Below are positions 1 through 64,000 of a stretch of 64,000 bases of DNA, in pieces. Made by a program: the position numbers and the translations under genes. The notes under the pieces are model-generated. The model searched no databases and was not told the origin of the DNA. It saw only the letters and a list, made by a program, of their open reading frames with translations. How positions within the stretch are numbered: position 1 is the stretch's first letter; the number at the start of each line of letters is the position of its first letter. This DNA is from Desarmillaria ectypa (taxonomy: Eukaryota; Basidiomycota; Agaricomycetes; Agaricales; Physalacriaceae), in assembly GCA_030407005.1 (NCBI GenBank), contig JAUDYN010000003.1, forward strand, positions 2,170,001-2,234,000, in the 5' to 3' direction.

Positions 1-1292
1 GATACGAAGGGTTCTTACCGGTTTACCGTGATGACTTCCTCGCTGCGAAGGAATAAGGTGAATATCTTGGTTAGAAGGGATAGCGGCATGTACCGCTCTG
101 TAAACCACCCTTTTGGGCGGAACCACGCCTTGGTCTGTGTCGGGCCAAGTGGCATGAACAAGAACGAAAGTAGCCCGCAACCCAAGGTTATTAATCCCTC
201 GATAAGGAACAGATAGCGCCATCCGGCTTTGTTTCCGACTCCACGCAATTGAAGAATGCCGGTAGCCAGGAAAGCACTGATAATGTCCGACAAGTAGTTG
301 GACACCCAAAAAAACGCAAGTCTGATTGGTACTATGACAGTTATTGGTCTCGAAGCGTCCCGGGTGAAAAATGGCTTGACCTACATTCGGTTTTCGTATA
401 GAAGTATGAGAGGTACAGGACGATATCAGGAATGAAACCTCCCTGCAGAAACCCAAGAAGGGATCTAATATATGCCGTCTGATGAGAATACGCCGAATAA
501 ATGCGACTGACCTCGTGGTAAGGAAGGATGCTCGTCCTGATAACCAGAATTGACTGAATGCGACAGTGCTCCATAGAACCATCTATAGAAATGAAAATGA
601 GCAACATATCTCAATAGTAATGTCTCGTACCTGGGACGGAACCCACACATCCGGTCCTATCCGTTTAGAGATGAGCTGGGACGGGAGTTCTACGGAAGCC
701 TTCAATCCTGACTGTAAGAATGCTTCAGAACACGTACCAGCGATAAGGAAAGAGAGCCGAAATAGTGTATTTCCCAAGTTGTAAGTCATTGGTTGTCAAG
801 TTGAGATCTTCCAAAAAGTTGTCCGTGTTGGCTTGGGAGATATTCGACCGATCCAAATCCAAAGCAAAGAACATAGCCGCTGCCCATACCATGATACGAA
901 GATCAAATTTGCGCACAACGCACTGATGAAATGAGCCGACGGAAGTTGTACATGAAGAACAGTGAACTAACCCTTTCTTCCCGCCAAGTCCACCGCGCAA
1001 TTGGGTCAAAACGGTGGGTATTTTCGTATTGAGGCGGGGGGCGATAGGCCTCAAGGGTGGCAGGGTCATCAAATACCGAAGGTTGAGTAGCAATCGTGTC
1101 CAAGTCGTGAGACCCGGCGTCTCCCAGCCACTTCCATATACCAGCAGGAGTATCGTCTATGGGAGCACCCAGAGGAGGTATCTTCTCCTGACTAGTAGAT
1201 TTCTCGTACAGTGATGCGTCATTATCTTTGTCGTCCACATAATTGTCGTGATCAGAAGGATAAGACACGTCTTTGGGCAGGCACGTAGACAT
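1..1292 (-). CDS. MFS transporter, anion:cation symporter (allantoate permease-like), 5' part, frameshifted
   Basis: The spliced reading gives the family block [19 protein letters not shown] and later TM segments (SRIGPD-type loop, [10 protein letters not shown], a YLSYFYTK stretch), typical of Dal5-like MFS carriers for small organic anions or vitamins at the plasma membrane. I place the start at 1292, where a short acidic N-terminus leads into the conserved block. Exons on the minus strand: 1292-972, 922-738, 689-631, 582-512, 464-385 and 331-19, with GT-AG introns of 47-53 nt. The donor at 18-13 shows that the gene continues beyond the left edge. An extra base at 783-784 shifts the frame between the residues LTTND and [12 protein letters not shown], so the gene as written is broken. 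It could be a pseudogene, a natural null allele or an assembly error. The substrate cannot be predicted. Confidence 0.8.
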
Positions 1293-1655
1293 GACTTGAT
1301 TGACAGGAGGTGGAAGATGAACTGATGACGTCCCTGTGAAAAGTATAGGTTGTGTCTTTATACAAGCATGGAATGGCGAAATATATTGCATCCACGTAGC
1401 CGATATTGCGTTGTTGATTGCGCGATTGTAGAAACAAGTGATAAGGATTCCACATTTGGAAGCAGAGCTACTATAGGCAAAAGAACCATCACCACGGACA
1501 TTCGCTCTTGGGCTTGGCTGTGATGAAGCCGTCATGAAGCCCGCCCAGGCGACTTATCCAGCCTACATCCAGGTCAGGATAAAGTGTTCTACAGAATATA
1601 TTTCATGGATTTATAGCAACAAAGATGAGCAGATCGTATCACCTGGAACTACACA

Positions 1656-3578
1656 TTACCGACGAGGCATACCCCTTCCCCTTCCCCTCAGCGCTCTTTG
1701 TGCAGTACCCGGTGGCACTTTCGGGCCCGTATTTTGCTGATATTCCATGGTCAACAATTTACATGTAAATTCAGAACACATGGATGCATACCTGTTCGCT
1801 TTGTGGATTCCTTACGGTCTCATCGACACTTAATATCAAACAGGCTGCCTCAGTAGCGCTGCTAATCGCATTGAGTTTAACCAGGCTGGGTTCCCACACA
1901 AACGCATCCATGTTGTCCCGGACGCCAGTGGCTCCGTCGACGTCAACACCGACCCATTTGTCACCGTTCGCATGCTTCATCCGCAGTTTGTTGAGAATAT
2001 CGGTGGAATCAAGACCTGCGTTGTCACAAATTTGACGGGGGATAATCTCTAAAGCCTTTGCGAATGCAGTCATTATCAGCTGCTGCTTTCCGGGGATGGA
2101 GAGCGCGTGTTTTCGAATATGGGCAGACAAGTCCATCTGTCAATGTCTCGTCAGCGATGCTTCTACACAATGTGAACAATACAATACCTCGATTGCGCCT
2201 CCTCCCGCGACAACATCCCCATTCCGAATAGCACGCTTCACCACCATGATTGCATCGTGCAAACTTCTCTCCACTTCCTCAATAAACTGGTCGGCGCCAC
2301 CACGAAGAAGAAGAGTGCAAGTCTTCGCCTTAGGACAGTCTTCAAATACATTATATCTTTCACCGCCTATTTGCCTCTCTTCAAATCGCCCGCATGTGCC
2401 AAGGTGCTCCCGTGCGATGTCAGAACAAGTTGACTGGATGGAACCGCCCACGGCCTGCACTACTCGGCGAAGATCACCTGCTGCAACACGTCCAGCGCAG
2501 AATATATCTCGATCCGCAAAATACTGAGTCGCGAGATCACCGATTGGAAGTTTACTGAGAACAACCTTGGCGCCAGTGTTCTCGATGGCCTCCAACTTTC
2601 GATAGATGATCTCCCACTCAGCGTCTACGATGGCTTGGTAGTCAGAAACAGCCTCCACCCGCACTTCGGCGTTATCCTTCTCGGCCTTGAGCTCCAACTC
2701 GACGTTGAGACATAAAATAAGGGGATCACGGAAAGATTTGGGCTGTTGCTCTGCACCAGCATACGTGAATGTTTTCTTGAATGAAACACCTTTGATGAGA
2801 AGAGAATCCTGCATCCCGCCACCGGCGATCTTTTTTACTCCAACAAGAGACTCGTCCAATTCGTCCTGATCAAGGCATTGAACAGCGTCTACAACCATGT
2901 TGGAAAAGAAGGGTTTTTCGGAGTGAATTAGTTTTGAAGACATGGACGTTGATGCACATTTTAGAAGTAGAGACCGGAATCGCCTGCAAGAAAACATTGT
3001 AGTTAGCATTACAACCATAGGCAGGCATTTACATACTCTGGGTCAGCTTTATCCACTGTGACTTGTATCAATTTGATTCGTTCAATAGCCTGGATGAAAC
3101 GTACGTTAAGTGCTCCAAACCATAGCACTAGAAACGTACGATCTGGGAAGCTTTCCTAAAGCCTTTCATGATTATATGCGGACTGACGCCTTCTTCGATG
3201 TAACCTCTGACTTCCTTTAACAACTGGGCTGCGAATAATACCACACTTGTCGTTCCGTCCCCCACTTCAGCGTCCTGGGCGCGAGCAATGTCGACAAGAG
3301 TTCGAGCGGCGGGGTGTACAATATCCAGGAGCTTGAGGATGGTCGCACCATCGTTCGTGATCTGAGCCTCACCACGTTCTGAAACAATGAGTTTATCCAT
3401 TCCCCGAGGACCGAGAGTACTGGACAATGTTTCCGCGACGGCCAGGCATGCAGAAATGTTGGAAAGCAGCTGAGGATTTCCTTGCGATGTGTCTGTACCC
3501 TCACGAAGAAGGACGACGGTCGGTTGCTGAATAAAAATTTAGAGATAAAAGCCGTGAGCTGGTTTTCGGACGAACCAT
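1656..3578 (-). CDS. CCT7: T-complex protein 1 subunit eta (chaperonin CCT7)
   Basis: This is a subunit of the cytosolic TRiC/CCT ring that folds actin and tubulin using ATP. Exons are 3578-3576, 3526-3140, 3089-3037, 2983-2188, 2136-1792 and 1736-1656. They sum to 1665 nt, giving 554 residues, close to the family's usual ~550. Visible motifs are [34 protein letters not shown] (the ATP and hydrolysis loop), [20 protein letters not shown] and RQICDNAG. The C-terminus ends in an RGRGRG-type tail, as in eta subunits. The first coding exon is only the ATG: a 49-nt intron follows and the next exon opens with [16 protein letters not shown], the conserved eta N-terminus. The gene is divergent from RAD5, with 158 bp between start codons. 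Confidence 0.95.
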
Positions 3579-3736
3579 GGGGAGACCACGCTGCATTTTT
3601 GAAGAGGAGAGAGGAGAGAAGGAAAAGTTGTTTGCGGGTGCTTGTCTGATTCAGCCGAGGTTTCCTGAACGCGTTCTCGTGACGCGCCCCGCTCGCTTTC
3701 TTCTTGGTTCTCTTCTTGACATTTACAGGCAGCTAA
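3579..3736. promoter_or_regulatory. Divergent promoter between CCT7 and RAD5
   Basis: There are 158 bp between the two inferred start codons, which is the only space available for both promoters and 5' leaders. I see no convincing TATA box. The assignment is from position alone. Confidence 0.4.
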
Positions 3737-6700
3737 ATGGAACCAGATGGTACCAAAGGAAATGCGGAGGACCTTTTTTTTGCTGGCTCCGATGATGAGT
3801 CCGCTGCTGGGGATGCTCCCATGAACATCGAGGAGGTGACACACATGCCTCAGAGACGAAATTCGGAGCAGCTTTTTCGGGGTAACGAAGATTCTGGCGA
3901 TGACCGTAATACAAGCAAAGTATCCATGAATCTGGACGAAGGGACTCATGATATCATGCAAAGGTCGTGTTCGGAGCCTCTCTTTTTGGAGGATAGTGAA
4001 GACGACGAGCCCTTGTATCCTATTGCTCCCTCGTCCTCGTTAAAAGGAAAACGGCCTATGATAGAGGAACTGTGCGACAGCGACATTAAGGTTAGTTCTG
4101 TTGCAGACGTTTCTCGGGCGTCGAGCGCCAGTCCTCTCTCAGATCGGGTCTCCGTTTCTCCTCCACCCATCACCGAGAAGAGCAAAGAAAGGAGGTCTCC
4201 CGAGAAGCCGCCGGTAAAGAAGAGAAAGCTTTCGCACCCTCTCGGTTCACCGACCGTCGAGCTAGATATCACTCTGTTTAAAGCCACCTACATCGGCGAG
4301 TTCGTGGTTCCAAACGCATGGAGTAATGTCTCTGGAAAGGGATATGTAAAGCGCAATAATATTGTGCGCATAGAACGCGATCAAAAGGATGCATCGCAGT
4401 CCAGCTCCAGCGAGAGGAAGGGGAAGCCGACCACGAAAGGGAATGGGAAGAAACAGCTCTCCATCGCGACAATGTTCAAGCCTCAACCTGTGCAACCATC
4501 CAAAAAGAAAGCGAACAGCATTGTTCGTTTGCTTAACAGTCATGGGTTCGGTATGTCCCTTTGACCACCTTTCCTTGCTCCATTTTGATCTTTGTAGAGT
4601 TTGGGCGTCTTCCCCAAGACATTTCTTCTTGGGTTTCTAAGCTTCTTGATCTCGGTATGCTTACACTATATATTATTCGAAGCTATCTTCATGTATTTCC
4701 AGGCATCGTCGAACTTCGCGGAAAGATGACTGACTGTCCTGAGAGATTATCAACAGGTGCAAGTCTCGTCGTTACCATTGATGTCTATATGCTCCCGGCT
4801 GCATTCGTCCCTGTTGGTCGCAGCACAAGTGAAGATTGGTCGAAATTAAATTTTAGCGAAGGTTCCGAGACGCAAGGAGAACTGGACCTTCGCGAACGAA
4901 AGAGCGCTATTCTCAAAATGTTTGACGTTCTTGGCCTAAAGCCCCAAGCTGGGGCGATACAGAGAGGCGGGAAACAGGAAGGACAATTGCACCAGAACGC
5001 ACTTGCGCAGCTCGGTAGACAAAAGGTCAAGGCTAAGGAAATTGTCGGTGACGATGAAGAGATTGAGGTTGAAGAGGAGGAAAATCTCTCTAAGAATGAT
5101 CTCGACATGATATATGAAAAGTGAGCTTTCCTGCGGTGCTCTCATTCCAGCCAAGCTCATATCCATTTCAGGGCTCAGCAAAGCGACCGTACAATGGGAG
5201 AAACGGAGCCCGCTGACACGTTCAATCTATCGTTACGAGGTTATCAAAAACAAGCGTTATTGTAGGTTGCATACTCTCACTCGACATTCCTATCCTAACC
5301 TTCGTAGTTGGATGCAATCTCTAGAGTCGGGTAAAAACGATGCTCGAGAGGCAACTTCAATGCACCCACTCTGGTGCCAGTAAGCTACATCTTATTCTTC
5401 TTCCCAGCCCACTCTCATGCTATCTAGGTATGCATTTCCGATCAAAATCGACTCCGACATAATAGATTTGACGGAAAATGAGAAGCCGTTTTATTTCAAT
5501 CCGTACTCGGGTGAACTGAGTTTGACTTTTCCCAAGGCAGGAAGAAATTGCCGGGGTGGAATCCTTGCGTACGTCTGCAAATGTATGCCAATATGAGCAG
5601 ATATTGACTTATGGTAGGGACGGTACGCGTTCTCAATGTATCTCTTATTTATGTCTCTCATGATTCTTTCAACGATTATTTCTGTCAACCAGAAAGTAAG
5701 TGCAATTGTGTGTAAAATACGAACTGGTCTAACATATCCGATCAGTGGGCATGGGCAAAACGTATGCATGATGTTCTGATCTAAATGCCTGGTCTAACTG
5801 TTCCCGATAGGATCATGCTGTCTTCTCTCATTCATACCCACTTAGCGTCTGATGAGGACGTATCCGAAATTGCTACAGCCTCTACAAATAGCAAGCAACT
5901 CAGGCTTGACGCTGCGTTCAAGCGCGCTGCTCGCAGGAAGCCCTCTAAACCTCCTAATGCAACACTAATCGTCGCTCCGACATCTCTACTCGGGCAATGG
6001 GCGGATGAGATGGAGAGGTCAAGTAAACAGGGCACGGTCAAAGTTCAGGTTTGGCATGGCCAAAATCGTCTCGATTTGGACGCAGCGATGGAAGGTGACG
6101 AGGGCGATACATCGATCAAGATTATCGTGACTTCCTATGGTGTGCTGGTGTCCGAGCACGCCAAGTCTGAGAAATCCAGTAATTGGAATTCTCCTATTTT
6201 TGAGAGTGAGAGATGCTTTGTCCTCAGCGCCGGACTGTCCTATTCATAATGTTGTTTGTAGCCGAGTGGCTACGAGTAGTCTTAGATGAGGCTCATGCCT
6301 GTAAATCGCGGACCAGTAAAACCGCCAAGGCAGTGTACGCATTACGCGCGAGACGAAGATGGGCTGTTACCGGTACGTTCTTACTACAATGAACAACCTC
6401 TTCTCGGCTGATAACCCGCGACAGGCACACCTATAGTGAACAAATTAGAGGATCTCTTTTCTCTTCTGTGAGACTCTGTTCGCCATCCGGTGTAGCTAAC
6501 CTAATTTTCTTTAGACGATTCTTGGACTTCAAGCCATGGTCCGATTTCTCCTTCTTTCGATCGTGGGTTTTCTGATTTATGCGTAGCGTAGTCTCTAAAC
6601 ATTTGCAGATTCATTACGATTCCCTTCCTCGCCCGTGATCCCAAAGCCATCGAGGTTGTTCAGGTGATCCTAGAGTCAGTATTATTGCGGCGCGAGAAGA

Positions 6701-8329
6701 ACACATGCGATGCAAATGGTAAAAAAATCGTGGATCTACCTTCCAAGGAAGTAAGTAATTGAATGTATCACACGGATAGAAGAAAGCATGAACTCTTTCC
6801 TAGGTGGTTGTTGAGAACCTGGAATTTTCGATGGCTGAAAGGAAGCTATATGATTCGATCTATAATTCGATAAAGAGGAACTTCGATCAGCTTAGCGCTA
6901 AAGGTTTGATTGGAAAGAATTACACGCACATCTTGGCGATGCTGATGAGGTTTACCGCTCAACTTGCTCGTTTAAAAGAAACTAACCTGATTGGGTGACA
7001 GGTTGCGTCGTGCTGTGCTTCACCCAAGTCTTGTCCTTTCACCTGAGGAAGACCGCGCCTTGTCTCCGTCCGGTGATGGCTTCATAGAAATTAAAGATAT
7101 CCTTGGCGCATTCCAGGAGAATGAGGGGGGTAGTGCTTCAGGAAGCAACGTCTTCGCTCAAAATGCTCTTGCCAATCTGGGAGAGGACGCTCCAGAATGT
7201 CCCATCTGTATGGATGCTATGGATAAACCTATGCTTATTCCAGAATGCATGCATCAGTGGTAAGCGATTAATGCTGTCACATGAGGCTGTGCTACTGAAA
7301 AGAATTTTGCGGAAGTTGCAAAGACTGTATAAATATGTTCGTAGCAACATGTGAAGAGAAGGGACAGGAACCTGGCTGTCCGACCTGTTCCCGTTGTCCG
7401 ATCAAGGTAGCGCGTAAGCCTCATTTATAGCTCTGGTAACTCACTCACATGGTTCCTACAGATAAATGAACTCATAGAAGTAGTAAAACCACAAAACTCA
7501 ACAGTCTCTGGACTTGCGGCCAAACAAGGCACCGAAGTCATACTCCGAAAGAATAATTTCCAGTCTTCCACTAAGCTTGATGCCTTGCTGCAGAACCTAC
7601 GTTCGTCTGTTTCTCTTATCTGCTATGGCGAAGATTAATTGATTAGTACAGTACGACTCCGTGACCAAGACCCTTGTTTTCGTGCTGTCGTTTTCTCTCA
7701 GTTCACCTCGTTCCTCGATCTGATTGAAAAAGTGCTCAAACGTGATCGGTTTGACTTCTATCGTTTCGATGGTTCTATGGATGTCAAGAAAAGAACTGCG
7801 GCTCTAAATGACTTCAAGTCAACGTCAAGGACACCAAAGGTGCTCATTGTGAGCCTTAAAGCAGGGGGTGTTGGTTTGAATGTAACTTGCCAAACATATT
7901 GTGATTGCATGCACAACTCATTTTTCTACGTCTCAGCTAACGAACGCTAATCATGTTTTCATGGCACGTACCCTATTTTATGATCAAAATCGCTATTTAC
8001 ATTGAGTATTTGATCATCTCGCACTTAGATGGACTGTTGGTGGAACGCAGCCACCGAAAATCAAGGTGCGCATCAACCTTGCGAGCCTAAACTTGTCACT
8101 CATTCTAACACTTCACGTTCTGGATCCAGCCATCGACCGAGTCCATCGTTTGGGACAACAGAAAACTGTCTATGTCAAGCACTTTATTATAACTAATACT
8201 ATCGAAGGCAGGATTCTACAAATCCAGAAACGAAAAACTGCCATCGTGAAGGAGGCTTTCAGAGGAAGCGGTACAGGAGCAGAGAAAGAGAGCTTGGAAA
8301 ATCTGAAGATCATGTTCGGGGACGAGTAG
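3737..8329 (+). CDS. RAD5: RAD5 family DNA helicase / E3 ubiquitin ligase (HIRAN-SNF2-RING)
   Basis: Rad5 acts in post-replication repair: it polyubiquitinates PCNA and remodels stalled forks. I rebuilt 22 exons: 3737-4550, 4598-4654, 4703-5120, 5172-5261, 5308-5379, 5428-5568, 5618-5622, 5693-5695, 5746-5761, 5811-6205, 6262-6372, 6425-6467, 6515-6562, 6609-6750, 6804-6949, 7002-7259, 7316-7406, 7462-7600, 7652-7881, 7937-7963, 8029-8065 and 8130-8329. They sum to 3483 nt, 1160 residues. In order: an acidic disordered N-terminus; a HIRAN domain (about 173-325); motif I ADEMGMGKT (about 530); the DEAH box in [24 protein letters not shown]; a C3HC4 RING from CPIC (about 900) through CMHQCCKDC to CPTC; then [11 protein letters not shown] and RVHRLGQQ of helicase motifs V and VI. 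Motif I spans two microexons (5618-5622 and 5693-5695). The intron at 7964 has a GC donor. Microexon coordinates are inferred from conservation. Confidence 0.93.
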
Positions 8330-8516
8330 AGCGGCCTAGGACGGGCTTGTGAAAGTCTGCGATGCTGTTGGTGCCTGCACATTTGTATTTAGTTACACCT
8401 AGACGAGTCCTTGCTCAGTCCTTTGCTTAACGGTGATTACCCGATTTAGAAACGATCGATACTCAAAAGTCCATTCGCCTATTTATTCCGAACCTTCTTA
8501 CACTTCCACTAACATC

Positions 8517-9535
<1,019 letters not shown>

Positions 9536-9839
9536 CGAAGGGTAGAATGAACTAGACCCAAAGAAATTGTCAATAATGATGTACAAGATTATGTAGTCGA
9601 TGTACTTGATACGATGGATGAAGCATTTATATAGCAACATTGATATATAGGATATTCATGCTAGGGCACTTAGACAATCTAGACCAGACCACTTTGAGGT
9701 GAAAGGTTTTATATTTTGTGTGGTTACTGACCGGTCGAAATTCGCGACGCGCGATTCGAATTTCAAATAGATAGGCCACGTGCGACATCTTCAACTTTAG
9801 CCATCATCTTCACGAACTCGACGCGGCCAGAGCTGCACG

Positions 9840-12800
9840 ATGTCTGGCAAGACGTTAGAACGTTCTGACCTCATTGATGTGTATGCTCTCGTCTAATCCG
9901 CGTCTTTAATATCTCACATAGTTTGCCACTCCAGGTCATATTCTCAGCTGCACGATTTCTTGTCCGGGCGCCTTGAGGGCACATCTCCAGAGCAGGTCAA
10001 GGGATATCTGGCGCCAAGAGTCGACCAGCTGAAGTTGCTCAAAGATCCTTTTGGAAAACCCTCCGGAGCATCGCGGAAACGGATTCAGAGTGGGACGGTG
10101 ACTTTGAGCGATGGTGTGGTGTTCCATTTGGAGGATTCTGATAAGGATTACATTCTTGGAATCAGCGATGCGTTCAAGATTGATGAAGTCAGCGCATTTA
10201 TTCTTTTGCGGTCATTCATGTACAACCAAGGATTGCCTGCCACAGACAAGGACGAGTTCTTGGTGGAGGCATGCGTTGAGGCCATCACCCCGTTCTATCT
10301 CTCGGAACGTATCGCTATTTTCCGCGTTCTTATACCTCTTTTCCGCGCCAAAGAGGACCCTACCGACCCTGCATTCGAAATTTCACGCACATTCCTAGGC
10401 AAGATAATTTCTGACGGCCCAAAATTTGTCGAGTCTCTTCTAACGGAGTATGCTCGTAAAATGAAGGAGAGGCTGGATGAAAAAGTGACAACAGACCCAA
10501 GGACAGCATCGAAATGGGCGAAACAGAATATGAAGGAGCAGCTTGTCATGTTGGAGGTGTTGTTTTGGACGATGTGGGGGTCAGTTGCCTGTGACGGTTC
10601 GACAGTGGAGAAGATTTTCACCTCCGCTTACACGACAAATCTTGGTACCACGCAGCAGAATGCAGCGTTATTGCTGGACGAGGACGCTCTCCAGCTGCAA
10701 CAAGACATTACGTCTCTTTGGGTCCTCATAACCATCGAAGTTCTCGAACTGGAGACATTAGCAGATGCCGGCGTCGTTGAAATATCCGATACTCCTTCAC
10801 AGACTGACTTGTACACCTCTTCCCCTGCATCACTCAAGCGAATCCATGATCTCGTCATGTCCAATAATGGCAGTCATTTCGCATGTACCTATCTAGCATG
10901 GACCTCCGTCGTCTCTCGTGTATCGGCAGTGGCGGCTGAAGTCAAGGAGATCCCTGATTCTCATCGTCCGTTTTTAGACTCCCTGGTACCCCAAACGAAT
11001 CGTTATTGCAAGGATCGTGAACCACCGCACGTTATGATGCTGAAGACATGCTTGTCACCCAATACTGGTCTATTCCGACTTATGCTAAATTTGCTCACTA
11101 CAATGCCCTTATTCGTCACCTCCGTTGCCATGAAGACAGACTCATCAGTCACAGACACGAATGCTATTGCATTCAGGTCTGTTTTCAAGGGTACGCGTCG
11201 TCTGACAGTATATATATGCAAATGGACTGAATTCATCATCAGGGCTTATCATTGCTTTACTTGACCTCACGTCTGTGGAAAACATTCCGGACTTTGACTC
11301 TTTCGTCGAGGTGTGGATAGCACTATTTGGCCGAAGTGAGAGTAGATCGGTTGCTGGTATATGCAGCCAGTACTGGCAGTTTGACTGGGAGTATGGACCG
11401 GCGCGTCGTGCTATATTTGACGTGGCCCGCTCTCGATTCCCAATCCAAGTCAGGCCTTTGGTTCGCTTAGCCAGAGGGATGACTGCTTCAGGCTTCTTGG
11501 ACACTGACCCGCTCTGTACACCGGATGAAACACAATCTGTTTTCGGGCTCACAGGAGACAGAGACTTATGCGATCGTCACGTCTTCTTCTTCCTCGAAAA
11601 CTTACCAACATACTCTCAGGTCATTCCATTACATACTTGTACTGGCTCCCATGCTATGTACGAAAGGGTCCCAGAGAGATATGGGTCCTCGTCGTCACTG
11701 GGCCTGTCTTACACTAATTCGAGGCCTATCATCCTGCCTGGCGGCAGCGTACTACCACCCGGATCTATAGGCCGAGTGCTCAGTGGTGATGGAGGCGAGT
11801 TGCTTGCGATCTGTTGGAGTCATCAGCATTCCGGTTGGAAACTGATGCTCGACATATTGGCTGATTATGTCAAACGCCGAAATGCGTACCCTGGTGCTAG
11901 AAAAACTCCACGTCCGTCACCGTCTGATCGTCATTCTCCATTTCCTCTGACCATTGAGGACTCTGGCGTGGAAATGGATGGCAGAATCGACGAAGCTCTG
12001 ATTACGGATATTTTGGACCTCATACGAAGTCTCATCCAAGACAATCCTACCCAAGCAGAGCAGCTCTTACAATCGCTAGAGGTTGATGTTCCAGTTTCGA
12101 AGTTCATGTCTGATTCTGGGCCCCCCGATCTGGTACAGCTTACCATGACGATCCTCGAGGAGACCTTTACAAGCATCAATCAGCGCCCCAAATCCGCTCT
12201 TCCAACGCAACTCATAACGTCGGCCATGAGTGTGCTTGCAGCCATCCTCGCTATTCCTCGCTACTCCACTCGTGTCTGGATTTATATGAGGTCAACATCG
12301 GTCCTTTTCGGGGCAGGACAGTCACTAGGGTCAATGTTCGCGGCGTTGGCTGCTGAGCGAATTACTGGTCGTTATACAGTCACTCTCGCTCTCTTGCATC
12401 TCGCCCAGCAGCTGTTCCACGATGCGACAACCTTGGTCATCCCAGAGGATCCACATGTTCGCAAGTTGAAGGCCGAAGTACTTCTTCGAGCCACTGAATT
12501 CATTCATAATGAGATATGGGTGGAGCATCTTGGATGGCGATATGCCCGTGTCGGTGATCGTTTCGACATCGGCAGGCATGTGGCGTCTCTCTTCGTCAAA
12601 GTGCTGGAGCATACACCAGAGGCACCAGAAGATGGTCCGTTTGTCGACCTAAGCCGCGCGGTTTTGGATTTGGTCCTGGCAAAGGCAACAAACTCTACTA
12701 TTATCCCTTTGGTCTCATCTATCACCGCTGGCAGACATATGCTTCAAAGCCTATATGCGTCTCGTCGGAAGGCTGATGCCAAAAGAGTCATCCTTCTCCT

Positions 12801-15800
12801 GGAATCCCAGCTTCGATTGACGCGCCTGGTTCTGAATCGGAAGCGTACCCTCAGTGATTCGTCGAAACTCTGTTTGTTAGAACAAGTTCTTTGCTCTCGG
12901 GTCACCGATGGCGCTGCTTCCGATCCCTATCAATCAAGGGTAGAACCCATTGACGTCTTAGCATCATATGTCAAAGAACGCGACGTCGGCAGTCTCGTCC
13001 CCATCGAAGCCATTCGTATTATGTCTTGTCTCTGCGACTCTCTATCTTCCCAAACATCGGTACCAGCTATCGTAAGGCATTTGGCAGATCCCGAGGCAAC
13101 GGCGGCATCCCTCGTGCGCATCGTGCAACATCCCTACGAGGACTTATCCTTGCGATTTGAGGTCTGGAACTTCATTGCTTTGGCGATGAACACAGAACCG
13201 GCCTTAGCTAAGGTGTTTGTTGTGGGACAGTTCCGCACTCCAAGTGACATCAAAGGCAAAGGAAAGGAGACTGATGTTAAAGCTCCCTCGGTCACAAGTG
13301 CAATCGATGTTGCCTGTGACATGATTGAAAACTGGCAAGGACTATGGGAACACAACCCTCAACTGCTCTCCTCCATTCTTCGTTTCCTTGATGTTACCTG
13401 GCAGCATGGATTAGAACACAAGCTCATTTTGGACCAACGATTCCGTGACGATACAGAGTTTTGGTCTCAGGTTGCATCGGTGGCGTGCTCTGATCTTGGG
13501 CCACTTCCAGTATTCGATGCAGAGGAATATGTGTATATCGACGGCATTCGACACTCTACGATGCATGAAACCGTTTCATCGCATTCATATCGCATTGCTG
13601 CTAAGGCATACGCTCTTCATATCCTTGGCCTTGACATTGGTCAATCATATACCAAGGATACACCGTCTAAGAAGTCTGCAAGCTTTAAGAGCATGGAGGA
13701 TCGATTTAGATCGGAAGACGAGCTAACTGATCTTTTGTCAGAGGCTGTGGCAAGTTCCTATCGACCGGAGTTATTCGATGGTTTCGAGGAAATACTGAAG
13801 AACGACTTCCCCGGTCTCGCAGTTGCCCAGCTTCAATCCCGGGATCCTTTAGAGGATCGTGAATATGGCGACGATTTTTCACTGTCGGCATCTTTACTCC
13901 GCAGTCGTCTCAAAGGGTATCACTACGCGGACGCCATGGTTGACCCTGTTGAAAGGGTCGAACAACAGCTTCTTTCAATCAATTTGAATCAGTCCTTGTC
14001 ACACAGTCAAATGCGGCTCACGGAGAGCGCTCGATTCCTGCTGAGCCAGGTTAGTCCCTACCTTCGTGGTGACGCAGCAGCCAGGCCGATTCTCGTTTCA
14101 ATTGCTTCGTCCATCTCCTATGATCTTGCACGAGAAGCGCGCCTCGGTGATATGGTAGCTACCATTCATGGAAAGCGTTTGTCGCTACTTCTTGCCATTC
14201 TGGAAGTGGCGTGGTTCTCTACGCCAGAGAAGCCGGCTGACATTAAATCGTTCGTTGAGTTGGTTGATAATGTGCGAGGAATCATCCTGAATGAATATCA
14301 GCTCCCGTCGGCATCTTTTCTCGGATCGCTCACGGTTCCGTTCCATCACACACTCTTGCAGATATTGTATTTCTGCGCCAAAAACTCTAGAACGCTTGCC
14401 CGACGGCCAAAACTTCTAAACGCTGATCAACGATTGACGATCTCCCAGATGATCGAAGCGTCCTTGAATACTGTCATCGACGCGATGCGCGTGGTGCTTG
14501 CCGCCGCGAGAAGCAGAGCCGACGCGGAGCTGGATCGAGACCTTGAGCTTTTAGTCTCTGTATTCGAACAATGTTCACGGCCCGACATCAATCCTTCACC
14601 CTCTATATGGTTAGCCAAATGCCAGGAGACAAATATTGTTGCAGCCAGTTTGCAGCTTTTCGCCCGTATCGACCTTGTCGGTCTCTCAGACCTGCCTCTT
14701 CTAGTTACGCGACACACCCCACTCTACGTTCCACACCTACTCTTATTCCACATGGCGCTTGCGAGTATTCCTTCGGCTGCGGAGAGACTAGCTAGCGACG
14801 GTGTTCTTGCTGCCTATAGCAATAACATGATCAGCCCAGCTATCAGCGCTGGGTTAATTGATGTCGATATAGCAGAGCTGACCGGGGAACGCAGTCCCGC
14901 TCATTATGTGTATTGCTCTATGCTGGCGGTAGTGTCGGGCGTGATAGGTGCTTTAGGAAGTAACAGTCACTATTTCGACGCGGAAGCATGCGGATTGGCG
15001 CAGCTGTATAGCGGCCAGATCACTCGTGCGTTATCATGGAGTGTCGGAGACGTCATCTCTCTGCCTCTCCTTGAAGAAATTGAACAGGTCGTCCATTTCT
15101 TCTATTCCGTTGCAGAAAGCAGTCCTCCTATCCCCAATCAGAACACAATGGTCGAAAAAACTCTCAGACTATTCACACACCACGCACTACATCTGATACA
15201 GCAGCTCAACTATGCCATCACACATCCCAACCAGTTGGCTAGCTTATTTGAGCCTGTGACGAAAGAGGAGCAAACATTGTTGGTCGACAATGACCCTCCT
15301 GCTTCTGATCCTTTGAAGCGACCGCTCGTCGTGCATCTGGTGCATCGACTTTATCGACTGTCGAGCAACATTATCGCTACATTGATTAGCATTAGTCAAG
15401 CGTTCACTGTACTGTCAGGAGAGCAGGATGATTGGCCCGTTCAAGAAGCCTTCGTTGTACCGGTCCGTATACTCTGATATGGTTTTCTTCTAGTGACTGA
15501 ATTGATTTACAGCACTCGAAAGTGGTGTTGGGCGAGCCCGCATCTTTGGGAACCCTGCTAGAGCTAGGCAACTCTACCTTGGACCTGCTGAAAGAGCTAG
15601 TCGGACTGCCACCTGGCCAGAGTCTTGTTGCCATGGGTGCTGTTCTATCAAGCAAATATGGAAACACCTTAGATGTCCGACAGGGAATTATCACGGCGCG
15701 GTGCAATCTTGAAGGGATTTTGATTTACGCAGGCACTCAGCTTGCTATGTGGCTTTCAAAGCCAGACTTTGAAGCCAACACTACTGATGTGGACATGGAT

Positions 15801-16046
15801 GAACCCGAAGCCCCCAGACAAGAAAACAGACAAGAAAAAGAGCGAAGGGCACCTCGTTCTTCTCTGACTTTAGCCGATCGCATGAGACGCGGGATGACTG
15901 GAGAAATGGCAGCAGACTTGCAGTCATTGTTGACGAAGTCAAGGGATGTGATCAAGACTACTGATGCTGTCATTGGCGCTCGAGACGTGGATGTAATTCC
16001 TCTGCTATCCACTTTTATTCACGAAAGAATATCTCCGCCCGTATAA
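9840..16046 (+). CDS. NUP188: Nup188-like nucleoporin (inner ring of the nuclear pore)
   Basis: This encodes a very large helical-repeat protein with the look of Nup188, a scaffold of the inner pore ring. Exons 9840-9880, 9935-11190, 11243-15462 and 15513-16046 total 6051 nt, 2016 residues. The N-terminus carries the conserved SYSQLHDFLSGRLEG segment. A segment around SGDGGELLAICWSHQHSGWKL looks like the SH3-like insertion of Nup188. The rest is alpha-helical with no catalytic motif. The C-terminal region (TKRPLVVHL-like, then HSKVVLGEPASLGTLLELG) also fits fungal Nup188. The first intron was placed at 9881-9934 because only this acceptor keeps the frame. Nup192/205 is the nearest alternative family, and I favour Nup188 from the N-terminal and SH3-like segments. 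The 4.2-kb exon is unusually long for this intron-rich window. Confidence 0.8.
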
Positions 16047-16257
16047 GCCTGGTAAGTGATGTTCATTACCCGTAAGAATTTATCCCGTATCCGACACTTT
16101 TATCAGACCTTGATGCATCCTTAGCCATTGCGTAGTTTAAAAGCAGTGTATCACCAATTTTAGCAGTACCTTTTGCTTTGGAACGTGGGCCTGGACCAGA
16201 AAGTAGACGGTGCTGGCTGCGAGAGTTGAAAACGCTCGTCTGCTTAGTCAGCACCTT

Positions 16258-16950
16258 ATGTGCGCTGCCTTCGCAAGCTCCGTCAGCTCACAACGTCCAC
16301 GGACAATTACGGGTGGGCGGGCCGGCTCAGAGGAACAAACTATGCGTGGGAATTACCAAGATTTTTCAGCTTTTCATAACGCGAACATGTCGGTATCAGT
16401 GCTGGGGTCCAGTAGGCGAGCAGGCATCTCATCGTTCGTCAAGGGACACATCCGCGGCTATGCTCGAAAACTAGAAGAAACCAGCGACCCCAAAAAGGAG
16501 GCCATTCGTCGGGCTATGTACCCTTCCAACCTCCGAAACCGCGCTACGCCAACTGGAGGATGGCGACGTGATGTTGGCCGGGCATTACAACACGCAATAC
16601 CATCTGTGCCGGCTCACGAAACTATCGAGCGAGCGTGGCTGCTGCATAAGAGGCACGTTAGAAAGCAGAGGGATGCAGAGCTAGCGAGGAAGTTTGAGTG
16701 CATGAAGCAGGCGATGGAAGAGTTGGCGGAAATTGACCTCCATCTTTATTATGAGGCGAACAAAACTGATGATTTGAGGGAGAGGGGTCGCGCAGAGGCT
16801 GAGGTGGCGGTTGGCATGAAGGCTTCAGAGTTGAAGGCCTTGGATGCGAGGATACAAGGATTATTTCCTCGCGAGATGCGAATACCGACGGACACACCAT
16901 CGCGTAATGGCTGGAACTACGAGTGGAAGCCCTTCCCTCGGCCACTTTAG
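16258..16950 (+). CDS. MRPL28: Mitochondrial large-subunit ribosomal protein mL40 (MRPL28)
   Basis: This is a single-exon gene of 230 residues. The C-terminal block (GLFPREMRIPTDTPSRNGW followed by NYEWKPFPRPL) is the signature of mL40, a component of the mitochondrial large ribosomal subunit. The N-terminus is basic and rich in Ser, Arg and Ala (SSVSSQRPRT), as expected for a mitochondrial presequence. A middle segment of charged helices precedes the signature. I start at 16258 because it is the first ATG in the frame. The open frame extends upstream without an ATG. It is 211 bp downstream of NUP188 on the same strand and convergent with CSN2. Confidence 0.88.
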   Translation: MCAAFASSVSSQRPRTITGGRAGSEEQTMRGNYQDFSAFHNANMSVSVLGSSRRAGISSFVKGHIRGYARKLEETSDPKKEAIRRAMYPSNLRNRATPTGGWRRDVGRALQHAIPSVPAHETIERAWLLHKRHVRKQRDAELARKFECMKQAMEELAEIDLHLYYEANKTDDLRERGRAEAEVAVGMKASELKALDARIQGLFPREMRIPTDTPSRNGWNYEWKPFPRPL

Positions 16951-17312
16951 GTGTGTCTGACATCGCTACCATTTCTGATTCGCACTGCTCATGCTATTCA
17001 AAGGGAAGTTGATTATATGTTATGTTATACATTGGAGAGCTTTTGGAAATGAAAAGTTTGCTAGAAAGTACAGAACGGAAGAGTCAATAAGCAGAGAATC
17101 ACCATCGATCGTCTCGAATAGTCATTGGATCAGGTCCCAGGCTGCCCATGTCACCTCTACCACCTGTGCTAGTCTTCCCTATGACAGTATTGTGTACCGA
17201 CTCGATGGTCTCCGTCCACTGTTTCAGGGCTATGTAACGCTTCCTCTCTAAACTTTGTCTGTAAGAACAATGAAGTTCAGCCGGAAACGTGAATAATACT
17301 AGTCAGTCATCC

Positions 17313-19081
17313 TTACTTTCGGTCCAATTCGAGTCGCATCCCAACCTGATCAATTCGACCTTCAACTTTACCTTCAAGGATCAGGCCGATGAGCAACTCC
17401 TCGACTTCCTGGGTGTCGACATTCAGTTGCTGGAAAAGCTGTCAATTAAGCTGGTACTGTCAAAGTTAATATGTAAATTACCTTGGCCAGGAATGACAGC
17501 TCCAGGCGTGTATAGGGCTTGATGAGGTCAATCAAATACTGAGTACGCAAGCTACGCAGTAGCTCGCCAATATACGATCGGATGAAAGAGTCTTCCATGA
17601 TTGTGGAACGATTGTCTGCCACATGGTATCAGCAACTACTAAGGATGAAGTCAGAGGGCAGACCTCGGAGAATCTTCTCAGCCAAATGCACTTCACGTCG
17701 CTGGTATGCATCTACCAAGTCGGTCATTGCTTTGATCTGAGGATCGCTCTTGTATCTACACAAACATCATTCAAGTGGCACAGGCGGAGAAAAAGTCAGC
17801 AACGTACGGCTTCGTCTCCTGACTATCGAATGGGTTGACTTCACTGCCCGTCAACATGTTGGCTAGCACAAGATATTTGAGAACTTGTATTCTTTGAGGA
17901 GATCCAGCCTCATCATAATTTCGGAATGACTCAAAGAAATCTTCACTGGCTCGATTCCATTGGCCTGAAATCACGTCAAGCTGATGAACCATGCTAAATC
18001 AGAAAGAAAACGAACGCTCTCCCATCCACATCTTCCCGCCGCATTCCTTGATAACACCCATAATACGGGGATGGGGAATCGCAGAACGAACGTTGTTGGT
18101 AGCATTGTAAATTTCCTGCTCAATTTTAGCAAAATTCCATGATCCGACTATCCAAGAGTTACCTTCAATTTCTTAAAATTGCGGGTTTCATTGTACATTT
18201 GGATCTCAAGCGCGTAGATTTCAAGCAATTGCGTGCCACGTTGAGACTGATCCTCACCGTCGCCGCTACCGGTTGCGATATGTAGATCACGAATGAGCTG
18301 GAGATTAATCAGGGAGAAGCTCGAGTACAGCGACGGAGCGCATACCTTAGACAAGCGATTGTACTCTTTCCTATCAAGCCATAGTTTTGCAAGTTTCAGA
18401 TTCGTCTTTGCTGACAGACGCTGCATCGTGAAATTAGACGGACAGGTCCTCCAAATGTTGATCCTTACGAACCTCGTTTTTGGCGTCTACCAGAGCCTTC
18501 TTGGTGGCTTGATAGAACTTCTCCAAAATATCCACCTCAACAGGTCCGCCTTTACCACCACCAACATAGTCCAGTATACCGTTTATTGTCTTCTCTGAGT
18601 AGTTGCGTGTAACAGCGGATTTGGTGTAAGTCAGTAACTGCGTGTATGTCTGGAGCGCATCGTTGGGCCGACGTAATGTGAGGAAAAGGAGCTTTGTCGA
18701 CTGCTTGAGCGCTTTGAAACCCCTTGAATACTGTCAGAAGAGAACTATGAGGATTTATGCATGCTCACCAATCGCCTTGCTCCGTCTCCTGATCCACAAT
18801 GGTTTTAAACTCCTTCAACGCTAACTCTGGATTTTCCTCCTTCTTCGCTGCGATGCACAGTCAGAATCTCATTGACAAAACAAGGAATTTCAACACATAC
18901 ATTTTGCTTTGTAGTACATGTTTTCGACATCTGCGCTGCCTGACTCGTCGGCGTCGTCTCCATCGGAATAGTCAAAGCCGTAGTCCTATGATAAGGGAGG
19001 TTACGGGCGGGCAGACGATGCGGGATAAACGCATACTTCATCATCACTTCCTTGCATATAGTCGGCATCATCATCATCCAT
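17313..19081 (-). CDS. CSN2: COP9 signalosome subunit 2 (PCI-domain protein)
   Basis: CSN2 is a PCI subunit of the COP9 signalosome, which removes Nedd8 from cullins. The acidic N-terminus [15 protein letters not shown] is followed by YDFDYSDGD-like sequence and [10 protein letters not shown]. The TPR/PCI body includes [55 protein letters not shown] and the winged-helix end [20 protein letters not shown]. About ten short introns interrupt it. Exons I placed from the 5' end are 19081-19037, 18985-18901, 18847-18769, 18722-18473 and one starting at 18420. The 3' exon ends with a TAA at 17315-17313. It is divergent from FAB1, with 147 bp between start codons. Confidence 0.92.
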
Positions 19082-19228
19082 GGTGGGAGGTTGTGAATGG
19101 GTGGTGAAAGTGTACGCCTGGACCCACAAGAACGAGGTGGCACGTGATATAAATTTGTGTCTAAAACTAGTAGATATCAGTTTGTCCATGCTACCAGTCT
19201 GTTAACGCGTCCTTCTCACCATTGCACC
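19082..19228. promoter_or_regulatory. Divergent promoter between CSN2 and FAB1
   Basis: There are 147 bp between the CSN2 and FAB1 start codons. This must hold both promoters unless one lies inside the neighbouring gene. No individual factor site could be assigned. Confidence 0.4.
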
Positions 19229-22200
19229 ATGGCATCGTCCCAGGTTGCCTCCCCCGTTATCCCCACATTTTCTGGTCCAGTATCTCGTTCCAGAAGCAGC
19301 ACGAAGCTCGTCGACGCCGACGTCACTAGCCTTACCACTTTCAATCCCTTTTCAGAAGAAGACGAGAATGATCAATCGTCTTATACTTTGGTTACTTCTC
19401 TTTTTTCAAAGGTGAAGAACTCCTTTTCTACTCCTCTGTCCGCCGTCACAGCAACACCGGCGCATACTGGCAACATAAATGGAGCTACCGTCAATGTCGA
19501 GCCCAGGCGTCCGTCTCACACCCTCAACACTCAATCTAGTTATTCCTCGCGAGGCTCGACAAACGAGCGACTCAACCCCCTAGCTCCGAACCAGTCTATT
19601 CCGGCCCCACCATTGGTATCTCTCACACCAGCTCAATCCGAGCTCCCAGTCTACAATACAGAGTATGACAGATCACCTTCACGGGGAATGTTCTACTCTC
19701 CTATTTACGACTCTACCGATGGCGGAATATTTGGAACTACTATCCCGGGATTTCCAATACAGGATGACGCACGAAGTGTCAAGACCTCGGCTAGCTTGCA
19801 TAGGTCAGGTTCGGTGTCAAAGGTTATCCGGCGGATACGGGGCGAAGGTGAGACCTTTCTCTACAACGTGCCCTTCTTCATATGCCAAGGCCCAGAAAGG
19901 CAGCGGAATGTGGATAATTCGTGTAATATAATGTGACCAATGTACTGACCTCGTTGCAGGTCTATCCCGGGATTATTGGATGGATGACGAGAATTGTAAG
20001 GAGTGTTATGATTGCAAGAGTATATTTACGACCTGGCGGAGAAAACACCATTGTCGTATATGTGGTATGTCACCTGTGCTTCATCCTTTCGTTATCTGAT
20101 AGCTCGTAGGGCAAATATTTTGTTCTCGTTGTGCCTCCAACATTATCAAGGGCTCCCGATTTGGACACGATGGGATGGTCCGCGTGTGCAATTTGTGTTT
20201 AGAGAAACTCGCCAAGGTCGACGACTCTGACGACGATGATAGGCGTTCCGTAGTGTCGTCTGTAATGTCATTTCCGGCACATCAAGTGGGAGAGACCATG
20301 ACCCTAGCCCATCATCCTCAGTCACCCTTTGCTGCATCCCAATTGTTTGGGCGTACCGATGAACCTTTCAATCTTTACTCAATCGCCGAGACTAAAAGAC
20401 GTATCTCGGGCTCCGACGAGAGTGGGTTCACCTCTCGACCAATTACACCACAACTTCGAGAGCGCAATGATGGCATGTGGGAATCTCCCGAGGAAACTTC
20501 TGCGCCGTTCCGTAGGGGAGTGTCTGATGAGGAAAAGGAGCGTGATGTCTTTGAGGCTACTGGATTTCCTGCGTCGCAGACGCCAATCGAGTTTCCTACC
20601 ATGCCTGATGTAGACTCACTGACTAGCTCGATTCAGTTTCCAATGGGGTCTCCAGAACATGGTGGCCAGGATAGTCCATTGCCAGTAAGCAGGATGAGGT
20701 CGCGGTTAAATTCGTTGACTGCATCCACGCCTTTCATTCGTAGCCGGGTTCAGAGTCGATTGGATAACGTTGCGACTGGCGAGCCCGGCTGGCGTGCCCG
20801 AAGGGAGAGTACTGCGTATGTGAAATGTATCATCATGATTAACACCCTTATCTCACATAATCTTTAGATATGCGCAAGAGCTCAACTTGACCTCGATGCA
20901 CCATCTAAGAATCATGCTCCGACAAATGCTTTCCAGCGAGCAGGTTCCCAACATGAAAGAATGGGAGGAGACGCTACTCAAACTAGCCCTCCGAATCACA
21001 CGTGATTTGACATTCACCTCTCTTCCTCATCGACAGGGCCAAGATATGGATGTTAGGCGGTACGTCAAGATCAAAAAGATCCCCGGAGGCACTCCACAGG
21101 ACTCTGAATATGTTGATGGTGCTGTCATAACCAAAAACGTTGCACACAAACACATGTTGCGGTCCCAACGCAATCCCCGTGTTATGCTTGTAACGTTTCC
21201 TCTGGAATTTTCACGTGTCGAAGGGCAGTACATGCACTTTGGGCAAATTGTGCGTCAGGAGAAAGAATACCTGGGAAATTTAGCGACGCGGATCGCCGCC
21301 CTTCGGCCTCATGTTGTGTTGGTGGAGAAGTCCGTTTCTCGTCTTGCTTTGGAGGCTCTTGCGGGATACAACATTGCAGTGGCTCGTGCTGTGAAGCCGT
21401 CGGCAATTCAGTTGGTGGCGCGAATGACTCAGGGCGACGTTTTTTCATCCATTGATAAGTTGGCGCTGGAACCTCGCTTGGGTCACTGTCAGCGGTATCG
21501 TATACAGACATACGATCACCCACTAATACCCGGGCGCCGCAAGTCTTACATGCGATTTGAGGGATGCAATCATGACATGGGTTGCACAATCATCTTGCGT
21601 GGAGATGATATCAGTACTCTCCGGCGAATCAAGAAGGTCACACGCTTTCTCATTTTCATAGTCAGGAACTTGAAGCTGGAGACTCATCTGTGGAAGGATT
21701 CCGTTATTACACTTCCTCCACTTAACACCGAGACTGTTCCGTCATCCCCAAGCACTCGCCATGCACCCTCAAATTATTCAGTTACTTCTTTTCTAACTTT
21801 TGGATCCTCCACGTCTACTCCGCGAGGCGCATCACCGACCTTCGAGCTTAGCTTGTCCAGACCGGAAACAGTGGTTGCAGACAAGCATCCATTTGAAGAC
21901 GACGACCTTCCTGATGATGATGCTGAACAGCTCAAATTATCACGGCGTATCGACGAGTCATTGGAGCCATACACAACCACATTCATATCAGTCTCTGCGA
22001 TGCTTCGTTTCCCACCTCCTTTTCCCATACGACGAATGAAGGAGTTAGACGTTGAATTACTGGCTGCGAAAAGGGCCTGGGAAGACGAAGTGATCCGGTT
22101 GGAGGAGAAACAGGAAGTCAAACATGAACAAGAGCCGACGATAACGCCGAGCAGTACGGTGACTCCGCATCTCGATAATAATGAGGAGGCCGAACAGGAC

Positions 22201-25200
22201 GATATTTCCGAACAAGACGATATTAAAGCACAAATTGAAGCACTTCCCGCAATTCCTATGACCATAACTCCCAGCGCACATACACCTATGTCTCCTTCCA
22301 AAGATCATGACAGTTACTTTCGTATCAATGCTTCGGCCTTCGCCTCGACCGCTACCAGCCCTGCCGAAGAGCCGATGGAAGCACTGAAAACTCCAGCCGA
22401 TATTGCCTTGGAAAGCCAATACAGTTTGGTGAAGTGTAAACATGAAGAACATCGGCGTATATGGGAGTGGTACTTGCGGAAGAACTACGATGACTTTGTC
22501 GTCGAGAAGTATCAGTGCATGAGGTTGTTGGAGTATACAGTCCCCATTGCCGATTTTGGTTTCCATCGTGCTTGCTTTGCGCCCAAATCCAGTTATATCA
22601 CATTCTACGGAGAGAACGATTGCACACTGGGCCAGTATGTTGAGGAATCTGTCACGGAGACGCTCGTTCAGTTCTTAGATCCTAAAGCCATATGCACGGG
22701 CAAAGGATGCGACCAGCCTTTGGCACGTCACTGTAAGGTCTTCGTTCACAACGAGACCAAGGTATTTGTTGCCGTTGAACAATGGGACGGACAGATCATC
22801 GGGCGGTCGAACTTCTCGCCTGCCCCGGAGCTCATAACAACATGGAGCGCATGTCGGATCTGTGGAGCTGCTACACCCTTCATACCGGTTTCGGAGGAAA
22901 TGCAAAGATACTCTTTTGCCAAGTTTCTTGAACTTCATTTCTATCCTACAGATGTGAAGTTGGTCCAAGGTGCTGGATGTCAGCACAACATCTATCAGCA
23001 CCACGTTCGCTACTTTGCGTGCAAAGGCATGACTGTGCGCTTCCAGGCCGATGCGGTTACCCTGCACGAGGTTGTATACCCTCCCTTCCGCATCCGCGTC
23101 CGACCGGAAACGCAACTTGAGTTGAAGAACAGCGACTTCAATCGTTTGCATCACCGTAACTTGTTCTGGTACACAGGCTTGATAGATGATCTCAAGCTCA
23201 TCAGTATTGATGCTGCCACTGGAGACGAGGATGGTGATGCCAAACTTTTGGCCGATATCAACATGTTGATAGCCAGGGCAGAGGCGGAAAGAGAGGATAT
23301 TAGCAGGCTAATCAACCGTGTATATAGGGAGTCAGCACCTACGGATACTCTTGCACTTAACCAAGTGCGTTCGTACCGACAGGACAAGATTGTCGCTTGG
23401 CAGCAAGACTTCGATCGTCTTCCCAAGCCGCGGTCCCTGCCTGCTGCGGATAGGTCTAACCGCAGAGCGTCGGCTTTTGGGTCTGTTCGCGCGATGTGGC
23501 CAAGGCGGTCTGGAACGTTTGACCTGCCTCACCTGCCTTCTTCGAGCGTGTCGGAGGCGGAGGAGGGCCCGCTTAAGATGCGGCGAGTTACTGGTGATTC
23601 TCTTGCATCTTCTGCATCTGAAGCCTCCGAACCGGAGACTTCTGCGGAGCCGGTTGAGACAGTAGATCAGCCATGCACAGACATTCAGCCTAGCCAGGAT
23701 ACATTTGCGACGGACAACGCAAGTCTTGCTCCTAGAACTTCTGACGACAAGCATAAGTCCGATCCTGATTCGGACTCTACCATTGGCGCAGCGAGAGATG
23801 ATGCCATTTCTCCTGAATTTTCCATGCCTCAAATGGTTAGTCATAAGTCAAGCTTTACGCACTATACAGCTGTTAACGCCATCGTAGGGAGAGTCTCGTG
23901 CACAACATATGTCCAGATTACCTCGGAGACCTGACCGCCAGCCCAGTGTTGCGGAGTTAGTCAAGAGATACCAAGATTACCTACCAGCTCAAGGCGTACA
24001 CGACTTAACAAAAACTGCACTTGCGCCTCGCATTGTGGTTTCCGAAAGTGATCAAGAGTATACTGTCCCTGTTGTCCCTCGGAACGTCACTCGTGCCAAA
24101 AGCAGACATCGTCCGCTTGCAAAGAAACCCTCTACATCTGATTTTGAACATAGCTATGCAGCGAATATTGCACCGCGTTATCTTACCCACACAAGAAGGT
24201 CGCTTGGTCAAGGGTCTCAAGGCACTCGCATACCTGGACCAATTCATCATGGGTCACGTGATTCATCTCGGCGTCCTTCACCGGAAAAACGTTCTGTCAG
24301 TGGTAGAGGCAAGGAATTGAAGTTGAACCGTCCCTCATCACCTTCGAACTTCAAGGTACTATCACCCACACCTCTCGGACTTAAAAGCGGACGGTCAAGG
24401 TTATTGAACCGGTCGAAAGACAAGACTCCGGCACGATCTGCGCCTAGTACTGGGACCAAATCCACGCTTCGTAGTAGGCCAGCTGGGACTCCAGGAGGAA
24501 AGGTTTCCAACATTGCTAAACATTTTGAGCGTTTGGGTCGTGATGCCGAGCGATCCAAAAGCCGTTACAACGTTATTCGGGGACGGCGTGCTCGGCCTGT
24601 TGGTTCGGCACGGGCTCGTGTCGAGGTCCTGGACAGTGTGAAAGACGCTATCAATGATGAGTCTGAAAGTTCAGATTCAAGTAGTGAAGCTGATGACGAA
24701 GGGGACGGCAATGAAGAACCAACTGTTGCAGAGCCCATGAAGCAAACCGAAACGCACGGTGACGAATCACCCAAAGAAAGTGTTGCCGTTCAGACTGCAC
24801 CTCCCACCTCTACCACTTTCTCCGTTGATTCATCAGATGCTAGTGATAAAAGTCCTGATGACCAAACGAAACCTGGCCCTATTTCTCTTCCACCTTCACC
24901 ATTCTTGAAGATGGACAATAATATGCCGTTAACTCCGCCACACTCAGACATTGAAATGGGAGCAGGTACAGAGCGCAATCCCATTCTCAAAGCTTTGTCA
25001 GGATTTTGGCTTCAACCTCCGCTGGCATCTCGCAGTGCTTTTGAAGGAGATGATCCTATGAGTGATCCGGAGCACATATTTCGGGATTCTTCCATGGTCG
25101 TCCGTACTGACGAGCCAACTTCTATCATTGCGCTTGCCTTGAAGTAAGCAATGACTATCTGCGATGATTTGCAACTGAAGTACCTACAGCTCACCTCAAT

Positions 25201-26742
25201 ATCGTGAAATGCTCACCAAATCGCGTGTTGAGAAACGTACAGCTCGCGAACCTCGTTTGACGGATGGTGAAGCTTTCATGCCGGATGATCGCTCTGTTGC
25301 TGAGTCAACTTCAACATGGGGAGTCGTCAACGTGGATGCCTCCGAATTGGCCGATCCTACCGAAGATCTCAAAGTACCTTCATCTAAACTACCTTGGGCG
25401 ATTTGTAGGTTTTTCACCCTTGTGGTTTTGTCGTACTTTTGAGCTCAGTCGTTCTCATATACAGCTTTCGAGAGTGGTGGCTTGACTATAAGTTGTACCA
25501 TGCTTTATCCGGAACAATTTGACGCTCTGCGTCGTACATATGACTGTGAAAGGAGCATGGTTGAATCATTAGCACGATGTGTCAAATGGGATGCAGTTGG
25601 CGGAAAGTCGGGATCGGCATTCCTGAAAACTCAAGGTAGGCGACGATTTCCTTGCGTGTGTTTTCCAGAGATTGATATCATTTAAAGATGACCGGTTTAT
25701 TGCGAAAGAGCTGTCTAGACCTGAGTTACAAACTATGGAAACGTTCGCACCTGCGTACTTCGACTACATGTCTTCTGCTGTGTCCGCTGATGTAAGACTA
25801 TTCCCTACCCTCCCGCATACCTCGAACTAAGAGTCTATTTAGCGCCCGACCCTTCTCGCCAAAGTCTTTGGCTGCTATAAGCTCACTTTCAGGAAGACAA
25901 ATGACAAAGGTCCTGGGAAAGTCAAGTTAACGCAAATGAACCTCCTAGTGATGGAAAATCTGTTCTACGACCGCCGATTCTCGAAGGTACGCATATCTAA
26001 TCCTCAGGCATAGTCGCATTTCATAAACGAATATAGATATATGATCTGAAAGGCTCCACTCGGAATCGCCACGTCCAGTCTACCGGTAGGGAAAATGAAG
26101 TTCTTCTTGATGAGAATTTAGTTCAAAGTATGGCGTGTATGCACTAGTTCTGTTCGTATGCTAACTTTGAGAATAGCTGCTCATTTAACTCCATTTTATC
26201 TGCGCGAGCATTCAAAAAGAATTCTGCGGGGCGCTCTCTACAATGATAGCAAATTCTTGGCCGACATCAATGTCATGGATTATTCTTTAGTGTGCGGTGT
26301 CAGTTTCCAGTCTCTTACTTGCTGTATCGCGAGAACTCAATTATGACAATATAGGTTGACAGTCAGAACAACGAACTAGTCGTGGGCATAGTCGGTCAGT
26401 AACAAAAAAGAATTCTCATTATTGCGGCTTCTTAATAGGTATCTTGGCTAGACTATATTCGGACCTACACTTGGGACAAGAAATTAGAAAGCTGGGTCAA
26501 AGAGTCGGCCTTTCTTGGCGGAGCAGGTAGAGGCGAACCTACCATCGTTACTCCTAAACAGTATCGACAGCGATTCATCAGCGCAATGGAACGTTACTTT
26601 CCCTTAGTATGTCTCAAAGGCTTACAATCGTAATCGGTTATTGATCTCTCTGCTTAAGATTCCTGATCGTTGGATGAAGCAAAATGACACTCCGGAGGAG
26701 GACTGCAACAACAGCTTGATAGAGCTGTGGCCTGACTGGTAG
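19229..26742 (+). CDS. FAB1: 1-phosphatidylinositol 3-phosphate 5-kinase (Fab1/PIKfyve)
   Basis: Fab1 makes PI(3,5)P2 on endosomal and vacuolar membranes. I rebuilt 14 exons: 19229-19847, 19960-20064, 20110-20815, 20868-23835, 23888-25143, 25190-25404, 25465-25635, 25688-25791, 25843-25986, 26037-26127, 26177-26298, 26355-26394, 26452-26606 and 26659-26742. They total 6780 nt, 2259 residues. A FYVE zinc finger lies at about 210-275 ([14 protein letters not shown], then RKHHCRICG, ending RVCNLC). It is followed by the CCT/TCP1-like domain ([23 protein letters not shown]), a Cys-rich middle region ([10 protein letters not shown]), a long disordered Ser/Pro-rich segment and the C-terminal lipid kinase. 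The kinase shows [34 protein letters not shown] and [13 protein letters not shown]. It ends close to and convergent with TAF2. Confidence 0.95.
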
Positions 26743-26950
26743 CCAGGATGCTGAATGTATTTCTTCTTTTAACGCTATATACCATTGATCACTGATACCA
26801 TATGACCTCGACCTTAGATGTAGACCACTTATGTACGTTTCTATAGTTTCAATGTATAATGCATGTTTGTAGTTGGGGGTGATTATCAATCGATCTAAGA
26901 GCTGTAGCATACCAGACAGTACGATCCATACAATCCTGTAATAATACAAT

Positions 26951-29900
26951 CTAACTGAGCCTAGCTTTCTTACTTGGCTGGGAACTCCCCTTCTCAACGT
27001 CCTTTCTCTTCTTGTCCTGTGACGACCTCCAAGCGTTTATCAAACTTTGAATCTTATCACGACAAGCGATTGCTAGTGGACCAACTTCGGAGTCCATGCC
27101 GTTAAAGGTGATGGCGTTATTTATCATCAAGGCGATGTCCGCCTCAAATGCTTCAACGGTATCATACTTATCGCTCTCAAGTTTGGTTCTGATAGTCCTC
27201 AAGTCCCGAGCATCCTTGCGAGGTATGATTTGGAAGTATGTCGGAATAGCAAGCAATTCGGGATCGACCGGTTCCCGAAAGATCCAAGAACTGAAAAAAA
27301 AATTGAGAGGACGAAGGCATAAGATAATGTTTCACTCACACGTTATCTTTCACTATACTTGTCATCACTCCAAGAAGTCCTCTTTTCTCGACGAACGTCA
27401 GTTTTCGCTCCACGAGTTTGGGCCACTCTTTTCGGAAATATTTCTCCAGGACAGCCGCGCAATCGTGAGGATAGGTTTTGACAGGATTGAACTGACGACA
27501 ATTGCTAATAACCAGTTCGAAATCGGTTCGGAAATCCTCCATGGTCTGATACTGGTTTTGCGCAAGTTTCTCCGACATTGTGCCAAAGTCCATGGGTTGA
27601 GCAATCTCCTCGAGATAGCTGGAAGTATGTTCAGACGATTGTAAGGAATTCGTACGCTTTACTCACCTCGGGCACCCGTCCAGGATGGGATCTACGGGCC
27701 TGTTAAAGATACGTGCTTCCGGAAGGAGTTTGATTGCAGTCAAAAATGCCTTAACTTTCTTCTGGTTCATAGGAGTGGACATCTGGTCACCGGCCGAGCG
27801 CTTGACTTTCGACGACGAAGCTTCTGGTGTGGGAAGCACTTCCTTTTCTTTTCCTTTCACTGACGGTCGAGGGGTACTGGGAGCCTCAACTTTGTCTTTC
27901 TTGGATTTGACTAGAACGGGCTTGTGAGGGGCGGCCGGAACAACTATTCTTGTCAAAGAGGATCCAGACGCCATTGGAGCTGCGATAGGTGTATGCTTTT
28001 CCTTCTTTGACGGGGATGCCAAAGCTAGAATGTCGTCAGCCTCGTCGCTCGATGCCTTGCGCTTGTTGAGAGCCCCATTTACAGCAGTTTTTGCTTGTGC
28101 TGAGCGCTGTTTCTGCTCATCCTTCTCGCGCTCGATAGCGAGCACTTCCGCTAGAATATCAGCCGACCCGTCATCGATATAGGGCGGGGGTGGTGCATCG
28201 ATTTCGGCAGCTTGTGGCGCTTTGACCTTCAGGACACGCCGCTTTGGAGGCTCCTCAGGCTTGGGCTGAGCTCCCACTCGTAGTTTGATCGTCGGTCGTG
28301 CAGTACCTTCGGCGGCTGGAGTAGCACTCCGAGGAGCATGATCTCGGACACCTGGTGTCGATGGTGGCGGTGTAAATTTAGGAGTGGGAACCGGAGGTCT
28401 CGATTTGGGTGGTGGCGGTACGTTGGCGGAGGCGGCAGCAGCAGCAACGGCAGCCTGGGCTTTGTTGTCTGCTGCTTCAAGTGTTTTGCTCATGATAGAC
28501 CATACTATCGATTAAATTAGACAACATGGGTCGAGAAGGAGAATCAGATGGCTTACGCTTCTCAAATGCTACTTCAAGTGCAATAGCGGCATCGTGCACG
28601 GGGCTTCCGGGCATGTTGTAATGCTTGGCGTTGGCGATCATTACGCGGAAGTCATCCCTGAAGGCAAACCTATCTTTGTACAGTCCTGCTTCCAATCGTG
28701 CACCCATAGTACCGAGGTCCATAGGTTCCTTAATAATGTCAAAGTAACTAGAACACATCAGTAAGTGCGGCCAAGATGAGTTAGTAGATGTGCATACTTC
28801 AGCGCCTTGTCCCGAACCGGATCCACAGGCTGCAGAAACCATCTAGCGTGCTTGTGGTCCCTGATTTTCTTCAAAGCGTTTCGCGTAGCTGTGAGGTCAG
28901 CTAGGCTCATGCCACTAGAATGAGCTTTCGGGACCTGTGCTCGTTTCGGGTTCTTGTTGGGTGGCCTTCCTTTAGGCTTTCCTTTGGCGGGCGCCGGTGG
29001 AACGACGAAGGCGCCGGTTTTCTTGGAGGGCAGCACCGGAGCTATGCTTTGAGGAGGAGGAGGAGGGGGTTTGGGAGTAACATCTCGAGTGATTCCACCG
29101 TTGGATAACTTGAGCTTTGGTGGCACGTGAATGGGAGTAAGTGGGCTCTTCAAACTGGCTACCACGCTCGGTTTTCGTTGAGGCTTGATGGAAACTTTGG
29201 GGACAGGAAGGGATGGCGGGGTTTCGGTGATCGGGGTCTTGGGTGGTAGATGTAGCGAAAGCTTCGGGGGCACCTCATCCACGGGGCGAATGAGAAGGTC
29301 AGCCAGTTTGAGGATGCACCATCGGACCTCATGATCAACGTCGGGAGCACTGTCCAGCGCGATAAGCAGACAACTAAGGCATAAACGAAGCTACCCACAG
29401 TGCAATAGCCATCAGGAACTCCCTGAGGACTTCATTCTTGCCCACTTCCCGATCCTTTCTAAGCACTTTGATCATGGCATCCATCTCGCTCTTCTTCGAC
29501 TCCTTAGTCTTCTCGGGGTTATTGCCATCTTCCTCAATGAGCAAAGCGTCCGTGTCCTTGGAGCCTGACTTCAGCTCGCCCATTTGCACGAGGAGAGCCA
29601 AGCTATAGCACGCATTCCTGGCAACATGTCTCCGAATAACTCGCGATGGATCGTTAGCCATTACGGCGAGGACGTAGCGCATGATGGCAGGAGTGTACCA
29701 CTTAGTGAGGAAGAGTCCATCGAAGGCGGCAGTCCGCACAGGTGTATAGTTTCCATCTCTGCACTAAGCATAAGCAACATTTCACTGATTGGTGAAAATA
29801 GACTGTACCTAGCAGTAAGGAAGAAGACTGCCTGGTAATTTGGGATGAGATTGGCGACACCGAGAACCATATAAAACTAGGCAAATGTTCAGTTACGGTA

Positions 29901-32900
29901 TAACAGGCTGAGATTGAATGCGGACTTGCCTCCAAAGCCGCTATGGTGACTATGTTATGGGCGGAGGGGATCAACCTGTCCATACTACGATACCTATCGA
30001 CTTCAGCAACAATTTCCTTGAGAAGCTGTTGATCTTCCGCATTATGTTCCGAACGGACTTCTGTTGGTAAAAGCTCGCCACGTTCAGGAGCTGCCATTGA
30101 TATCGTAGCACAGGCTGCTGCAGATATGATGGTACATATATAAAATCCATCAGAATACTAACAGTGACGTCAGGAATACCCAACGAAACGGTTGAATAAA
30201 TTCTTACCGGATTTACAGTGTTGTCATTGTATTTAAGTTGATCGATCAAGAATTGTCGCACTACGGATGGTGACTTGCCATTCTCGAACCGAATTCTTGA
30301 GATCGCTGTTATGAGTGTCTACCCAAGGCGTCAATTAGAAAAAGTCATGTCGATCGAAACCCAGGACATACCTTGCGGACAAAATATTCTGACAGGTCTG
30401 AAAAATCATTCGGCTTCGGAACATAGGTATGGCTAAACAAGTCTTGATTGGGATCTTCTGGTTCGTAACAATATCGTAGGAAGAGTTTGAATAGATGGAA
30501 TAGACCGAGGAAATCGAGTCGACGGATCGCACACTACATTACTTTAACATCAGACGTTACTGAGGCGCCCGCAGAGCACTCACGTTAACCAGGGCGCTCG
30601 CGGCTTCTGTCCGAATCCGATAATGATAGTTGGATACCAACACTGTCTTGGTTAGAGTGCTAGAAACTATCGCTGTAGGTTGCTTTGCAAGAGCATGTAC
30701 GGCCTAAATGGAATGTGTGGGTGATTAGAGGTCTGCCAGTTAGGACTGAGTATACCTCTAATTGGGCAACGACGTCCCTATCCCTCTGCAGCTGTGACAC
30801 CCACATGAAATCAGGTTGTTCAAAATTCAAGTTCGCAATCCATTCGAAATCGGCATCCATTCGAATCCACTCATATGTCGCTCCGCTCATCAATCCTTCA
30901 TCTTCCTCCGTCCAGTCAGCCACCTTCCAGTTCTCACGCTCCTTCTCTTTCTCCCAAATATCCAAACCGAAGCCCATATCGACCATTCCCATCGCCTCAG
31001 CTGCTTCCGTATCACCTTCAGCAGCAGCTTGTGCAGCAGCCTGACGAGCAAGATACCGTTTTGTATTCCGGCGAACACGTTTATACTTGGTATTGAAAGG
31101 TACTTCGTACCGCTTGAAGGGAGACCGGATGTCAAGGACATGTTCGTAAGGTGTCCCATCGGCTTCGTGAATCCGAATTGTCATCGTACCCTAGTTTCAA
31201 AATTATTATAGCCCTTCTGCGATACAAGGCATATAGCTCACCTCAAAGAATGGTACAGGTTTGAGCATCTGTTTATGCACTTCACTGTTCTCATGAACTT
31301 TATATGCAGGGCTTTCTTGTCGCATGGTAATCTCGACCGCCATCTTCTTCCGGTTGAAAGTTGCAGACACCCCGAACGCAGGACAGCCGCTCCCATAAAT
31401 CCATTGCTCGGCAAAGCCTCGCAAATCCACCCCGCTAACCTTTCTACAAGTCCTCAGGAAGGCATGAGTAGACAGCATATTGTTCGGCATTTCTCCACTA
31501 ATAGCGGACAAAAAGACCTTGGGAAGGACGCGACTCAGACCCAGGGAGGTTCCTGACTTACCAAGTCGTCGATCGAGTATATGGAGAACTAGAGGTGCCT
31601 TGAGGTTAATGAAAGGGAGAACACTAGAATCCGGAGGATCGAGGACCTGCGGTTGGCAGATTGGCGGCATTGTACCGCTGTCTCGCTCCAAGACGCGATG
31701 CATATCTTTCTTGAGCCGGAAGCGGTACTCATTGTTGCCAAAAAGTTTGCGCAGGAATAGACCGTTAATGTAAAGCGCTAAGCCATTCACTAGCCAGATA
31801 TCAGACCAAGTTTTGGGCTGAATATTTATGCCAGCCCACTGGCAAGCTAAAGCATGACTGAGGGTCTGGCGAACTTCAATTGCCTGCTCTATCGCGTCAT
31901 CACCATGCAACAGGTCGACAGTCACGAGAGATAGCGTGGAGCTATCAAACCTTTCGACGGGAAGCTCGTCGACGAATACAACTTTGTAGGAGCCGAACGG
32001 GTACGAACCAAATTCGGTTGCATAGAAAGTCATTGCAGAACGAAGAGCAGAGGCGGAGGTGGAGAGGTACGGTTCTTGTCCAGGAAGACAGAAGGCGTAC
32101 ATTCCCGGCTGTTGTGAGGTGGTCGTAGTCTCATCAGACATGCCCTCGGGTGGTATGGTGAGGATGTGGAAAGGGCCCGCTGCAAAAGCAATATGCTGAA
32201 CTGACGTAAGAACAGCTTGCGAGAAGATGAATATGGTTTTGTTCGAGTTGTATGGATGTGCCACCTATTTGGGGTCTCGAGTCAGAGACGTGATAGAAAT
32301 CTCGCAGTCGTGTATGCGCACCTGTTCCACAAGCTCGCCGCTACAGACTACAAGTGTTGGTAACAATTCATTTGCCTCCTCATCCTGAAGGTGGTCTGGC
32401 TCCTCCAGATAGCGAGGAACGACAAACTCGAATTCCCATGTACATTTCTCATTCACACTATCAGCACACGGCACCCAGCATCTGGAAGCGTCTGGGCACG
32501 ATGGAGTGGTGTACGCGTGAGGTACGCGCTGGGCCATATAGTTAACCCAATAGATCATACGTGCCAAATGAAGCTTGACCTACATAAGGATGAGAATCAT
32601 CGGGAAGGACGAACTCGAATCCATCGACTGGGTTACGAAAGCTGTATGAGATTTTGACAACGATAGGAGAAAACTCTGGAGCAGTGTGGCCATTCTGCAT
32701 TTGAGACACGCCCGGTGTCTGAGGCTCGGGAGTTGCAGCTACGACGACATATCAGAAAGCAGTCGCAAGAGCAGATATTATAGCAACGCACTTTCACTAG
32801 GCATGCCTATCGATGCGATACTTCCCGAGTACTTTAGTGAAACATCCCTAGGGATGCCAATTGCCAACTCCCCGTCGTCGCCCTCTTGAAGTGCAGAATA

Positions 32901-33367
32901 AAGCTTCCTCTTCAACTCTAAATGCCGATGGCAATCTTGAACATCATTTAGAGAAGATCCGAGGATGATATTTGACAAAGGGTCGGAGCATGCGAATTCC
33001 GCGTCGTAGGATCCAACGGTCACAGAATGAATAGCTGGGACGACATGCGTAAGCAGGCAGCATTTCCCTGTCAGACCACCAAACACGCACTACATTGTCG
33101 CGAATTGAGATATAGTCCTCAGTTCACTATTCGTTGGAACAATGGTGATCTCTGTGTATCCCTGTAAATGACGAGTTGAGCGCTTACCCACCACGAATGG
33201 CAGACGTGCATACCCAGAGACTACCCGAGAAATCGATCTCCAAGACAACCTTTTGGTGACTAGTAGATACCACAAACAAAATGTCAGTACATGCATGTGA
33301 GAACTAGGGGGAAAAAGACGTATATGGAGAAACCTCTGCGAGACTGTTCACGCAAACGGCTATCCAT
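26951..33367 (-). CDS. TAF2: TFIID subunit TAF2 with three C-terminal bromodomains
   Basis: TAF2 is the TFIID subunit that contacts the initiator region of core promoters. The M1-aminopeptidase-like part has LPVERFDSSTLSLVTVD and SHALACQWAG (where HEXXH has decayed) and ALYINGLFLRKLFGNNEYR. Next come the TAF2 block YEWIRMDADFEWI with QPDFMWVSQLQRDRDVVAQL, and HEAT-like helices. The reading frame continues through a Pro/Lys-rich linker into three bromodomains: EPMDLGTM with NAKHYN (about 28.8-28.55 kb), QPMDFGTMS with NCRQFN (about 27.7-27.35 kb) and a divergent third with NAITFN (about 27.3-27.0 kb). All three keep the Asn that binds acetyl-lysine. The gene has roughly 20 short introns. The start (MDSRLREQSRRGF at 33367) is likely, but splicing between 33.30 and 33.05 kb is unresolved. 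Confidence 0.85.
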
Positions 33368-33560
33368 TATTAGTCGAGAATAAACGCCAGGCTATTTCCT
33401 CTGGCAAAGTGTTACTTCCAGGGTGTATAGAACTACGACTGGTGATAGTGGCGGAGCACCAGAAGAACAGACTGAAGGTTGCTTTCAACCCGAGATTGCT
33501 TATGTAATCCGTCGATGGTCATTTCCGTTTTCGGAATCGATTTTTTCCTCTACTTTACTC
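33368..33560. promoter_or_regulatory. Divergent promoter between TAF2 and LTV1
   Basis: There are 193 bp between the inferred starts of TAF2 and LTV1. No TATA box was recognised. The call rests on gene orientation, and it shifts if the TAF2 start proves to lie elsewhere. Confidence 0.35.
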
Positions 33561-35428
33561 ATGGTGCCCAAATCAATATTCCGTCAGCCAGGCGCAAAAC
33601 ATTTCCAACTTGTGCACAGATCACAACGAGACCCTCTCATTCATGATCCAGATGCTGCGCTTCATGTTTTGAAGCCTGTTGTACGTGAAAACGACAAAAA
33701 GGCATGCCTACTGCTATTCTTCATGTTGTCTGTTAATCTTCCCTCCAGGGAAAGTCTAGAGCCGAGCTCGAGGCTCTTTTGTCTATAGACGACGCTCTTC
33801 CGGAATCAAATACGAAGCCAGGGGATGCCGCACTCTATGGGATCTACTACGATGACACAGAATACGACTACATGCAACATCTTCGAGAAGTTGGAGTACA
33901 GGAGGATGACGTCGACAGCATCCTCGTTGAGGCGCCTTCTTCTTCCAAAAAGACTGGAAAACAAAGGAAATCTAGTGACGGAGCTGGTCTTTCCCTTAGA
34001 GATTTGCCAGAAGGCGTTTTACCATCTAAGTCTGAGCTACCCAGAACTTTTGAATCCCAACAAGCCATCCCCGACAGTATATCCGGCTTCCAGCCTGATA
34101 TGGATCCCCACTTACGCCAAGTTCTTGAGGCCTTGGAAGATGACGCATTTATAGACGACAACCTCGAAGATGACTTCTTTGGACAGCTGGTGACAGATGG
34201 CGAACGAGGTGGTGATGAAGAGGTAGACTTTCCCTTCTTTGAGGATGGCGCTGTTGAAGGTTCGGAGGAGCAAGATTCTTCCCGCTCCGGTCTTAAATCC
34301 GGGAACGAGGAAGATGAGGGTTGGGAGGCCCACTTCGCTCGATTTAAAAAGTCACAACAGAATCAATCGCTTGGCAATAGCGATGATGGAGAGGACGAAT
34401 CTGATGGTGGAGACACTATCGCCGGCCTTCCAACAATAACTGTTATTGGGGGCAAGAAGAGACGAAAAGGTGGCAGCGATGCTTCTGGGTACAGCATGAG
34501 CAGCTCCAGCATGTGTCGAAATGAAGCATTGCAAACTCTTGATGAGAGATTTGATCAGGTGGAGTATTCCCTACTCGTATAGCCATTCCCTGCATTAAAC
34601 GGGACATTCATTGCAGGTAATGCTTAAAGAGTACAATGAAGACGATGATGACGACCGTGTGTCAATGCCCGATGATTCCGATTCTGATGAGGCTCCGGAA
34701 CTCATCACAGCTCGCGATGATTTTTCATCCATGATGGACGAATTTCTCAATGACTACGAAATCCTGGGCCGAAAGATGAAGCCCAAACTTGAAGGCGATA
34801 GCGGGGCGGAGAAGTTGGAGACGTTGCGGAGAGCTATGGGACAAGATCAGCGCGTCAAAGAATTCTATAATGACGATGATGATACCCCCAAGGAAGATCT
34901 TTTCTTAGAGCTTGATGAGAACAAGAAAGACAGGTGGGATTGCGAAACTATACTCAGTAGGCGACGTTCCACTCTATTAATTTCCGTAATTCACGAACTT
35001 CTCTAGCAACTTACACCAACCTTGAAAATCATCCACGTCTTATCCGGACCCGCGACACCAGGCGAACTCCAAAGATAATGCTGGATCCGAAAACCGGACT
35101 ACCTTCCATTGTCGAATGCAAGCAAGCCAAATTTCGAGCTCGAAGCCCCGAGCCCGATTTGAAAAGAAGGATGGAATACACCCGTATTGCTTCCTGCTTT
35201 GATTCGTACTGATACTGATTCATCTCCTCAGTTCCTCGTCAAGCAACAGTCACACGACCGCGGAACGAATCGCCCGAGTCAAAAAAGGCTCGTAAAGCAG
35301 CGGTTAAGGCTAACCGCGCCGCGAGGCGTGCGGAAAAGAAGGCTACCAAAGAAGAGTTCAGCAGCGAGTTCAAGGTACAGGTAAAGAGCGTCACTACCGC
35401 CGGCGAAAAAGCCATGAGGAAACTATGA
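33561..35428 (+). CDS. LTV1: Ribosome biogenesis factor LTV1
   Basis: LTV1 is a 40S-subunit assembly factor that must be released before late cytoplasmic maturation. Exons 33561-33701, 33749-34558, 34617-34956, 35007-35183 and 35232-35428 total 1665 nt, 554 residues. The N-terminus has the family block FQLVHRSQRDPLIHDPDA followed by HVLKPV. It continues with LYGIYYDDTEYDYMQHLR, an acidic middle, DDFSSMMDEFLNDYE, and the C-terminal KDRWDCETIL and LENHPRLIR blocks. The tail is very basic, with KKARKAAVKANRAARRAEKK. The first intron has a GC donor (33702). It is divergent from TAF2 and convergent with the first bHLH gene. Confidence 0.93.
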
Positions 35429-37171
35429 AATTACTTGTTTTACGTTTCACCTGTAGTCCCCGTTGACATCTTTGAAAAATTTATCATCAGAGAACTTCTT
35501 ACGCTCATAAGCGACAAGTTCGATACTTCATGCCTTGCGTTGGCCGTCCGCAACTCGCGCTTTACTCATGACTCAGATTGGTAAGAACATAATCGTTTCG
35601 TTGTCATTCATCATATATACATCGTAAGCTACACGGTAAGTACACGTACAGAAATTACACAATGTAGTCATTTGACTCATCGGCGGAAACAAGAGCCTAA
35701 CACCAACGTGTAAAGAAGAAGTAACAACATGAAACTGAACATAGAGATGGAGATAGCAAACGGACAATGGAATAGGTCTTCGGCGATGCGCAGGCGCTCG
35801 GGAAGAACGGAACGGAAGTGATTCCACAACATTTACTATATGGACAGGGGAGATGTGCGGGGTAGCGACACATAAAGGTGGATTTCGGGGAAGAGCATAT
35901 CGGGTGGTGTTGTCAGTCGCAGAGTTATCGTTCGTAGTCCGAGGAAGAGCACACCAAAGAAGGCGGCAAATAGGACTAGCTATAGAGCGCCTAAATGATG
36001 TACGGACGCGTACGAGTAGCCAGCAGCTTCGAGCTACCGGCCGCTCTCTTCGACTTCTGACGGGGACAAACAGAGCATCCTCAATCACCGGCTCATGAAG
36101 CGGGAGAAGACGCAATGCAACCCATCGAAGGAAGCTCAATCCGTATGTGCTCGTGCGAACGTGAGAAACAACTCTACAAATCAACCCGCCCTCTTGCCAG
36201 GCTCACATCCGAGTCAAGTGTGCTGAGACACCGATCAAATATCCACCATATAACTAGCTATGCTGAAGTGATCGACGCGATGCGGAACACATCAATCCAG
36301 TAGCTGTGCGAGCTCGTCCGAGCGAGCTATGTTGGCGGGATCAGATTGTCATGGGGTGTCATAGGAATGTCTGTGGGTAAGTAGCGGAATGGGAAGAGGG
36401 ACGAATCAAAAGGTCGGGGACGTTGATCAGGCGTTCCTTAGTTTCGATCCTTGGCGTTAAGGGGGGGAGGGGCAAACATAAATCAATCGATAAATATTGC
36501 TCGATAGCGGGACCCGTAGACGAGAGCGATTGTGAGCGATTGCCCTGGATATTGAGTCACAGTGATCCGAAAGGCAGAATGGTAGGGGAAAGTGGCTGGC
36601 GGTAGACACGAAAGCGGAATATGATGCCAGTGTATCGGCGGCACGCGAGGCACGGAACCACATCTAAGTGGTCCGCCTACGAGCGTACCGATGGAGTGTA
36701 ATCCGAGATAAGATGCAATGCTGGGACGAAGGCGACAGGATTCGAAGAAGTCGTACAAGAAAGTGCACCAGACATGCGAAGCGCGCCAACCGCTCATCCG
36801 TAGAGAGTAGTGACGACGCCTCAAGCAGTTGTCTGGTGTCTTGCGTGGGTGTCGTCGTCCTCAAGCATCAGCCATTACCTCGAAATGTCCATCGTCATCC
36901 GCAAACGGCTCGCAGACCAACGTTTCCGACTCCGAAGTCGACGAAGTCACGGCGCAGCTGTACAATCATCTGCAGGAATGGATCATTAGTGAAGAGCAAA
37001 TCAATGCTCCACGTCGTCAGGGAAGAGGGATATAGTGAGGTAGATGATGCTCATAAAATACGTTTGTGATAGTAATAGTCCGTTCATAATCAAAGCAGTG
37101 TCACCGGGTTTACGCCCTTTGACATCCGACACAATTTTGGGATTTGCTTTTTTCTGAGGCCAGAGGGCGCT
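35429..37171. other. Intergenic interval between LTV1 and bHLH-1, no supported gene
   Basis: This 1.7-kb stretch lies between two convergent gene ends. Open frames exist on both strands (for example minus 36184-35573 and plus 36829-37035), but they lack recognisable domains, and the longest needs a non-ATG start. The plus-strand stretch ending at 37035 has a codon pattern that could be coding (residues DEVTAQLYNHLQEW). I could not extend it into a gene. Long 3' UTRs or a non-coding transcript are possible. Confidence 0.5.
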
Positions 37172-38204
37172 TCAGAAATTTGACATCGTCATGTGCGGAG
37201 AGATGCCAAGAGTAGACTTGCCCAATGCACGGGCGGTACCCATCATCAAGGCATCGTTAATCTCACGGAGGCGCTTGACTTCGGTCTCGAAAGCCTGCAG
37301 CCTCGAACGAGACTCCGACTGGGTCGTCTCGAGCTCCCGAATGTACTCGCTCGCTAAGAGAAAATGAGTCAGATCAGATATCAGTGCTTAATTTAGATAT
37401 GACTCACCCCTTGACAGCAGATGAACCTTGCTTGTTCTCTGCTGGGTTGGGGGCAGAACGTCTCGTAGAAGATCATAGTTGCGGCGGAGCTCATCGCGAC
37501 GCTTCTGTTCAGACTCGATTCGCTGTTGACGAACAGATTCTCGACGACTAGGACACATGATTAGCAGCTGCTTGACAAATTTTTCTGCAAGACTTACTTA
37601 TCCATAGGTCCTCCAGCGGACGGAGAGACCTGGTACTCATCGTCATCGTCATCTGATTCGTCGCTGGCTTTCCTCTTCCTGGCCTTCTGGACCTTCCTCA
37701 CAGTTGAATTTCTCCGTGTAGCAGCACCAATAGGATCATGACGGTGCGAGCGGGGGACGGTTGCTGCGTAAGGGATGGAGGGAGGAGGAGAGTCGTTGGA
37801 TGCGCGGCTGCGTCTTCCAGACAAAGTTCGGTCCTCATCGCCAGCGTAGGTCATAGCGCGGGGTGAGATACCGAGATCCTCACCCATGTATGGCTGAGGT
37901 GAGGAGTTGGAGAAAGGCGAAGCAGTGTATGTGTAGTCGCCACCAATCGGATGGGAAAGGTTGACGCCGTCGTATTCGCCAGCAGAAGACGCGGATGCTA
38001 AAAAAACCGATATTAAGTGTAGTGCCGTAAGAACTGTGAAAAAGGCTTACCATTCAAGGAAGAGCCGAAGGGGGGCGAAGGCGAAGGTGGATACTGGAGG
38101 TAGTCCATCGCACTCTCGATGTTATCCATCAGAAACGGGCTTTCCATGGAATGCTCCATGAAAGAAGAAGAGCGGGCAAGCATTGGTTCGAAGTCTACAG
38201 ACAT
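37172..38204 (-). CDS. bHLH transcription factor (bHLH-1)
   Basis: Exons 38204-38051, 37997-37598, 37547-37408 and 37353-37172 total 876 nt, 291 residues. A Ser/Pro-rich N-terminal half leads to a basic stretch (KVQKARKRK, then an acidic DESDDDDDE run). The bHLH domain follows: RIESEQKRRDELRRNYDLL, helix 1 ending at RDVLP, loop PTQQRTSK, helix 2 VHLLSRASEYI. It continues into a short leucine-zipper-like coiled coil. It should bind E-box-type DNA as a dimer in the nucleus. The basic region has Arg and Gln where canonical E-box binders have His and Arg, so specificity may differ. No close named orthologue is recognised. The last intron lies between the Arg and Ala codons of LLSR-ASEYI, exactly as in bHLH-2. 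Confidence 0.88.
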
Positions 38205-39533
38205 TGACGAAAGATGAAGGCAAAAAGGTGTCTAGAATGCAAATAACGGGAGGGCAATAAGGATAGGACTGTGGCGCAAGATGAGCTGGGCGCTTGGGGA
38301 GGGGGGAAGTGAAGGAATACACACAATAGCACGACAGCAACAGGGATCAAGTGCTGCTAGTGACGGCTGCTAAGAAAATGGCGGGGGAGAGGGAGGAGGG
38401 GGGCGCGGTTAGCAGAGAGAGAGAGAAAGAGGGGAGAGATGAAGAAAGCTGCCTCGGGACTATCTTCTTATACAGGCACGCAGGGCTGAGTTGCCTTTTT
38501 TGATAACGAGCCGGCGGCGAACCAAACCGGTGGCTCGTTCCTGCCCACATCAGGATTGCCGTCAGGCTCGGCTCTGAACGAATCTCGGCATATCTCGGCA
38601 GTGGTTAGGTCAATGACGTCGCCTACTTTCGCGTAGCACAGAGGTCGGGGGAAGAACAACTTGCCCTCTGTCACGTCTCGCACCGTTGATCCGTATAGCA
38701 TCGATATTGGAAGTTACATCAGATCAAGATCCGGTCTCCGACTTCCCCCCCTGCAACTTGCTCTTTCCCCTGTCGCCAGCTTTGGAAATCACACTCGAAT
38801 CCAAACGTCTAGTCCCGTCAAGTCACACTCGGAATTCGAGAGCCATGTCACAACGCCACAACTTACTACATCTGGCCTTCTTGATCTGAATGTCCGTTCT
38901 CACAGAGCCCTAGAGCAACCTCATGTCCGGGTCTATTCAATCCATTCTAGTGTGCAACGTTGTTTTAATCTCGAGGTACCCCTTGCGCTTGTACACATCC
39001 ATATCAAATTTTAATTCTTTTATTTATTTTCATTGTTTCGTCCTCTGTAGCTTGGCCTACCCAATGAGCGATCAGCGGTAATCTGAGCCTGTGCGACTTT
39101 GATACAGTTCCATCTCCCATAATAGATCATCTGAGTGCAACTACTGCCAGTTTGTTGCTATCATTAGCCATTAAGTAACATACTATCAATGCATCAATGG
39201 AGCAGGCTCAGCATATCATACATCGCAAACATTCATTCGTCTCTGACAGCTTCAGCTTTCTCAACAGCCCCGTGCCAAGATGTAAGGTGTATTCACATCA
39301 CGGCATGCGCAATAGTTAACACTACAAGCGAAACAAGATACTACAGCAGTCGTCATCAAAGTCGTGCAAGTGAACGGCAAAGCCGTCCCAGTCGTGATTC
39401 ATTACAGTATCGTAAGGTTCGTGAGTATAAAAAATAAACGTTAATAATATATAGGTCCAAGTTGGAGAACGAGATGAGATGACGAACGCTGGCACGCAGC
39501 CCAAATGGAAGGAAGGTCTGGGACCTACGTCGC
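38205..39533. promoter_or_regulatory. Upstream region of bHLH-1 with a long purine/pyrimidine tract
   Basis: No gene is seen in this 1.3-kb interval between the bHLH-1 start and the tetraspan gene stop. At 38381-38440 the plus strand is almost pure G/A, so the bHLH-1 sense strand is C/T-rich just upstream of the gene, a common feature of fungal promoters and leaders. The size of the interval suggests a long regulated promoter or 5' leader for the transcription factor. This is inference from spacing and composition. Confidence 0.4.
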
Positions 39534-40669
39534 CTAGGCGTTGTAATAACCTTGCGACAATGAATCAGCTTCAATTCTACGTACAGCCATGGGATTTAAA
39601 ATAGCTCACCGCCATGGAATGGACCCTTCATATTCGAGTAGTGCTCCAACCGCTTCGAAAAGCGCCAATTCAAAAAAAACATGTACATCTAGCCCGAGTA
39701 TCAGATCCGAGAATGTGTATCCATTCGACACCAGAAACTTGCCTGGCACCCAAGATCGACGAGGAGAGAGATGATAAACGCTGTAAACAAGCTAGAGAAT
39801 CCCGAGGAGCAGAATGTACTTGGGAACGACGTAGACGTCGAATATCCCGCAGCCGCAGACGCAGACCACAATTGGCCGCCATTGTCGCATTCCCATTGGA
39901 TCTTGTCCTTACTATAAAACAAAGAGCAAACGTCAGCAACTAGCCCCTCAGGATGGGCCCAAACAAGCAGATGACTGAGTCATCGCAGCACAGAAACAGA
40001 TCCGTGCGGCGCAGAAGTGGCATGTATAGGTATTCAGATTGACACCTACCCTCGCTCAAGCTCAACGATCATCAGGATGGCCCGTACAGCACTTATGACG
40101 ATGATGAACGGCCACAAGAACTTGCAGACCCTAGTCCATATGTACGATCGCTAGAAGAGAAGCGTTAGATATTAATGTCCGCGCACGAGAATTCATTCGA
40201 CGAACGTTGGAGAGAGCGAACATGTTGATGATGGCGACAGCAGCGACACCCAAGCCGATACCACCGTAAATGTACCTAGACAATGAACATTGAAGTTAGC
40301 GGTAAAGTTGTCTCTCAGCCTGAACACCCTACCATTCAGGATAAGTGAAAAACATGTATTGACCGTCTATTAAGAGGAAGACACCGCCAGCGATGCTATA
40401 CGCCTAGACCAAAGGAAGGACTCGATATTAGTCCATTCATCCACGAACCGCGGAAATTCTGTTACGCACTGCGATAACGACAGCCCAAGCGATAGCCCCA
40501 CCCCTCTAAAGACACGAAGCATAACCCAATCAATTCCTAGCATTAAGAACAGCCGCAGTGACTTGCTCTCACCAATGGAAGTAACAGTAAACAGTTATCA
40601 CACCTGAATTGGGGAATATACAGATCAATATCAAAATGACGATGAATCAATTATGACTACGCACCACAT
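39534..40669 (-). CDS. Small tetraspan membrane protein of unknown function
   Basis: This gene has nine short exons: 40669-40665, 40603-40573, 40505-40470, 40403-40333, 40275-40206, 40150-40050, 39911-39743, 39688-39610 and 39550-39534. They total 579 nt, 192 residues. The protein starts MWCDNCLLLLPLRGGAIAW and has about four hydrophobic segments (GGAIAWAVVIAAYSIAGGVF, YIYGGIGLGVAAVAIINMF, FIIVISAVRAILMIV, FTAFIISLLVDLG). A Cys-containing loop (KIQWECDNGGQLW to FCSSGF) precedes the last segment. A basic tail follows (NWRFSKRLEHYSNMKGPF), ending GGYYNA. It resembles a family I associate with mushroom-forming fungi, but no function is known to me. The first coding exon is only ATGTG. The intron at 39742 has a GC donor. 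Confidence 0.8.
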
Positions 40670-43600
40670 CTCGAATTGGGGGTAACGGTATCGTTATCAG
40701 TCAATAATCAAATATCCTGTTTTTCGGTGGACTCGTGAAATCGTCAAGGGGAGGTAGCTGCTCGTCGGTAGAGTGGAAGGGATGAAGGCCCGAGACAAAG
40801 GTAGTGGTGTGACCATTTTCTGTCAAGCCTGTCATCCGGTAGGGGGTGGGAAAGTACGCTCGGCGACCAGGCACGTTCAGCCCGAAACGTTCGTCGGGCA
40901 TTTGTCAAATTTTCGTCCTTGAAACTCGCTTGCTCGCTTAGCGATGACGACAGACAGGTAACCGTAAATCTTATCTCATTAACCTCGAGCTCGCTGTAGG
41001 GATTCGTGATCTCCACTTTCTCCGATATTTTGGGGGAAAGGAATTTTGGTCTTTCTCCAAGAATAGAACGAGTACGGACAGGCTATCACCATTCACGTAT
41101 GATACATCATCCCAGTATAACGGCCCCTTCCCTTCCGGAGATTCAGAATCACCTACATATTTCTCCCGTGATAGCAGTATGCTTGTGTGCCACCGTCAAA
41201 TCGATATGGTTCAGTACCTCATCAACCGAGCGGCGACTCACCACCATATTGGTCAAGGATCTGCATTACAGGCGAACTTCGACACACACGCTGGCTGATT
41301 CGACTTGGCTGTAAATCAGCACCGAAACAGTTATTCTCATCCGCATTCCAGGCATTTGGTTCTATCTCGCCCTTTTCCCATCTCCTCTCTTCAAACTAAA
41401 TCTCTTCAAGGGTGCACTTGAGATGCCCGATCATAAAACCCTTGCATAGTCCCCGCTCTATTGTTCCCGATATACCAAATTCTGCAGTTGGTTCTTGTGC
41501 TTGTTTCCCCCGTCAGATATCTTCCTCTCTTGGTCGGTAGAAAGCTCTTCTTGTTATACTCTCACAACATCTGCATATGTAATTCGCTTTGGGAATTATC
41601 TCGCTTAAATGGCACTTCATTATTTCTATCGAAGTGAACCGCTCGGATTGACTGGGGTTTGCGGGACCGAACGGAATACATATGGAGATCTTGTCAACAC
41701 ATTTCATGGGAAGGCGTGTTTGGTGAGGTCACATTGGTCGCATTTCGTAGCTGCTTAATACCTGATGTCATCTGCTGTCTTCTTACCCTGTCTCGGTCGA
41801 TGTATGCAAGTCTGCCATTATGTACTTTTCTTCCCCCGACAAGACACATTTCCAGGTTCTACAAGTCTTCTAGTTCAAGATGCTCTATCCTTGGACCTTC
41901 GGAATCAATGTACGGGTGTTAATTCGGCTCAAGCGACGGGGCGGAACCCGGTGTTAACGTACGTCCAGCTAATTCCATTAAGCGACGGAACAGAAAAATA
42001 TTGTTAGGATGAACACTTCAAATTCTCCATATACAAGAATGATTTTCAGTAACAATGCTATTCCAGACATCCAGAGTGACTCGGACCTCCAATCGTGCTA
42101 AATAAATCCTGGTATGAGTCAAGAGATTCGGGATCTGGCGAATAAGTGATATAGCTGTTTGTTGCTTTCCAGTAACTTGGAGTCTTACGAACTGGTCTGG
42201 GATCGTCGGTGGGACAAAAATATCCTCACCGGAAGTTCAACTTGTTCCCTAGCGGGCGTTTCGATAGGATGACTTCGTGCTTAACGGACTTAAGTCAATA
42301 GCTGTAACAGCGGAAGGTGCGCTGAATGTGACAGCTTGCATGATTTTTGTAATCACCTGCTGCCTCGCAGAAAAGCGAACACAGGGACCTCTACGTTCAC
42401 ACAACTCTTCTCTCCACGAGACGTGGGATCATGCCGAGTCAGTCTACTCCGTGAAACGCACGGATCATAACCACTACGCATGGGCAGCGGGGGGATATTG
42501 AGACAGCAATATTCGCTTGTTTTTCTTGTTGTGGAAACTTACCGACTAGTTCCCTCTAGAGCAGCCGAGCCTCTTGGGCTGAGGGGGAAATCGTCGAATA
42601 ACAGCGGGACCCAGAAAAGCGGGAGTTGTTCTGTAAACCAAGGCGTACCGTAACACAGCACCAGTAGAACAGTAAACGGGGAGTGATGGCCGTGGTAGAT
42701 AATATTGGGACAGTATAACGCCACACATAGGACGATGACCACAAGACTTCGCATTTCGCCGAGCAAGATGAATTCCACCCGCACCTCCCGAAGAACGGCA
42801 CATCAAGCGACGGAGGATCACCAGAACAACAGCCTAGAAACAGCCTTGTTCAACCGCAACGAACCATTATGAACCTCACGGACGCGGTGCGCAGCAACTC
42901 GAGAAGAAGAAACTTGAAGCAAAGGTAACGAATTTCCACGTAACGAAACAAATCGTAGCAGTACGTCGACATCAAACCGCCTCCGAGGCAAAAAGCTATG
43001 CATCGATCCGGAGCCCCGCTAGTCCTGTAAGGTGCCTTACGGACTGCCTCGAGGTCAGGCTTGGGTCAGGCGTTGCCTCCCAGCTTGGGAAGTGTGCCCT
43101 TTGTTAGAGTTCGCCCAGGGTACCGACAAATATAGCCAAGCATCTCAAAAAGGATGTTATCCTGATTATCATGATCGAGCCAACTTCTTTAGCTCGAACT
43201 TCCTGAAGATGAGCATGATTAAGCGATGGCTGGGGAGATATGGAGATATGGAGCGATAACATTAGTAGCTTTAGTCTTTCCGCCCGGTAAACTCAGTTTG
43301 AGAGGGAGTCCCCAGCTCCAGTAAAGCGGCTGCCGATATCCTTGTTAATGTGATACCTTCCCTCTGGGCACCGGGTGTGTCCATCGAATTGACTGGGGCT
43401 AAATGATTCCAAGTTGATTTTGACTCACCGCTGAGCCTCGTTTCATACGAACACGCGCTAGAGGTATGTTGGAGAGGACGCAGAAGGATGTCACCCTGAA
43501 ACTCCTACTCTCCAGTTCGAGAGAACCGCTGAGTTTCTGGGTCAAAACACTACGTCTAATCTGATGCACATACAGGATATTCCTTGAACCTTCCGGTATG

Positions 43601-44897
43601 AACGTGGCATATGAACTGCCTTCTACAGCATGTTCGCTGAGTTGAAAAGTTTCTAACAAGCTCCCACAATCAGATGCACATGAAGAAAATTCTGTCTACC
43701 TGCATGAAAATGGTAGGCCTCGTAGGCCGCGGCCGCCACATGTTCTTTCTTAATTGGCACCGGTGCTTAGTATCATAAAGCTTTCTAATCCAAGCAGTGC
43801 ATTCCACTAGCTATGTACAATGATATTCGTCTCTTCGTACCTAAAAAATTGAAGAAGGGTGTAACAAAACAAGTAACGGCTAGTGTCCCAAGAAAAAAAG
43901 AAGTGACCTCGACCTTCCTAGATCCCATACGAGTCAATCAATGAACCATGCACCGCAGACGCGACATTCAATGCCACGACTCCGTACACGTACTCCAGTA
44001 CGGACGAAGATTGACTTTGCGGACATTCGTCGAATGCAAGGAGGTCGAAAAGGTCCCCCTTCATTGCCACCGCTATCCTGTCCGTTACAGCCTCGGATAA
44101 AAATATATCAATTTCGTATATTCGTCAAGAATCATTGCGAGCGTGTAAATATTCCTCCGCTATGGAAAAAAAATATTTTGTGGGCATTCGTCGTTACACG
44201 GTTGGGCGGGTAGAGAAAAGATATATACAGCGGGAGAAGGGGGGGGAAGGGGAAAAAGTCAAGAGAGTCGGATAGTGTGAGAATAGCTCGGGAAGGAACG
44301 ATAAGTGTGAAGGGTTGGCGTTTTTGGGAATATATGTGGTAATTAGAAGGATGTGAGCAATGATAATGGAACACATCCCAGCGAGCATTGGATCCAAGTG
44401 TATTGTCCGTCGAATTCTCCAGGAAGCCCAGCAACTGAGCACTAGAAGAGAAAAGACGTGACTGCACATGCAGAAGAGGTAGCTCGATCATCGATCAACG
44501 AGATGGCAATTGGGATCAACACGTTGCAACCTCGGTTCGCATGAAAAAGGCCACGAATTCTGCGACATCAAGCGGCAGAAAGAGATGGGAATCTCTTGAG
44601 GATGAGGTGGAAGGGTTGAGATAGGAGCCGAGGAGAGTGGGAACAAAAATGGACCTAGGTGCGCACGGCGCGGCCATTCTTAATCCCCAAAAAACGACAT
44701 GCGTGAGCAGTCTTTTTGAGTCATTTTATCTCTGTCTCTCGAAATAATACACGATACCTGTAAATGCAGCTGAGATGAAGAAAATATGATTTTAAAAGAT
44801 GAATGCCCGTGCAATGAGCGAGTAAATGGAAATGAAACGAGAAGATGCAGGGATGTGTAAAACAATAGGGAATGGGATTGACAGATCCGGCGCGGCT
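40670..44897. other. 4.2-kb gene-poor interval upstream of the tetraspan gene
   Basis: I find no reading frame with family resemblance, no chain of short exons that stays in frame, no tRNA and no terminal repeats marking a transposon. Short open frames occur at random on both strands. The interval begins as the promoter and leader of the tetraspan gene (about 40.67-41.4 kb) and ends as the 3' region of bHLH-2. Non-coding RNA, long UTRs or decayed sequence are all possible. Confidence 0.5.
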
Positions 44898-45990
44898 TCA
44901 GTAACCATTGTCATCTGATGCGGACGGACTTGACTCTCCCGATGAAGGGTCCTGCGCTCGGACGTTGTTCAGAGTGTGCGCAGCAATGGGAACGTCGGGT
45001 GGGGGTGACAATGGCCTAGCATCAAATACACCCGGAGAAGGGGTGTCTCCAAGCGACATTTTCTCGTTGAGAGACCGTAACCTCTGCATCTCTTGCTCTA
45101 GCTGAGTGATGCGAGCTTGGAGATCCTGGTTGGTCTTTTCGAGGGAAGTGATATATTGGGTGGCTGTCGAAGAGAGTTAATCGATGCACCGCATACGCGC
45201 AAAGAAAGGGAGCCCACCTCGATCCAAGAGCGAAACTTTGCTGCTCTTCTGGTTGGACACGGGGAGTACGTCCTTGAGCTTGGCATAACCATCACGAAGC
45301 TCATCACGCCTCCGCTGCTCTGCCTCAATACGCTGGCGCCTAGTAGCCTCCTTTCTGGAGTGGGCAAGGTTCTCGGCAAATAAGACACCCATTTCTTCGT
45401 CGTCAGAATCCTGGGAACGTGAACCGCGACTTCGGCGACCGGATGAGCTGGTCGGGGATGGAGTGGGATTGTAACGGACGTTGGACCGGTGGACTAGACT
45501 GTTGGCACGAGAAGAAGAGGGCGAGTTGTTACTGCTAGTGTGGTGGTGGTAGATGCCGTCAGCAGAGGTGTCTGATCCGGATACGGGGGGAGACAAAGGG
45601 TCGTAAAGGTCAGGCGAGGGCGGAGGAGGAGAGGTAGGAAGGACATGCGGCGACTCGGAAGAGGGGTAGCCTTGATATTGATGGGACATAATCGGCATGT
45701 TGTGGTACGAGGGCATTGGCGACTGCTGCAGCTCAGAGATGGGTATTACCTGCGCTACGTGCTGGGTAGCATGTTGACCTGCAAAGCATACGAAGCAATA
45801 ATTATCAGATGAACATGCGGCAAACAGAACAAAAGTAATGGTACCCACGCGTTTGAGGGCCGTTGTGCACAACCTGATAAGGGCTCATCTGCGGCGTCGC
45901 ATAGGAAATGTTGTACGCAGGGTCCTGCTCTGGTGGGTAAAAGCCGGTATACGACGCTGGATCGTTCATGACGTGCTGCTGCTGCTCCAT
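44898..45990 (-). CDS. bHLH transcription factor (bHLH-2)
   Basis: Exons 45990-45849, 45778-45218 and 45163-44898 total 969 nt, 322 residues. The Gln-, Pro-, Tyr- and Ser-rich N-terminus (MEQQQHVMNDPASYTGFY) looks like an activation region. The bHLH domain reads RQRIEAEQRRRDELRDGYAK, helix 1 ending KDVLP, loop VSNQKSSK, helix 2 VSLLDRATQYI, followed by the coiled coil TNQDLQARITQLEQEMQRLR. The C-terminal tail is Ser/Pro-rich. It should act in the nucleus as a dimer. The basic region lacks the usual His-5 and Arg-10 of E-box binders. It resembles bHLH-1, 7.8 kb away on the same strand, and shares its last intron position. The named orthologue is unknown to me. It is divergent from TBCA. Confidence 0.88.
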
Positions 45991-46366
45991 TCCTTTTGTA
46001 ATATTTTGGCGTGAAGAGAGAAGTTCAATGACTGAAAAACTCTGGATGCGTTGCTGAGATTCGTGCGGTCGTGGGTCGTCGTGAAGGAAAAGAAAAGAAA
46101 AAGGAACAATGGGCCAGGGGGACAGAGATGTACAATGAACCACAACGTCCTGGTAGGAAAAGGACGAGAGCGGTTGGCCAACCAGAGCCGCCTTCCGAAT
46201 TTGTTTAATCAAATATTCTCGCGACCCTAGACCGTGTCACCTTGTTTGTATACCAGCTTTGTACGCCAATCCGGTACAAATCCAAGGTAATCAGTACAAA
46301 GGCAGCACAATAACCTGATAATAATAGGTTTCATTGTTACAATCCTTTTACAGTCTGCCTTATTCT
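45991..46366. promoter_or_regulatory. Divergent promoter between bHLH-2 and TBCA
   Basis: There are 376 bp between the two start codons. No gene is seen here. The call is from orientation, and no binding site was assigned. Confidence 0.35.
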
Positions 46367-46888
46367 ATGTCGGAAATTCAGGCCATTCAACGGCAACTCA
46401 AGATTAAAGCAGGAGCTGCCAAGCGGTATTCCACCCAGTTCCTTTTTATCGTCCTGCCTAACACTCCGAAAGTCTAATAAAAGAACATATCCTCTATCGT
46501 AAAGAGACCGAGGAACAACAACGAAAGGTAGCCAAGCTCATCGCAGAAGGTATTTCTGAGGATGAATGGGATCTCAAGAACGCCGTAAGTACTCCACGCC
46601 TTCTTGTCGTGCATATCAATCCATCTGAGACGTCGCCAAAGAAAAAGGTCCTGGACGAATGCCATAGAATGATCGATGACTCTGCAACGAGGTTGGCGAA
46701 AGCCGCAGGCAACCTTAGAGATCTCGTAGTATGTCTTCTTCCTTCCTTCCCTTTTCCCGTCATCACGTCTCCATCGTGTCCAACAGATCGCTGCTAAGGA
46801 ACGTCCTGAGCTTGCTGAGGTACCGGAACTGTTCGATGCCGAAAGCGTACTCAAAGAAGGAAAAGAGTTTGAGACGGATAACCTCTGA
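46367..46888 (+). CDS. TBCA: Tubulin-specific chaperone A (beta-tubulin cofactor A)
   Basis: Cofactor A captures beta-tubulin during folding after the CCT chaperonin. Exons 46367-46425, 46473-46584, 46642-46728 and 46787-46888 total 360 nt, 119 residues, the usual family size. It is a three-helix bundle rich in charged residues. The reading runs from MSEIQAIQRQLKIKAGAAKR through LIKEHILYRKETEEQQRKVA, then EGISEDEWDLKNA, KKVLDECHRMIDDSATRL and NLRDLV to the C-terminal FETDNL. The third intron's acceptor has two candidates (46642 chosen because it keeps the family spacing). The CCT7 chaperonin subunit of the same folding route is also in this window, 43 kb away, probably by chance. Confidence 0.9.
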
Positions 46889-48117
46889 AGTTTGGAAGTT
46901 TGGATGTAATTTCTTTTTCTGACCCGGAGCCACCCGATCAGTAATATACGAAAGCCTTCGACCGCGAACTATGATTTTGAAAATTCAAACTAGTAAGTAT
47001 TAGCGCGCTCGCCGAAGATAGTGACTGGCAACGCCACACAGCCTAGATCAGGTTACAGAATTCCGTCTAATCTTTCTCTGGCTCTGCGGGTTTCCCCCGG
47101 CATATCAAGTGACAAGGGATACTGTCATTTGTGATTACCCGTTTTCGAAAGGAACATTGTCGCACTGACACATAATTTCCTAATCTTCCGTATCATCGGA
47201 GGCGTAGTTCAACACTGTGGGATCGTTCGGTCATCTCGGTCTGCACGTGTCCGTTACGTCACTCGTCGTCTAGTCGGTAGCTCACTCACTGTCCTCAGAC
47301 TCTCGCACTTAATACAGACATCGGGACCATACCCTCAGGTCGCTACTTACAAATTTCAATGCTGGAATTCGAAAGCTTTTATTTCGAAGTTTTTTCGGTT
47401 CCATTTTATACGGTAAACCAGTTATCTTAGTAATGTTGTCCTTGATATTGAATCTGCAGCTTGAGTCACTGATTTCATATACACCATACCCATTTCCCAT
47501 GTTTGATAGTTAAGGATTCGTTGCCTCGATAGCAGCTCAAATTGCCAAACTCATATATGGTTTGATGTAAACCATGATTAGAATCTTGGTCGCTCTCAGC
47601 ACCCCAACAATGTTTGGAACTTGCTGATCGGAGAAAGATATAACGACATATCCATGGACAAACTCCCCCCACGAAATACTGTATCTACAACGTCTTCTCC
47701 CGGGATACCCACCTACTACAAAGCTCATGCTGGAATCTATCAGGGTCATCCCCCCGACCTTTCGCCGGCGGTCTTTGACATGCCATAAATCTACTCACCG
47801 GACTACCAGGCGTATCCATACGTATCTTGTGGGGGTGCATATCTGTGGGAAAGAGCCGTCAGACTCGCCACAATTTAGCTTTGATATGCCGGGACCGATT
47901 TCGGAGGCAGCGAATCGAGGAAATAAGGTCAATTGAAGGCAATTGACCTTTCGTAAGTCGTCACCCGCCTTCAAGGCCGCCGGCTAATTTGTGTACGGAA
48001 TGGAAAGGACCACCGTTCGTAGAAATCTGTGGCTTTCCGTCAAAATACGTTTATGCATCACGGATAGCAACAAGAAACTTACGATAATATATCCTTCAAG
48101 AGTTATCCCCGGACATA
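46889..48117. other. Intergenic interval between TBCA and MED11, with one perfect hairpin
   Basis: This is a 1.2-kb stretch between convergent genes. No coding frame could be supported. It contains a perfect 11-bp inverted repeat (listed separately). The rest shows nothing recognisable. Confidence 0.5.
47925..47950. repeat. Perfect 11-bp inverted repeat with 4-nt loop
   Basis: The left arm AAGGTCAATTG (47925-47935) and the right arm CAATTGACCTT (47940-47950) are exact reverse complements around AAGG. Transcribed, this would form a short hairpin. It lies between the 3' ends of TBCA and MED11, so a role in 3' end formation or protein binding is possible but not shown. Confidence 0.7.
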
Positions 48118-48735
48118 TTACGTCTCGATGTCCCTGGATTGTTCCTCCATGGCACTCTTCATGCGTGTCAATGCGTCCAGGATACCGTTCCACGCATCTC
48201 TCTCTACCCTCGTCTCTTGCAACCCTCTGCTTTCTCCTTCGCCTTCGCCTTCGGGAAGCACAACCCCCAAACTAGGTGGAATAGAACCCAGTGGCGGGGC
48301 GTTGATCGCGCTAGGCGCTATCCGCGAGTGACGGATGTGGGCTAGTGATGAACGGATGGATACTTGAATAGACTGAAGACGAGGGTCACAATTATGCCCC
48401 GATGAGGAAACATCGACATACATCAAGTATTTCAAAGTATTCGTTGGCCTCCAATACAAACTGTTCGGAACGCTCTTCTCCTTGAGGAAGACCATCACTG
48501 GGACCGTCAGCTTGCGGTAAGGTGAGGAGTGAAATTGAGGACGCGGCAAGGGAGAGAAGACGGCCGATGTCCTGAAAATTATACTCGTAAGATATAGAAT
48601 TACCCAGTAATGATAAATGCTGACCTTTTCAACCTGACCAAGAGCATATATTTGTCTGGCTGTACGACTGGTGGTCCAAATGGGGTCGATATCGGTGGCA
48701 ATGGTGTCAGGCTGGGTTGGTGGGTCGGCCGACAT
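48118..48735 (-). CDS. MED11: Mediator complex subunit 11
   Basis: MED11 is a head-module subunit of Mediator, which links activators to RNA polymerase II. Exons 48735-48625, 48571-48422 and 48372-48118 give 171 residues. The conserved segment reads ARQIYALGQVEKDIGRLLSL, then ISLLTLPQ, EGEERSEQFVLEANEYFEIL-like helices, and SIQVSIRSSLAHIRHSRIAP. The C-terminal extension (EGEGEGESRGLQETRVERDA) is low complexity, followed by a helix. Length and helix pattern fit MED11 of other fungi. The family is short and weakly conserved, so this is a likely rather than certain call. It is divergent from the ABC gene, with 139 bp between starts. Confidence 0.8.
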   Translation of the reverse strand: MSADPPTQPDTIATDIDPIWTTSRTARQIYALGQVEKVSIYHYWVILYLTSIIFRTSAVFSPLPRPQFHSSPYRKLTVPVMVFLKEKSVPNSLYWRPTNTLKYLMYVDVSSSGHNCDPRLQSIQVSIRSSLAHIRHSRIAPSAINAPPLGSIPPSLGVVLPEGEGEGESRGLQETRVERDAWNGILDALTRMKSAMEEQSRDIET

Positions 48736-48874
48736 CGTGGTCAAGAAGAGAAAGTAGAGCGGCCGACTCGAGTCACGTTGATTCTGACCTACCATCATGC
48801 CATGACCCTTCGACTTGAATCCCTTTTTTTCACTGACTCGTGTATGAAATAAAGGGTCCACGTAAAATATCAAG
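48736..48874. promoter_or_regulatory. Divergent promoter between MED11 and the ABC ATPase
   Basis: There are 139 bp between the start codons of MED11 and the ABC gene, the tightest such pair here. The call is from orientation only. Confidence 0.4.
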
Positions 48875-50752
48875 ATGGCCATTCTCCTTGGAGGTAGAGT
48901 CTTCGGACCAAGGACAACACGCAGTTTTCGACGCTGCCTTAGCTCCGCGACCGTCATCAGCATCCCAAAGGCCGATGTATACCGCTTTGGAGACGCGAAT
49001 GCGGCGTCTACTCCTGTCTTTCGGGACTTGGATTGGACTGTGAAGGAGGGAGAAAGCTGGGCCGTCGTTGGCTTCGCTTCGCACGAAAAACACGACTTCT
49101 TCCAGGTATGAATGTCGTTTCGCTGTCCTTATGACATTCAAGGGTCTCTAGATGCTTCTGGGGAATCTCAGGATATCGCCTCATCCACCACTGCCTGGAG
49201 GTCTCTTTCCTTTCCTCCTTTCTAGAGACCCACAGGCGCACGTTTCTGTAGTCTCGTTCGGCAGCCGACGTCGCAGCAGTGGAGGCGCCTTCTACGACTA
49301 CACGGCCCGCTATGGTGCCGTTCAAGAAGAGGACCGCGTAACCCTCCGTCAGCATATGTTCCCAGAAACACTGAACGTTGACGTAGTCCCTCCGGAGCTG
49401 AGTGACCCTTCCAGCGAAGCTCAGGTTCGAGTTGAACTCTCAGCTGAAAAGCAGCAGTTCTTCGATGACCTCGTAGAACGGATGGGTCTCAAGAAATTCC
49501 TGGATCTTCCTCTCATTGCGCTAAGTAATGGTCAGACACGTCGGGCGCGTATCCTCAAAGCTATATGGACTCAACCGGAGCTCCTTCTTCTAGACGAACC
49601 TCTTAGTGTGTGAATGCTCCTGTTATGAGATTCGACCCTATCTTAATTGTCTGCAGCTGGATTGGACGTCCAAAATCGCCCTAATCTTTTGAATCTTTTG
49701 CATGACCTTCACCAGTCACGGTCGCCTCGCGTTATCTTGGGACTGAGAGCCCATGACCTTGTTCCTGACTGGGTTACTCACGTCGCGCTGTTGAGAGGGA
49801 GAAAAGTCGTCACAGGGCCAAAAGATATCATTCTTGGTGAAGAAGCTCTTCGGTCAAATCATGCAACCGCGACAACGGCTACTCAAATTGTCACCAACGA
49901 AAGCGGTGCCGTCGTTGCGGACCTGAAAAATGTACGGGTTCGGTACGACAGTCGCGTCGTTCTGCGTGACATCAATTGGCAAATTCGCCAGGGTGAACGA
50001 TGGCATTTGCAAGGCGGAAACGGCATGTCGTCCTTCTCTTCCTCTTACATCATAGGCTCACAGACGGAATAACCACAGGCTCAGGGAAAACTACCCTACT
50101 TTCGATTATCACCGGTGATCATCCCCAGTCCTACACTCAACTCGCCTCTCGGTCTTCTCACCTTCATATCTTTGGGCGACCACGCTCGCATATACCAACA
50201 CCGCATCTCCAATCCCTTATCGGTGTGCTCTCTCCAGAAATGTTTGACGCCTTCCCTCGCAGGCCCGGAATGTCCGTCTGGGATGTCGTCGGGACGGGCT
50301 TTGACGGTACATTCGTACCGCGCGGAAAACACAACGTTGGAACCGGTGTAATGCAAGAACTTGCCGAGCTTGCCGTGCAATGGAGAGTGACTAGATGCGA
50401 AGAAGTCATTGCCGCTTTGGGTCCCGGAGCCTGGGGAGGCGAGCATTCTAGCGAGGATGCGACACAGTTTAAGAACAGATATTTCGTTGAGCTTTCGGTC
50501 GGTGAACAAAGGATGGTGCTGCTCATGCGCGCGTTGGTTGGACGACCGCAGCTGGTCCTTCTCGACGAAGTCTGGAGCGGAATGGATGAAGGTATGGTAA
50601 ATGCGGCGAAGAGATATCTTCGAGAAGGAGGCGTCACTAAGGATCAAGCTGTTATTGTCATCACCCATTGGGAAGACGAAGTCCCTTGGAGTGTTCAAGA
50701 CGGGGTCAAGAAGATACGTCTCGAAAAAGGACACGGCACCATTCTTCAGTAA
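48875..50752 (+). CDS. Soluble ABC ATPase with two nucleotide-binding domains (ModF/YDR061W-like)
   Basis: Exons 48875-49105, 49152-49605, 49657-50022 and 50079-50752 total 1725 nt, 574 residues. Two ABC domains are present and no membrane segments are seen, as in bacterial ModF and yeast YDR061W, whose role is poorly known. The N-terminus (GPRTTRSFRRCLSSATV) is basic and could target mitochondria. Domain 1 has a degenerate P-loop (GFASHEKHD instead of GxxxxGKS/T) but an intact signature LSNGQ and Walker B LLLLDEPLTGLD. Domain 2 has a good P-loop GGNGSGKTT, signature LSVGEQ, Walker B LVLLDEVWSGMD and H-loop VITHWEDE. A GC-AG intron (50023-50078) interrupts the second P-loop. If it is retained, the product stops soon after with no second domain. 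The function is not established. Confidence 0.88.
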
Positions 50753-50841
50753 TTTCTTTGTAGTAAATACAATGTACATCATCAGTATCTTTACAGAAGG
50801 ACACGGTAATTGGAAACTTGGCGACAATATCAGTGAACACT

Positions 50842-52161
50842 TCAATCCCATGGATCCCCTTCCTCCTCTTCAACGACCACAGGCGGAACTGGACTAGGTG
50901 TTTTGCTGCCGTCAGCCAGTGGTGCGCTGGACGACCAATCACTTTTACCCCAGTCGCCTGTCCGACCTTGCCCATCTTCGTCTGCCCAAAATTGACTGTT
51001 TGTAGCAGTGTTTTCGTCATTCCTATCACTGCCCTTGTCATCTATCTTCTCTTTCACGCCGTTTCCGCGCCTCTTATTTCTCACCGTTTCGCGCCGTTTT
51101 TCATTCTTCTTCTTTTTCTTCCCGTCTTTTTCTGCATTTTTCTTCTCTTTCTCTATATCCCTCAACAGCTTGTAATATGTACCGCATATGGCTTTCTTGC
51201 AAACACGTTTATGGGTAGGGCAAATGGGTAACGCATGGTTCGTCTTCGTGTCTTGTTCCCATATATTCTCGACAGCTTCATGCTCGTCTTCATATTGCTT
51301 AGGTGCTTCATCGGCATTTGTCTGGTCTTGGGGGCGGAGGCCAGGCGGATGAGCGGGATCGCCGTGATTCCGAACCCGTTCTCCTTGAGCGTTGGGAATA
51401 CTTTCTCCAGGAGTAAGTTTAGCATCTAAGATGAGTAGATGGAAATCAGTGGGAATACGATCCGGTGTTATACAGTCTGTGACTGACCGGGCTTCGGCGT
51501 CTGCCTGAACGTGAGAAAAGAGCGGGGAAGGGGACGACAAAGTGATCGGTTTATCCGATCCACAACGGGTGGAATACAGTAATGAGTAGTTGGATATGGG
51601 TGCATAATACTTGGGTGACGCCTATCAATACTTCATGCCACCTTGAGTTATGCTTGATAACTTACTCCTTGCATTGAGGACGAGACCATCCTTTGAACCA
51701 GCTGTCCCTTACTGAGACTCTGTGCCACCCTACCCAGACAGTCGTCATTGAAGACCGAATGGTAGGTAAAAAAAATATTAAGACCAACCATCGTTTCTCA
51801 ACGCGAGATCAGTGGAGTGCAAGCACGGGAAGATTTGCGAGATATACTCTCGTTCTTCCTCAGATGGCGCCAGCAGGAACTCTTTCCAGCGGTGCTCGCC
51901 TAAGAGAGTTTCTCTTTTCTTCGAGCAATTCTTCTCAATCTCCACGATGATCATCGAAGGGGACTTGGAGTGCGATTAGCCGAGGATCTTCAAGTCATTG
52001 CAATGACATACACTGGGCTTGTAATAAAATGCATAAAACTGTCTTGGGGAATCTATGCATGCGGCGATCCAGCGTACATGTTTGATTATATCTTCCCCTT
52101 GATCCCACTCAAAGTTGAGCGGATAAGGTTTGCTGACAGTGAAATAGTCTGCATCGCCCAT
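50842..52161 (-). CDS. Uncharacterised protein, orphan paralogue B
   Basis: The family is not recognised. The gene has several short introns and a product of roughly 350 residues. It starts MGDADYFTVSKPYPLNFEWD and continues EDIIKHVRWIAAC, YAFYYKP, IIVEIEKN, LLGEHRWKEFLLAP, WHRVSVRDSWFKGW and PYPTTHYCIPP, each with a counterpart in the gene immediately upstream (paralogue A). The C-terminal half holds a Cys/His cluster (PICPTHKRVCKKAICG), a long Lys/Glu-rich segment and a final GDPWD. The long middle segment of paralogue A is largely missing or unrelated here. It starts 263 bp downstream of the paralogue A stop, same strand, which fits tandem duplication. No function can be assigned. Exact exon borders at 51.54-51.95 kb are approximate. 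Confidence 0.7.
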
Positions 52162-52424
52162 GATCGTTGCTTGTCAGCCCGGATATTATTGATGACTCAT
52201 CATATGGGGCTGGGAAATTGATGAAGGTCGCTGACGTTTACAATCAAACTTGCGATTACATTGATACTACGTGGTATTGTAATACAATTCTCTCGGCTAT
52301 ACTTCATGATACAAAACAAGACAGAATAGATGCATTGGTGACGACAATTGGGAAATTTAGCGAGGGAAGAAGTCCACTATCGAAAAGAAAGCTGCTATTC
52401 GAATGCGAACTTGAAAGCGGTTTA

Positions 52425-54190
52425 TCAGTCCCAGGGATCACGTTCTGAAACGGGACTGGCCCTTTGATTGCTGTTTGCACTTCCTCCACGACGGCGGACA
52501 CCTTTTCCTCCGCGGCCACGTCCTCTTCCAGCTCCCCTGCTAGCGGCACGCGCCTGTTCTGCCTCTCTCCTCCGCTGTTCGATCTGTTCCCGCTTTCTCT
52601 GCTTGGATGCTTCCTCGCAAATACCCGGTTTACAGTTTGGCCGGCCGTGACGAGGGCATAGAGGTGCGCTAACAATAGATGTATCGTCCGCCGCTGGCCA
52701 CAAATTTTCTCCGCTAGCATTATCGACAGACAAGACAGCGGGTTCGGTGACCTTGACATACTCATATGGAGGAATGAACATCGTATCAACGGGATCCTCA
52801 TCATCTAGTCCGTCACCCAAAATGTAAGCATCCGCTTCACGGTCTTCGGCTAAGGAAATGCGCGCGACTTGCTTATCAAGAGAACCTTCTTGCGTCGCAT
52901 TACTAACGGAAGTGCCAAAGCTAGAAATTATGGTTCGCGTAACACCGGGAGGAGCAGAAAAGTTGCTCGAGGGATTAGCTCGAAGACCTGGTGGACGAGA
53001 TGGGGCTGATCCTCTAGAGATACCCGCCAAAGGTTTACCAGACGATGCTTGAGCTAAGATGGCATTAGTTAAACAAATCACTTTAGCTGACACAAGAATG
53101 CTACCTACATTTCCCGCCAGATGCTTGATCTCCACGATTGCTCCCCCCTGCAAACTATCAGAAATATGATACCAGAATTCAGAAGAAGTTGGTGCATACA
53201 AGCGGCAGGAGATGTGGCTTTGTTGTTTTGAGCAATGGGCTGATTCCCTGTAACGCCTCAAATGTTAAAGAACCCTGAAGGACTGCATGAAGGCACTCAC
53301 AACGCGAGGCTGGAGCTGTCGGGTTCGTACCGCCGTTTCTAATCGAAAGATTTATTCCCCCGCGGCCACGGCCCCATGCACCTAGAAGAACGGGACCAGT
53401 GCTAGGACCTGTGTCGGTCTTCGCATCCACCCAAGAGATGGAGCCTACGACTGCTGGAAAATCAGCGATGATCAGCCATGGAGAACAGTTGACTATACCT
53501 GGCTTAGTTGGAGGCGGTGGTGGAGGTTTGTACAAGGCGGGAAGTGGACGACACAAAGACTTGTTAGTCCTGTCCTCATTGGGTGGTACACAATAATGGG
53601 TTGCGGGATACGGCTGCATGAAACTTCACTAGTCGCGTGAAATAATATACGGTGAGTTGGAAGTCAGCACTCACTCTTGCACAGGGGACCATCCTTTGAA
53701 CCAATCATCTTCGACCGCAACTCTGTGCCAACCTATCACGATCGTCAGAACAAGGCAAGAGTAGGTGAAGCCACTCGCATACCGTCTTTAACAACCAAGC
53801 GATTGTTTGTGTGAAAACAAGGAAAAACCCGAGTGACCCGTTCTCTTTCCTCTGGGGTCGGTGCCAACAAGATCTCCTTCCAGCGGTGCTCACCTAGAAA
53901 GCTGGCTTTCCCTTTTGCATTATTCTTTTCGATCTCAACGATAACCATGGAGGGTGCCTTCATAGTATCCTTAGGGACCAAAGACGCTGTAAAATACAGG
54001 AAATGCATACCTTGGGTTTGTAATGGAACGCATAGAAAAGCTTGGTACCGACGCAGGCAGCGATCCAACGGACGTGCTTCAAAACATCCTCATGGATGTC
54101 CCAGTCAAAGTTGAGTGGATAAGGTTGACAGACGGAATAGTAGTCGGCGTCGTCATCGAGAAGAGGCGGGGTGGGAACTCGCTTGGGCAT
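52425..54190 (-). CDS. Uncharacterised protein, orphan paralogue A
   Basis: The family is not recognised. Exons 54190-54011, 53969-53783, 53732-53675, 53623-53499, 53453-53301, 53247-53200, 53147-53109 and 53053-52425 total 1419 nt, 472 residues. The N-terminal globular part has PYPLNFDWDIHEDVLKHVRW, LFYAFHYKPK, MVIVEIEKNN, LGEHRWKEILLAPTPEER and VEDDWFKGWSPVQ. A proline run (PPPPPPTKPG) leads to WVDAKTDTGPSTGPVLLGAW and a G/R/S/P-rich middle. The C-terminal third has FIPPYEYVKVTEPAVLS, a Cys/His cluster (PLCPRHGRPNCKPGICE), a charged coiled-coil-like Arg/Glu segment, RGRGRGG and a final RDPWD. The mix of a globular head, Cys/His cluster and RG repeats hints at nucleic-acid binding, but that is inference. 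Paralogue B lies directly downstream. Confidence 0.75.
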
Positions 54191-54719
54191 GTTCGAGGTA
54201 GTATAAATAGGAAGCTAAGAAGTACGTAGTCAATCATGGTGGATGCTACTTATATTTGTGCTCGAAGCATGTACAAACAAAATACGCGACGTCTGGGCAT
54301 CAACCTTCGCCTTTGTTCAAAGGGGGTTGCGGACCGTTGTTCCGGCCCACCTGTCGGTCGATCTTGACCCTGACTAGGTAGGGAAATTATACCATGGACG
54401 TGGAAGAAAGGCGAATTCCCTTCTCTGTCAGATACCCTACCCTACATTCATAGAACAACAGTCTCGTCAGCTCAGAATTTTTATTCCTGGGTTTCTCCAT
54501 GACTGTCTTCAATGTTCATTTCTCAGTGTGAAACTGAAGCAGCAAAAGCTGGGTATAGGACCAGGCTATGCTACACACATGTGATGGCCATCAACAATAG
54601 TATATTGCAAGGACAACCATCCTAGCACATATACGCGTCTATAGGTATCCCTGCATCTAGCCTAGATGTCCAACGATAAAAATGGTTTACAACACTTACG
54701 ATTTCTTCCTAATACATTT
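54191..54719. other. Intergenic interval between TrpRS and paralogue A
   Basis: These 529 bp hold the 3' region of TrpRS and the promoter of paralogue A. No gene or strong motif is seen. Confidence 0.5.
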
Positions 54720-56300
54720 CTAATTCGCGGTCTGCGCTTTCCCCAGAGTAGGAACTATTTTCCTGTTGGCATCCATGAACGCCGAAACAGTCTCATCTGT
54801 AACCTTTGCCCGCTTCTCCTGGAAATCTCCGACGAACTTCTGCAAAGCCTCGATGCACTTCGCTTTCAGCTGCCCTGTCAACAATCGTCCCGCCCGGTAG
54901 TCCTATGAAGGAACTTCGTAAACGGCCTAAATTTCGGAGGAGACGGAACTAACCTCTCCAATCTTTGCTATTTCATCATCATCCTCCAATAGACATGTCA
55001 GATATTGATAGCTAACATCTACATCTGTGTTGCCTCCCAGCCGGCGATGTTCCTCTTCCGTCTCCTGGCCACCTGAAAACCCGTGCTTGTTTATCTTGTT
55101 CTTGATCTGTGCCGGCTTGTCGGTCATGTAGATACTGCTATTGGGATCGCTAGCGCTCATCTTCGTCTGGGCTCCTTGTAGTGCGGGGAAGAATTTGGAA
55201 TACAGCGTCATTGGTTTCGGATACTTGAGTTTCTGCGCGACGTCTCTTGTAAGACGGAAATACGGGTCTTGGTCGATCGCGCAAGGAATAAGGCAGGGGA
55301 TATTGGAGATCGTGCCATATATCTGTGGGAAGGAGTTGGAGAAGGACGGGGCAGCTTGGATGGCAGTAAAATGGATTCGACCGATGTTATCCGAGTCGGT
55401 AAACCCGAAGGTAGCCTTGGCTTGACTGTAAGTGATCTGCCGGGAGATTTTCGAGATGTTCTCATAAAAGGGGCCCGAGATGTAGTCATAGTCGCTAAAT
55501 ATGAATGTTTTTGAAAGGTCGAAGCCAACAGCGATGATATCTCGGGCGTTCTGCCTTCCAAACACTTTGGTCTGCTCCGGCTTGAGCGACTGTTTGAATA
55601 GGAATTTTTCGTCGTCTAGGCCGCGATCAGATGAACATTCAAATAAGACGGTGCCAGATGCGTGCCTGTAAGCTGCACCACCAGCGGGACATCAAAGACA
55701 TCTTGTAACCATCTGGGAGCAATTTGAGCAGACAGAAATGGGATGCTACTTGAACCTCTCACTTTGTAAATACGAAAGGTATCATGTGGCCAAGATGCAT
55801 ACTGTCGCTACTGGGGCCGCGTCCTGTGTACAAGAAGAAGGGTTTTCCCTGTTCATATCGATCTAAAAGTTTGTCAAAATCTCTGTTGCTAGCGATTAGT
55901 TCTCGACCAAGAATCTACGGGGGAGGCACACCTATGCGAGAAAAACAGTCCACGCCTAAGGAGGACATGCGGTTTCTTCCCAGTCAACTTTTCGAACCTC
56001 TGTAACATTGCCTCGTCTATTCTTCGGGTACCAAATTGGACAATGAGTTTGTCGTAATCGATTGCTTGCTGCTTTCCATCGGAAGATACGCTTCCTTGGA
56101 CGTCCCACGGTGTAACGACTTGGTCGTGCGAGGAAATTGGCGGGCCAGTGCTTGTTGTTACTTCTAGTACTGGACTGGATAAAATCTCAGATTGGGTTCC
56201 TGGGACGACATTGGTGGACCACGTACTCTTTGAGAGACGCACCCGCCAGTGAAGATCCCAGCTCCTCAATCGCTGGTGCTGGTACTGGTGAGGCAGACAT
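54720..56300 (-). CDS. WRS1: Cytoplasmic tryptophanyl-tRNA synthetase
   Basis: This class I synthetase charges tRNA-Trp. The HIGH-type motif is seen in [18 protein letters not shown] and the KMSKS-type motif in [12 protein letters not shown]. Other segments are [79 protein letters not shown] and [13 protein letters not shown]. The C-terminus reads [20 protein letters not shown] to a stop at 54722-54720. Four or five short introns interrupt it. I start at 56300 ([20 protein letters not shown]). The first intron joins exon 1 to [13 protein letters not shown]. The eukaryote/archaeal-type layout without a mitochondrial presequence indicates the cytosolic enzyme. Confidence 0.94.
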
Positions 56301-57306
56301 ATCTACTCGGAATTGAAGGTATAGAAGGATCGGGAAATCCCAAGTTGCAGAGCAGGGAAATGAGTAGACGTGGAATTCGAGTCAGAGCGCGAATTCACTG
56401 CAAATTTATCGAGATCTTATCTTGATTTTGATAAGAACATTCACTGTACCATATCGGGAAACGGGTCACGCGTGGATTAATCTCATTATTTACATTCCTA
56501 CTATGATCTCATCACTACGCGCCTCTCTTTATTATATCCGAAGGCCTCAAGTATAGAGTGTTACATACCATCTCTCCCACAAAATATGCGCTGGACTGTA
56601 TGACATGCTTAGTTCCTACTGAGGCACTTGGTCAAGTTCATCGGTCAACCGAAACTACTCACCATCGGAAACACAGACATATCAACCTACAGCATCATCA
56701 GACACTACGAAGAGTCAATGCCGATATATCACACGCAAATTGTCTGTTCCATAAACTCTTAACATCAATGATTCGACATGAAATGGGAAGAACAGAAATG
56801 TACTGAGACGCCCACAGGTACACAGTTTTTGGACGCTCGGAATTTAATCGATCCTTATGAAGGCGCCGGCGAGAATAACTCTATATGTCAGGCAGTGACG
56901 GAGGAGACATCGGACCAAAAATGCAAGCCGCCATGAATCAAGCCCTCGACTTTCGTCTGGGTTCGGTAAGCACACTCTCTAAATGTCCTAACAGGCAAAC
57001 AGTTGAGATTTGATGGTGAGATGAACGATGATGAATCCTCGCTTCAAAATTTCGTTGCACAGGGAGGTCTATCACTGAAGTGGATGGAGGAAAAGGCGGC
57101 CACGGTCGTGGTCGTAGTGGGTTACGATTAACACGTCTAATGGTAGGCCTTCACCAGGCTACATCATCGCCATCGATTTCATCTATGAAAGAAATGCTGA
57201 TTTTTCGCACTTGTGCATTCAATTCATGCATATGTACTTGGTTATACATTGTATCGACTTGCCTTCGGCCCATTTCAAATTCTTCTGTAACTACCCGCCA
57301 TATCCT
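56301..57306. other. 1-kb interval upstream of TrpRS, no supported gene
   Basis: This lies between the TrpRS start and the Het-C stop, both on the minus strand. Short open frames exist, but none has family resemblance. It presumably holds the TrpRS promoter and the Het-C 3' UTR. Confidence 0.5.
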
Positions 57307-60300
57307 TCAATAATCGTATTCACGCCTTTCTTCATGATGTCCATGGCGACGTCCATGGCCGCGATCATTGTCGTCATCCCGAATGTTCATTCTTTCAGCG
57401 CCAAATGTGTCGCCTGATCCGCCATAGCTGGGGTTATACCCTCCGCCTCGGGCACCTTCAAATTCCTGGGGGGGAGGAGGCCGGCCGAAATCGTCGCCAC
57501 CCCCGTCGTAACCACCTCGACTACCGTATTCACCTCCCCTACTCCCATATTCTTGACGAGGAGGGGCACCACCATATCCCTCTTCATCATGACGGCGGCC
57601 ATGACCACCTCCATGACCACCACTACCGTAGCTTTCACTTTGTTGACCATATCCGGAGGATTCAGTCCGTCCACCATATGAAGACTCATTCCTACCGTAC
57701 GGCGAATCGTTCCTGCCACCGTACGACTCGCTTCTGCCTCCATAGGAGACCTCAGGACTACCGTACGATGAATCGTCGCGGCTGTAGCTTGTTTTCTGCC
57801 TACTTTCATGCGATTCATCTTGGTAGGAAGGCTCAGCCTGTAGACCATAGGTAGACTCGTCACGTCCACCATATGAGGGCTTGGTCCTTCCTCCATAAGA
57901 AGATTCGTTTGTACCGCCATACGACTCAGACTCAGTGTTTCTTCCATAGGTGGATTCGTTGCGTCCACCGTAGGAGGATACGTCTGTATCGCCATACGAA
58001 GATTCGGTGTTCCTTCCGTGGGTGGATCCAGAGTCATTGCGCCTCCCGTAAGAAGATTCGTCGTTTCTGCGTCCGCCGTACGTGGACTCGGTCCGGCCAG
58101 GGTATTCGTTCTGACCGCCGTGGGTGGATTCGATTCGGCCCCCAGACGATGATTGCTGACTGCTGCCATGCGACTGGCCACTCCCATATCCGCCGGAACT
58201 CTGGTACGAGCTCTGGCCCTGGTAGCCACTGCTCTGAGTCTTACGGCCGTAACTCGCGCTGCTTCCATGCCCACAACCGCCATAGCCAGGTTCAACGCTT
58301 CCATCTCCCTCTCTCTTGTTCTTTCCCTCGCGAACGGCATCCTTTGTTAATTTTCCAATAGTGTCGCGTGCCTCCTCACCCATAGCACCGACCCACTTCT
58401 CAAGTTCGTCGTACATTTGGCGCTGAATCTGGCTATTACCGCTCGCATAATAGGGGTGGTGGAAGGCTTCGAGGATCTAAACATAAATGAACAAATATTT
58501 CTTGCCGATAGAAAGGAAATCGGCGAACCCTGTTGATAACTTCGTCGGGATCGCTACCATTCGACCAAGCCTCAACAATGAGCTGAACACTATTGACGAC
58601 CACGATTTGAGCAATCTTCCCTGCAGGCTCGTTGAGAATCAGACCAAAATGGTCTTTGGATAAGAGACTGTGCGAAGGGTCAGACGCATCGGCGTTGTCA
58701 AAGACTTCGTATTGGTCATCGGAGTCTATGACAGCTTTGCTTCCTTCGCCGAGGACCGACGTCGCTTGGGTAAGGATAGGCGTGAGCCAGGGCGCAATAA
58801 CGGTGTACACGTCTGATGCAGAGGGCGTTAGTTTCAGCCGGAACAACAAAGACGGAAAACACACATGCAGTGAGCGCATTACTCAGCTCGTCGATCAAGT
58901 CACTCAATCCGGGGACCATCTCGATCTTAGCGATAATGTCTCTGTAGACATCATCGCGCCATTTGAGTAAATCCAGAAGCTGCTTCTGGACCTCAGGTGG
59001 CGCAACGTTATTGGGGTCGAAGTGGTATGCTTGAGACTGCGCTTGCAGTTGCTCTCCCTGACTCATCTTGTCATCTCCTCCACCAACCTTGCTGAGTATT
59101 TTCTTGAGAGCGGATAACTTTTCAGCGGTGTCGTTGTTTTGCGAGGTCTGTGCCATCTGATCGTTCAAGGCTGTGACACTAGCCTGGCTGATATGGTCGG
59201 TCGCTTCTCCAAGCATCGAGTGCATAAAGTCGGCACTACCAAATGTACCGGTGACAAGAGGTGGAACTCTTTCACCAGAGGGAGCCTGCAAGTAGACATT
59301 ATCGCCGACGTGACAAAAAACGTCTTCATAGCCCATCTTGCGGAGGCCAATCTCACACCAGTTGCTATGCGCGAGAAGATCCTCCATAGTGTGTAGACCT
59401 GTACCAAGCAGACGAAAAGCTTCATACAAGTCGGCACCTTCTTGTCCGGACGCCCTGCGACCATATTCGATGCATGCTCGGAAAGTGCGACGGATATGGG
59501 CTGTAGACGAATCCCAGCCCTGATCTTCCGTCGCCATATAGTTCTTCATACCCGTTCGCTCGTCGACCTCGAGTTCACGAGGATCAACAGGCGGACGAAG
59601 TTTGGGGTGGAATTGACGAGCATCGCCTTCTTTCTCAGCATAACCTCTCCAGGAGGGTAAGCATTGAACGGGAATGGAGTGGAAGTGACGCACTTTGGGT
59701 TATCGATATGTTCCTTGTTTTCGTTATCAAATAATCAACTATCGCTACTGGGAAAGGAAAATAAATAACATACAACGGGCAGGTAGACACCAAGACGATC
59801 GGGCGTGACCTCGAACTCCCTGGTGGCAAAGCCAAATGCCTTATAATGAAATGAGCCAAGATCGGTATAAGACAGGGGACCGCTCACCATAAAACCAAGA
59901 ACAGAGACAAGGAGAACAAGGGTATCCGCGCTGAGTTTGCTTAAGCCAGCGATATCCATCGCCTGAGAGTAATCCCTCAGCCAGTTACCCTGTCGGAATG
60001 TAAGAGAAAGCTCTCATTGACGATATCATGCGTACGAAATAAACTTTCTTGATATCTCCTTTGTTGAATTTTGAACCTCCAGAGGCATTGTCCATAACTT
60101 TCTTAGCAAAACCAAGGATTCCGCCCCCAGTGGCGGCACGACCAGCGGATTTAACGACTGGTCAGACTGATCAGAGGATCAGGGATCGAGTCTCAAGGTT
60201 AAACACAAACCTGTCTCCAAAATGTTCTCGATGTCGCCATGGCGGAACGCCTTGTCATTGAGGTAGGCAAAATCTGGGATGTCTCCGGCACCAAATGCAT

Positions 60301-60370
60301 GGGCGCTAGGGAGAGCAACAAGAAGAATCGTAACAGCTAAAAGTATGTTAATTGTGTTGGTGGGAGGCAT
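57307..60370 (-). CDS. hetC: Het-C family protein (heterokaryon incompatibility C-like)
   Basis: The signal peptide INILLAVTILLVALPSAHAF is followed by the Het-C start FGAGDIPDFAYLNDKAFRHG. The core has KVYFGNWLRDYSQAMD, LSADTLVLLVSVLGFM, GYAEKEGDARQFHPKLRPPV, ENYMATE-type sequence and FRLLGTGLHTMEDLLAHSNW. The last is a characteristic histidine-containing block. The last exon (to 57307) encodes a helix (MYDELEKWVGAMGEEARDTI) and then about 300 residues of G/S/Y/R-rich repeats ending in a His/Arg tail. In Neurospora, HET-C alleles control vegetative incompatibility. In other fungi the family is widely conserved and its cellular role is unclear, so a self-recognition role here is not implied. 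Several short introns lie between 60.2 and 58.4 kb. Confidence 0.9.
57420..58270 (-). repeat. Degenerate G/S/Y repeat tract in the Het-C coding region
   Basis: The translated tract repeats units such as SSYGGRNES, TYGRNTES and PSYGGRDES, about 8-9 residues (24-27 nt), with shorter G-rich units near the 3' end. It is coding on the minus strand. Its composition has few stops, so other frames also stay open across it. Such tracts are prone to length change. Confidence 0.8.
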
Positions 60371-60729
60371 GATGGTGGTGGTTAGGAAAGAACAAGTGAA
60401 CGACGGATCGCGGCTGGATCGAGGCTTGGCATTGGCTTGGCAATTTCAGTCGCAATCGATATGACATCACAGCCACACTAGGGGCTCCGCGGAATAGCGC
60501 TCGGCGTCAGCTTCGGGTGCAGCTTCGTTTCCCAAGTTACGGTCGTAATTCCTAACCGATGTATTAAGATATAACTACAGAAGAGACTACAAATAAATAT
60601 GTAAAAAGCGTCGTCAAGCGTGAGTATCAGATATTTAAAAATCAGCGTGATATAATAAAGTAACTGGTATATATCATTGTTTCGTTAACATCACCGCGAC
60701 GTGTCTTGCTCATCCAATATGGTATACGG
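60371..60729. other. Intergenic interval upstream of Het-C
   Basis: These 359 bp hold the Het-C promoter and the 3' end of the next minus-strand gene. The middle (about 60550-60670) is A/T-rich. Nothing else is recognised. Confidence 0.45.
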
Positions 60730-63327
60730 CTATGTCAGGCTGCCAGGTGTCATCTTCGGCGAGACAATTTCAAACTGGCCGTCTATACTCGGTCCCCGTC
60801 CCTCGTCATCGGAGTACCTCGAACTTTGGCTCGAGATACTCTTCGTCATACTAGGAGCAACGCTCGTTACCGATTTCGCCACACTTGGTAGTCTCGAGTG
60901 CTGTTGGTGCTGCAAGAATTCGTCCGGTATTCGAGGGCTTGGAGGCATCTTCCCAATGCCTGATCGTGGTTCTACATTAACACTCAACATACTAACACTC
61001 GGTCGTCTTGCGCCTGACCCTCCACCTGATGCTGCGTTCTTCCACTTTAATATACTCTTTCGAACGCTGTTTCGCTGTGTTTCGGTTTGAGGAGGAGGCG
61101 TAGGAGAGTTTTTCCCCGACTGACTTGTCGGTGTCGACTTTCCTGACGTAAGTATCGGTGAACTTTTGCCATTCCCACTTAATTGGGACCGAGTCCTTCT
61201 CGTCGGATTGGGGTATGGACTCTCCTGATCGAATCTTAGCCGGTCGAGGCTGATAGTGTGTTGTGGAAACATGGTAGGAGCAGGGGCTGGCATACCAGGA
61301 ATATCAAAATTATGGAGTGATGGGGGACGAGATGGACGTGTTGGGCGGGAGGGAAGTACCGATGAAGATGTAGATGTTGAAGTTTGAGAGGAAGACATGC
61401 GAATGGGAGGAGGTCGGACGGCACCCATACTATTTCGACTGCTGCTACTGCCACTTTGTCGGTGAGCTGAGGCTCCGTTTGAGATCGAAGGTAAAGCATC
61501 AGTAACCTGAGCAGAAAGTCCTGCTGGTCCGGGTACCTGTGGTGAGATTCGTCCCTGCTGTGCAGGCGGTGGCTGAGGCACGTTAATGGAGCTAACGCTC
61601 TGCTTGTTACTTCGCCGCCAAAGTTTTTTAATGCTTTTTACGCTCATCACATTTGCTCTGTTGGTTGGAGTATTGTCTTTCGCTGAATCCGCCGAAAATC
61701 TACTAGATGTAGTCTTGGACTCCTCCACAGCTGTGCTGTTATCGTCCCAATAAGCTGACCCTTTGCTATCTGCAGAGGGTGTAGGCGTTGATGGATATCG
61801 CCCGAACGGGTCCGGAGACAGTGGTATTATGGCGTCTTTGAAGCTCCCATTAATCTGGGGTGTATGACGAGGATACTGTTCCTGTACAAGTTGTTCAGAC
61901 TCTTCCTTGTCCATCTGTTTTCTTCGCGTTGTCTCTGAAGACTCTGTGCCTGTAGATGAAGAAGCGGGATTAAAGGATTGAGGCGCAGACGTGGTGACGC
62001 CATTTAGGGCGAGCCGGGGAGGTGAAGGATTATTGTTATTAGATATTGGTTGTGTAGTGATCACCGAGTGCAAGGATTGGAAGGGAACAGATGGCCATGT
62101 CCCGGATGGCTGGATCGGACTTGCGATGGATGCTTCGCTATGGAAGCATACTGTTAGAGCGGAACTAAGGAAGGGTTCGATCAGTACACACGTTCGTAAC
62201 GGTGGTTTTGCTTGGTCTTCTTGGAGCTCAAGTTGCAGTACCCGGGGGGAGAATTGTGCGAGATTCTGAACATTGTTTTGAGGATGTACAATGGACGAAA
62301 CTTTTTGTTGACGTACTTTTTCAATTTCGTCCAATTTAGCCGTCAAAAGGTACTGACTCTCCTTCGTATCTGCTTCGAATGACTCGTCGAAGTCGAGCTC
62401 GAGGTCATCATAAACACCTCCTTCGCGTTTTCCGCTGTTAGGCACGTTATCATCGTCTATTTCGGTATCATCGTCAGACTCGTCTTGATGTCGAAGATAG
62501 GGTAAGCTAGTGCTGCTACTTGGTAGGCTAGAAGACGAGTCGGTCGCGTTCGTGTTTGAAGGTTCCAGTACTAGGCGTGGCGGAATGTTCTTTCTATGCA
62601 TACTAGGCGCCAGTAGAAGAGTAATATCTTCCTCATCGTCAAGCTGCGATTCGGAATGAGGCGATTTGGGTAGAAATAATGGAACAGGTGAGTTTTTATT
62701 CTCCACCCGTTTATTATGGTTTAAGTTTCTGCTCGTTATCCATGGATTAAACCACGACGCAGAACGGAGGTCGATATCGAACTCGACCTTTGCTATGATT
62801 GGAATGGACGGAGAGGAAGAAGAGGTAGTAGATGGAGTGAACTGGTCTTGGTCTGTGCCGGGACTCGCGAGGGTGAGTACGGGCAATTTTTCAGGTGCAT
62901 CTGGGGCAAACTCTGCCTTCCAGACGCGCGACCATAAGTGCTTCCAGATGTCATCGGAAATACGCGGACCGGGGCCGTCATTGTCATTGACGAGATACAG
63001 AATGACACCCGCAATTGACGGCAAGGCATATTCACGGGCAATGGCGGTGAGCTGCAGTTGTAATGTTGGATGCACTGGCAGCAACGTCCCCCGTCTAAAA
63101 TGGGTATGGTATCCAGAAGCGGAAGGTGGCGGCGGTGAACTGAGGCTGGTATTGAGATGGGGTAGATTGAGAGGGGGGACGACATGAATAAGGTACTTGC
63201 TCGTCGAGGGCGGCATCCTAGGCGATGATGACGAGGGAATGGGAGTCGAGACGCCGAGCGCATTGGCGATCTTAGCGAGCCGGTCGGGGGACAAGGGAGT
63301 CTTGGCCTCCGCCCACTTCCTGGACAT
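60730..63327 (-). CDS. Unknown 865-residue protein with disordered C-terminal half
   Basis: This is a single uninterrupted exon, unusual among these intron-rich neighbours. The N-terminal 300 residues look folded: SRKWAEAKTPLSPDRLAKIA, SKYLIHVVPPLNLPH, YHTHFRRGTLLPVHPTLQLQ, YALPSIAGVILYLVN and ISDDIWKHLWSRVW. The rest is rich in Ser, Pro, Thr and Asn with acidic patches and short basic clusters such as IKKLWRRSNK and KSILKWKNAA. The final segment is MTPGSLT. I see no catalytic motif, membrane segment or known domain. The pattern suggests a regulatory or scaffold protein subject to phosphorylation, but that is only inference. The ATG at 63327 is the first in frame. Confidence 0.75.
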   Translation of the reverse strand: MSRKWAEAKTPLSPDRLAKIANALGVSTPIPSSSSPRMPPSTSKYLIHVVPPLNLPHLNTSLSSPPPPSASGYHTHFRRGTLLPVHPTLQLQLTAIAREYALPSIAGVILYLVNDNDGPGPRISDDIWKHLWSRVWKAEFAPDAPEKLPVLTLASPGTDQDQFTPSTTSSSSPSIPIIAKVEFDIDLRSASWFNPWITSRNLNHNKRVENKNSPVPLFLPKSPHSESQLDDEEDITLLLAPSMHRKNIPPRLVLEPSNTNATDSSSSLPSSSTSLPYLRHQDESDDDTEIDDDNVPNSGKREGGVYDDLELDFDESFEADTKESQYLLTAKLDEIEKVRQQKVSSIVHPQNNVQNLAQFSPRVLQLELQEDQAKPPLRTCVLIEPFLSSALTVCFHSEASIASPIQPSGTWPSVPFQSLHSVITTQPISNNNNPSPPRLALNGVTTSAPQSFNPASSSTGTESSETTRRKQMDKEESEQLVQEQYPRHTPQINGSFKDAIIPLSPDPFGRYPSTPTPSADSKGSAYWDDNSTAVEESKTTSSRFSADSAKDNTPTNRANVMSVKSIKKLWRRSNKQSVSSINVPQPPPAQQGRISPQVPGPAGLSAQVTDALPSISNGASAHRQSGSSSSRNSMGAVRPPPIRMSSSQTSTSTSSSVLPSRPTRPSRPPSLHNFDIPGMPAPAPTMFPQHTISLDRLRFDQESPYPNPTRRTRSQLSGNGKSSPILTSGKSTPTSQSGKNSPTPPPQTETQRNSVRKSILKWKNAASGGGSGARRPSVSMLSVNVEPRSGIGKMPPSPRIPDEFLQHQQHSRLPSVAKSVTSVAPSMTKSISSQSSRYSDDEGRGPSIDGQFEIVSPKMTPGSLT

Positions 63328-63909
63328 AGGAAAGATACCGTGGGAACCCTTTGTTCTGTCTTCAGCTTCATGACATCACACCATCAAAAACTAAAATAGC
63401 ATCGTTAATTTATTTTTCGCGCCTCGCGCCTATCTAAATAGTTTATTATACATAACAGTGCCTTATCCCTACGCCGACAGTCGACACACTATACGAGATT
63501 TTTCCCTGGAGGAAATCATGTAGAGAACTACTTATGGTACCGGGACGTGGCGCTAGATGCCTTGTGCCACATATGGTAAATAATCACCATAGGAACTAAA
63601 TTATGCAGGAAAAAGGGGGCCCGTCCTACCTTGGCGTAGAATGTCATTCATGGCAAAATAAAGGGGGTATATTTGTAGCCGTACATACACAAAAAAGTTT
63701 TCCTTTCCAAGATGCAGACGAAAAATACATGCGTGAAAGCCCCGTCCACTGGTAGCAGTCTACGTAAAAAAACGAAAAACAAAGGACTAATGCCCAAACA
63801 GGCGAAATATGAGGTATAGTAGGGACCCTATGAAACGTACAGCGGACAGACCAGCGCTGAGTAGAATCCGCAGTTGAGTAAGCGAATTCTCACAGAAATC
63901 AAAGAAAAC
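63328..63909. other. Intergenic interval at the right end
   Basis: These 582 bp contain A/T-rich sequence and no coding frame with family resemblance. They hold the promoter of the 865-residue gene and the 3' UTR of the edge gene. Confidence 0.45.
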
Positions 63910-64000
63910 CTACAGCGCGATGAATAAGAACGTCAGATAGGGATTGAAAGCGGCATTGTTCTCGATCTCGACGTGCTCCGTAACCCAGTTCGTGAACACC
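63910..64000 (-). CDS. C-terminal tip of a gene cut by the window edge
   Basis: The minus strand reads FTNWVTEHVEIENNAAFNPY followed by LTFLFIAL and a TAG stop at 63912-63910. It looks like real coding sequence with a hydrophobic C-terminus, perhaps a membrane protein. Too little is visible to name it, and the reading frame is assigned from its coding-like appearance only. Confidence 0.5.
   Translation of the reverse strand, partial: VFTNWVTEHVEIENNAAFNPYLTFLFIAL

Follow-up and report, generated by a model that had tools for sequence, protein, structure and literature searches.

Three consecutive microexons across SNF2 motif I of a RAD5 gene in the mushroom Desarmillaria ectypa

Exons of one or a few nucleotides have been described in both fungi and plants. 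Fusarium CYP621A P450 genes contain a single-nucleotide exon that was confirmed there by RNA reads (PMC12940212). Like the RAD5 exons described below, it is a fungal ultra-small exon in a conserved motif for which nearly all the public models listed in that report are wrong, but CYP621A has one 1-nt exon in an ascomycete P450, whereas RAD5 of the basidiomycete D. ectypa would, as read from the genome, have exons of 5, 3 and 16 nt in a row in a DNA-repair ATPase (PMC12940212). Arabidopsis APC11 also has a single-nucleotide exon, for which intron definition with recursive, stepwise removal was favoured (PMC4674806); it resembles RAD5 in that the ultra-small exons of both appear to be constitutive, although APC11 is a plant gene tested experimentally in that study and RAD5 is known from sequence. 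Plant microexons are conserved, lie in protein motifs, are mostly absent from annotations and include an adjacent 5- and 12-nt pair (PMC8831610). They share with the RAD5 exons small size, location in conserved motifs and misannotation, but were defined from RNA-seq, whereas those of fungal RAD5 are inferred from homologous sequences (PMC8831610). Among basidiomycetes, Phanerochaete P450 genes have short introns (45-55 bp) and tiny exons like RAD5, with a shortest exon of 6 bp (2 aa) compared to 3 nt in RAD5 (PMC1184071). Finally, in fungal stwintrons (spliceosomal twin introns), neighbouring short introns are removed consecutively by intron definition (PMC6616335). The inner intron of a stwintron splits a splice signal, whereas the four RAD5 introns each have complete GT and AG ends of their own with exonic bases between them, and so do not form a stwintron (PMC6616335). 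The locus likewise differs from a zero-length recursive splicing site (AG|GT), as 5 and 3 nt separate acceptor and donor.

Published work already covers conserved motifs that contain microexons, the misannotation of such exons, and exons of 1 nt (in a plant and in Fusarium). No fungal RAD5 microexon was found in the open-licence literature among the matches listed. Relative to those matches, what is new is the RAD5 case and how widely it appears to extend in Agaricomycetes, how many of the examined public models are wrong, and the intron hotspot in SNF2 motif I of D. ectypa.

The window analysed here is a 64,000-nt stretch of the D. ectypa genome. The RAD5 coding sequence in this window (3483 nt, 1160 aa) has no internal stop in the full 22-exon model, in agreement with the preliminary description of this DNA, which had called the model in frame. 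HIRAN, SNF2 ATPase, RING and helicase C domains (PF08797, PF00176, PF00097 and PF00271, all above cut-off) occur together in one protein, as in a RAD5-type SNF2 ATPase, and motif I of the SNF2 domain is complete once spliced. The best solved relative is Rad5 6l8n (E 1.4e-141), which we take to be the Kluyveromyces lactis protein; the alignment spans residues 259-1157, GGILADEMGLGKT included. The protein is ordinary; its gene structure alone is unusual. Besides motif I, introns interrupt motif III and border motifs V and VI. Adjoining RAD5 on the minus strand is a TCP-1/cpn60 chaperonin gene (2140-3018); elsewhere in the window, Nup188 domains in two large open frames (9960-15477) mark a nuclear-pore protein gene, and a TCP-1/cpn60 domain covers part of a long open frame at 20887-23934. 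The features of RAD5 that concern motif I, together with one unusual intron, are as follows.

3737..8329, plus strand: RAD5 gene, 22 exons, 1160 aa (gene model, Pfam domains, match to solved Rad5 6l8n)
5428..5568, plus strand: exon 6, 141 nt, ending in GGIL + GC, with the A codon split (phase 2)
5569..5617, plus strand: intron, 49 nt, GTACGT...TAG
5618..5622, plus strand: exon 7, 5-nt microexon GGACG, which completes A, encodes D and opens E with one base
5623..5692, plus strand: intron, 70 nt, GTACGC...CAG, with the second-highest donor score of the gene and a weak acceptor
5693..5695, plus strand: exon 8, 3-nt microexon AAA, which completes E and opens M with one base
5696..5745, plus strand: intron, 50 nt, GTAAGT...CAG, with the highest donor score and the lowest acceptor score of the gene
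5746..5761, plus strand: exon 9, 16-nt microexon TGGGCATGGGCAAAAC, which completes M with two bases and carries G-M-G-K and two bases of T (Walker A)
5762..5810, plus strand: intron, 49 nt, GTATGC...TAG
5811..6205, plus strand: exon 10, 395 nt (gene model), continuing the protein with an 11-residue segment
7964..8028, plus strand: GC-AG intron, GCACGT...TAG; the public D. ectypa model (P0001) also deviates around there

The joined exons give GGILA-DEMGMGKT, reading A-D-E-M-G-M-G-K-T-I, and the coordinates, the four intron lengths (49, 70, 50 and 49 nt), the GT and AG ends and this join all reproduce what the preliminary description had reported. Defined as internal exons of at most 15 nt with their own splice sites, microexons are present here as the 5-nt and 3-nt exons, each with GT-AG introns on both sides. 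The proposal that these two encode the most essential residues of the ATPase needs correction: they supply D, E and parts of A and M, and the Walker A lysine comes from the 16-nt exon; we add that this exon is also a microexon, carrying the Walker A residues G-M-G-K.

Enumeration of splicing paths between fixed flanks, each path being allowed at most four GT-AG introns of 35-200 nt, yielded 205 open in-frame paths, just one of which reached GGILADE[ML]GxGKT, bearing out the earlier proposal of a sole path that rebuilds SNF2 motif I. Lowering the minimum intron to 30 nt in a later enumeration gave 249 open paths. An alternative 3-nt exon, TAA, which would give DVM, was an open path but did not restore motif I. 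In dinucleotide-preserving shuffles of 5569-5745, with intron 5762-5810 held as spliced and up to three introns allowed, the motif was rebuilt in 1 of 20,000 with a minimum intron of 35 nt and in 2 of 5,000 with a minimum of 20 nt. Path enumeration and shuffles together rule out a chance reading: the microexon structure is present and is the sole enumerated path to the motif. That four junctions should cluster in 24 coding nucleotides is uncommon without being extreme; at a simulated P of 0.006 for a gene with 21 randomly placed introns, it is moderately unlikely and by itself weak evidence.

A decayed gene whose bases fall together by chance, or a sequencing artefact, could be invoked because the reading requires two extremely small exons and because another RAD5 intron is GC-AG (7964-8028; the other 20 of 21 are GT-AG). 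We regard this as extremely improbable given the rarity of the motif in the longer series of shuffles, the 1160-aa frame without a stop, the 92% identity of two relatives (P0003 and P0004) over residues 440-1160, and the break at the same spot in Armillaria and Desarmillaria models from other genomes. The same two relatives read a 16-residue segment matching removal of the GC-AG intron. One RAD5 copy was found, which also speaks against decay or artefact: exon 10 has a single match in the 40.6-Mb assembly, ruling out a second copy with an uninterrupted motif.

Comparison with relatives revealed that spliced sequences and most of the public models examined disagree at motif I. Three protein searches (best 120 of 5000, of 153 and of 7952 matches) gave 188 distinct RAD5 homologues, 177 of them NCBI-named, which we took as genome-annotated, and 11 from lgn or jgi sources; motif I classes were assigned by applying patterns to pairwise alignments. 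The set keeps partial, fused and redundant models (P0116, P0117 and P0139 are all Dichomitus squalens), and the counts include three that are odd or partial (P0167, P0169 and P0170). DEMGMGKT was found in all 11 lgn/jgi sequences among the 188 homologues listed. Seven of these (P0003, P0004, P0059, P0081, P0102, P0143 and P0186) have contigs that are 100-361 nt longer than the coding sequence, compared to an intron total of 1110 nt in the 21 introns of D. ectypa RAD5. Such contigs cannot accommodate 21 introns of about 50 nt, so these seven are spliced sequences and presumably transcript assemblies. The remaining four (P0010, P0179, P0085 and P0101) have 11,643, 2,635, 731 and 419 nt beyond the coding sequence, so the contig-length argument applies to the other seven. 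The residues encoded by the microexons are therefore found in all 11 lgn/jgi sequences, including the seven without room for introns.

By contrast, motif I (DExGxGKT) was intact in 29 of the 177 NCBI-named models and wrong or incomplete in the other 148. The commonest exact error was DVGMGKT or a close variant (43 models), and VGMGKT followed other wrong residues in 45; a further 24 kept GMGKT alone, 12 kept EM after wrong residues, nine had another residue before MGMGKT, and 15 showed no Walker A under the pattern applied. The closest annotated protein, P0001, a RAD5-like protein of D. ectypa itself (98% identity over the searched region), has YVCKL in place of DEM, corresponding to a single 163-nt intron (5583-5745) that swallows both tiny exons. 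This confirms the expectation in the preliminary description that gene finders would miss the microexons, but not that they would call the gene broken; P0001 keeps its frame, which makes the wrong motif I harder to notice. Models reading GGILA-YV, -FV or -LV would fit donor read-through at GC|GT, the start of the intron that creates the 5-nt exon, and GACG joined directly to TGGGC without AAA gives DVGMGKT.

The reading frame constrains which exons could be left out. The three microexons sum to 24 nt, a multiple of three, so the frame is kept when AAA or all three are omitted; it is shifted by omission of the 5-nt exon alone, of both tiny exons or of the 16-nt exon alone. The possibility that the 3-nt exon is normally skipped, giving a mature protein with GGILADVGMGKT, draws on this, on the weak acceptor before AAA and on the 43 NCBI-named models with the skip form. 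It nevertheless appears very unlikely, since none of the 11 lgn/jgi sequences has that form, since the conserved E before the P-loop would be lost although solved Rad5 keeps it, and since models of close relatives fail in various ways at one spot, as expected of annotation error. A search with the skip form itself as query (best 120 of 153 matches) also returned only intact motifs among lgn/jgi sequences (8 of 8). A regulated switch, in which some transcripts omit AAA or all three microexons to yield an ATPase-dead RAD5 in some conditions, would be equally compatible with the frame, and a regulated 20-nt microexon has been described in a fungus, in Trichoderma Xlr2 (PMC11121469). Neither skip form occurs in the 11 lgn/jgi sequences, and we consider such a switch unlikely, while recognizing that a single assembled sequence for each cluster is poor evidence on minor forms. 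The reading that we favour, and consider highly probable from sequence, is a working RAD5 gene in which four short introns split motif I into three consecutive constitutive microexons of 5, 3 and 16 nt.

The most likely mechanism for constitutive inclusion of these microexons would be removal of the 49-70-nt introns by intron definition, in succession. U1 bound at the donor AAA|GTAAGT would cover the entire 3-nt exon, which presumably could not hold U1 and the 3'-splice-site factors of the preceding intron at the same time; because the two could not share the exon, the introns would be removed stepwise. Splice-site scores, computed against the other introns of the gene, showed that the donors after the 5-nt and 3-nt exons score 8.7 and 9.2, second and first among the 21 RAD5 introns, and these strong donors on the two introns after the tiny exons would drive stepwise removal. 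Against the microexon reading stands the weakness of the acceptors before the 3-nt exon (1.7) and the 16-nt exon (0.8, the lowest among the 21). A branch-like CTAAC lies 13 nt from the end of both introns 5696-5745 and 5762-5810; in intron 5623-5692, the sole branch-like match by the pattern used is CTCAT, 32 nt from its end. How a 3-nt exon is recognized, which had been called mechanistically puzzling, is less so in view of the published 1-nt exons (PMC4674806, PMC12940212) and of the consecutive removal of short fungal introns by intron definition (PMC6616335).

The annotation errors also bear on the age of the 3-nt exon. Since DVGMGKT corresponds to omission of AAA, each model with this error points to the same two phase-1 introns. 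Such models occur in Tulasnella calospora (P0127), Botryobasidium (P0171), Ramaria (P0131), Sistotremastrum (P0148) and Sanghuangporus (P0174), as well as in Suillus and Trametes; many further ones are from species that we take to be Agaricales. With the error found from Tulasnella and Ramaria through to Agaricales, the 3-nt exon probably dates back as far as the Agaricomycetes themselves, and it and its two phase-1 introns would trace to an early Agaricomycete, with the intron positions of relatives deduced from protein models. The early date depends on a few models (P0127, P0171, P0131 and P0148), and the matches listed reach Agaricomycetes only, so that the age is bounded from one side. For the 5-nt exon, a further intron at GC|G would be required; the pattern expected from reading through it appears in other genera too. 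Several Tulasnella models (P0164, P0165, P0166, P0168 and P0172) and one from Exidia (P0185) have an intact motif I, behind which may lie either correct annotation or, in some species, loss of the motif I introns.

Analysis of the other SNF2 genes of D. ectypa revealed that introns in motif I extend beyond RAD5. We read the motif in 20 other loci (L009-L028), leaving out five places with PF00176 (four on contig C28, one on C12). Of the 20, 18 require one or more GT-AG introns of 47-63 nt within ADEMGLGKT, a stretch of nine codons, with L013 and L017 alone uninterrupted. These introns occupy many different sites in all three phases. With RAD5 included, the preferred readings give 25 introns that fall on 14 different sites across 21 x 27 nt, or 24 on 13 sites without the first intron of L018, which is ambiguous (six paths); the best reading of L018 has a 23-nt exon. 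This density is about 44 per kb, compared to 6.0 per kb across RAD5 as a whole. Two of the minus-strand loci have further small exons. L025, Rad26/ERCC6-like by best solved matches, has a candidate 1-nt exon (G), flanked by introns of 57 and 52 nt, on the sole enumerated GT-AG path to GGLLGDDMGLGKTIQV, and L028 has a 6-nt exon, GGTTTG, which encodes G-L of Walker A and is flanked by introns of 52 and 56 nt, on the sole enumerated path to ADAMGLGKT.

Other motifs served as a rough control across the 21 loci, by pattern matching with one mismatch allowed, so that misses reflect divergence or introns. Motifs II, III, V and VI were contiguous by pattern in 15, 16, 12 and 17 loci, compared to four for motif I, three of which have an intron at the last codon; L033 is contiguous at motif I though missed by the pattern. 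Fisher tests gave p of 9e-5 (II), 2.5e-5 (III), 0.0025 (V) and 6e-6 (VI) when motif I was counted as contiguous in 2 of 21, and 0.0016, 5e-4, 0.025 and 1e-4, respectively, when it was counted as 4 of 21. In this one genome, motif I stands out for introns, least clearly against motif V.

Why motif I should stand out is a matter of speculation. SNF2 paralogues have common introns that predate the last common ancestor of eukaryotes (PMC9120149), and these could explain part of the hotspot; the many different sites suggest that introns were gained too. Microexons are perhaps favoured where introns interrupt conserved motifs, as remarked for P450 genes (PMC12940212). A bolder idea, that motif I is an intron and microexon hotspot of mushrooms kept to make the catalytic site depend on complete and accurate splicing, seems to us unlikely; old SNF2 introns that were simply inherited would explain the hotspot more plainly. 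If the bolder idea were true, almost every SNF2 enzyme would lack its P-loop whenever its transcript stayed unspliced or was spliced wrongly, and omission of the 24-nt block of three RAD5 microexons would give, in frame, an ATPase-dead protein.

The wrong motif I in public models of RAD5, an ATPase central to DNA-damage tolerance, would mislead structure prediction, functional comparison and cloning. The 3-nt exon, which from sequence appears both constitutive and old, would offer an accessible system for how the spliceosome handles minute exons, and the SNF2 hotspot makes it testable whether catalytic motifs collect introns.
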